Shown in pieces: positions 1-45,000 of a stretch of DNA of 45,000 nucleotides. Source of the DNA: Tubiluchus corallicola. Taxonomy: Eukaryota; Priapulida; Priapulimorpha; Priapulimorphida; Tubiluchidae. Position 1 is the first letter of the stretch. Each line of letters opens with the position of its first letter. The notes under the pieces are model-generated. The model saw only the letters and a program-made list of their open reading frames with translations. It ran no database searches and was not told the DNA's origin. A program made the translations under genes and the position numbers. Location of the stretch: NCBI GenBank assembly GCA_030141605.1, contig JAQGDQ010001281.1, positions 1 to 45,000 of the forward strand. Reading direction: 5' to 3'.

Positions 1-220
1 GGTGACCATTTGACACTTGCTATTCCTATAAGCAAACGTCATATGATGCGCCTAATTCGTTAGGTTATTTTTTTCTTTTCAATAGGTTTTTATAGTTATG
101 CGCTGATTTGCGCGTCATATATCTACCATTAGTACTCTGTGCTTATTGTATTAACTATGTGATAAAGTGAATAATTATCTATGAATGGTTGTCCTGAGTT
201 CCATTTAATTTTAGAGCTGT

Positions 221-601
221 CCCCTAGCTGACACGATGGATGTTCCCTGTTGTTTATACACTTTATGCAGACGACATTGCACTCATAGGAGATGTAAACA
301 ATGACACGCTCCCCTAGCTGACACGATGGATGTTCCCTGTTTATACACTTTATGCAGACGACATTGCACTCATAGAGATGTAAACAATGACACGCTCCCC
401 TAGCTGACACGATGGATGTTCCCTGTTGTTTATACACTTTATGCAGACGACATTGCACTCATAGGAGATGTAAACAATGACACGCTCCCCTAGCTGACAC
501 GATGGATGTTCCCTGTTGTTTATACACTTTATGCAGACGACATTGCACTCATAGGAGATGTAAACAATGACACGCTCCCCTAGCTGACACGATGGATGTT
601 C
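221..601. repeat. Subterminal 90-bp tandem array, left arm
   Basis: The unit starts CCCCTAGCTGACACGATGGA at 221, 311, 397, 487 and 577, giving spacings of 90, 86, 90 and 90 bp. Because 90 is divisible by 3, a spurious repetitive ORF runs through the array on the minus strand. Confidence 0.9.
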
Positions 602-1020
602 AAAGCCTTTATATCCCTGACGACTGACTAAGCACGAATCGTTATTAGATTATATATAAATTAGGAAAATTATCTGTCAAAAAAGTTTTATTTAAATATG
701 TTTACTTAAAAAATATTTAAAAAAGTGATATATAATATAATATATATAATATATAATATTTTTAAATAAATAAGTTTAGTTAAAAATACAGATATAATGC
801 ATAGTGCACCAAAATGTGTGTACAACATGACAGTACTTAAAAAATAAGTGGCATAATAATATAGACGATAGACCCAAAACATAATTATATCAAACTTGTT
901 ACCGATGAGTATAATATGAATTTTGGACTATGGTTATAAGTATTAAATTAGTTATTTTAGCTAAGCCTTTGTCAGTAAAGTTATAAATATTTCATATATT
1001 TTACGCAAAAATCTTATTAA

Positions 1021-1435
1021 CCCTTTAGCACCCGTTATATCCCGTGGGATACGAGAATATTTTCTGCCTTTAAAATTAATAAAATTTTAAAACTGACAGT
1101 TATTTGATCTGTTAATAGTTATTTTGATTTAAGCCAATAACAAGAGACTAAAAATGGTGATAAAATGGCAAACTAGAAAATCTACGTAGCATAAAAAACT
1201 GCGCAAGGTACAGTACTTTAGAGACGACTTTGTACAGATCAGTATAGCATGCATACTAAATGTCTTAAATACTTTAAAAAATTATCAGCAGTTGCAAAAT
1301 GAAGCACATTTTATGCTTCCATTGAATCCCAATGTATCCCGTGGGATACAGGCTGTATTTAGCGCGTGGGCACAGGTTGAAAAAAAATAGCCAAAAAATT
1401 TTTCTTATTAAAAAAATAATTTGGGATTGAAAGGG
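1021..1435 (+). mobile_element. TTAA-flanked MITE (piggyBac-like ends), copy A
   Basis: TTAA at 1017-1020 and 1436-1439 flanks a 415-bp element that begins CCCTTTAGCACCC and ends ...GAAAGGG, giving terminal repeats CCCTTT/AAAGGG. Near each end is the palindrome-like TATCCCGTGGGATAC. A TTAA target plus CCCTTT-type ends is the known signature of piggyBac-superfamily elements. There is no ORF, so it is non-autonomous. Three further copies are in the window. Confidence 0.75.
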
Positions 1436-1581
1436 TTAACGGCATTCGACTGTACCATCGTCAGTAACATACTTCACATTGAGATTACATCGACAAGTCT
1501 ATAGGTACCTGATCAAATTCTCTGGCACTTCGTGCTCGGGGGCGGTGTCACTTTTCTCACCCACCCACCTAACCACCTGTC

Positions 1582-2640
1582 TCTCTCTTCTCTCTCTCTC
1601 TAATAACTTCAATAATTTTAGCACTGTGACCAGAGGTCCAAGTAACTGGGACTTATTAATAAAAAAAGTTTATCTATGTACCCTGATAAGTCTTCTCTTA
1701 ATGTGCAAACCAGTTCAATTCCTTTAACTTTATTTTCAAACACTTGTACTGAAACTAGGCAAGTTTCCAGATAAAAATTCAAATTTCAAATTTACCGCTG
1801 TGTTCACGCATAAGCTGTCGCATGTGTGTAGTATATCACAAGCTAACACATCTGAACTGAGAGGTACAGCACATGTTTTTTGTACAACGCATTCTCGAAA
1901 TGTAGAAACTAATGCCCGTCTAACTAGCGAATGGCAAAATGCATGTAACAGCGAAGAACTAGTGGCACGAACGTGAAATTCTGTTCATATGGTTGTAATT
2001 CTTTCGCATAAGTCGTTTTTGGAAAAATAGTGTGTTTCCTTTCAACATTTTAAAGCGTAGATTGTTTTGACATACAGTTTAAGATCGGGTCCGGTTCTCA
2101 GGCATTTTAAATTACAATAGAATCACATTATCTTCTTAATAGCTGTTTGTTTCGTCAGTAATAGAATTGGTTTGATCTAATTCCACGTGATATGACTATT
2201 TTGTGCCGGAGTCTTCATAAAGTATCGCATTTCAGGGACACGTTTGTGATGGGCAATTACAGGCACGTCAGCGGCATGGCAAAGTTTAACGAACGCCGTT
2301 CTCCACGAAGGATGAACGTTTCCGACATCGCTTCCATGGTCAGTGACGCGTTAAGCGGCGTTTACGTAGCATCCGGATGCGGATGTGTTCTGCAACTGCG
2401 CGGAACAGCCTGCGGAAAAAATCCATAGGAATAGTTGCAGAAAAAGGAATTGCTCGTACGCAGGGTGCATAAACGGGTGTATTGAAAACTATATAAACCA
2501 ATTTTTAGCTCTTACACCCCCCTCCCCGTGCAGTTTTCACATACGGATGCTACATGAACACCACTTTACAATCTCAGAAAGGGTAACCGGTTACTGGTTC
2601 ACTCGTTTGCCTTGTAAACACTGTTATATGTACGATAATG
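1582..2640. other. Centre of foldback element, unassigned
   Basis: A short CT-rich run at 1581-1603 is followed by about 1 kb with no recognisable coding sequence. Small ORFs at 2192-2428 and 2385-2687 overlap in different frames and resemble no family I know. Most likely noncoding filler of the element. Confidence 0.4.
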
Positions 2641-2656
2641 TAAACCTGTTACTTAT

Positions 2657-3295
2657 ATATATAATAATAATCTTTATTTGCCATTAAAATACATTGATAA
2701 TCACTGATAAAAACTTTACAGAGATAATCAACCAGTGTTAGTTAATAAAAACTTACACTGCTAAAGGCAAATATGTCAGTGCAATCTAAACTACTGTGCA
2801 GTAATGGAAAGTAACGACGAATAAAATCAAACGTATTTACAACTATGCACAAAAAATGAAAAAACTATGATTTAATTAATATGGCCGTGGATATATGAAT
2901 TCTGAATTAGTGTGTATGTTGTCGTACTGGTGTGATGGTATTTCATATCTGGTTAATATTAGTGATTTTAATTTTGCTTTAGATGCTGACAGGCACTTGA
3001 TTTGTTTAACCTGTAATGGTAGAGAATTCCAAAGTAAAATTGCTTGTTTGATTACAGAGTTCGTTCCATAGTGGGCATTTGTCCTAATTTGTTTTAGATT
3101 ACTTGTTCTGGAATTAACGATAGGATTTGGAAAAAACGTAAATCTGTTATTCTGGAATGGTTTGCTGATGTTGTTAATGTATTTAAATATAAAAAGCAGA
3201 GTAAAATATTCTTTGTGTGCTTCAATGATTGGGATTTTTAAAGTTTTTCTCAGGTTAGTTGTACTGATAATACTGATATATATATATATATACAT
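2657..3295 (-). pseudogene. 5'-truncated LINE, reverse transcriptase C-terminal tail
   Basis: A 139-codon minus-strand ORF (2876-3295) ends with a pattern typical of the C-terminus of jockey/L2/CR1-type non-LTR retrotransposon polyproteins: R-x-N-A-H-Y-G, then ILLWNSLPLQVKQIK, then a basic KAKLKSLIL helix. Downstream on the minus strand is a ~220-bp 3' region ending in AATAAA and an ATT/AT-rich microsatellite, as in L2/CR1-type LINE tails. The polymerase core is missing, so this is a 5'-truncated dead copy. The first ~8 residues (YIYIYIS) are microsatellite translation. Confidence 0.65.
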
Positions 3296-3348
3296 TTAGT
3301 TAGTTAGCAAGGATTTTGATTTTTATCCTTTAAGTTGCATATTTAATT

Positions 3349-3387
3349 ATTATTTATTATTATTATTTATTATTATTATTATTATTA
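3349..3387. repeat. (ATT)n microsatellite
   Basis: ATT/TTATT-type trinucleotide run just beyond the truncated end of the LINE fragment. Confidence 0.8.
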
Positions 3388-3733
3388 ATTATTATTAAGT
3401 AATATTTACACAGTCATTACAGGCATGCCACGTTTTTGTTTAATAACTAATGAAGAAGGATTGATTTTAATGGCTAACTGAATTTGTTAAAACTGAGAAA
3501 AAGTGAAAAGGTTTGTTCGAAAATCTTTCAAACTCAATTTGAATTCGATACCGATTCGAAACACTGAAATTCGGTTCGATTCGAATTCGAAAGCCACAAC
3601 TTCTGGTAGGGAATGCTCGCACCTAGTTGTCGTCAATCGATGGAAGTGTGAAAATGTTGACTGTGCTAACTGTAGAAGTAAAAGCCTGGTGCACGGTTTG
3701 TTTGTTTTTCAGTTTTGTGCCTGTAGGATTTAA

Positions 3734-4266
3734 AGGAAAACCGGATGATTGTGTAAACACGAGTTCAGAATCAAGAATGCTCTGAAATATTGAAAATTAC
3801 AATAGCTTATTTTAAATCAAAGCTTAGATTAAATAATAATTACCTCGGATACTCAAATTTTGTTAAACATTCAAAGCTACGCACGGCTCAGTGAATCTAA
3901 TAAGATTGGCAACGGCGCCTTTTTGTCATGTGTGCGTAACCGACAAATAGAAGGCGGTACCGTGATAACCATGATCATGAACTGCAGTGTTAGTTTCTGA
4001 TTTCATATGACGTAGAGCCCATTTTTCATGACATCATGCATTTAAACAGTACTGTAACACCTATGCAAACGTGCTTGATGCCCAAGGGAAGATGTCTGCC
4101 ATTGCACAAGGTATGGTTAGTTTCTGACGTAAGCAATACCCGTTTACAGTTGCCATTAATTAACTTTCTAAGGTAATTATTCAAATATAAGGAACAATTG
4201 CCAACTTTTATAGGCAAGAGAGTAAATTAAAGTGAGATTGAGTCTAAACAATCGTCCGGTTTTCCT
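3734..4266. mobile_element. MITE with AGGAAAACCGG ends, copy 1
   Basis: TTAA at 3730-3733 and 4267-4270 flanks an element whose ends are inverted repeats: AGGAAAACCGGATGATTGT on the left, and the reverse complement of ACAATCGTCCGGTTTTCCT on the right. 533 bp, no coding sequence. A second, inverted copy is at 24132-24625. It sits in the centre of the foldback element. TTAA could be the target duplication or part of the terminal repeat. Confidence 0.65.
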
Positions 4267-4631
4267 TTAAAGTTACTAGTGTGAGCCAAATCAGTGGGTT
4301 CAGTAAATGATATTAGTAAGTTCAATGAAATGTGAAGAATACAAGCTACTGGTAAAAATGTTACCTGTTTGCATTCTAGGGTCCAAAAGATTTTGAGATC
4401 GGCGACATTCACGGCCTACGGCTGCATTCTCAAAAAATGATATTCGCTCGAAAGTTTTCGTTCGACCAGAACGATCCGGTGAGGCGACAGGTGGTTAGGT
4501 GGGTGGGTGAGAAAAGTGACACCGCCCCCGAGCACGAAGTGCCAGAGAATTTGATCAGGTACCTATAGACTTGTCGATGTAATCTCAATGTGAAGTATGT
4601 TACTGACGATGGTACAGTCGAATGCCGTTAA

Positions 4632-5046
4632 CCCTTTCAATCCCAAATTATTTTTTTAATAAGAAAAATTTTTTGGCTATTTTTTTTCAACCTGTGCCCA
4701 CGCGCTAAATACAGCCTGTATCCCACGGGATACATTGGGATTCAATGGAAGCATAAAATGTGCTTCATTTTGCAACTGCTGATAATTTTTTAAAGTATTT
4801 AAGACATTTAGTATGCATGCTATGCTGATCTGTACAAAGTCGTCTCTAAAGTACTGTACCTTGCTCAGTTTTTTATGCTATGTAGATTTTCTAGTTTGCC
4901 ATTTTATCACCATTTTTAGTCTCTTGTTATTGGCTTAAATCAAAATAACTATTAACAGATCAAATAACTGTCAGTTTTAAAATTTTATTAATTTTAAAGG
5001 CAGAAAATATTCTTGTATCCCACGGGATATAACGGGTGCGAAAGGG
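4632..5046 (-). mobile_element. TTAA-flanked MITE, copy B (right arm)
   Basis: Same 415-bp family in opposite orientation, at the mirror position of copy A. TTAA is at 4628-4631 and 5047-5050. It differs from copy A by a few substitutions (for example GCTCAG versus GCGCAG near the centre). Confidence 0.75.
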
Positions 5047-5467
5047 TTAATAAGATTTTTGCGTAAAATATATGAAATATTTATAACTTTACTGACAAAG
5101 GCTTAGCTAAAATAACTAATTTAATACTTATAACCATAGTCCAAAATTCATATTATACTCATCGGTAACAAGTTTGATATAATTATGTTTTGGGTCTATC
5201 GTCTATATTATTATGCCACTTATTTTTTAAGTACTGTCATGTTGTACACACATTTTGGTGCACTATGCATTATATCTGTATTTTTAACTAAACTTATTTA
5301 TTTAAAAATATTATATATTATATATATTATATTATATATCACTTTTTTAAATATTTTTTAAGTAAACATATTTAAATAAAACTTTTTTGACAGATAATTT
5401 TCCTAATTTATATATAATCTAATAACGATTCGTGCTTAGTCAGTCGTCAGGGATATAAAGGCTTTGA

Positions 5468-5850
5468 ACATCCATCGTGTCAGCTAGGGGAGCGTGTCAT
5501 TGTTTACATCTCCTATGAGTGCAATGTCGTCTGCATAAAGTGTATAAACAACAGGGAACATCCATCGTGTCAGCTAGGGGAGCGTGTCATTGTTTACATC
5601 TCCTATGAGTGCAATGTCGTCTGCATAAAGTGTATAAACAACAGGGAACATCCATCGTGTCAGCTAGGGGAGCGTGTCATTGTTTACATCTCCTATGAGT
5701 GCAATGTCGTCTGCATAAAGTGTATAAACAACAGGGAACATCCATCGTGTCAGCTAGGGGAGCGTGTCATTGTTTACATCTCCTATGAGTGCAATGTCGT
5801 CTGCATAAAGTGTATAAACAACAGGGAACATCCATCATGTCAGCTAGGGG
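5468..5850. repeat. Subterminal 90-bp tandem array, right arm
   Basis: Inverted counterpart of 221-601. The units beginning AACATCCATCGTGTCAGCTA recur every 90 bp (about 5467, 5557, 5647, 5737, 5827), so four full units and a partial one are present. Confidence 0.9.
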
Positions 5851-6064
5851 ACAGCTCTAAAATTAAATGGAACTCAGGACAACCAGTCATAGATAATTAT
5901 TCACTTTATCACATAGTTAATACAATAAGCACAGAGTACTAATGTGACGTATGACGTGCTATACATATCTATAAAATAACTGTTGAAAAGAAAAATTTAA
6001 CCTAACGAATTAGGCGGATTATATGACGTTGGCTAATAGGAATAGCAAGTGTCAAATGGTCACC

Positions 6065-6800
6065 TGTACAAAGGTGATGATGGAATTTATAACTTTAGAA
6101 TGAAGCCCGTATAAATAATTCAAGGTTAACCTAATCTAAAATTACAACCTGAACGACTCTGGGTAGATTTACAAAAGTTGTAGGAACCGGAATAAACTAG
6201 TTTGCAATACTGTAAATGAAAAGTCTAGCAGTAGAGTAGAACTCGTTCATGGGAATCCGGGAAACTGCTGGGACCTGTTTGCTTATCGATAGCTGCATCT
6301 TGCGGCATGACTGAATTGCTTCCTCCCGTTTTCAAAAATACATTTCTTCATTCTCTAGGAAGCTGGCCGAGCAATCTCTGAATCTCTTAACACGAAAAGC
6401 GTCGTTGTCTTTCCTTGAAGTTAAGAGGTGGTCCCTCCTGCCTAAGATGTTGCCAACCGACGCTTGTTGCGTGACTCCGTTCATGGCTCTGCAGTCTAAA
6501 GGAGGTAGGTGGCGCTATGATACAAATACAATAAATTCTGCATAAATCGAACACCTCGGAACCGGTAAAATTGTTCGAGTTATACGAGGGTACAAGTTTG
6601 ACAATGTTCGTAAGAAAACGAGATTGAGTCACTCATCAATGTCGGACTAAACACTACAGCCTGTGAAAATGACAAACTGTGCTTTTAATCAAATATCAAA
6701 TGATAATTTTTATGAATAATCAAAAATAAAATGACTGGTCCACCTCTATTGTAGTCTGAGTAGCGTGGTTAATAGAATTCGGCAATAATAATATTGTGAC
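6065..6800. other. Flank between foldback element and LINE relic
   Basis: Apart from the candidate exon at 6359-6504, I see no repeat or gene here. The minus-strand ORF at 6387-6632 has no recognisable family features. Confidence 0.4.
6359..6504 (+). CDS. Possible upstream exon of gene A
   Basis: A good acceptor (CTTCATTCTCTAG) precedes 6359 and a donor-like G|GTAGGT follows 6504. Between them one frame is open for 48 codons and ends with one extra base, which is exactly the phase exon 1 at 8867 needs; the junction would encode glycine. It contains ATGs at 6447 and 6483, so it could instead be a first exon beginning at one of these, for example MALQSKG. The peptide is unremarkable and no homology is apparent. 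The call rests only on splice sites and phase. Confidence 0.28.
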
Positions 6801-7035
6801 CTAGTTATTAAACCAGGTTAAACCATGTTCATCATCATCATCAGCAATGCCCCAAGTAGATTTATTTCTAAGGATCAATGCTGAAGTGTTTAAACCTTTC
6901 TGTGCAAAATCTAAATATGTTAACATTTGTCCTCCTGCAGGTTTTTTAGCTGGTTCTATGGCTTGTTGAAGAGCTATCTTCACTGGAACATCATCAGGTA
7001 GTCTAAGCACATGCCCAATTCATCTTAAACGGCGT
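6801..7035 (-). pseudogene. LINE relic, extreme C-terminus (GHVLRLPDD)
   Basis: On the minus strand a short reading frame matches the well-known C-terminal motif of RTE/CR1-like retrotransposon proteins, R-x-x-x-L-R-[W]-I-G-H-V-L-R-L-P-D-D. The tryptophan codon is a TGA stop here (near 7022-7024). Downstream are KKPAGGQ and a Y-L-D stretch. The fragment is cut off at about 7035, where the 49-bp array begins. Confidence 0.6.
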
Positions 7036-8088
7036 CTTAAGCTAGATCAGGGGCTCAGGGGATTGAGTCTGGGAGCTGAAGGAGAGCAGGCTAGATCAGG
7101 GGCTCAGGGGATTGAGTCTGGGAGCTGAAGGAGAGCAAGATAGATCAGGGGCTCAGGGGACTGAGTCTGGGAGCTGAAGGATAGCAGGCTAGATCAGGGG
7201 GCTCAGGGGATTGAGTCTGGGAGCTGAGGGAGAGCAGGCTAGGTCAGGGGCTCAGGGGATTGAGTCTGGGAGCTGAGGGACAGCAAGCTAGATCAGGGGC
7301 TCAGGGGATTGAGTCTGGGAGCTGAAGGAGAGCAAGCTAGATCAGGGGCTCAGGGGATTGAGTCTGGGAGCTGAAGGAGAGCAAGCTAGATCAGGGGCTC
7401 AGGGGATTGAGTCTGGGAGCTGAAGGAGAGCAAGCTAGATCAGGGGCTCAGGGGATTGAGTCTGGGAGCTGAGGGACAGCAAGCTAGATCAGGGGCTCAG
7501 GGGATTGAGTCTGGGAGCTGAAGGAGAGCAAGCTAGATCAGGGGCTCAGGGGATTGAGTCTGGGAGCTGAAGGAGAGCAGGCTAGATCAGGGGCTCAGGG
7601 GATTGAGTCTGGGAGCTGAAGGAGAGCAAGCTAGATCAGGGGCTCAGGGGATTGAGTCTGGGAGCTGAAGGAGAGCAGGCTAGATCAGGGGCTCAGGGGA
7701 TTGAGTCTGGGAGCTGAAGGAGAGCAGGCTAGATCAGGGGTCTCAGGGGATTGAGTCTCGGAGCTGAAGGAGAGCAGGCTAGATCAGGGGGCTCAGGGGA
7801 TTGAGTCTGGGAGTTGAGGGAGAGCAGGCTAGATCAGGGGCTCAGGGGATTGAGTCTGGGAGCTGAAGGAGAGCAAGCTAGATCAGGGGCTCAGGGGATT
7901 GAGTCTGGGAGCTGAAGGAGAGCAGGCTAGATCAGGGGGCTCAGGGGATTGAGTCTGGGAGCTGAAGGAGAGTAGGCTAGATCAGGGGCTCAGGGGATTG
8001 AGTCTGGGAGCTGAAGGAGAGCAGGCTAGATCAGGGGCTCAGGGGATTGAGTCTGGGAGCTGAAGGAGAGCAGGCTAGATCAGGGGGC
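7036..8088. repeat. 49-bp minisatellite, about 21 units
   Basis: The unit begins GCTAGATCAGGGGCTCAGGG (7041, 7090 and on) and contains GGGATTGAGTCTGGGAGCTG. Units vary by single bases and by 3 versus 4-5 G after ATCA. It is G-rich on the plus strand. It lies upstream of gene A exon 1 and would be intronic if exon 6359-6504 is real. Confidence 0.93.
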
Positions 8089-8225
8089 TTGGCATTACTA
8101 TCTGTTATATTTATTGTGTTTGATGTTCAATAAACGTGTAGTTTTATAATCAGACTCTTCATAGTTTTGCCATCCCTAAAACACCAATAATCAGCTAGAC
8201 ACAAACAATACAACGAACTATTTTA
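8089..8225 (+). repeat. Dispersed repeat, copy 1
   Basis: From GGCTTGGCATTACTATC through TGTTTGATGTTCAATAAACG to AATAATCAGC, this matches 11644-11800. It contains an AATAAA and may be the 3' part of a retroelement. It directly follows the last unit of the 49-bp array. Confidence 0.5.
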
Positions 8226-8296
8226 CTTTGTATTTGTTTGCCCACTTTGTTTTAGGAAAATTTTTTTGCATTTTCACTTGCGATGGATCAGGCTTC

Positions 8297-8665
8297 CCAC
8301 GGTCGGAAAAATCCTTGAGAACGCAGGCTATCCTGCAAAACCATGGAAAAATCTGGGAAAACATTTTGGTGTAAAAAATCAGGGAAAATTATGAAAGGGT
8401 TGCAAAAATAATCACTGTGAACTGATATTTTTTAGCGATTCGTGTTCAAATAAAATTTTACTACGGCAGGTTCCCAGTTTCAATTTCTGTTCCAAAAATA
8501 ATGATTGGCCGACACATTATATATCAGTATATGTATGAATGTCCATACACAAAAATGTTTGAATATCTATGCTGGTAATGCAATTTCTACTTATCTTTGT
8601 CGTGGAAAATCAATATTTCGTTAGGGAACAGTCGGGGAAATTTATTTCAAAATTCTGTGGGAACC
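8297..8665. mobile_element. Probable MITE with GGCTTCCCACG ends
   Basis: The left end GGTTCCCAC-like (TCAGGCTTCCCACGG) and right end CTGTGGGAACCATGGG are imperfect inverted repeats. The interior has the GGAAAAATC/GGGAAAA motifs common in MITEs with such ends. No ORF. Confidence 0.35.
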
Positions 8666-8866
8666 ATGGGTGGCAGATTTGCCAGTTTACGTTGCCATGA
8701 CGACGTGTATGAGTTTTCTTCCTTGCATTGGCTTCAGTGATGCTGTCTCAGATGCCGATGTCATCTACATCGAATTGACATTTGTGCTAACTGCGTATCG
8801 TTGAAATGCACTGCTACTCTTTCCATAGTTAAAATTGTTTAACATTGCCTGTTGTTTAAACTTTAG

Positions 8867-8913
8867 GTTTAACGAAGCTTGACGAGTACAAAATCTGGAT
8901 TGAATTTACTGCT
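8867..8913 (+). CDS. Gene A exon 1 (first confident)
   Basis: Acceptor TTTAAACTTTAG, donor GCT|GTAAGT. Only one frame is open; it begins with two bases of a split codon and then reads LTKLDEYKIWIEFTA, ending on a codon boundary that fits exon 2. Contains an aromatic-rich I-W-I-E-F strand. Confidence 0.6.
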
Positions 8914-10247
8914 GTAAGTATGGCTTTAGTTTGTACCCAGTCCGGGCAAAGAAATGGCAAAAATCGACATCGAACTGTGCGATTGCTATTTACTGGTGAC
9001 AATTTTAGCATTCAACAATATGACTAGCTGACTGTTAAATTACTCAGAAAGCATCAAATTAACACAAATTTCGACACAGAAAACATTAATATATAATTTT
9101 TACTGAGGCTACAGGTAGGTATGCCTCTGGACAGCAGCAAGAATATGTCAGTATATGTATGCATTGCGTTGCGGGCTATGTCAATTTTTACATTTCTATA
9201 GTTCACGTTACTTCATACAGATACCATCACATCTTTCTCCTTCTTTCTATTCTCTATTAACCTTTCTTTTCTACTCCTTTACTGCTCTTTTCTATTACAC
9301 TCAATCTACATTCATTACTTCATACAGATACCATCACATCTTTCTCCTTCTTTCTATTCTCTATTAACCTTTCTCTTCTACTCCTTTACTGCTCTTTTCT
9401 ATTACACTCAATCTACATTCATTACTTCATACAGATACCATCACATCTTTTTCCTTCTTTCTATTCTCTATTAACCTTTCTCTTCTACTCCTTTACTGCT
9501 CTTTTCTATTACACTCAATTTACATTCATTACTTCATACAGATACCATCACATCTTTCTCCTTCTTTCTAGTCTCTATTAACCTTTCTTTTCTACTCCTT
9601 TACTGCTCTTTTCTACTTCACTCAGTCCACATTCATTTGGGGTGCTCTAAACAAGTAATTACTTCTTGAGTACCCCACGGGTCATTTGCGGCTTGGCATC
9701 CTGTGTACATAATAATAAATATGTTATTAAATACTTTTATGTACAATGCTGTATTGAACGTTGCAGATTTATTTAATAAATAAATAAAAGATGAAAATCT
9801 TGTGTTGGTGCTGCACAGATTAATGGTAAATTTGAGAAACAAAAACAGAAATGCATTAAATGAAAGTAAAAAAAAATAATGATTCACATACCTGAATACA
9901 GCATGCTGCCAAGACTCAGGTTCACAAAATTTGGAGGTTTGTATACGTTGTAGGCAATGCGTAAAATTTAGACATTTTATAAAATTTCTAGGCATTTCGA
10001 GAAAAGTGGGAAATAAATCTTTTTCCGGAGACTTTTTCAAACTTTTCCTAGACGTTTTGTATGATAACTAGGATTTCTTTGAAATGTGTAAAGTCACTTA
10101 GGCAACGTGTAAAATGAACATTGAATTTTTTCTAGGCATTGTATGAATTGGATAAAACAATACTTAGCTAACATACTAAACTTACTGGTGTAGTCATGGA
10201 AGAAGAGGCTAATATTTCTCTCTCTCTATCTCTTTCTCTCTCTCTCT

Positions 10248-10336
<89 letters not shown>

Positions 10337-10397
10337 ACTTTCTGTTCCTCTCTCTCAACTCTCAATCTCTCTCTCTCTCCCTCCCTCCTCTCTCTCT

Positions 10398-10441
<44 letters not shown>

Positions 10442-13400
10442 ATCTCCTCCTCTCTCTCTCTCTCTCTGTCTCTCTCTATCTCTCTCTCTTGCTCTTTCTC
10501 TCACCCTCTACTTCTCACTCACTTAATGAACTACACATATGCTATGCTGTTACTTATCCCAAACTTAGAATTTAAACAATTATTTTCAGTACTTAGTGCC
10601 CTAGACAACTGTCTAGTTATAGAGCAGGCCGTGTTTACGATAAAGATTTACTACCTGCATGATCGAACTTTATCAAAGATGTTCTGTTGTTAAACTTCCG
10701 TTAGCTGTCTGAGCGTTTTAAACTAAGCGTTTCCATAACACTTTATCAAAGATGCTCTGTTGTTAAACTTCTGTTAGCTGTCTGAGCGTTTTAAACTAAG
10801 CGTTTCCATAACACTTTATCAAAGATGTTCTGTTGTTAAACTTCTGTTAGCCGTCTGAGCGTTTTAAACTAAGCATTTCCATAACACTTTATCGAAGATG
10901 CTCTGTTGTTAAACTTCTGTTAGCTGTCTGAGCGTTTTAAACTAAGCATTTCCATAACACTTTATCACAGATGTTCTGTTGTTAAACTTCTGTTAGCCGT
11001 CTGAGCGTTTTAAGCTAAGCGTTTCCATAACACTTTAACAAGGATGTTCTGTTGTTAAACTTCCGTTAGCCGTCTGAGTGTTTTAAGCTAAGCGTTTCCA
11101 TAACACTTTAACAAGGATGTTCTGTTGTTAAACTTCCGTTAGCTGTCTGATCGTTTTAAACTAAGCGTTTTCATAATTTCAGGAAGATCAAGAATTTGAA
11201 GAAAAAGTTCGACTAAGAATGACAGCGGTGAGTTGAGATGGTTTTCCACAAACTGTTTTTGAATTACAACTAGCTTTTTGAGCGGAAATGCGTCAGTGTG
11301 GCATATCCTGGTACATTGTGTCTATTTTTATGATAAATTAGTTGCTTAGATCTGCCCTCGTAATAGATCAATGTGTAAAGGAAAGCTGTTTTAAATAGTG
11401 ATTTTGATTAAACTGGTGATTAAATTATTAAATTAGTAATTCAAGATTAAATGTAAGATGAAACTATCGCCGTGGCTAGAAGCCCAGTTAGGTGTGGCAT
11501 CACATGATCAGCTGATGTCCGACCGGCTGACCCAGATGTAAAGATTGATGATGTAATCCTTATGCGCAGAAGCTCATGGCGCATTGGGTAGTTAGACAAA
11601 AGTGTTTTGAGGCCCGCACCTCGGGGGAGATTAGGAACTGACTTGAAGACGGAGGGCTGGCATTACTATCCTCTTATATTTACCGTGTTGTGTTTGATGT
11701 TTAACAAATGTGTAGTTTATTAAATAAAGTCTTGATAGTTTGCCATGCCCATCGTGGCTGTTTCACATGCCACACAATAAACAACAATAATCAGCAAGCA
11801 GCTTTAACCACTATAATAAACAGACTCTAACGCAACCACTATACCAATTACTTTACTCACCTCGTATTAATGAATAGTTTGTAGATTTTATTATTTTTGT
11901 TGCTTCCAAACCAAAATCGTCCATAAGTCGGCATACTTTAAACTACGTTATGATGCTTCAAAGTAGAAGGTAGCAAAAACGTGGTCAAATGTTAGTTTCT
12001 TATTTTTTACAAAAACAAACAAAAGCTAAATATATTGGACTTTTATATTCCGGTAGCAAATTATCAGGAAAATGTTGAAAAATACCAAAACCCTAATTTT
12101 ATAAGGCCCTGCCCAGTTTTCTGACTAAAAACTAGTAATGTTTTAAATTGCAAAAAGCTCATATTTTCAAACTCCAAGTAGCTCGTGGAAGCGGTCATTT
12201 TGCTTCTGTCTTTTTCTGTTGCCAAGCCCAGATCTTCGTCAGCAAGAGCCATCTACTTAACTGCTGTGTGGACTTGCTAATTCCATAGCAACCAACATTT
12301 GTGCGGTTGCTAAGTGTTTTGTAGAAACGCAATAAAAACAATGGCTGACTTTAACAACGATTTTCTCAAGATTATGTTTTTCAGTGTGCAGCCTGCACCT
12401 CAACTTCAATGTGGATTATCTCAGCTTAGAAATAACATAGAGTGATGAACTTGGTATCAAAATGATCCTCATGAAATGGAGATTCAGGATATGTGAATAA
12501 CTAGAAAAGCTTAATAGCCGATTTATGGACAATTTTGCTCTTTGCAAGCACATATTTACCGTTGTACCTAATTACCCTTCAATAGGCTATTTATCTATTC
12601 ATGCATCTTGAATGGCTATCTAGGCTTCTGGTGACATTTATTTATTTTCTGGACAACCTGTATTAAGATAAGTTAATATTATATCTTACCAAGTGCTATG
12701 CTATGTCCTTGTGGCTCTTTGTCAAGCATATTCTGTAGTCTCAGTATAAAGGTGCAATTAACTTATGTAGTGTGTGACATCATAAATGTTTGTGACAGTG
12801 TTCCCTCGCTACTTCCCTCGGGCGTGGAACGGAACACCTGCGATAAGTGAGGGAACACTGTATATCAAGTGAAATCTCACACGTACTTTTCTCATTGTAT
12901 CGTGTATTAACCCTTGTTACTAAAACATAGCTAGCCTAGTAGTAGACTATGTAGTAATGTAGTCGGCCGACTCATCTGTACTTTGCAAATGTAACTTACT
13001 AATAGAATTAGTGCGGCAAATTTGCTCTCGTATTACAAAAAATTATGCACTTTTTGAGAAAATTGTGAAATTTCTAACATAACTAGGGACACCCTATGTT
13101 GGTAAGTGCATTGAATATGCTGTTTTAGGGCTACCTTTGTCTGCAAAGTTATGACGATTTTTGAGAGTTTTGCCATCTTCGATGGTGGCCATTTTGAAAT
13201 TGATTTCTGACAGCCCTCAAAGATTAAACCTGATTTCCTTCCTCAGCGAAATGAAACATTATGATATTTCTTAGTTCCTTAACCTATGTTACAAATTTCC
13301 CTAGTTTTCTCAAAAAGTGCACAATTTTTCTGTTTATCTGTTGTACAAAATGTTCACATGCTTTGTTCTTTGTTCTCTTCTGTTACACACGTCTACAATG

Positions 13401-16400
13401 TATAAATCAGCAATGCTAAAATTTTCAAGTGGCTCAAGTTGTCAATTCCCCACGCACAAGGAATTAGTTCGTAAAACGGATTAGGATTTGGGTTAGGATT
13501 GGGATTAGGGTTAAGGTTAGGATTAGGGTTTGGTTTAGCGATAGGATAAGGGTTAAGGTCAGGATTCGGGTTTGGTTTAGCGATAGGATAAGGGTTAAGG
13601 TTAAGATTCGGGTTAGGTTTAGCGATAGGATAAGGGTTAAGGTTAGGATTCGGGTTAGGTTTAGCGATAGGATAAGGGTTAAGGTTAAGATTCGGGTTAG
13701 GTTTAGCGATAGGATAAGGGTTAAGGTTAGGATTAAGGTTTGGTTTAGGTTTAGGGTGAGGGTTGGGGTTAAGGTTAAGGTTAGGATTAGGGTTTGGTTT
13801 AGGTTTAGGGTGAGGGTTAAGGTTAAGGTTAGGATTAGGGTTTGGTTTAGGGTTAGGGTGAGGGTTGGGGTTAAGGTTAAGGTTAGGATTAGGGTTTGGT
13901 TTAGGGTTAGGGTGAGGGTTGGGGTTAAGGTTAAAGTTAGGATTAGGGTTTGGTTTTGGGTTAGGGTGAGGGTTGGGGTTAAGGTTAAAGTTAGGATTAG
14001 GGTTTGGTTTAGGGTTAGGGTGAGGGTTAAGGTCAAGGTTAGGATTAGGGTTTGGTTTTGGGTTAGGGTGAGGGTTGGGGTTAGGGTTAAGGTTAGGATT
14101 AGGATTAGGGTTTGGTAGGTAGGGTGATGGTTAGGATTAGGGTTTGGTTTAGGGTTAGGGTGATGGTTAGGATTAGGATTTGGTTAGGGTTAATGATAGG
14201 GTATTTAAATTGTGTGGGGAATTGTAAACACCTTTCAAATTTATTTGTGTCTGTCAACAAAGGTTAGGTTTTTGAATTTGGGACAGAATTTAAGCATCAG
14301 TCCAGCTCTTCCATCTTCACTATCAAACAATTACAAATAATTTAAACCATTTTCATTTGTTTTCAACAGTTACATGACTTACTCATCACATTTTGCTGAA
14401 TATTTTAACACTAGCGTACAAAAAATTACATACTGACCTATATTTTGTTTTTCCTATTACCTATTTTTATCTATTTTTGTTCTAGTCTCAAGCACCAGAC
14501 TTTCAGTGTTTTGCATCTGGTCATTTACGAGTCGTCCACTTGACAACACGACAAGAAATGGTCGCCGGTAAAATGTAAGCAAATTATAGTTCGGGTATTT
14601 TCTTCAGCAATCGTGAATTTTACTAAATATTTGCGTCGCACCGAGCCTTTGTTCCAATTCGTGAAAATGCAAATGTTTGTCTTTGCAAAGTGTCAATGTT
14701 TATATCTTATATAACCACCGTGCTGGACTCGTTTCTTGTACATTTCCGGAAATCACCGCAACCGTCTCCGTATCGGTAATAATCTCCTGTTTCTTACATT
14801 TGTTATTTAGATTATCTGCAAATATCACATTTGTGCAAATAATTAGTTAGTTTCAACTCTTCCACTCTGAGCAGCAAAATATTGGACTGAATTCGACTCA
14901 GGGGGTCGAACTCCAAGATGGCATGGCGGTCTTGATATTGCGCATCATGAAGTTCCATTTTACTATCGTTGTGTAACAGATTACTTAACTACAAATGTTA
15001 ATGTTAATTACAAATGTTATGTTAATTAACTAAGTTAATGTCTGTAAACTAGTACCATATACCTTTTATAGCATGTCATTTAACTCTCATAAAATAAAAT
15101 ACACAAAAACTACACTGTACGAAGCTTATTATCAGCACTAATAAAAATAGGGAACAAAATACACACACAAAAAATAACTAACTAACTCAGTAACAGCACT
15201 GCACCCGAGGAGCACCTGTGTCAGAAATCAAGGTTGTAGTGACCTCTACACGCTTTTATACTGGCATTCCAGGTCAGCTGGCTTCTCACACCACGTGTAG
15301 GCCCAAACAAGACGTCTGGACCTACAAGAAAGAGGTGAGTCGCTGCTGACGTGGAAGCAGGGTGTATAGAGGGCCCTACACCTGACCCGACACAGGTAAC
15401 AATATCTTAAACAAAGTACGGGACGTACTTTTGTGACGGGAACACAAAAGAATTTCCTTCATAGCGTACGGTGTTCTCAGAAATCTTTATTTCTGTATAT
15501 ATAAAAAATGAAAATAATAAATTTGACTCCTTTCACTGCTTACAAATGTATAATGATCTAATTATTATAATTTAAGACAATAAAAGTAAATATTACTCAC
15601 ATCGTGCGGCGATAACAACTTAATACATCCTTGGGACGTCATACTGGTTTACAGCAAATCAGGTAAAGACGCTACAAATAATTGCTTGAAAATTTATCTA
15701 AACATTATTTAACGTTTGCTGAGGCTTCTGTGAGCGTGTTTAGCGAGGCACAACCTAATTTGCAAGTTCACAGGTAAAATTACAGGTAAGTGCACCTTAA
15801 CAAGTACTTTCCTGTGAACCATTGCCATTATTTGGGATGTATCCGCCTCTCAGTGCCCGTTTTATTCCAAATACTGTAGTTAAACCCAGTCATACTTGCC
15901 TTCAATGGTTTTATTTCGTTTAATTGATTTTAGCTGCGAAGTTTTTGCAATATTCATGGTGTAGTAGTCCCAAGCAACTGAAAATAAAGCTGAATTGAAT
16001 TGACAATGTTTTGTCGGGAAATGGTTGCAAATAATTTTGTTCAAAGTATGAATTTTGGTTGATAATGGTCTTGTACTAACCGTTTTCTTGCGCAAAAGTT
16101 TTCTCTGCTGGCAAGTTAGGATGCCACAAGTTTTTAGTAACATGGTAAGTGTTTGGTGCAGTGGTAGAACAAAATGTGTTTTTTTCTTGCATAGTCTGTT
16201 AATGTTATACAGTTGGTGGTCAGGTAATGCTCGATGATCACGGTGTATTCTGACCAACTGTGCTGTTGTGCATCAAATGTGAACAAGTTCCCATAGTTCG
16301 ATAATAAAACAATAACTAAAACTCGTACTGTTGACAGTAAACCTAGGCTCGTACTGTGAGCAAATTACTGGCAGTAACCTAGACTCATACTGTGAGCACA

Positions 16401-19400
16401 TTATTGGCAACAACCTAGACTCGTACTGTGAGCAAATTATTTGCAGTAATCTAGACTCGTACTGTGAGCAAATTATTGACAAGATCCTAAACTATTGATT
16501 GGTAACCATTTCCTGGCAAAACAATTTAATTCAATCGCGCTTTAATTTCATTCGCTAGGACTACTACCCATGGAATGATTTTGTTTTGGAAAGCTACTTT
16601 GATGTAAATGAGAAGATAAACAAAATGCCTATGTCCATGTCTATGTCCATGTCTATGCCTATGTCTATGTTTATGTCTGTGCCTATGCCTATGTCTATTT
16701 TATGTCTATTGCAACTTCTCTATGTCTATGCCTATGTCCATGTCTATGCCTATGTTTATGTCTATGCCTATGTCTATGTCCATGTCTATGTTTATGTCTA
16801 TTGCAACTTCTCTATGTCTATGCCTATGTCCATGTGTATGCCTATGTCTATGTCTATGCATATGTTTATGTCTATGCCTATGTCTATGTCCTTGTCTATG
16901 CCTATGTTTATGCCTATGTCTATGTCCATGTCTATGTTTATGTCTATTGCAACTTTCATAATTACATTTGCAAAAATAGGTAACTCTATTTCTATGCTTA
17001 ACTGTAGTTGCTAAAATTCTATATTCTGTAATATTTTTCACCTTGCATTTTATATTACACGTCTAACTAATAACCTGTAATTTTTCAATGTTTCAGACAG
17101 GGAAAGTCGTATAATCCAGTTCTGTTGACCAATCCACCATCAGACAAGCTGTGGTTTACACTCTACTTTGACGTTAGTCGTCTATCCCATGATTGTCAAG
17201 GTATGAACTACAATTCGCAAGGTCAGTGAAGACCCTCGTCCAGGTTAAGTGCGTGGGTGGTAGACGTGACAGGCTTACAGCTGTTCGAAGATTTTGTGGT
17301 CACGTTGTAGGGACCCCTTCTCTTTTCTTGTCATTGTTGCAGTTGGTTTACGTTGATGTTCTGTGTGTGCGTTGTATTACGTATGTGTTATGTCCGTAGT
17401 TATCACATTCACATCTAAGGTTGGCAGTCAATGTGACCGCCATCACTGTTCGCCCCCCCCCGGGAAAGTTTGACCTGGCTCCTTCTCTTTTGTCATTGTT
17501 GAAGTTGGTTTACGTTGATGTTCTGTGTGTGCGTTGTATTACGTATGTGTTATGTCTGTAGTTATCACATTCACATCTAAGGTTGGCAGTCAATGTGACC
17601 GCCATCACTGTTTCCCCCCCCCCCCCCCCGGAAAAGTTTGACCTGGCTCCTTCTCTTTTCTTGGCATTGTTGCAGTTGGTAGACGTTGATGTTCTGTGTG
17701 TGCGTTGTATTACGTATGTGTTATGTCTGTAGTTATCACATTCACATCTAAGGTTGGCAGTCAATGTGACCGCCATCACTGTTCGCTCAAAGGAAAAGTT
17801 TGACCTGGCTCCTTCTCTTTTCTTGGCATTGTTGCAGTTGGTAGACGTTGATGTTCTGTGTGTGTGCTTTATATTACGTGTTTTATCACTTTAACATCTA
17901 AGGTTGGTTAGTCAAGGTCACTGGCTCCCCGCCGGGAGAGTTTGAAGATAGTGAGTAGGGACCGGGTCTGTCTTGAAACAAACGGCTAGCAATTAGTGGT
18001 CAGTCAGGAAATAAAACATATGTACTTGTACAATAATTGCAGTGTTAACGTTACCAGTGCATTTTTAAAACAGAATAATGCAATATGTGCTGCCTTAATG
18101 CATCAAATTAACTTAAAGAAGTTGTTGATAAAATAAAAATTGGCTGTGTGCAAAGTAAAAAAAAATCGTTGTTAAAATGAAACAGTGTGACGTTAACTGA
18201 AGAAAAGGCGTTAAATGTTCAGCGTTGTTAAACGAAACATCGCTAAACGGGGAGTCGTTAAGCGAGGTCTTACTGTATTCACTTTACACTTGTCTTACGC
18301 GTGTCTTACACTTTGCATGTCTTACTGTATTCACTTTACACTTGTCTTACGCGTGTCTTACACTTTGCATGTCTTACTGTATTCACTTTACACTTGTCTT
18401 ACGCGTGTCTTACACTTTGCATGTGTTACTGTATTCACTTTACACTTGTCTTACGCGTGTCTTACACTTTGCATGTCTTACTGTATTCACTTTACACTTG
18501 TCTTACACGTGTCTTACACTTTGCATGTCTTACTGTATTCACTTTGCACTTGTCTTACACGTGTCTTACACTTTGCATGTCTTACTGTATTCACTTTACA
18601 CTTGTCTTACACGTGTCTTACACTTTGCATGTCTTACTGTATTCACTTTACACTTGTCTTACACGTGTCTTACACTTTGCATGTCTTACTGTATTCACTT
18701 TGCACTTGTCTTACACGTGTCTTACACTTTGCATGTCTTGCTGTATTCACTTTACACTTGTCTTACACGTGTCTTACACTTTGCATGTGTTACTGTATTC
18801 ACTTTACACTTGTCTTACACGTGTCTTACACTTTGCATGTCTTACTGTATTCACTTTACACTTGTCTTACACGTGTCTTACACTTTGCATGTCTTACTGT
18901 ATTCACTTTACACTTGTCTTACACGTGTCTTACACTTTGCATGTCTTACTGTATTCACTTTACACTTGTCTTACACGTGTCTTACGCTTTGCATGTCTTA
19001 CTGTATTCACTTTACACTTGTCTTACACGTGTCTTACGCTTTGCATGTCTTACTGTATTCACTTTACACTTGTCTTACACGTGTCTTACTATATTCACTT
19101 TACACTTGTCTTACACGTGTCTTACTATATTCACTTTACACTTGTCTTACACGTGTCTTACTATATTCACTTTACACTTGTCTTACACGTGTCTTACTAT
19201 ATTGACTTTACACTTGTCTTACACTTGTCTTACACGTGTCTTACTATATTGACTTTACACTTGTCTTACACGTGTCTTACACTTTGCATGTCTTACTGTA
19301 TTCACTTTACACTTGTCTTACGCGTGTCTTACACTTTGCATGTCTTACCTTGCAAGTCGGCAGAATTTTCATTTAAATCACGATGTATCCATCCAAAGGT

Positions 19401-22400
19401 TTCATGACTTGCTTTCTCACACCACTTTAAATAATTTGGGTGGTGTTTGCTCTTAAATAAGCAGCTCTCGCAGTGAATGCTTCCTGTTATCAGGAATTGA
19501 GCGACTTGCCATTTGATTTGCATAATTGGGTTCACAAAACTCTGCCCCTCAGTGCAGCATTTTTATCTGAAGCAGAAAGATTATTTATCAGCAACTAGCA
19601 GATAGTAGTTCAATTACTGACCAGAGTTTGCATTGTTTAACTTTTGAAGTTTGGCAACTGAAGTTTGAAGCAACATTATTTGCATCAAAACCAGGCATAA
19701 TCTACTGCACGTATAAGCGCTAATATAATTACGAAATTTTCATATTAAATAGTATCATTCGTCAATTTCTGGCAATAAGCTGTTTCGCAGTTTAGTCATG
19801 CACATGCGCAGTTGCTGTAGGTCAGTGGTTACCAAAGTAGGGGTAAATTACCCCCCGGGGTAATATGTTTTTTTTTTACGTGGCTTTACATAATTATGTC
19901 TACGAGTAGGGCGATTTACTATCAGGATCTTGTTCGAGAACAAGAAAAAATGAACTAGGTAAGGTTCTAGCTATTAAACTGTTACTATTACAGTAGCACG
20001 GGCTGCGAGGCGTTGTCAAGTGTACACGTATGCTTTGACTGGTACACTTAACCTTTGACCTTTTAATGTTCATGATCAATCACTGGAACTGTGAAAAGGC
20101 TTATTGGTTAAGTAAGGCAAAGAACGAAATGACAGTCAAATTTTTGAAAAGAGGTAAACTCAGTAGTAGCAGCAATAAGCCCAATTAACAATTAGTCTTA
20201 TAATTAGCAGGTGAGAGCGCATCAGATGTGAGATACGCACTGTTTCCCAATCTGGACAAAGAAGCCATGTCCTCTGATTTAATGATATTGCAAGCAGACT
20301 TGTACGAACCAAGCGGCGGACTGAAGTGTAGTCAGCTAATTAAACACCGTTGGACACCAGCAACTGTCATGAAAAGGGTAAGCTGCCTTTAAAGGAAAAG
20401 TCAAGCTTTCTGGGAAGTCGGGCTTATTTCAAAGTTAGGGGAAAATGTTAGAAGGATTTAGTAATAAAAGTGAAGTGTAGTCAGCTAATTAAACACCGTT
20501 GGACACCAGCAACTGTCATGAAAAGGGTAAGCTGCCGTTAAAGGAAAGGTCAAGCTTTCTGGGAAGTCAGGCTTATTTCAAAGTTAGGGGAAAATGTTAG
20601 AAGGATTTAGTAATAAAAGTGCGATAGGCTCCCCCTGTAATTAGCAAAATCACTTAGAAGTCATGAAGTAAAGCTTGAGTGCTGCTATTTTGTACACTCA
20701 TTCTTCCACCAATGATGTCATTCGCCAACTGAAGAAAAGCAGTGCACTGTCAACTTCTGTCAAAAGTGTGATAAGTTCTTACAAAAACGAATAGAGTTTG
20801 TGCAATTTTTCATGATTATTAGCTAAGCTGCAGAAGTTCGAATTATCATAAGCAGTGCATGCTTACGAAAAGTCGTGACGCGCCTACGAAAAGCGTGATG
20901 CGCCTACGAAAAGTCGCGATGCGCCTACGAAAAGTCGTGATGCGCCTACGAAAAGTCGTGACGCGCCTACGAAAAGTCGCGATGCGCCTACGAAAAGTCG
21001 TGATGCTCCTACGAAAAGTCCTGATGCCCCTAAGAAAAGTCGTGATGCGCCTACGAAAAGTCCTGATGCGCCTACGAAAAGTCGTGACGCGCCTACGAAA
21101 AGTCGCGATGCGCCTACGAAAAGTCGTGATGCGCCTACGAAAAGTCCTGATGCCCCTAAGAAAAGTCGTGATGCGCCTACGAAAAGTCCTGATGCGCCTA
21201 CGAAAAGTCGTGATGCGCCTACGAAAAGTCATGATGCGCCTACCAAAAGTCATGATGCGCCTACCAAAAGTCATGATGCGCCTACCAAAAGTCCTGATGC
21301 GCATACGAAAAGTCGTGATGCCCCTAAGAAAAGTTGTGATGCGCCTACGAAAAGTCCTGATGCGCCTACGAAAAGTCATGATGCGCCTACGAAAAGTCAT
21401 GATGCGCCTACCAAAAGTCATGATGCGCCTACCAAAAGTCCTGATGCGCCTACGAAAAGTCCTGATGCGCGTACGAAAAGTCATGATGCGCCTACCAAAA
21501 GTCCTGATGCGCCTACGAAAAGTCCTGATGCGCGTACGAAAAGTCATGATGCGCCTACCAAAAGTCATGATGCGCCTACCAAAAGTCGTGATGCGCCTAC
21601 GAAAAGTCCTGATGCGCCTACGAAAAGTCGTGATGCGCCTACGAAAAGTCGTGATGCCCCTAAGAAAAGTCGTGATGCGCCTACGAAAAGTCCTGATGCG
21701 CCTACGAAAAGTCCTGATGCGCCTACGAAAAGTCCTGATGCGCCTACGAAAAGTCGTGATGCCCCTAAGAAAAGTTGTGATGCGCCTACGAAAAGTCCTG
21801 ATGCGCCTACGAAAAGTCATGATGCGCCTACGAAAAGTCATGATGCGCCTACCAAAAGTCATGATGCGCCTACCAAAAGTCCTGGTGCGCCTACGAAAAG
21901 TCCTGATGCGCGTACGAAAAGTCATGATGCGCCTACCAAAAGTCCTGATGCGCCTACGAAAAGTCCTGATGCGCGTACGAAAAGTCATGATGCGCCTACC
22001 AAAAGTCATGATGCGCCTACGAAAAGTCCTGATGCGCCTACGAAAAGTCGTGATGCGCCTACGAAAAGTCGTGATGCCCCTACGAAAAGTCGTGATGCCC
22101 CTAAGAAAAGTCGTGATGCGCCTACGAAAAGTCCTGATGCGCCTACGAAAAGTCCTGATGCGCATACGAAAAGTCCTGATGCGCGTACGAAAAGTCATGA
22201 TGCGCCTACGAAAAGTCATGATGCGCCTACCAAAAGTCATGATGCGCCTACGAAAAGTCCTGATGCGCCTACGAAAAGTCCTGATGCGCCTACGAAAAGT
22301 CATGATGCGCCTACGAAAAGTCATGATGCGCCTACCAAAAGTCATGATGCGCCTACCAAAAGTCATGATGCGCCTACCAAAAGTCATGATGCGCCTACGA

Positions 22401-25400
22401 AAAACCTGATGCGCCTACGAAAAGTCATGATGCACCTACCAAAAGTCATGATGCGCCTACGAAAAGTCATGATGCGCCTACGAAAAACCTGATGCGCCTA
22501 CGAAAAGTCATGATGCGCCTACGAAAAGTCCTGATGCGCCTACCAAAAGTCATGATGCGCCTACGAAAAGTCATGATGCGCCTACGAAAAGTCATGATGT
22601 GCATTTAATAATTTTTTCAGTACATCTTTCTAAACGTGTCCGTGTACGAAGGAGTATTTTCATGCGGTGAATTGTATAAAGGAGTTTGGATGGTCAGCTT
22701 GAGACAGGTATGTACAATCTTCATTTGAAGATTACTGATTACAATAATTTTTGTGCATAGTACATGACATTGGTACTTACTGTCATAAACTAATTACTTG
22801 ATTAATATTAATGGGCAAATTAATTAATACTAGAAGTTGTTCAACAAGTAATCTGAGTAACTGGCTGTGTGATCATCAGATTTTTGTAGGTAATTATCGC
22901 TAAAAATACGTCAAAAGAAACCGGGGCCCGGTTCCGCAAAGCTGTTACGAACTTACGATGTCGTTTTTAATAATTAAATGAATGTAACGATGCCGTCGTT
23001 AGCTTAGTGACAGCTTAATGAAACTGGGCCCAGATATTAAATTTATTATTAATAATTTAAATTTATTTCATACATTTAAAAGTATGTAGCATTATATAAA
23101 AATGCTACGCAACGTAAAAATAACAATGTGTGTGTAGCATTTAATTGTGGCTTGCATAGCAAAATCGTCCACAAGTCGGCAATTAAGCTTGTCTAATTAT
23201 TCTCACATCCCAAATCTCCATTTCACGAGGATTATTTTGATACCAAGTTCATCACTCTATGTTATTTCTAAACTGAGATAATCCACATTGAAGTTGAGGT
23301 GCAGGCTGCACACTAAAAAACATAATCTTGAGAAAATCGCTGTTAAAGTCAGCCATTGTTTTTTGTCGCATTTCTACAAAACACTTTGCAACTGCACAAA
23401 TGTTGGTTGCTACGGGCTTTGCAAGAACACATTGAAGTTCCATTTAAATCCAGTAGATGGCTCTTCCTGAGGAAATCTGGGCTTGGCAACAGAAAAAAAC
23501 CGAAGTAAAATGACAGCTTCTACGAGCTACTATCGCAATTCGAAAATGCAATTTTTTTACAATTGGATTTTTAGTATTTTTGAACAGTTTCTTGATTCTT
23601 TGATGCTAGAATATAAAAGGCCAATATATTTAGCATTTTTTTTCGTAAAAAAAAACAAAAAAATCGACATTTAACCAAATTTTTGCTGCTTTGTACTTTG
23701 AAGCATCGTAACGCAGTTTCAACTATGCTGACATATGGATGGTTTTGGTTTGCAAGCACACACATATGTATAACTTTAATAACATTTAAACACACTTTGA
23801 AGCTGTTTAGAATTTTCTAGAATGCATACTGCCGATATTGTCATGCGTGCTCCAGTCTAGGCTCCAGTCATAGGAAACCGATAAATTAATCTTGTAGAAT
23901 CCGTAGCAGAATAAACGCACGTTTAAACTCACGAACCACTTTTCAAATTTGCACATTTATGCTTTTTCTGTATTTCAGAAGTCGGTGAGAAACCCGTTTG
24001 TATATGAGCGTACAATTCATATACGAGACGCTGACATGATGTCAAGAAAGTTTGATTTAAGAAGTAAGTGGGTGAATACTTTTGCACCTCGCTTAACAAC
24101 GTTAGTGCATTGTATATAAACACGTCGTTAAAGGAAAACTGGACGATTGTTTAGACTCAATCTCATTTTAATTTACTGTCCAAAATATAAAATATTCTTG
24201 CCTATAAAAGTTAGTAATTGTTTCTTATATTTTAATTGCTTACGTCAGAAACAGTTTGTGCAATGGCAGGCATCTTCCCTTGCTCGTCAAGCACATTTGC
24301 GTAAGTGTTACTGTTTAAATGTGTGATGTCACGAAAATTGGCTCTATGTCATATGGCGTCAGAAACTAACACAGCAGTTCATGATCATGCTTATCACGGT
24401 ACCACCTTCTATTTGTCGGCCACCTGCATGTGACAAAAAAGCTCCGTTGCCAATCTTAGTAGATTCACTGAGCCGCGCGTAGCTTTGAAAGTTTAAAGAA
24501 ATTTGAGTATCCGAGGTAATTATTATTTAATCTAAGCTTTGATCTAAAAAGAGCTATTGTAGTTTTCAATATTTTAGAGCATTGTTTATTCTGAACTCGT
24601 GTTTACACAATCATCCGGTTTTCTTTTAAGGGAAACAGTTATATGAAAAAATGCCTTTCATATAAACCTTGTAAAAGCATTCAGTTGTGACTCCCACGCG
24701 AAGATCAATAATGCCTGGTACCAGTGGTGGCTAGTAATTAAAATTACTGGGGGTGCTGCTTCAGAAGATTCTTAGCCATTGTTTTAATACTGTGTATAAC
24801 GAAACAAATATGTTTAATTTTAATGTTGTAAATTTGTAATTATTAATTTAAATAAACAAGCATAGTTTATACATAAACTTGATAAAATCCTAAACCAAAA
24901 TGTTTTGTGCTTACGGAGAGCCTAAACTGCCGCAATTCAAGAATATGCCAGTACACGGTTTTGTGCACCGCTACTGTGTGTGAGCAACTGACAGTACACA
25001 CTGCGTGAGAGACAGTACTTTCTCTGCCTAACAGCAGATGCTAGCAGTGCAGCGTACTGCGTGTCATCTCAGACAAATGCGCACAACAGCCAAACACACC
25101 ACTGTGCTGGGCTGTGAAGCAAACAGTACTACCCTCACGTGCTCTGCACCGTACAAATATGAAGAAAGAACTAACGAAAAAAGACTTATTATATTGAGCA
25201 TTATCAATAATATCGAGTTAAAATAGGGGGTGCTGCAGTTCCACGGTACCTATACACGAGCCTCCATTGCCTGGCTATGCACAAGTGATCACTGAGTTGC
25301 CCTGCAAGGCAAAAATTAATAATACTTGGCTCATTATTACTAATAAAATGAGTGCAGCAAACAAACTTTCAGAGCTTACGCATAAAAACGAAACAAGCGT

Positions 25401-28400
25401 CGTTAGTGACTAAAACGTTTCAAAAATGTAGCGCAGTTAAACCGAAATGTCATTTGAAGGACAAGAAAAGCGGCGCCTGAAGTAGGTTTCCGAAAAATCT
25501 TCTTAAATATTATATTACTTTACAGCAATTTTATGAATATATCGTATTCGCATTGAAAAGAATTTTCGTTTGTTTTCATTTTAAATCTTCGGCAATGCTG
25601 TTCCGACGGCGCCATTACATGACGTTACTACGCCACATAAATCAAGGGAAGAAAAGTCAATGTTAAATTATGCCCCGAAAACTTTGCATGCAAATTTATA
25701 TTACTTAGCATTTTGTTTACCTGCTGAAAAGAATGGAAATAATAATTTAAAATCATTGGTGAAATGCTGCTGGCTCGTCTTCCATGGTGCACCACTCACT
25801 AACCAAAAAACCAAAAATTTTACTCAGTTAGTGACGTGTGCGCTATGAACGCTCTCATTATTTTTCCGAACTTTACTCAATGTTATCTAAACTTGTTTCA
25901 AACGACCAACATGGCTGTGCCTAATGGTCATTGCAGGTGTTTAAATTTCGAAGTTTTATACAGCGTTACTGCCGGCGCAAACCCTGCATACAAAAAGGCA
26001 GTAGGTAAGTGTTATAAAATTTCGAGACGAATTTTTTAAGCTTTATGTAAGTGGAGGGTTTTCTTGTGCTTTTAAACGAGGCATCATTAAACTAGAACTT
26101 ACTGTACCTCAGAAAAGAAGTTATTGATTTATTAGTTGCAATAAATTTTTGTCACTCTTTTCAAATATAATCAAACCTCATTATAACGCCTCCCCTTTAT
26201 AATGCCAACCTCACTTAATGCCTACAGGACCGCATCATTCAAAATAGGTCTTATAAGACTAATGACTTTTCCGATACTGCATGAGCACAGACATGACTAA
26301 ATGATTACAAATTATGTACTGTTCTATTCGGGAGAATCTCGGCTATCCAATCATGATGTTCCTTTGAACATTTATACGTGATTTAATCAGATAAAATTAA
26401 GACACGCCCTTTTCAGACACTCCAACTTAGTCAGGTGAGTAGCTTAGTCTGCTGTACACTTGCATGATCGTACACACTAATTTATTAATTGCGTGCTTGG
26501 TAGAGCTCAAACTGTGCAGTGTTGTGCTGCTATTCCAGGAAAAACCAACTCATCAGCCAAGGAGAAATTAAGGTGGTTTCATCTTTCACAGGAATTTCTC
26601 CTTCAAAACAAAGTAGACTTGGGGCTAAAGTGTGTCAGAGTGTTGTGTTTGGATAATTGAAATTTTCTGCATTAGCCGATTTCACACAAGTGATACTGTA
26701 CATTGTTACAGAGCAAACACTGCAGTTACTAAAAGCTTTTCAATTTATTCGTGAAAAATCGATTTTTAATTTATCTAACGTAAGCAGATGCATTTCAAAT
26801 ATAATTTTACGTGAAAATCGTTGTATGGGGAATAGAAACCCACTAAAATATCGAATATAATGTAATTGTTGCTTAGTAAGAGCAGTTTTTCATGAATTTA
26901 TGCAAAATGTAGCAAACTCATGCATTCCTGAAGGAGTCAAAGCTAAAATATTTGGCAAAACATAGTATCTATATTTGCAATAAACATGTTTTTCTTAACG
27001 CCAACTTTTTCCGAGTCCAAAAATAGTCAGAATAAAGAGGTTTGATTTTGTCGAAGTGTGCGATGTGATGCAAAGTTCATCATTCTATATTCTGCACCTA
27101 TAATGATAATTTGTTTATGAAAACCAATGTGAAAATTGGTTCTTGAAATGTGATAACCAAAGCAGTTATGCTAAGTGTGAGCACGTCTTTAGGTTGTACT
27201 GAAGTATATCGCTAAGCAACGGCCGACCAGCTATGTGGCACCTGGCATTTGTTAGTGTACGTAGTTTGTGCTAGAGAGAAAAGAATTATGTAATAAATGT
27301 GAAAAAGGAAAAGTAAGGTAGGTCAGTAAGAACAGGATAGCGCTAAAAAACAGTTTAGAGAAAGGTCATGGGAGTAGGTTTACATATTATAGTTTTAGTT
27401 TTTTGAGAGGTGATTATATTCTCATTTTTGTAGGAGTGTAATTAGTAATCATAAATTAGTTTGTGTTAATGGAGAGAAATTTTGTATGCGTATAGTTATA
27501 ATATTTTTCAAGGAATATGTTATGAAGGGAGTAAAGAAAAACAAAAAGACAAATACAATTACAGGTTTTTTGAGTCATCAGGAGGAACTTGAGAGTCGAG
27601 TTTCGGCTGCTATTCCTGCAAAGTTCATCATTCTATATTTTGCACCTATAATGATAATTTCGTTTAAGTCACAGTTCAGGGATAAGACCTTAAGTAACTA
27701 AACACTTATTTCCAAGGTGGTCCCAATTATTATTACTTGCATGTTACTTTGATAAGCCCCGCGTGCTTGGTCGAAGAACGAGTGTTACCATTTTTTAAGT
27801 CTTTGGTATGACTCATTCGGGAGTTGAACTCGCACCTCCCGGGCGGGAAGCGAGCATGCTACCATTGAGCTACAGCTACTTCTGCTTTCTATACACGTGC
27901 TGTACTTCTTTCAGGTATCCTAGGATCATTTCACGTCGACGACGTCCTTTTTGTGGGTAGAGAGGATCCGCACCGCAACCTGAACGAGTTGGAAAATTCC
28001 GAACACCTCGGCGTCGTTAATCCCCTGAAGAACAAAAATGTCGCGACGACAAAACCGGTTAGCAAAATTGCCAGTCGTGGTGAAAGAGACGATGATGATT
28101 CATGGCAACTGGGCAGCAATGGAGGCAGGCGTGCATCGAAAGAGGGAACAGAACGTTTGAAAACAACAAAACACGTCAACGACAATATCTGGGACGGTGG
28201 TTTCCTGGACGGTAAAGTTCATTTGTCGGAGTATGACTGCGGGAGTATCCTGGAACAGGAAAGTTGGTACGTGAAACTACTAGCGAATTATCAGTATATA
28301 TCACAAATTTGCTGTGTATATTTTGTGATACGTAATTTGCACGGCGGTTTGAAGAAACCAAAAATTAAGTTTTTATTCTAAAATACCTACATAAACAGTG

Positions 28401-31285
28401 AAGTAGTGTCAAGTTGAAAATCAGAAACCCAAGTGACCAGAACTACAAGTGAAATCATTTAGGTGTGAAAACAGGTTTAGAGATTATGCATTCATAAAGA
28501 CTGTAGAAGCCAATGAAAATTTAAACAGGAAAGAGAAAGTTCAACAATTTTAACAAGAGCACCTGAAGGTGGCAGCACTATCCAAAGCTAAAAAAGTATG
28601 ATGACATTGGGATAAATATACAACATAAATTTAGATTTAGAATAATTAAAAATGATTTTCTTTTGTCGACACAGTCTTATAAAAATATGCAATTAAATAT
28701 CCTACAAATGAAATGGATATCTGTAAATTGAACATGTTGCTTTTTTGATTTTTTTATTGGAGTTAGTGAGACTATTTTATGTGCTGCTTGCAAGCCGAAA
28801 CCGTCCATAAATCGTCATAGTTAAAACTACATTATGATGCTTCACAGTAGAATAACCCAAAAATTTGGTCAAATGTTGAATATGTTCGACTTTTATATTC
28901 TAGCATCAAATTATCAAGAAAATGTTCGAAAAATACTAAAAATTTAATTTCATAATTCCCTATCCGCTTTTCTGTCTAGAAAGTAGTACTACAATCGTTA
29001 ACAACTCGTTTTTTAAACTCCAATAGTAGCACCTGCAAGCGGTCATTTTACTTCGGGTTTTTCTGTTGCCAAGCCCAGATTTTCGTCAGGAAGAGCCATC
29101 TACTGGATTTAAATGTATCTTTAAGGTGTTCTTTACATTTGTGCAGTTGCGAAGTGTTTTGTAGAAATGTGACAAAAACAATGGCTGACTTTAACAGTGA
29201 TTTTCTCAAGATTATGTTTTTCAGTGTGCAGCCTGCCTGCATCTCAACTTCAATGTGGATTATCTCAGCTTAGAAATAACATAGAGTGATGATATTGGTA
29301 CCAAAATGATCCTCAGTAAATGGAGATTCAGGATTTGTGAATAACTAGAAAAGTTTAATTGCCGACTTATGGACGATTTTGCTATGCAGGCGCGCGCATG
29401 TAATGTATGCGTTTACTTAAAGAATTTATTTTATAGTTACAAAGACGTAGTTCTACACAGTGGAAAAATTCTGGTGCTATCCTGTCTCGTATCTTTCATT
29501 ATTTATTTATGGTAAGTTGTTACTGTCTTTTTTGAGTGGTTCTGAGGACTAATAGATTATAAGTACATATTGAACGTGCGCTTTAATTGAGGACGGCTGA
29601 ATAGGTGAATGGTCTCACGTACATGACTGAAGTTAAGCCATGCTGAGGCTAGCCAGTGAATGGATGGGTGACTGTCTTCAACATGTGCTCATTCGGTTTC
29701 ATTTGCCATGCCGATTCTGGCAGTTTACCTCGTGGAACGAAGAACATGGTTGAGACGCGTGCACGCACACAGAATTTCGTGATGGCAGTTGCTACTATGC
29801 CTTAACTTCTCCAGGACCGTGTGCTTCCATTTTGCATGGGTTTTATTAAGCAGCGATTATGTTATATTTAATAATTTTTGTAGGATTCTTCTCCTCACAC
29901 AATGGACTTTTGTGCAAAATTATATGCGAAATGCATCTGCCTACCTTAGACAAATTAAAAATTTTATTTTTGACGGAAAAATTGAAAAAAGCTTTCAGTA
30001 ACTGCAGTGTTTGCACTGTAACAATGTACAGTATCGGTTGTGTGAAATCAGCTAATGCAGAAAATTTCGACTATCCAGACACAACACACTGATACACTTT
30101 CGCTCCAGACACAACACACTGACACACTTTAGACTCAAGTCTACTCTATTTTCAAGGAGAAATTCCTGTTTAAAGATGAAACGACCTTAATTTGTCCTTG
30201 GCTGATTGATTGTTTTTTTCCTGGAATAGCTGCACAACACTACACAGTTTGGGCTGTAGCAAACAGGCGATCAATAAATTAGTGTGTACGATCACACAAG
30301 TGTACACCAGACTAAGCTACTCGATAGGCTAAGTTGGAGTGTCTGAAAAGGGCGTGTTTTTCTTAATTGTATCCAATTAAATCACTTATAAATGTTTAAT
30401 TTTATAGCATGATTGGATAGACGATATTCTCCTGAATAGAACAGTGCCTAATTTGCAATCGTTTAGTTGTGTCTGTACTCGTACACTAGCAGAAAGGTCA
30501 TAAGGTCTTATTATAAGAGCTATTTTGAATGGTGCGGTCCTGAAAGAGTTAATAGTTTCACCACTTCTGCGTGAAGTAGTACTACGTTAAATTAATGCAA
30601 TAAAAACTGCATTATTATTTTGCAATACTGTGACTACAGTGTATTCGTGATAATATGTTTTGAAGTGATTACACTGATCTCGGTTTGCCGGACCTCGCTT
30701 TTACTGATATCAGAAAATTCGGACAAAATCTGGTCCGTTCAAAGTCCCACATAGTACGGGCACAGCTATTTTGCAAGTTGACCGCTAGTTGACGGGCCAT
30801 CACTTTGTTTACATCATGTACATCAGTGTAACCACGTGTTTATCTCTATGTATGAAAATATAGAATCAATTATGCGAAGTTATTTGAGTCAATTGCAGAC
30901 AGTTTTTATATACTTTTGCATAGGAGCGGCCCATACTAGTCGTTTCTAAGACAATTAGGCAACTGATTCTACATTACCGTGAGTCTAATACACGGTGTTT
31001 ACTGTATTAGCTTAGTATCAGAAAATACAGACAATTGTCAAATTCAGACCGACGTCTCCACGGTTTTGTCCGGCAAACCGGTATTTGTGCGTATTTTCAA
31101 ACTTGAAACCGTTTTATTTATTTATCTTTCATAGGTGCCATTTTGTAAGAAGCAAAAAGTTTGACACCTCCGAGAAGAAACTGATGTTGTACATACTTGC
31201 TGGTGCTGTTCTTCTAGAGGCTCCCATATTTGTCCATCACTGCACTGATTTAATTCATACGAACTTTCTTTCATTGCAACGATGA
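8867..31285 (+). CDS. Gene A: unknown multi-exon membrane protein (10 exons)
   Basis: Coding exons: 8867-8913, 11183-11227, 14486-14574, 17097-17200, 20211-20377, 22621-22707, 23979-24063, 27915-28266, 29437-29511, 31135-31285. All introns are GT-AG and all phases agree, giving ~399 residues to a TGA at 31283-31285. The first exon needs one base from upstream, so the N-terminus is missing. Layout: a ~200-residue probably extracytoplasmic region with several Cys and an N-V-S glycosylation site (about residue 155); a hydrophilic, likely disordered stretch with a D-D-D-D run; then two hydrophobic segments (about 335-350 and 366-383) separated by basic residues; and a ~15-residue tail. This suggests a membrane-anchored protein. 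I do not recognise the family. Nearest poly(A)-type signals are ATTAAA at 31411 and an AATAAA inside MITE copy C. Confidence 0.72.
9208..9635. repeat. 107-bp minisatellite, 4 units
   Basis: The unit begins TTACTTCATACAGATACCAT at 9208, 9315, 9422 and 9529, exactly 107 bp apart. Pyrimidine-rich on the plus strand (TTTCTCCTTCTTTC). Gene A intron 1. Confidence 0.93.
9636..10195. other. Intron 1 stretch, no feature seen
   Basis: AT-rich sequence. The minus-strand ORF at 9633-10040 looks like chance. A vaguely repetitive motif around GGCATT...AAAATT (9975, 10080, 10130) recurs three times, suggesting decayed short repeats. Confidence 0.3.
10216..10505. repeat. (CT)n microsatellite
   Basis: About 290 bp of nearly pure CT with interruptions (AAT, CCC, TG). 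The overlapping ORFs on both strands (Ser-Leu and Arg-Glu repeats) are artefacts of it. Confidence 0.95.
10668..11175. repeat. 73-bp minisatellite, about 7 units
   Basis: The unit begins CTTTATCAAAGATGTTCTGT (10668, 10741 and on) and contains TGTTGTTAAACTTCCGTTAG and GAGCGTTTTAAACTAAGCG. The last unit runs to within ~10 bp of the exon 2 acceptor. Confidence 0.93.
11183..11227 (+). CDS. Gene A exon 2
   Basis: Acceptor CATAATTTCAG, donor GCG|GTGAGT; 45 nt in phase 0/0, encoding EDQEFEEKVRLRMTA. The acceptor tract grows directly out of the last unit of the 73-bp array upstream. Confidence 0.68.
11228..11643. other. Intron 2, no feature seen
   Basis: Between exon 2 and dispersed repeat copy 2. 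No ORF or repeat recognised. Confidence 0.3.
11644..11830 (+). repeat. Dispersed repeat, copy 2
   Basis: Shares GGCATTACTATC, TGTTTGATGTTTAAC, TGTGTAGTTT, TAGTTTGCCATGCC and AACAATAATCAGC with 8089-8225. Intronic in gene A. Confidence 0.5.
11900..12550 (+). mobile_element. MITE 'CTTGCA/CGTCCATAAGTCGG', copy 1
   Basis: Ends are imperfect inverted repeats around CAAAATCGTCCATAAGTCGG (left) and CCGATTTATGGACAATTTTG (right). Two other copies lie at 23151-23757 and 28787-29389. The centre carries two divergent short ORFs: minus-strand MALADEDLGLATEK... starting at 12252 and plus-strand MADFNNDFLKIM... at 12341-12445. No transposase. Confidence 0.65.
12341..12445 (+). CDS. 34-codon ORF inside MITE copy 1
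   Basis: Reads MADFNNDFLKIMFFSVQP... to ...QLRNNIE and a TGA. The same ORF, differing at two residues, is intact in copy 2 (23252-23356, minus) but broken by a small insertion in copy 3 (29181). It may be a first exon captured by the element, or chance. No known family. Confidence 0.25.
   Translation: MADFNNDFLKIMFFSVQPAPQLQCGLSQLRNNIE
12551..12790. other. Intron 2, no feature seen
   Basis: No repeat or ORF recognised. Confidence 0.3.
12797..12861. repeat. Short hairpin with CAGTGTTCCCTCGC arms
   Basis: CAGTGTTCCCTCGCTACTTC is followed by the inverse GCGATAAGTGAGGGAACACTG with a ~25-bp loop. It looks like two transposon ends with nearly all of the interior deleted (pogo/Tigger-like ends), but no clear target duplication is present. 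Confidence 0.5.
13036..13334. mobile_element. ~300-bp MITE, TGCACTTTTTGAGAAAA ends
   Basis: The left end ATTATGCACTTTTTGAGAAA and right end TTTCTCAAAAAGTGCACAAT are inverted repeats. The similarity continues inward as GAAATTTCTAACATAACTAG versus TATGTTACAAATTTCCCTAG. No ORF. Confidence 0.6.
13475..14195. repeat. Telomere-like degenerate TTAGGG array
   Basis: About 720 bp of TTAGGG, TTAAGG, TTAGGA, TTGGGG and GTTTGG hexamer variants, arranged in higher-order blocks of ~60 bp (for example GATTAGGGTTTGGTTTAGGG repeated). G-rich on the plus strand. The repetitive ORFs on both strands are artefacts. It lies inside intron 2, so this is an interstitial array, not a chromosome end. Confidence 0.9.
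14486..14574 (+). CDS. Gene A exon 3
   Basis: Acceptor TTTTTGTTCTAG, donor AAAAT|GTAAGC; 89 nt, phase 0 in and 2 out. Encodes SQAPDFQCF...TTRQEMVAGK. Confidence 0.7.
14575..16300. other. Intron 3, mostly unassigned
   Basis: No convincing exon. A GC-richer stretch at 15180-15430 and a small inverted repeat (CAGTTGGTGGTCAG ... CTGACCAACTG, 16210-16261) suggest decayed mobile DNA. The minus-strand ORF at 15880-16257 is unassigned. Confidence 0.3.
16310..16490. repeat. 36-bp minisatellite, about 5 units
   Basis: The unit is like TAGACTCGTACTGTGAGCAA followed by ATTATTGGCAGTAACC, with spacing about 36 bp. Confidence 0.85.
16625..16960. repeat. 6-bp ATGTCT/ATGCCT array with ~107-bp higher order
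   Basis: Hexamers ATGTCT, ATGCCT, ATGTCC and ATGTTT repeat throughout, grouped in blocks ended by TTTATGTCTATTGCAACTT at about 16690, 16795 and 16935. All frames stay open, giving Met-Ser-Met-Pro or Cys-Leu ORFs that I treat as artefacts. Confidence 0.92.
17097..17200 (+). CDS. Gene A exon 4
   Basis: Acceptor TTTTTCAATGTTTCAG, donor CAAG|GTATGA; 104 nt. Completes the split Ile codon, then reads QGKSYNPVLLTNPP...LWFTLYFDVSRL...HDCQ. The alternating hydrophobic LWFTLYFDV stretch looks like a beta strand of a luminal or extracellular domain. Confidence 0.75.
17290..17930. repeat. ~165-bp minisatellite, about 4 units
   Basis: AGTTGGT[TT/AG]ACGTTGATG recurs at 17341, 17503, 17674 and 17836 (162, 171, 162 bp). 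Units contain a C-rich run of varying length before GGAAAAGTTTGACCTGGCTC, which explains the length differences. Confidence 0.9.
18185..18272 (+). mobile_element. Fragment of a CGTTAAGCGAGG-type element end
   Basis: Contains GGCGTTAAATG, GTTGTTAAACGAAAC and GTCGTTAAGCGAGGTCTTAC TGTA, like the terminal region of pogo/Tc1-type elements. The related CCTCGCTTAACAACG occurs at 24090. The 52-bp array starts at its end. Confidence 0.35.
18268..19355. repeat. 52-bp minisatellite, about 20 units
   Basis: The unit begins CTTACTGTATTCACTTTACA (18321, 18373 and on), then CTTGTCTTACGCGTGTCTTA. GCGTGTC in the first units becomes ACGTGTC in the middle and returns at the end. Shorter ~36-bp units (CTTACTATATTCACTTTACA) occupy about 19085-19260. 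Three overlapping ORFs of >300 codons are artefacts. Confidence 0.93.
19800..20050 (+). repeat. Dispersed repeat R, copy 1, with nested hAT fragment
   Basis: Shares GCGCAGTTGCTGTAGGT, TGATTTACTA.CAGGATCTTG, GAACAAGAAAAAATGAACTA and GGTAAGGTTCTAGCTA with 40120-40400 and 42965-43260. Its middle is replaced by a hAT-type end (CAGTGGTTACCAAAGTAGGG at 19824). Confidence 0.7.
20211..20377 (+). CDS. Gene A exon 5
   Basis: Acceptor TAATTAGCAG, donor AAAAGG|GTAAGC; 167 nt. Completes a split Gly codon, then encodes ESASDVRYALFPNLDKEA...LKCSQLIKHRW...TVMKR. The last 56 nt and the donor are duplicated downstream at 20471-20619. Confidence 0.75.
20322..20620 (+). repeat. 149-bp tandem duplication spanning exon 5 end and donor
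   Basis: TGAAGTGTAGTCAGCTAATT begins at 20322 and again at 20471. Both copies run through CATGAAAAGG|GTAAGCTGCC to TTTAGTAATAAAAGTG with only a few differences (for example GCCTTT/GCCGTT, GAAAAG/GAAAGG, TCGG/TCAG). The second copy therefore repeats the last 56 nt of exon 5 plus its splice donor. Confidence 0.93.
20860..22605. repeat. 21-bp satellite, about 83 units
   Basis: The unit is like CCTACGAAAAGTCGTGATGCG; sub-variants GTC[G/C/A]TGATG, CTACC/CTACG and CCCCTAAG recur in a higher-order pattern. Because 21 is a multiple of 3, 7-residue-periodic ORFs of >510 codons are open on both strands. The array lies wholly in intron 5, so these are not real genes. Confidence 0.95.
22621..22707 (+). 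CDS. Gene A exon 6
   Basis: Acceptor TAATAATTTTTTCAG, donor GACAG|GTATGT; 87 nt, phase 0/0. Encodes YIFLNVSVYEGVFSCGELYK then GVWMVSLRQ, with an N-V-S glycosylation sequon. The acceptor lies only ~20 bp after the 21-bp satellite. Confidence 0.78.
22924..23031. mobile_element. ~108-bp hairpin MITE, GGGCCCGGTT ends
   Basis: GGGCCCGGTTCCGCAAAGCTGT is mirrored by ACAGCTTAATGAAACTGGGCCC; the inner parts (AACTTACGATGTCGTT / AACGATGCCGTCGTT) also pair. The end motif is of a kind common in invertebrate MITEs. Confidence 0.65.
23151..23757 (-). mobile_element. MITE 'CTTGCA/CGTCCATAAGTCGG', copy 2 (inverted)
   Basis: Bounded by CTTGCATAGCAAAATCGTCC at 23151 and GGATGGTTTTGGTTTGCAAG ending 23756. Reverse orientation relative to copies 1 and 3. 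Lies in gene A intron 6, about 220 bp before exon 7. Confidence 0.65.
23252..23356 (-). CDS. 34-codon ORF inside MITE copy 2
   Basis: Minus-strand MADFNSDFLKIMFFSVQP... to ...QFRNNIE and stop, identical to the copy 1 ORF except at two residues (N/S, L/F). See 12341-12445. Confidence 0.25.
   Translation of the reverse strand: MADFNSDFLKIMFFSVQPAPQLQCGLSQFRNNIE
23979..24063 (+). CDS. Gene A exon 7
   Basis: Acceptor TTTTTCTGTATTTCAG, donor AAGA|A then GTAAGT; 85 nt, phase 0 in and 1 out. Encodes KSVRNPFVYERTIHIRDADM then MSRKFDLR. Confidence 0.75.
24132..24625. mobile_element. MITE with AGGAAAACYGG ends, copy 2
   Basis: 494 bp bounded by TTAA at 24128-24131 and 24626-24629, with ends AGGAAAACTGGACGATTGT and ACAATCATCCGGTTTTCTT. 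Related to 3734-4266 in reverse orientation over most of its length. It lies in gene A intron 7, 68 bp after exon 7. Confidence 0.65.
24722..25269. mobile_element. hAT-like MITE with CAGTGGTGGCTAG ends
   Basis: The left end CAGTGGTGGCTAGTAATT and the reverse complement of the right end (CAATGGAGGCTCGTGTATAG) match imperfectly. Subterminal GGGGGTGCTGC occurs near both ends. The flanks CCTGGTAC (24714) and CCTGGCTA (25270) look like a decayed 8-bp target duplication, as expected for hAT elements. No ORF of note. Confidence 0.6.
25270..26165. other. Intron 7, no feature seen
   Basis: Short ORFs at 25660-25848 and 25836-26039 show no family features. No repeat recognised. Confidence 0.3.
26170..27048 (+). 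mobile_element. DNA element with CAAACCTC ends and THAP-like remnant, copy 1
   Basis: The ends AATCAAACCTCATTATAACG (26169) and AATAAAGAGGTTTGATTTT (to 27049) are short inverted repeats. Bases 26520-26660 read CCAAIPGKTNSSAKEKLRWF then HLSQEF and on to a stop. This resembles the N-terminal THAP zinc finger (CCAxxGCxN ... FHxFP) found in P-element-like transposases, but the second zinc cysteine is replaced by Lys. An inverted partial copy is at about 29880-30540. Confidence 0.5.
27066..27665. repeat. Direct repeat pair of ~48 bp, 550 bp apart
   Basis: GCAAAGTTCATCATTCTATA ... TGCACCTATAATGATAATTT occurs at about 27070-27113 and 27618-27661 with two or three differences. The stretch between is unassigned; the 71-codon ORF at 27486-27701 has no family features. 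Confidence 0.6.
27812..27888 (-). pseudogene. Degenerate tRNA-like sequence
   Basis: On the minus strand, TAGCTCAATGGTAGCATG resembles a box A/D-arm, CTTCCCGC an anticodon loop with CCC, and GAGTTCAACTCCCG a box B/T-arm. The acceptor stem does not pair and the T stem has mismatches, so it is not a working tRNA. A SINE head or tRNA-Gly relic is possible. 26 bp upstream of exon 8. Confidence 0.3.
27915..28266 (+). CDS. Gene A exon 8 (largest)
   Basis: Acceptor GTACTTCTTTCAG, donor AGTTG|GTACGT; 352 nt. Begins with a split Ser codon, then ILGSFHVDDVLFVGRED. The rest is hydrophilic with a GERDDDDSWQ acidic run and basic Gly/Lys-rich stretches, so probably disordered, then DCGSILEQES and a split Cys codon. 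Base composition is more GC-rich than neighbouring introns, as expected for coding DNA. Confidence 0.78.
28270..28786. other. Intron 8, no feature seen
   Basis: AT-rich. No repeat or exon recognised before MITE copy 3. Confidence 0.3.
28787..29389 (+). mobile_element. MITE 'CTTGCA/CGTCCATAAGTCGG', copy 3
   Basis: Bounded by CTTGCAAGCCGAAACCGTCC (28787) and GGACGATTTTGCTATGCAGG (to 29390). Its right end is about 48 bp upstream of exon 9. The MADFN ORF is frameshifted here by an extra CTGC in CCTGCCTGCATC. Confidence 0.65.
29437..29511 (+). CDS. Gene A exon 9 (first membrane segment)
   Basis: Acceptor AATTTATTTTATAG, donor TTATG|GTAAGT; 75 nt. Encodes YKDVVLHS followed by the hydrophobic GKILVLSCLVSFIIYLW, a likely transmembrane helix. 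Confidence 0.72.
29588..29760 (+). mobile_element. 5S-rRNA-derived SINE-like unit
   Basis: CATGACTGAAGTTAAGCCAT then GGCTAGCCAGTGAATGGATGGGTGAC (29621-29672) follows the 3' half of 5S rRNA, including box A (AGTTAAGC at 29631) and box C (TGGATGGGTGAC at 29661). The 5' third is diverged. It is followed by non-5S sequence, as in SINE3-type elements. Gene A intron 9. Confidence 0.55.
29880..30540 (-). mobile_element. Partial inverted copy of the THAP-like element
   Basis: Reverse complement of about 26228-26820. Shared blocks include GAAATGCATCTGC, GTGTGAAATCAGCTAATGCAG, CAAGGAGAAATTCCTG and AAGGGCGTG. The THAP-like frame is broken by an extra base after GCTATTCCAGG. A 24-bp block with CCAGACACAACACACTGA is duplicated at 30076-30122. 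Confidence 0.55.
30688..31084. mobile_element. MITE-like element with CGGTTTGCCGGAC ends
   Basis: The left end CGGTTTGCCGGACCTCGC and right end TTTTGTCCGGCAAACCGGTA are inverted repeats. Inner sequences TACTGATATCAGAAAATTCG and CTTAGTATCAGAAAATACAG are direct-like. About 395 bp, no ORF. Ends ~50 bp before the last exon. Confidence 0.6.
31135..31285 (+). CDS. Gene A exon 10 and stop
   Basis: Acceptor TTTATCTTTCATAG. Completes a split Trp codon and reads CHFVRSKKFDTSEKK, a basic loop, then the hydrophobic LMLYILAGAVLLEAPIFV and a short tail to TGA at 31283-31285. The splice site lies ~50 bp after a MITE-like element. Confidence 0.72.
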
Positions 31286-31369
31286 CATTAACTGTTCTGC
31301 TTTGTGTGTTAATACTGTGATTAACTTGTATGAAATGGAAGCCTAGTATAACTCACTCACTAGTATAAT

Positions 31370-32270
31370 GAAAATAATTTACATTTAGACATTCACTTTA
31401 TGTATCTTGCATTAAATAATCATTTTCTTTAAATGAAAACAATGAAATGAAAACTTCATCTAACCTTTTAGCAGCTTGTCATTAATTAAATTAGGCTATG
31501 TCTCTGTTGATCCGTTATGTAACTTACCGACAGAGAAATCATAACTACATCCGATATACTTATTTTAACCCTTTCATACCCGTTGTATCTTGTGGGATAC
31601 GAGAATATTTTCTGCCTTTAAAATTAATAAAATTTTAAAACTGACAGTTATTTGATCTGTTAATAGTTATTTTTATTTAAGCCAATAACAATAGACTAAA
31701 AATGGTGATAAAATGGCAAACTAGAAAATCTACATAGCACTAGGTACAGTACTTTAGAGACGACTTTGTACAGATCAGCATAGCGTGCATACTAAATGTG
31801 TTAAATACTTTAAAAAATTATCAGCAGTTGCAAAATGAAGCACATTTTACGCTTCCATTGAATCCCAATGTATCCCGTGGGATACGGACTATATTTAGCA
31901 CGCGGGCACAGGTAGAAAAAATAATTATTATGTGTAAACAAGATATTAAAAATATAATTTAGGACTGAAAGGGTTAAACAACTTCTTTTTTTGGAACAAA
32001 AACTACTCCTACCAAGTTTAGATTATCCAACTCACTGTTTTTCGGAAACATGAAAATGAAAAAGTGAAGACAACGTCTAACATAAAATAAACAGAAAAAA
32101 GTGAAATTTACATTTAGACATTTACTTTATGTGGTTTGCATTTGATGCTTTTCTTAAAACAAAGACAACGAAACAAAAACTACATCTAACTTTTTAGCAG
32201 CCTCCTGTCCATTAAATTAAGTTAAGAAAATCAAAACTGCATATAATATATTTGCAACATGCATTTAGTC
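31370..32270 (+). repeat. Local duplication interrupted by MITE copy C
   Basis: TTTACATTTAGACATTCACT ... CATCTAACCTTTTAGCAGC (31378-31475) recurs as TTTACATTTAGACATTTACT ... CATCTAACTTTTTAGCAGC (32108-32203) with moderate divergence. A weaker third version (ACAAAGGCAAAAAACAAAAA) follows at about 32280. No coding sequence. Confidence 0.55.
31569..31973 (+). mobile_element. TTAA-flanked MITE, copy C
   Basis: About 405 bp, same family and orientation as copy A. TTAA is at 31565-31568 and 31974-31977, the start is CCCTTTCATACCC and the end ...GAAAGGG. It lies about 280 bp downstream of the gene A stop codon and supplies the first canonical AATAAA after that stop. Confidence 0.75.
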
Positions 32271-32501
32271 CTTTCTATAAAACAAAGGCAAAAAACAAAA
32301 ATGCGTCTAGCGAATTTACATAGCTACCAAATACAGCTTGTTGTTAGTTCTTTTCCTGTTTCCATGAAATGATTGATGATGATCGTCGTACTAATAGTTA
32401 CGTCTGACTTTTCTAATACACTAGCTAGATATCCACATGATGTAGATATTTGCAAACAGCAACTTGTTACAAAGATTTTACATTATATGGAATGTGTGAC
32501 C

Positions 32502-32594
32502 AGGGCCTATTTCAAGGGGGGGGGAAGTGGGGATACTTCCCCGGGGCCTCACCGTCCAGGGGGTAACATTTTTTTGCTTTATGCGAACATACTG

Positions 32595-32677
<83 letters not shown>

Positions 32678-32912
32678 CCTTGCCGCATGCGTGCTGTTTG
32701 CCAGTATTGACAAGTATTAAGGACTGGTCTTCAGAATAAAGCAGTTTTTCTTTCAATTGTTCTTTCGTTTAACAACTGTATAACTCCATATTTTCTCTTC
32801 GAAAATGCTTCTCCAACGTTCTAGCAGTTCAAAAATTTTCTGGGTGCCAAACATGGTAGTGCCCGCCCCCCGGCGCTTCGCCCCCCCCCCCCCTGATGGG
32901 GCCTCATAACTG
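32502..32912 (+). mobile_element. CAGGGCCTATTTC element with internal (CT)n, copy 1
   Basis: Starts CAGGGCCTATTTCAAGGGG, contains GATACTTCCCCGGGGCCTCA and TTTTTGCTTTATGCGAACAT, then (CT)n at 32600-32675, and ends near CTGATGGGGCCTCATAACTG. The second copy at 44763 has the same order including the (CT)n. The ends are weak inverted repeats and the class is uncertain (hAT-like CAGGG start). Confidence 0.5.
32600..32675. repeat. (CT)n microsatellite
   Basis: Pure CT run inside the preceding element. The ORFs across it on both strands are artefacts. Confidence 0.95.
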
Positions 32913-32959
32913 CTTGCATGCACTATTGAAAGAAGTGATGTTGGAGCAGAAAGTCTTAA

Positions 32960-33237
32960 TTAGTGGCGGTCGATGTTCCTACTGAAGAATTTTTTCAAAA
33001 CGTCCAAGCAAAGCATTTTGTAGAACAATTTTCGAAGCTTTTTGTTTTTCCAAGCATAAATTATCGGGTTCATAAATGAATTGTTGTACATTAGTACAAA
33101 AAAGATACTGGCAGTCTGGGAAGATACGAGTCCATTTTGCGTGACAATGATCATTCTGATACTTACTATAGTTATTGGAAAATAACAAAAAATGAAAGTA
33201 CCAATGACTAGAGCAATAATCTTGACTGATTTCCAGG
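32960..33237 (-). CDS. GPCR 3' coding part (TM6-TM7)
   Basis: Continues in frame after the insert: WKSVKIIALVIGTFIFCYFP, then TM7 with NPIIY, a basic helix 8 (KNKKLRKLFYKML) and a tail ending NIDRH at 32963, stop 32960-32962. Confidence 0.6.
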
Positions 33238-33743
33238 CTGCATAAGATTATGGATATCCATAAAACAAGACCAAAAATCCATAAAATAAAATTTGAAAAA
33301 TCCATAAAATAAGAAATGCATAAAATAAAAAAATATTTTTTTTGTGATTTTTTGTACAAAATAAGGCAATCAAAACTGAATACAGGCATTGGATCGAAAA
33401 CTTCAGCCTAGAGGGCATTCTACATTCGTACCAAATAGACGAATTATTTGAATTGAAGTGATGAATTACAAGGCATTGTCTCGTAAAATTTGATTAAATT
33501 TGAAGTGATATGAAACCGATAAAATTAAAACGAAACCCATCAAATTAAAACTGCGTCCTGTGTGTTTAAAAACACGTTTCAAGCCTCCTGTTTTTACTTT
33601 TTAATTGATTTCCCCCTGGGCATCTCGTTCCAGATATAGTCTATTTCTTATTTTATTGATATCCATAAAATAAAATTTCAAAAATCCATAAAATAAGCTA
33701 TTTCATTTATTTTATACATATCCATAATCTTATGCACCCTGCA
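33234..33743 (-). mobile_element. MITE acting as candidate intron in the GPCR
   Basis: The ends are inverted repeats: CAGGCTGCATAAGATTATGG at 33234, and the reverse complement of the right end, CAGGGTGCATAAGATTATGG, at 33741. The match continues as ATATCCATAAAA / ATATGTATAAAA. Flanks CTGATTTC (33226-33233) and GTGATTTC (33744-33751) look like an 8-bp target duplication. ATCCATAAAATAA-type motifs repeat inside. On the minus strand a GT at 33737-33736 and an AG at 33239-33238 lie inside the terminal repeats. Removing these 500 nt joins the coding parts in frame. Confidence 0.7.
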
Positions 33744-34510
33744 GTGATTTCACATTATGCTTGAATGATCCTGCTGCATTTGGTTCAATCTGTCGCATGT
33801 GCTTTCGAGCAATACATATAACGTTTGCATTTACAACCAGCAAAACTGCTGTAATGATTACACAATATATAAAACTCAGAATAATGAAATTCTGATTTGA
33901 AAATGCACAGCTATCCTTCCAGCTGTCTTGGAGATATATCACGGCGCTTAGACCAAGTGACTGCAACCACAAAACCACAATAGTAAGCCGAACTACCCAT
34001 TTTCATCAGTAAATTGTACCTTAGTGGGTATTTTATGACAATAAAACGGTCTATTGTAACAGCCAATAATGTTGCCATTGACACGTAACTAAAAACTGAG
34101 GAAATCTGATACAATAGTAAACAGTCACCTTCTGACAACGTGTTATATTGATAGTGGAGTTTATATGAAAGAACGTGCAGATACAATCCTGTTAACAAGT
34201 CTGCCACTGCGAGATTACATATATACCAGTTCTTATACTCTTCCATGTGCTTGTACTTCACAAGAGCTATAATAACTATCAGATTAGTTAGCACAATAAA
34301 TGCTGCTATGATATTTTTCACAACATGAACTACATAAAAAATATATTGGTATTGCCAAGTGGATATGTGTCCATCTGATTGATTCCAGTTGTTGTATGAT
34401 GAATTTTCTATGATAGTCTGACTGTCACAATGTATGGCTAACCAGTTTATAAGTAATATAATCAAAATAGTATGTGACATCTTCCAAGTTGGTGTTTGTT
34501 GTTCGTACAA
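33739..34510 (-). CDS. GPCR 5' coding part (TM1-TM5), frameshifted at TM4
   Basis: First frame 34510-33911, second frame from about 33950 downward. All expected class A landmarks from TM1 to TM5 are present on either side of one extra base in the TGGTCTAAGCGCC stretch. The part ends at ...KSLQ plus one base (33738), next to GTGCATAAG. Confidence 0.6.
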
Positions 34511-36057
34511 CGTAAAGTATTTTACAATCAGTTTGTAGATTGTATTTTCGTTAGCTCTTTAACAAAGGCACAACTGCAATTATAGTTACAACACAGTTAC
34601 ATTACTTCGTTATTCACATTGAAAGAAATAACTACCATAATAGTAATGTAAAGTATTATTGCCCAGTGTGTCAGTTAACAGCTTTAATTACCCCTATTTT
34701 CTGCAAATGCCTTTTAATGGGCGCTGATGTAGAATTTAATTTGTTTACTTATTTGCATAAATCTACAAAGCTTACCTTTATTAGCCACTTTCAGAAACTG
34801 CAATGGTAGCAGTGACAGTTTGTTAGGGCATTATATTAATCAATGTTGGGTGTTAACATACTGTCATGCTTTCATCCAACTAAATGTGAATCGAAGGAAA
34901 CTTGTGCATGACTCATGACAAATTTAGTCCAAACTATTAAAAAATTAAAATGTGAAAATTTTAACGAGAATTTGAAACTTTTAGACATGTTAGAAATCCT
35001 TTAGGTTAATTTTTGTTGTAAATGAGTGAAAGCCACCTTCAATCCACATTAAATATAGCAGTGCCAGATAACCAATAATTGTATAATTTGTTCAGATGAG
35101 ACAGATATAATTTATGTAAGTACTTATTTGTGTAATTTAGTAATTTATGTAAGTACAAAAGCACATGACAGCATATCAAAAATAGCCATAAAACATATGA
35201 ACTCATTTTGTCAAAACAACATAGGAGAAAGTTCAATTCATTTTTCACGCACATTTCTTGCTCAGCTCTATAAAGTGCAAGGCAGCTAAAATACCTGAGC
35301 ATTAATATTTTCTTCTGTGTTATTATCTCCACTTAAGAATAAAATAATTAAGGCTGACATTTAAATTATCTGGAATTGGTGCTAGTATTAGTGGTCTAAC
35401 ATTTACACACTTTTTCAGTGTAGCACGTAATTACTAGTAGATCGTTTTAGACAACCACTCAAGAAAGAAACAAAAATTGTTCAAAATTTTTTGCTTGGGT
35501 TCCCAAATTATTTTTTCTGCACAGGCACTGCAACACATTTATTTCTTGCTTTGCAGATTTGGACGCTGTCAGTTTGTTTCCATCGCACTTGCTTCTGGTT
35601 TTCGTAAGTGTATTTGTTGCTTTTATTATCATTTTATTTTGCTGATAATGTTATTGCTTGTTGAAATTGACTACTGTCATTTTAGCTATCTCTTTTACCG
35701 AGATAAATGCTATGAAAGTTGTTAAATCTAAGATAAAAGCGAATATTACTTATGAAAAAGAAAATAAACTGGTGATTAAAATTTAATGTTAAAACATTTT
35801 TGTTTAATGCATTTTTAACTTTTTGCATGAATGGCACATTAAAATAACTTGAAATCAATGAGATTTGGGTGTGACTGTAAGTGAAGGCAAGATTTCCGCT
35901 ATTATCAGCACGGGTAAGGAATTTGCAAAACATTTTTGTTATTGATTTTTACTTTCAGTTCACTGGCTTTTAACAAACCTCTGCTGTAAGATAATTATTC
36001 CGACTGGCCAGTATTGATCAGTTTAGGTTTACTGCAGTAAGTTTAACTGCATTTACG
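34511..36057. other. Intergenic between GPCR and NDRG gene
   Basis: AT-rich. Divergent promoters of the GPCR (minus) and the NDRG gene (plus) must lie here, but no clear TATA or initiator can be assigned. A possible 5'UTR acceptor (GTTTAGGTTTACTGCAG, to 36034) precedes the NDRG start. Short ORFs at 35039-35332, 35477-35725 and 35682-35933 are unassigned. Confidence 0.35.
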
Positions 36058-37122
36058 ATGGAGCGTCTCACAGATATCGAGTTGGTTGGGATAAACGTAC
36101 AGGAAACTCAGGCCAGGGCTTACGGAGTAGTTGGCGAAAAGATGATAGGAGACGAATTCGTGCACACTTCCTTTGGCAGAGTTCATGTTGCTGTGCAAGG
36201 CACTAAGGGCAAGCCAGCGTTGATAACCTGCCATGACATTGGACAAAATTATTTATCCTGTTTTGGAGGCTTTTTCAGTTATCGTGATATGGAACCTATG
36301 CTTCAGAATTTCTGCATCTACCATGTTGACGCTTTGGGACAAGAGGAAAATGCAGAACAGCTGCCGGACAATTTTACTTATCCAACTGTTGACCAACTTG
36401 CAGAAATATTGTTCACGATCACTGAGCATTTTCAAATCAAACGCTTTGTTGGTTTTGGTGTAGGCGCCGGTGCCAGCATTCTGTGTCGATTTGCTATCAC
36501 TTACCCACAAAAGATGGATGGTTTAATTTTGATAAATGGTGTGGCAGGTCAGGCTGGTTGGATAGAATGGACGTACCAAAAGATCAGCGCTTGGTATCTA
36601 AAAGGTAAAAGCATGAATGAATTCACGCAGGATTACCTGTTGTGGCACCACTTTGGCAAGGAGACACTTGAATTGAACCATGACTTGTTAATGGCATTTA
36701 AGGAAAACTTGCAGAGGCAGAATCCATTTAATCTGTCATTTTTCATCAATGCTTGGGTAAATCGTACTGACCTACACATCTATAGATTGACAGATGCTGA
36801 GAAAAAGAAGAATCCTGTTCCCATTCCGGCTCGCGCTATCAAGTGTCCCGTTCTTCTGGTAACCGGAGTGACGTCTCCGCATGTAGACGACACCGTGGAT
36901 TTAAACTCCAGATTGGAGCCGTCGCTGGCGAACTGGATGAAGCTGTCCGACTGCGGTGGTATGGTGTTAGAGGAGCAGCCCGGAAAAGTCTGCGAAGCCC
37001 TTATTCTCTTCCTGCAGGGAATGGGTTACGTACAGCATGTAGGACACGTGAAGCCGGCTGGATTATCAACTCCGTCAAAACGACCTTTCTTGGAAGATAG
37101 TAACAAGCGAGTGATTGCTTAG
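36058..37122 (+). CDS. NDRG-family protein, intronless
   Basis: 354 codons, a typical NDRG length. NDRG proteins have an alpha/beta-hydrolase fold without catalytic activity and act in stress response, differentiation and trafficking in the cytoplasm. Family landmarks: FGRVHVAVQG (39-48), CHDIGQN (58-64), HVDALGQ (89-95), YPTVDQLAE (108-116), GVGAGAS (134-140, the nucleophile elbow with Gly instead of Ser, as in NDRGs), LFGKE-like HFGKETLE, FINAWVNRTDL, CPVLLVTG, LSDCGGMVLEEQP, FLQGMGYV and a Ser/Thr/Lys-rich tail. The start has A at -3 and G at +4, and an in-frame stop lies ~70 nt upstream. There is no intron in the whole coding region, unlike vertebrate NDRG genes, so a retrogene origin is possible; the frame is fully intact. 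Confidence 0.95.
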   Translation: MERLTDIELVGINVQETQARAYGVVGEKMIGDEFVHTSFGRVHVAVQGTKGKPALITCHDIGQNYLSCFGGFFSYRDMEPMLQNFCIYHVDALGQEENAEQLPDNFTYPTVDQLAEILFTITEHFQIKRFVGFGVGAGASILCRFAITYPQKMDGLILINGVAGQAGWIEWTYQKISAWYLKGKSMNEFTQDYLLWHHFGKETLELNHDLLMAFKENLQRQNPFNLSFFINAWVNRTDLHIYRLTDAEKKKNPVPIPARAIKCPVLLVTGVTSPHVDDTVDLNSRLEPSLANWMKLSDCGGMVLEEQPGKVCEALILFLQGMGYVQHVGHVKPAGLSTPSKRPFLEDSNKRVIA

Positions 37123-39300
37123 AAGTATGCACTGTATGAGAGCTTCTTCATTCTTGCTTTGTGGAATCACTGTCACTTTTGTATCCATTTTTTTGTATGT
37201 AGAGCAACTGGTTAAGTCGGGGAAAAGAAAATGAAATAATATGCGTTGTTGGTAATTTGGCAGCTTGTAATGCATATTTAGTGCAGCAGTACTAAATTTA
37301 AAATGTTAGTGCTGTAGTTTTGCATTATCTGCACAAAATTGGACTTATTGTGAAAGGAGTTTTATGTGTTAACTTTTGCTTAGTAACAGCTTCAGGTCTG
37401 CTACTGACAGGTCTTAAATTTAACACCAATCCTTCCCTAAATTCCTGTAAATCTACCCAAGGACAGGCAGAAGTCGCCCATACACCCTCCGTTTACTTTA
37501 GGCCTGTAACGATTCATCGTTGTGCAACAGTATCGCGATAATCTGAATTACTGATAGGTGACAGTGTGCCGCCTTCCGTAGTGAAAGGGTTATGTCCCAT
37601 TTTTCTTGACAGCAAATCTTAATTACTACTTCATTTGCTGTGTGGCGAAGACGGTGACGTAAACTGGTTAATTGCTTTATTGTTTTGCTGCCATGTATTT
37701 AGCGCTTTATGCTTTAAAGCGGCTGTATTTCAGTTAATGATTAGCTGACATTGTTCCAACGTTTAAATTTTTTACATGCAGGTTTTTCGGCCATAATTTG
37801 ATAACTACTGAAACTTGTAACTTTCAACTTTCTAACGCACTAGTTTCTAATATTATTGTAGTCTAAACTTTTGTGCCACCCGATACAATTGAACATAAAA
37901 TTGGCATCGTGATACCTTTTGTAACAATACGCATATCGTCAAAATGCGTCAGTATAATGCCAATGCGAATCATTGATATTTAGCACAAGCTTGAATGATA
38001 AAAACAGAATGTACTGTAGATACGTAACAATCAGTGCAGTGAGCGCTGTATTAGCAGACTTGACGCAGGCAGACCTAGCAAAAAGGAAGAAGTTGAAACT
38101 GCAACGTGTTTGTGATCTGTAGTCGGCTGATTATGTTTTTGCTTATAAGTTTCTGAAATGGCTTGCAGCAAATGCAATTAAGTAGAAAATGCACCAGCGT
38201 ATTTTAAATCAAAACCATTGAAATGTTTTGCATTTCTGGTGATGTTACAATGCAAATAATACAAGAGCGTAAACAGAAATCAAACAGTCTGCTGAATTAT
38301 TTAACACTTACCCATATATAATATATCAACAGCTTAATCTAGTTTTTTTTGTCAAAGGCTGCAAGCGTTAACTAAATGTGTATCGTGATACGTATCGTAC
38401 CGTGAGGTTAGTATCATGATATGTATCGTATCGTGTCTTGGGTATAAGTATCTTTATTTTATCACCTTTTTACAGGAAGAAAAACGCAGTGCGTAAAACG
38501 ATAATATGATAATAACAATGTAACAAAATTATTGGAAGTAATGTTACAGCGGTAATTTACTCGCGTTTGGCACAAACGATTTTAAAAAGGCAAAAATGTG
38601 AAAGAAAACGGGTGAAATACAAATTTTATGCAGTTAATATTTCAACATTTTTCATACAAAATTCAAGAAGGAGATTGACGTTTGCTTGTTGAAAGTGTTC
38701 TGTTTACTTCTAATGATGCCATTGGGCAAAATTACTTATCAGAGACGTAGTTTGTGGATCGGTCAGCGTGACTGCCAAAAAAGAAAGGCTGCATGATTTG
38801 AAAGTGACTTGAATGAGAAATTGACCGTCTAGTGCGGTCAGGGCAGAAAAACCCTATATGTATGTGAATAATGAAAAAGATGCTGTATAAACTTGTTAAT
38901 TGCTGTGCAAAATTAACATTGTATAGGATTCTTTACCCATTTAACAAACAGGCAAATTTTTTTATGTGGTGATAGGTATATCTTTTAAGGTGCCTGCCTC
39001 CATTTCTCGTAAAAAAATGGCAAATTTGTAATAAAATTAATGTAAACTGTACGTACAGTAATGATTTACGGTTTACCGCTGGAAAGTTTTGTAGCTTTCC
39101 GACAATAGTTGCTTCCACGTAACGTGCTAGAACATTCCAACATAACATGCTATTTGAGCAGTTCAAAAACTGTGTAATTGCAAATTGTTCTTAAATGCAG
39201 ACAAGTGCTAGAACAGACTAATGCTAATTCTAATTGATTATTTAGTAATAAAGCTTTTCCTGTTTAATTTTTAAATACACGTTACATGGTAAGACACATA
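37123..39300. other. NDRG 3' flank / probable 3'UTR
   Basis: The first canonical AATAAA I find after the stop is at 39247-39252, which would imply a ~2.1-kb 3'UTR; an earlier variant signal may be used. TATCGTGATACG-type short motifs recur at 38384-38440 (GTATCGTGATACGTATCGTA). No coding sequence. Confidence 0.35.
39247..39252 (+). terminator. Candidate poly(A) signal for NDRG gene
   Basis: AATAAA in TTAGTAATAAAGCTTT. Position only; not supported by a visible downstream GT-rich element. Confidence 0.25.
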
Positions 39301-39325
39301 AATCATTATTAATCATTGTATATAT

Positions 39326-39357
39326 ACACATATACATACATATATATATATATACAT
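39326..39357. repeat. (TA)n-type microsatellite
   Basis: ATATACACATATACATACATATATATATATA stretch around 39322-39355. Confidence 0.8.
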
Positions 39358-39479
39358 AGGGCGCTTTGTACAACATATTTAATTGCTTTTTGTTCTTGGC
39401 TTGTCAATGGTATGTTGTAATTATTGTTGTAACTAATGTTCAGTAAATAACATGGTAATCAAACTAGAGTTGTTAACTG

Positions 39480-40119
39480 GTAACTAAGATGACGGAATTC
39501 GAAATATTTGCTGACATTTTGTAAAAAACAACTTGAATTGTCAAATTTATTCCATGTTGATATTAATTTATATTAATTTCTAAATCAAGTTATTGTAAGA
39601 AGAATTTGTCAACCATTATAAGGTTAATGTGAAGATTATTATTAAATTTAATTATGCTATAAACGTTAAATTAAATTTCCGTACTCATCTTGAAAGACAG
39701 AAAATGTAAAAAGTTAAAATGCTTCCTGGTTTTGAACCGGGGGCCTTCTGGTTACATTGCTTATGTCTGCAATGTCAGCAGAATGTTGCTGGTTCAAAGC
39801 TAGGCCGCTTTCCAAATTTTTCACATTTCCTGTTTTTCAAGTTAATTAATTCTGGTTCTGTAACTTCGTGAATTTGAACATGAATTTGTGTCCTTTTAGT
39901 GATAATTAAGTAATTTTCTAAGTTTGCACGCAAATCCCTTGTTAATTCTTACTTCTTAATCAGTACGTTTCAGTACATCTCTAATATCTATGCTAAGGTG
40001 AATTGGAATATTTTCACTGAGTAACACAGTTATTGCTAAAGTTGCTTCATTTTTCAATTCTTGTTAGCAGATGTAAAAGTTTATTCATTGGCCTCGATGA
40101 TAAGCTTTTTCACATTTTG
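39480..40119. other. Intergenic, no gene seen
   Basis: AT-rich. Near 39721-39826 an imperfect inverted pattern (GCTTCCTGGTTTTGAACCGG ... GGTTCAAAGCTAGGCCGC) and AATGTGAAAA/TTTTTCACATTT at its edges suggest a small hairpin element. Confidence 0.3.
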
Positions 40120-40400
40120 CTCACGAGCAGTTGCTGTAGGTCAAAGGTTAAGCGTACTGTAGCAACTGTCTCGTGACATGTGGGTAAAGCAAAACCGTCT
40201 GGCACACCAGTTCAGTTGTTCTATGCGGATTTTACTTAATTATGAATTAGTCTGCATGTTGAGTGATTTACTAGCAGGATCTTGCTTGAGAACAAGAAAA
40301 AATGAACTAGGTAAGGTTCTAGCTAGCTGCTAAAACTGTTACTATTACAATAGCTTGGGCTGTGTGACATTGCCATGTGTACACAAATGCGTTGTCTAGT
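40120..40400 (+). repeat. Dispersed repeat R, copy 2
   Basis: Runs from GAGCAGTTGCTGTAGGTCAA to TAAAACTGTTACTATTACAA. Uninterrupted compared with copy 1. No ORF. Confidence 0.7.
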
Positions 40401-40804
40401 ATAACTAACCTTTGACCTAACCTTTGACCAGGCTCATCATTAACATCTCTCTTATTCTCTTGTATTCTCTTGTTTGCCTGCGATTCCTTTCATCGTCGGG
40501 AGCAATTACGAATTCACTTTAATCAATGAAGCCGTGTATTATAGAGGCGCTTACAATCTTTTAGTTAAAGGTCAATTGCCATCCTTGTGATTGTAATTTA
40601 ATATCTTGATTTCCATTATTAATAAAAGCAGTTTATGTAATGTAATTAATTGTATATTCTTTTGTAATCGCAGAGAGGTTATATATTTTCGCCCAGCATT
40701 TTTTATCATTACTTTAGTTTGGCTATTCGTAATAGATGGAGCAGCAGTAGACTTCGTATTTTTGAAACAAGTCTAGCTTCCTGTTTTAGAAGTTTAGGAA
40801 TTCC

Positions 40805-41860
40805 CAGTAGGTATTATCTTCTTTGGGAAGCTCTATTGAAATGTATGTGAAGATTTACGCTATTGTATTTAAGATGTGGTTTTAAACTGCATAACACACA
40901 CAGTAGGTATTATCTTCTTTGGGAAGCTCTATTGAAATGTTGTGAAGATTTACGCTATTGTATCTAAGATGTGGTTGTAAACTGCATAACACACCCAGTA
41001 GGTATTATCTTCTTTGGGAAGCTCTATTGAAATGTTGTGAAGATTTACGCTATTGTATCTAAGATGTGGTTGTAAGCTGCATAACACACACAGTAGGTAT
41101 TATCTTCTTTGGGAAGCTCTATTGAAATGTTGTGAAGATTTACGCTATTGTTTCTAAGATGTGGTTGTAAACTGCATAACACACCCAGTAGGTATTATCT
41201 TCTTTGGGAAGCTCTATTGAAATGTATGTGAAGATTTACGCTATTGTTTCTAAGATGTGGTTGTAAACTGCATAACACACCCAGTAGGTATTATCTTCTT
41301 TGGGAAGCTCTATTGAAATGTATGTGAAGATTTACGCTATTGTTTCTAAGATGTGGTTGTAAACTGCATAACACACCCAGTAGGTATTATCTTCTTTGGG
41401 AAGCTCTATTGAAATGTATGTGAAGATTTACGCTATTGTTTCTAAGATGTGGTTGTAAACTGCATAACACACCCAGTAGGTATTATCTTCTTTGGGAAGC
41501 TCTATTGAAATGTATGTGAAGATTTACGCTATTGTTTCTAAGATGTGGTTGTAAACTGCATAACACACCCAGTAGGTATTATCTTCTTTGGGAAGCTCTA
41601 TTGAAATGTATGTGAAGATTTACGCTATTGTTTCTAAGATGTGGTTGTAAACTGCATAACACACCCAGTAGGTATTATCTTCTTTGGGAAGCTCTATTGA
41701 AATGTATGTGAAGATTTACGCTATTGTTTCTAAGATGTGGTTGTAAACTGCATAACACACCCAGTAGGTATTATCTTCTTTGGGAAGCTCTATTGAAATG
41801 TATGTGAAGATTTACGCTATTGTGTCTTAGATGTGGTTGTAAACTATATAACACACTGTA
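40805..41860. repeat. ~95-bp minisatellite, about 11 units
   Basis: The unit begins CAGTAGGTATTATCTTCTTT (40805, 40901, 40996, 41091 and on), with ATGTATGTG versus ATGTTGTG giving 96 or 95 bp. Middle units are almost identical, suggesting recent expansion. Confidence 0.94.
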
Positions 41861-42440
41861 TATTTAGCTCCTATTGTGCAAATTTGTTAGCAATATAAGA
41901 TGTATCTGTCCTTAGTTAAGCTGTTATGGTTTTTCCTATTAGTTAATATCACTAATGGGTGGTGACAATTTACTGTAATGCACGGATGAGGTTATTTGCT
42001 TTGCCTTTCTGGCTGTTTCCACTGTGCAATGTGAAAACAGACCATTGCATATCTAAGCACTTGCACCATTTATAGAAAGTAACTCGTCGACGGAAGCTTC
42101 ACAATATACCAGCCTATTACAAATGTGCTTAAAAATCATTTTCGTGACATATCTGCCTTCTCGTGTCCGCAATTTGCCTTAGAAATTTCGTAACCGCGTC
42201 TTAATATTTTGGTTGTCGCGCCGGCAATGCAGTGCGTCTTTAAAGATGAACATGATTTTAGCGAGTTATGCTGTGAAGAGTATGGAAAAACAACATTACC
42301 TATAATGAAACATGTGGATCAGCAAACTATTACATGTTAAAACAGTTCAAATGATGTAAGTTCTTCACAGTGAATTGGAATATTTTCAATGAGTAACCAT
42401 TGTTATTGCAATTCCCACTTTTCAGCTTTTTTTCACCTGA
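41861..42440. other. Intergenic, no feature seen
   Basis: No ORF or repeat recognised between the two arrays. Confidence 0.3.
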
Positions 42441-42442
42441 TG

Positions 42443-42925
42443 TAATTGTTTATCAGGGCCAAGGCCAAGAGATAGCCGGTACCAAGACAGTAACGGCAGT
42501 GGCTAATTGTTTATCAGGGTCAAGGCCAAGAGATAGCTGGTACCGAGACAGTAACGATAGCGGCTAATTGTTTATCAGGGCCAAGGCCAAGAGATAGCCG
42601 GTACCGAGGCAGTAACGGTAGTGGCTAATTGTTTATCAGGGCCAAGGCCAAGAGATAGCCGGTACCAAGACAGTAACGGTAGCGGCTAATTGTTTATCAG
42701 GGCCAAGGCCAAGAGATAGCCGGTACCAAGACAGTAACGGTAGCGGCTAATTGTTTATCAAGGCCAAGAGATAGCCGGTACCGAGACAGTAACGATAGCG
42801 GCTAATTGTTTATCAGGGCCAAGGCAAAGAGATAGCCGGTACCGAGACAGTAACGGTAGCGGCTAATTGTTTATCAGGGCCAAGGCCAAGAGATAGCCGG
42901 TACAGAGACAGTAACGGTAACAGAT
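42443..42925. repeat. ~61-bp minisatellite, 8 units
   Basis: The unit begins TAATTGTTTATCAGGGCCAA (TTGTTTATC at 42447, 42507, 42568 and on), then GGCCAAGAGATAGCCGGTAC and AGACAGTAACGGTAGCGG. One unit lacks GGGCCAA and is shorter. Confidence 0.94.
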
Positions 42926-42964
42926 ATTCCTTTGTCTTGATATTATAAATTGTTAGCCTTTTCA

Positions 42965-43262
42965 CAGTTTTGTTGTGCACGCACGCAGTTGCTGCAGGTC
43001 AAAAGTTAAGTGTACCACAGCAGTGCGTCTTTACCACAACCGTCACTTGACGTGGGTGAGTAAAGCAAAGCCGTTTGCTGCATCAGTTTACCAACTTCAG
43101 TTGTTTTATGTGGTTTTTACTTAATTATGCATTAGTCTGCGCGTGCTGTGATTTACTAACAGAATCTTGCTTGGGAACAAGAAAAAAATGAACTACGTAA
43201 GGTTCTAGCTAACTGTTAAAACTGTTACTATTACAGTAGCATTGGTGCCAGGCGTTGCTCAA
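42965..43262 (+). repeat. Dispersed repeat R, copy 3
   Basis: Runs from GCACGCAGTTGCTGCAGGTC to CTGTTACTATTACAGTAGCA and GGCGTTGCTC. It has ~17 bp extra near CTTTACCACAACCGTCACTT compared with copy 2. Confidence 0.7.
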
Positions 43263-43462
43263 CAAAATAAGCAGAACCGTTTACCTTAACTTTACGAAAA
43301 TATACTGGCATCGACTTTTTGTTTATTTTTTCGTTGCTTTTAACTTCATTCAGCTTCATAAACAATTTCTAAATGTTTTGTACGTTGCTCATTCTAGAGT
43401 TGTTTGTTCTAGTTCGATAGACTGCATAAAAACGAATTTATTTTTGCCTTTCTTTAATTTAA

Positions 43463-43918
43463 CCCTTTCAGTCCCAAATTATTTTTTTAATAAATTTTTT
43501 TTGGCTTGGTACTTTTGCTCAGTATGTCCATCTTGTTTACACGTAATAATTATTTTATTCTATCTGTGCCCGCCTGCTAAATATAGCCTGTATCCCACGG
43601 GATACATTGGGATTCAATGGAAGCATAAAATGTGCTTCATTTTGCAACTGCTGATAATTTTTTAAAGTATTTAAGACATTTAGTATGCATGCTATGCTGA
43701 TCTGTACAAGGTCGTCTCTAAAGTACTGTACCTTGCGCAGTTTTTTATGCTACGTAGATTTTTTAGTTTGCCATTTTATCGCCATTTTTAGTCTATTGTT
43801 ATTGGCTTAAATCAAAATAACTATTAACAGATCAAATAACTGTCAGTTTTAACATTTTATTAATTTTAAAAGCAGAAAATATTCTCGTATCCCACGGGCA
43901 ACAACGGGTCCGAAAGGG
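43463..43918 (-). mobile_element. TTAA-flanked MITE, copy D
   Basis: About 456 bp with TTAA at 43459-43462 and 43919-43922. It is longer than the other copies because of extra sequence near 43498-43565 (TTGGCTTGG...ACACGTAATA). Copy C carries a partly related stretch at the corresponding end (TGTGTAAACA), so the family has at least two sub-types. Confidence 0.72.
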
Positions 43919-44108
43919 TTAACATAAAATTAGTACTTCTTATGGAATTCAAACTTGAAGAGCGATTAATATAGTAATTTTGAGGTTAGTATCTAAAACT
44001 GTAAGAACTCGGATTAGTTGGTGACATAGTTCAATGCAATAAACATGTTTGTATGGCAAAGTCGTATGTTTAGTCTAATCGAATACAGTTAATTTTTTTA
44101 CTTTACCG

Positions 44109-44403
44109 CAGTGGTTCCCAAAGTAGGGGTAAATTACCCCCCGAGGGTAATATGGTTTTTTTTTGGGGGGGGGGGTAACGGGCACCCCTCTGGAAATTTT
44201 AAAACTTGGCTCGGAATGCATTTTACGTAGTTTTGGCAACAGTACAACAACAACACCTGGAAATTTATTTATGTCACGAGCAAACATAAATAATTTTGCT
44301 GCTTGTGGCATATACGTGTGTTTACTTTTTGAGTTGGAGAAGTAGTACTAGGTGGGGGGTTTCCCGATTTGGGTAACGGTCCGAGAAAGTTTGGAAACCA
44401 CTG
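44109..44403. mobile_element. hAT-type MITE with CAGTGGTTCCCAAA ends
   Basis: The left CAGTGGTTCCCAAAGTAGGG and right AAGTTTGGAAACCACTG are inverted repeats of the type found in hAT (Charlie-like) elements. 295 bp, with a poly(G) run near 44165. The flanks CTTTACCG and CTTATAAG do not form a clear 8-bp duplication. A solitary left end of the same family is at 19824. Confidence 0.65.
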
Positions 44404-44762
44404 CTTATAAGCATTATGCATGTGACAAACCTTTCAAAATTGGCTTCGTTAGTGCTGTATGACTTGGCATGGAAAATGGAAAACAGCAAATGCACGATTT
44501 TATGGTTGATTTAGTAAGAACAATTTACTCTGGATTGTGCAGATCAATATCAGTACGAGGAAATGAGCCTTGTCATGTCACAATCCTCGACATCAACTTG
44601 CTGCAAAAATCTAATTTGACAGCTGAAGCCAAATTTGCAGAATTTGAAGCCGCCTGTCTCTGCAGGTTGCTGTAACGATGCAAACGGACTGGTGAATTGA
44701 GTTCGGCTTTTCTGTAGAAGTGATGTAGATTCGCTGCTAGTTTTGCTGTAGGGCTAATCTGC
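44404..44762. other. Unassigned; 68-codon ORF
   Basis: A plus-strand ORF at 44469-44675 (MENGKQQMHDFMVD ... ACLCRLL) has fairly gene-like composition but no family I recognise. It could be a decayed transposon or retrocopy fragment. Confidence 0.25.

Positions 44763-45000
<238 letters not shown>

Follow-up and report, generated by a model that had tools for sequence, protein, structure and literature searches.

A hAT-like MITE in a GPCR gene copy, most likely a young pseudogene, from a tandemly amplified family without introns in a priapulid

The stretch of DNA analysed here (the window) covers positions 1-45,000 on contig C1138 in the priapulid Tubiluchus corallicola; the genome searched comprises 343.5 Mb in 2344 contigs. 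The minus strand of the window carries a rhodopsin-family GPCR gene (32960..34480), with the ATG at 34480 and the TAA at 32962-32960. The joined receptor protein, which was given an X at the frameshift site as first placed, matches PF00001 in Pfam with E=3.4e-32. No close orthologue of the receptor was found among the best 120 of 380 proteins, where the match with the top E-value shows 27% identity over 91%. The gene is continuous in its paralogs, whereas the window copy is split by an inserted element and is 2 nt short upstream of it.

Several other features lie in the same window. An NDRG-like protein is encoded at 35995-37122 (plus strand) in a single uninterrupted frame, so that it may be a retrocopy or a gene that lacks introns, and its best match is an NDRG3-like protein of Priapulus caudatus (61% identity). 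Three further stretches (13393-14183, 18201-19407 and 20823-22492) contain long ORFs that are built from short tandem repeats in several frames, and these look like satellite arrays, not genes. A search of the window against Rfam returned no matches at the gathering score.

The inserted element is a non-coding hAT-like MITE of 508 bp (33234..33741, minus strand), whose first letters are CAGGGTGCATAAG and whose last letters are CTTATGCAGCCTG, and it interrupts the GPCR gene before TM6. Its inverted ends are about 24 bp long: the 5' terminal inverted repeat reads CAGGGTGCATAAGATTATGGATAT (33718..33741, minus strand), and the 3' terminal inverted repeat reads ATATCCATAATCTTATGCAGCCTG (33234..33257, minus strand; CAGGCTGCATAAGATTATGGATAT when inverted). 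The element is flanked by a near-perfect target duplication of 8 bp, the upstream copy being GAAATCAC (33744..33751) and the downstream copy GAAATCAG (33226..33233), both on the minus strand. Seven of the eight letters agree once a 2-nt filler, TG, is set aside; the filler is located between the target duplication and the element end (33742..33743, minus strand). An insert of about 510 bp with inverted ends and 8-bp flanks had been recognised in the preliminary description of this DNA, and both the coordinates and the letters agree with it. No frame of at least 100 aa was found inside the element, and one stop-to-stop frame of 142 aa extends from the element into the GPCR gene.

The element is not a chance arrangement of letters, given that its 20-nt end, at up to 3 mismatches, has 445 matches in the genome (211+234) versus 63 (30+33) for a reversed control, and that at least 39 other places are 92-98% identical to it (among the best 40 of 198 candidates, the window included). 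This bears out two earlier expectations, namely that related ends would be present elsewhere in the genome and that the insert is a DNA transposon. The family is estimated at about 190 copies, (445-63)/2, because the end pattern fits both ends of one copy. After five duplicates, the second orientation of L029 and one partnerless end had been dropped, 77 distinct insertions were read; these cover 77 of the approximately 190 estimated copies and a minority of the 445 end matches. The 8-bp duplication is perfect in 40 of the 77 insertions, has one mismatch in 16 and two or more in 21. Its centre is AT in 36 of 39 perfect rows (with L029 counted twice), and likewise in GAAATCAG of the window copy.

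The MITE family is young. Among 44 aligned rows of similar length, 37 differ from the majority sequence by 0.8-3.9% (substitutions), the window copy being separated from it by one indel and 10 substitutions (2.0%). The remaining 7 rows are more than 20% from the majority, one of them being an orientation artefact. The commonest 24-mer at the 5' end is shared by 34 of the 44 aligned rows, and the commonest 3' end by 31. Apparent fillers of 1-6 nt, read by eye from the flanks and in some cases ambiguous, are seen at L002, L010, L018, L027, L031, L039, L041, L051, L059, L077 and L078, as well as at the window copy. The MITE insertion at three of the loci (L013, L014 and L015, on contigs C2263, C2262 and C2196) is one and the same, and it lies in a 3.5-kb stretch that is identical among these contigs; this represents either a segmental duplication or redundant assembly.

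CAGGG-like ends are typical of hAT elements. An 8-bp target duplication is also described for hAT in one published account (PMC3942097). Taken together, the 8-bp duplications and the CAGGG-like ends suggest that the MITE family is of hAT type. The hAT dimerisation domain (PF05699) is found at no fewer than 114 places in the genome among the best 150 of 236 candidates, several of them in ORFs of more than 600 aa. ORFs of 649-891 codons with hAT domains occur at C539:188446, C2237:83879, C2278:114946 and C390:8487, and at other places too; these long-ORF loci are candidates for potentially active hAT elements.

The history of the insertion site can be read from closely related genes. The window GPCR has at least 12 tandem paralogs in two arrays, seven on C1518 and five on C1525 (from the best 40 of 231 candidates). 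These paralogs (L079-L090) lie at C1518:74567-90790 and C1525:1126-12490, with starts 2.2-3.2 kb apart, and are 87-90% identical to the window copy upstream of the insertion and 78-81% identical downstream. Two short fragments are also present near C1525:7045-7247. The insertion site is uninterrupted in all 12 fetched paralogs, four of which read GTGAAATCAGT and eight of which are close variants; therefore, the insertion is derived and specific to the window copy. A search for the empty site in other GPCR paralogs had been proposed as a check, and the site was found in every one of these 12. None of the matches scored (best 40 of 231 candidates) was a second allele of the window copy. The divergence of the window copy from the paralogs peaks at alignment columns 800-900 (mean 31.7%), between TM6 and TM7. 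A gene-conversion border at the insertion was considered and dropped, since the divergence climbs gradually and its peak lies past the insertion, which is at column 730.

The element is not the only lesion in the window copy. At 34003-34000 (minus strand), the window copy, as assembled, reads AAAA; each of the 12 paralogs carries six letters at this place, all of them A in 10 cases. This 2-nt deletion, located by alignment of the 12 paralogs, shifts the reading frame before TM4, so the receptor protein is broken whatever becomes of the element. The paralog alignment replaced an initial placement of the frameshift, as a T insertion in TM4, by the deletion at 34003-34000. The missing 2 nt might be due to slippage, in life or in assembly. 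The assembly looks accurate: in two comparisons, copies of duplicated stretches match at every one of 3509 bases, and in a third they differ by 29 substitutions and 1 indel over 2710 bases, though the identical stretches may stem from the same reads.

Over the stretch compared, which begins just after the A of the start codon, 10 of 12 paralogs have an open coding frame; the two exceptions, both affected in the C-terminal tail, are L085, with a stop, and L087, with a deletion of 1 nt. Compared with each of the 12 paralogs in turn, the window copy has a dN/dS of 0.38-0.48; among the paralogs the median is 0.51 (66 pairs). Given that the values for the window copy are not above those between paralogs, the window copy was constrained for most of its history. 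It also contains no stop when read in the paralog frame. The past constraint and the absence of a stop weigh against a dead copy, and mean that a loss of function, if real, was recent. With the element and the 2-nt deletion in its frame, the window copy is most likely a young pseudogene.

A hypothetical GT-AG intron of 500 nt (33238..33737, minus strand) can be drawn within the element from sequence only. The candidate donor, AGG/GTGCAT at 33737, is contained in the 5' terminal inverted repeat, and the candidate acceptor, an AG ending at 33238, in the 3' repeat. The presence of GT and AG in the element ends and the excision of exactly 500 nt had been pointed out in the preliminary description, and are correct in letters and coordinates. 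Joining at these dinucleotides gives ...KHNVKSLQAWKSVKIIALVIG... in one frame through TM5-TM7. The associated claim of an in-frame removal holds for this part of the receptor, from TM5 to TM7, but does not extend to the gene as a whole, where the frame is already broken at 34003-34000. The few extra residues that were expected after excision would amount to six, LQAWKS, by comparison with the uninterrupted paralogs.

The GT and AG are both present in 74 of the 77 insertions, where they are letters of the inverted repeats. Because these letters are constant across the family, they show no adaptation to this particular site. A clean insertion leaves 8 + 4 + 4 = 16 nt after GT-AG removal, and causes a frameshift; at the window copy the filler TG raises the residue from 16 to 18 nt. 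No translatable message would be obtained by splicing at these sites, as clean insertions leave 16 nt and the window copy leaves 18 nt but has its frame broken upstream. Selection of the filler to restore the frame is an unneeded assumption, since fillers are seen at about eleven other copies.

Could the element nevertheless be removed as an intron in this one gene? The insertion might be spliceable by chance, with the GT at 33737 and the AG at 33238 in use, a receptor retained with LQAWKS added, and the 2-nt deletion being an assembly error; there would then be one fortuitous intron and no introner family. Besides the GT-AG ends, this would fit with the spliced joint, which is open for 88+92 codons and is the longest GT-AG joint among the 77 insertions, and with the paralog frame without a stop and the dN/dS of 0.38-0.48. 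On general matrices, not this species' consensus, the acceptor AG is at the 89.6th percentile of the 2785 AGs of the window, but the donor, which has no G at +5, is mediocre: it ranks at the 84th percentile among 2440 GTs on the strand and is outscored by three other GTs in the listed stretch 33753-33266. By U1 pairing (-4.7 kcal/mol), however, the same donor ranks first among the 20 GTs of that listed stretch. The RNA of the element and its flanks has a predicted fold of -121.8 kcal/mol, versus -102.3 +/- 5.8 for shuffles, and in this predicted hairpin the donor and acceptor pair together, which counts against their use; such pairing could either hide the splice sites or draw them together.

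Two further points stand against a chance intron. The two letters that would have to be an assembly error here are present in 12 of 12 paralogs, and an estimated one insertion in six would have a suitable orientation and frame by luck. Overall, a spliceable insertion of this kind is unlikely, and the element is probably not spliced efficiently. That a hAT MITE with GT and AG in its inverted repeats gave the receptor a new intron, with six residues added before TM6 and the filler (by chance or selected) keeping the frame, is judged to be quite unlikely; if true, an intron gain in an animal would have been captured here together with its empty site in 12 paralogs. As a general matter, an intron reading of the element is possible but unsupported.

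The preliminary description had proposed an introner-type intron gain, and this proposal is not supported. In a true introner family, the MITE would make introns wherever it lands in exons. It would be in keeping with such a family that both splice dinucleotides lie within the element and are conserved to the extent given above, and that published introners may hold both sites and add element and duplication letters to the mRNA (PMC9860276). However, the 16 nt left by default after a clean insertion break the frame, the window gene bears a separate frameshift, and among the 77 insertions (out of about 190 estimated copies) just that of the window could be placed in a host gene; the test behind this count would miss insertions in short exons and is weak evidence where these are concerned. 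The test, applied to 73 rows, looked for a frame open across the insertion point for at least 75 codons, with at least 20 on each side. Combined with Pfam, and with flanks of about 0.5-2.5 kb, it misses coding exons that have no Pfam domain and short exons between ordinary introns. None of the 15 other open-frame rows (12 loci) has a Pfam match above the cut-off, and two have sub-threshold matches (E 0.089 and 0.084). At L092, the MITE lies in a frame that is open for 50+64 codons once the empty site is restored and for which there was no Pfam match; by eye, the frame resembles a LINE reverse-transcriptase fragment. On the 77 insertions read, a true introner family is highly improbable. That the MITE came to fill an older, ancestral intron can be dismissed almost entirely: nothing was found in its favour, the site is uninterrupted in 12 of 12 paralogs and its flanks bear the 8-bp duplication type of the MITE family.

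The explanation that accounts for the locus, and which is held with considerable confidence, is that a hAT-type MITE was pasted into one copy of an intron-less tandem GPCR family, a copy that is now most likely a young pseudogene. A non-autonomous hAT MITE was pasted at the border of the third intracellular loop and TM6 of the tandemly amplified receptor gene, probably by one of the genome's own hAT transposases. The insertion duplicated 8 bp, leaving the 2-nt filler at one end. The element and the separate upstream 2-nt deletion together leave the copy, as assembled, without an intact coding frame, and it has presumably lost its function; the GT and AG at the element ends are inverted-repeat letters. 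As it stands, the event is an ordinary one, in which a young MITE has entered a single gene of an amplified receptor family. Its main value is as a clean test site, since one genome holds the occupied site, the empty site in twelve paralogs and an estimated 190 or so sister insertions.

The insertion can be compared with three known systems. Like hAT MITEs, it has an 8-bp target duplication, CAGGG/CAGGC inverted ends and no coding capacity, and its genome contains hundreds of similar ends as well as hAT transposase domains. It differs from them in that the target core, nnnATnnn, has not been assigned to a described hAT group, and in that no autonomous partner with these ends was identified among the loci examined.

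Introners are families of similar introns in which the similarity reaches near the splice borders, and most of them are DNA-transposon-like; in one Aureococcus family, both splice sites lie within the element and 12 nt (4 + 8) are added (PMC9860276). The window's MITE is likewise short, non-autonomous and of DNA type, has inverted ends and a target duplication, and has both splice dinucleotides inside, as does the Aureococcus case. In contrast, a clean insertion of this MITE adds 8 + 8 = 16 nt, which is not a number of whole codons, and no series of introns with these ends is seen among the 77 insertions. No report of introners in priapulids was found in the literature searched.

The third system is maize Ds1, which is reportedly spliced from exons, going by the titles of work by Dennis (1988) and Wessler (1991). 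Ds1 is similar in that a small hAT element whose ends offer potential splice sites lies within an exon. For Ds1, by those titles, splicing was observed; the window gene differs in bearing another lesion. Because maize Ds1 is on record, the splicing of a small hAT element from an exon is mechanistically possible.
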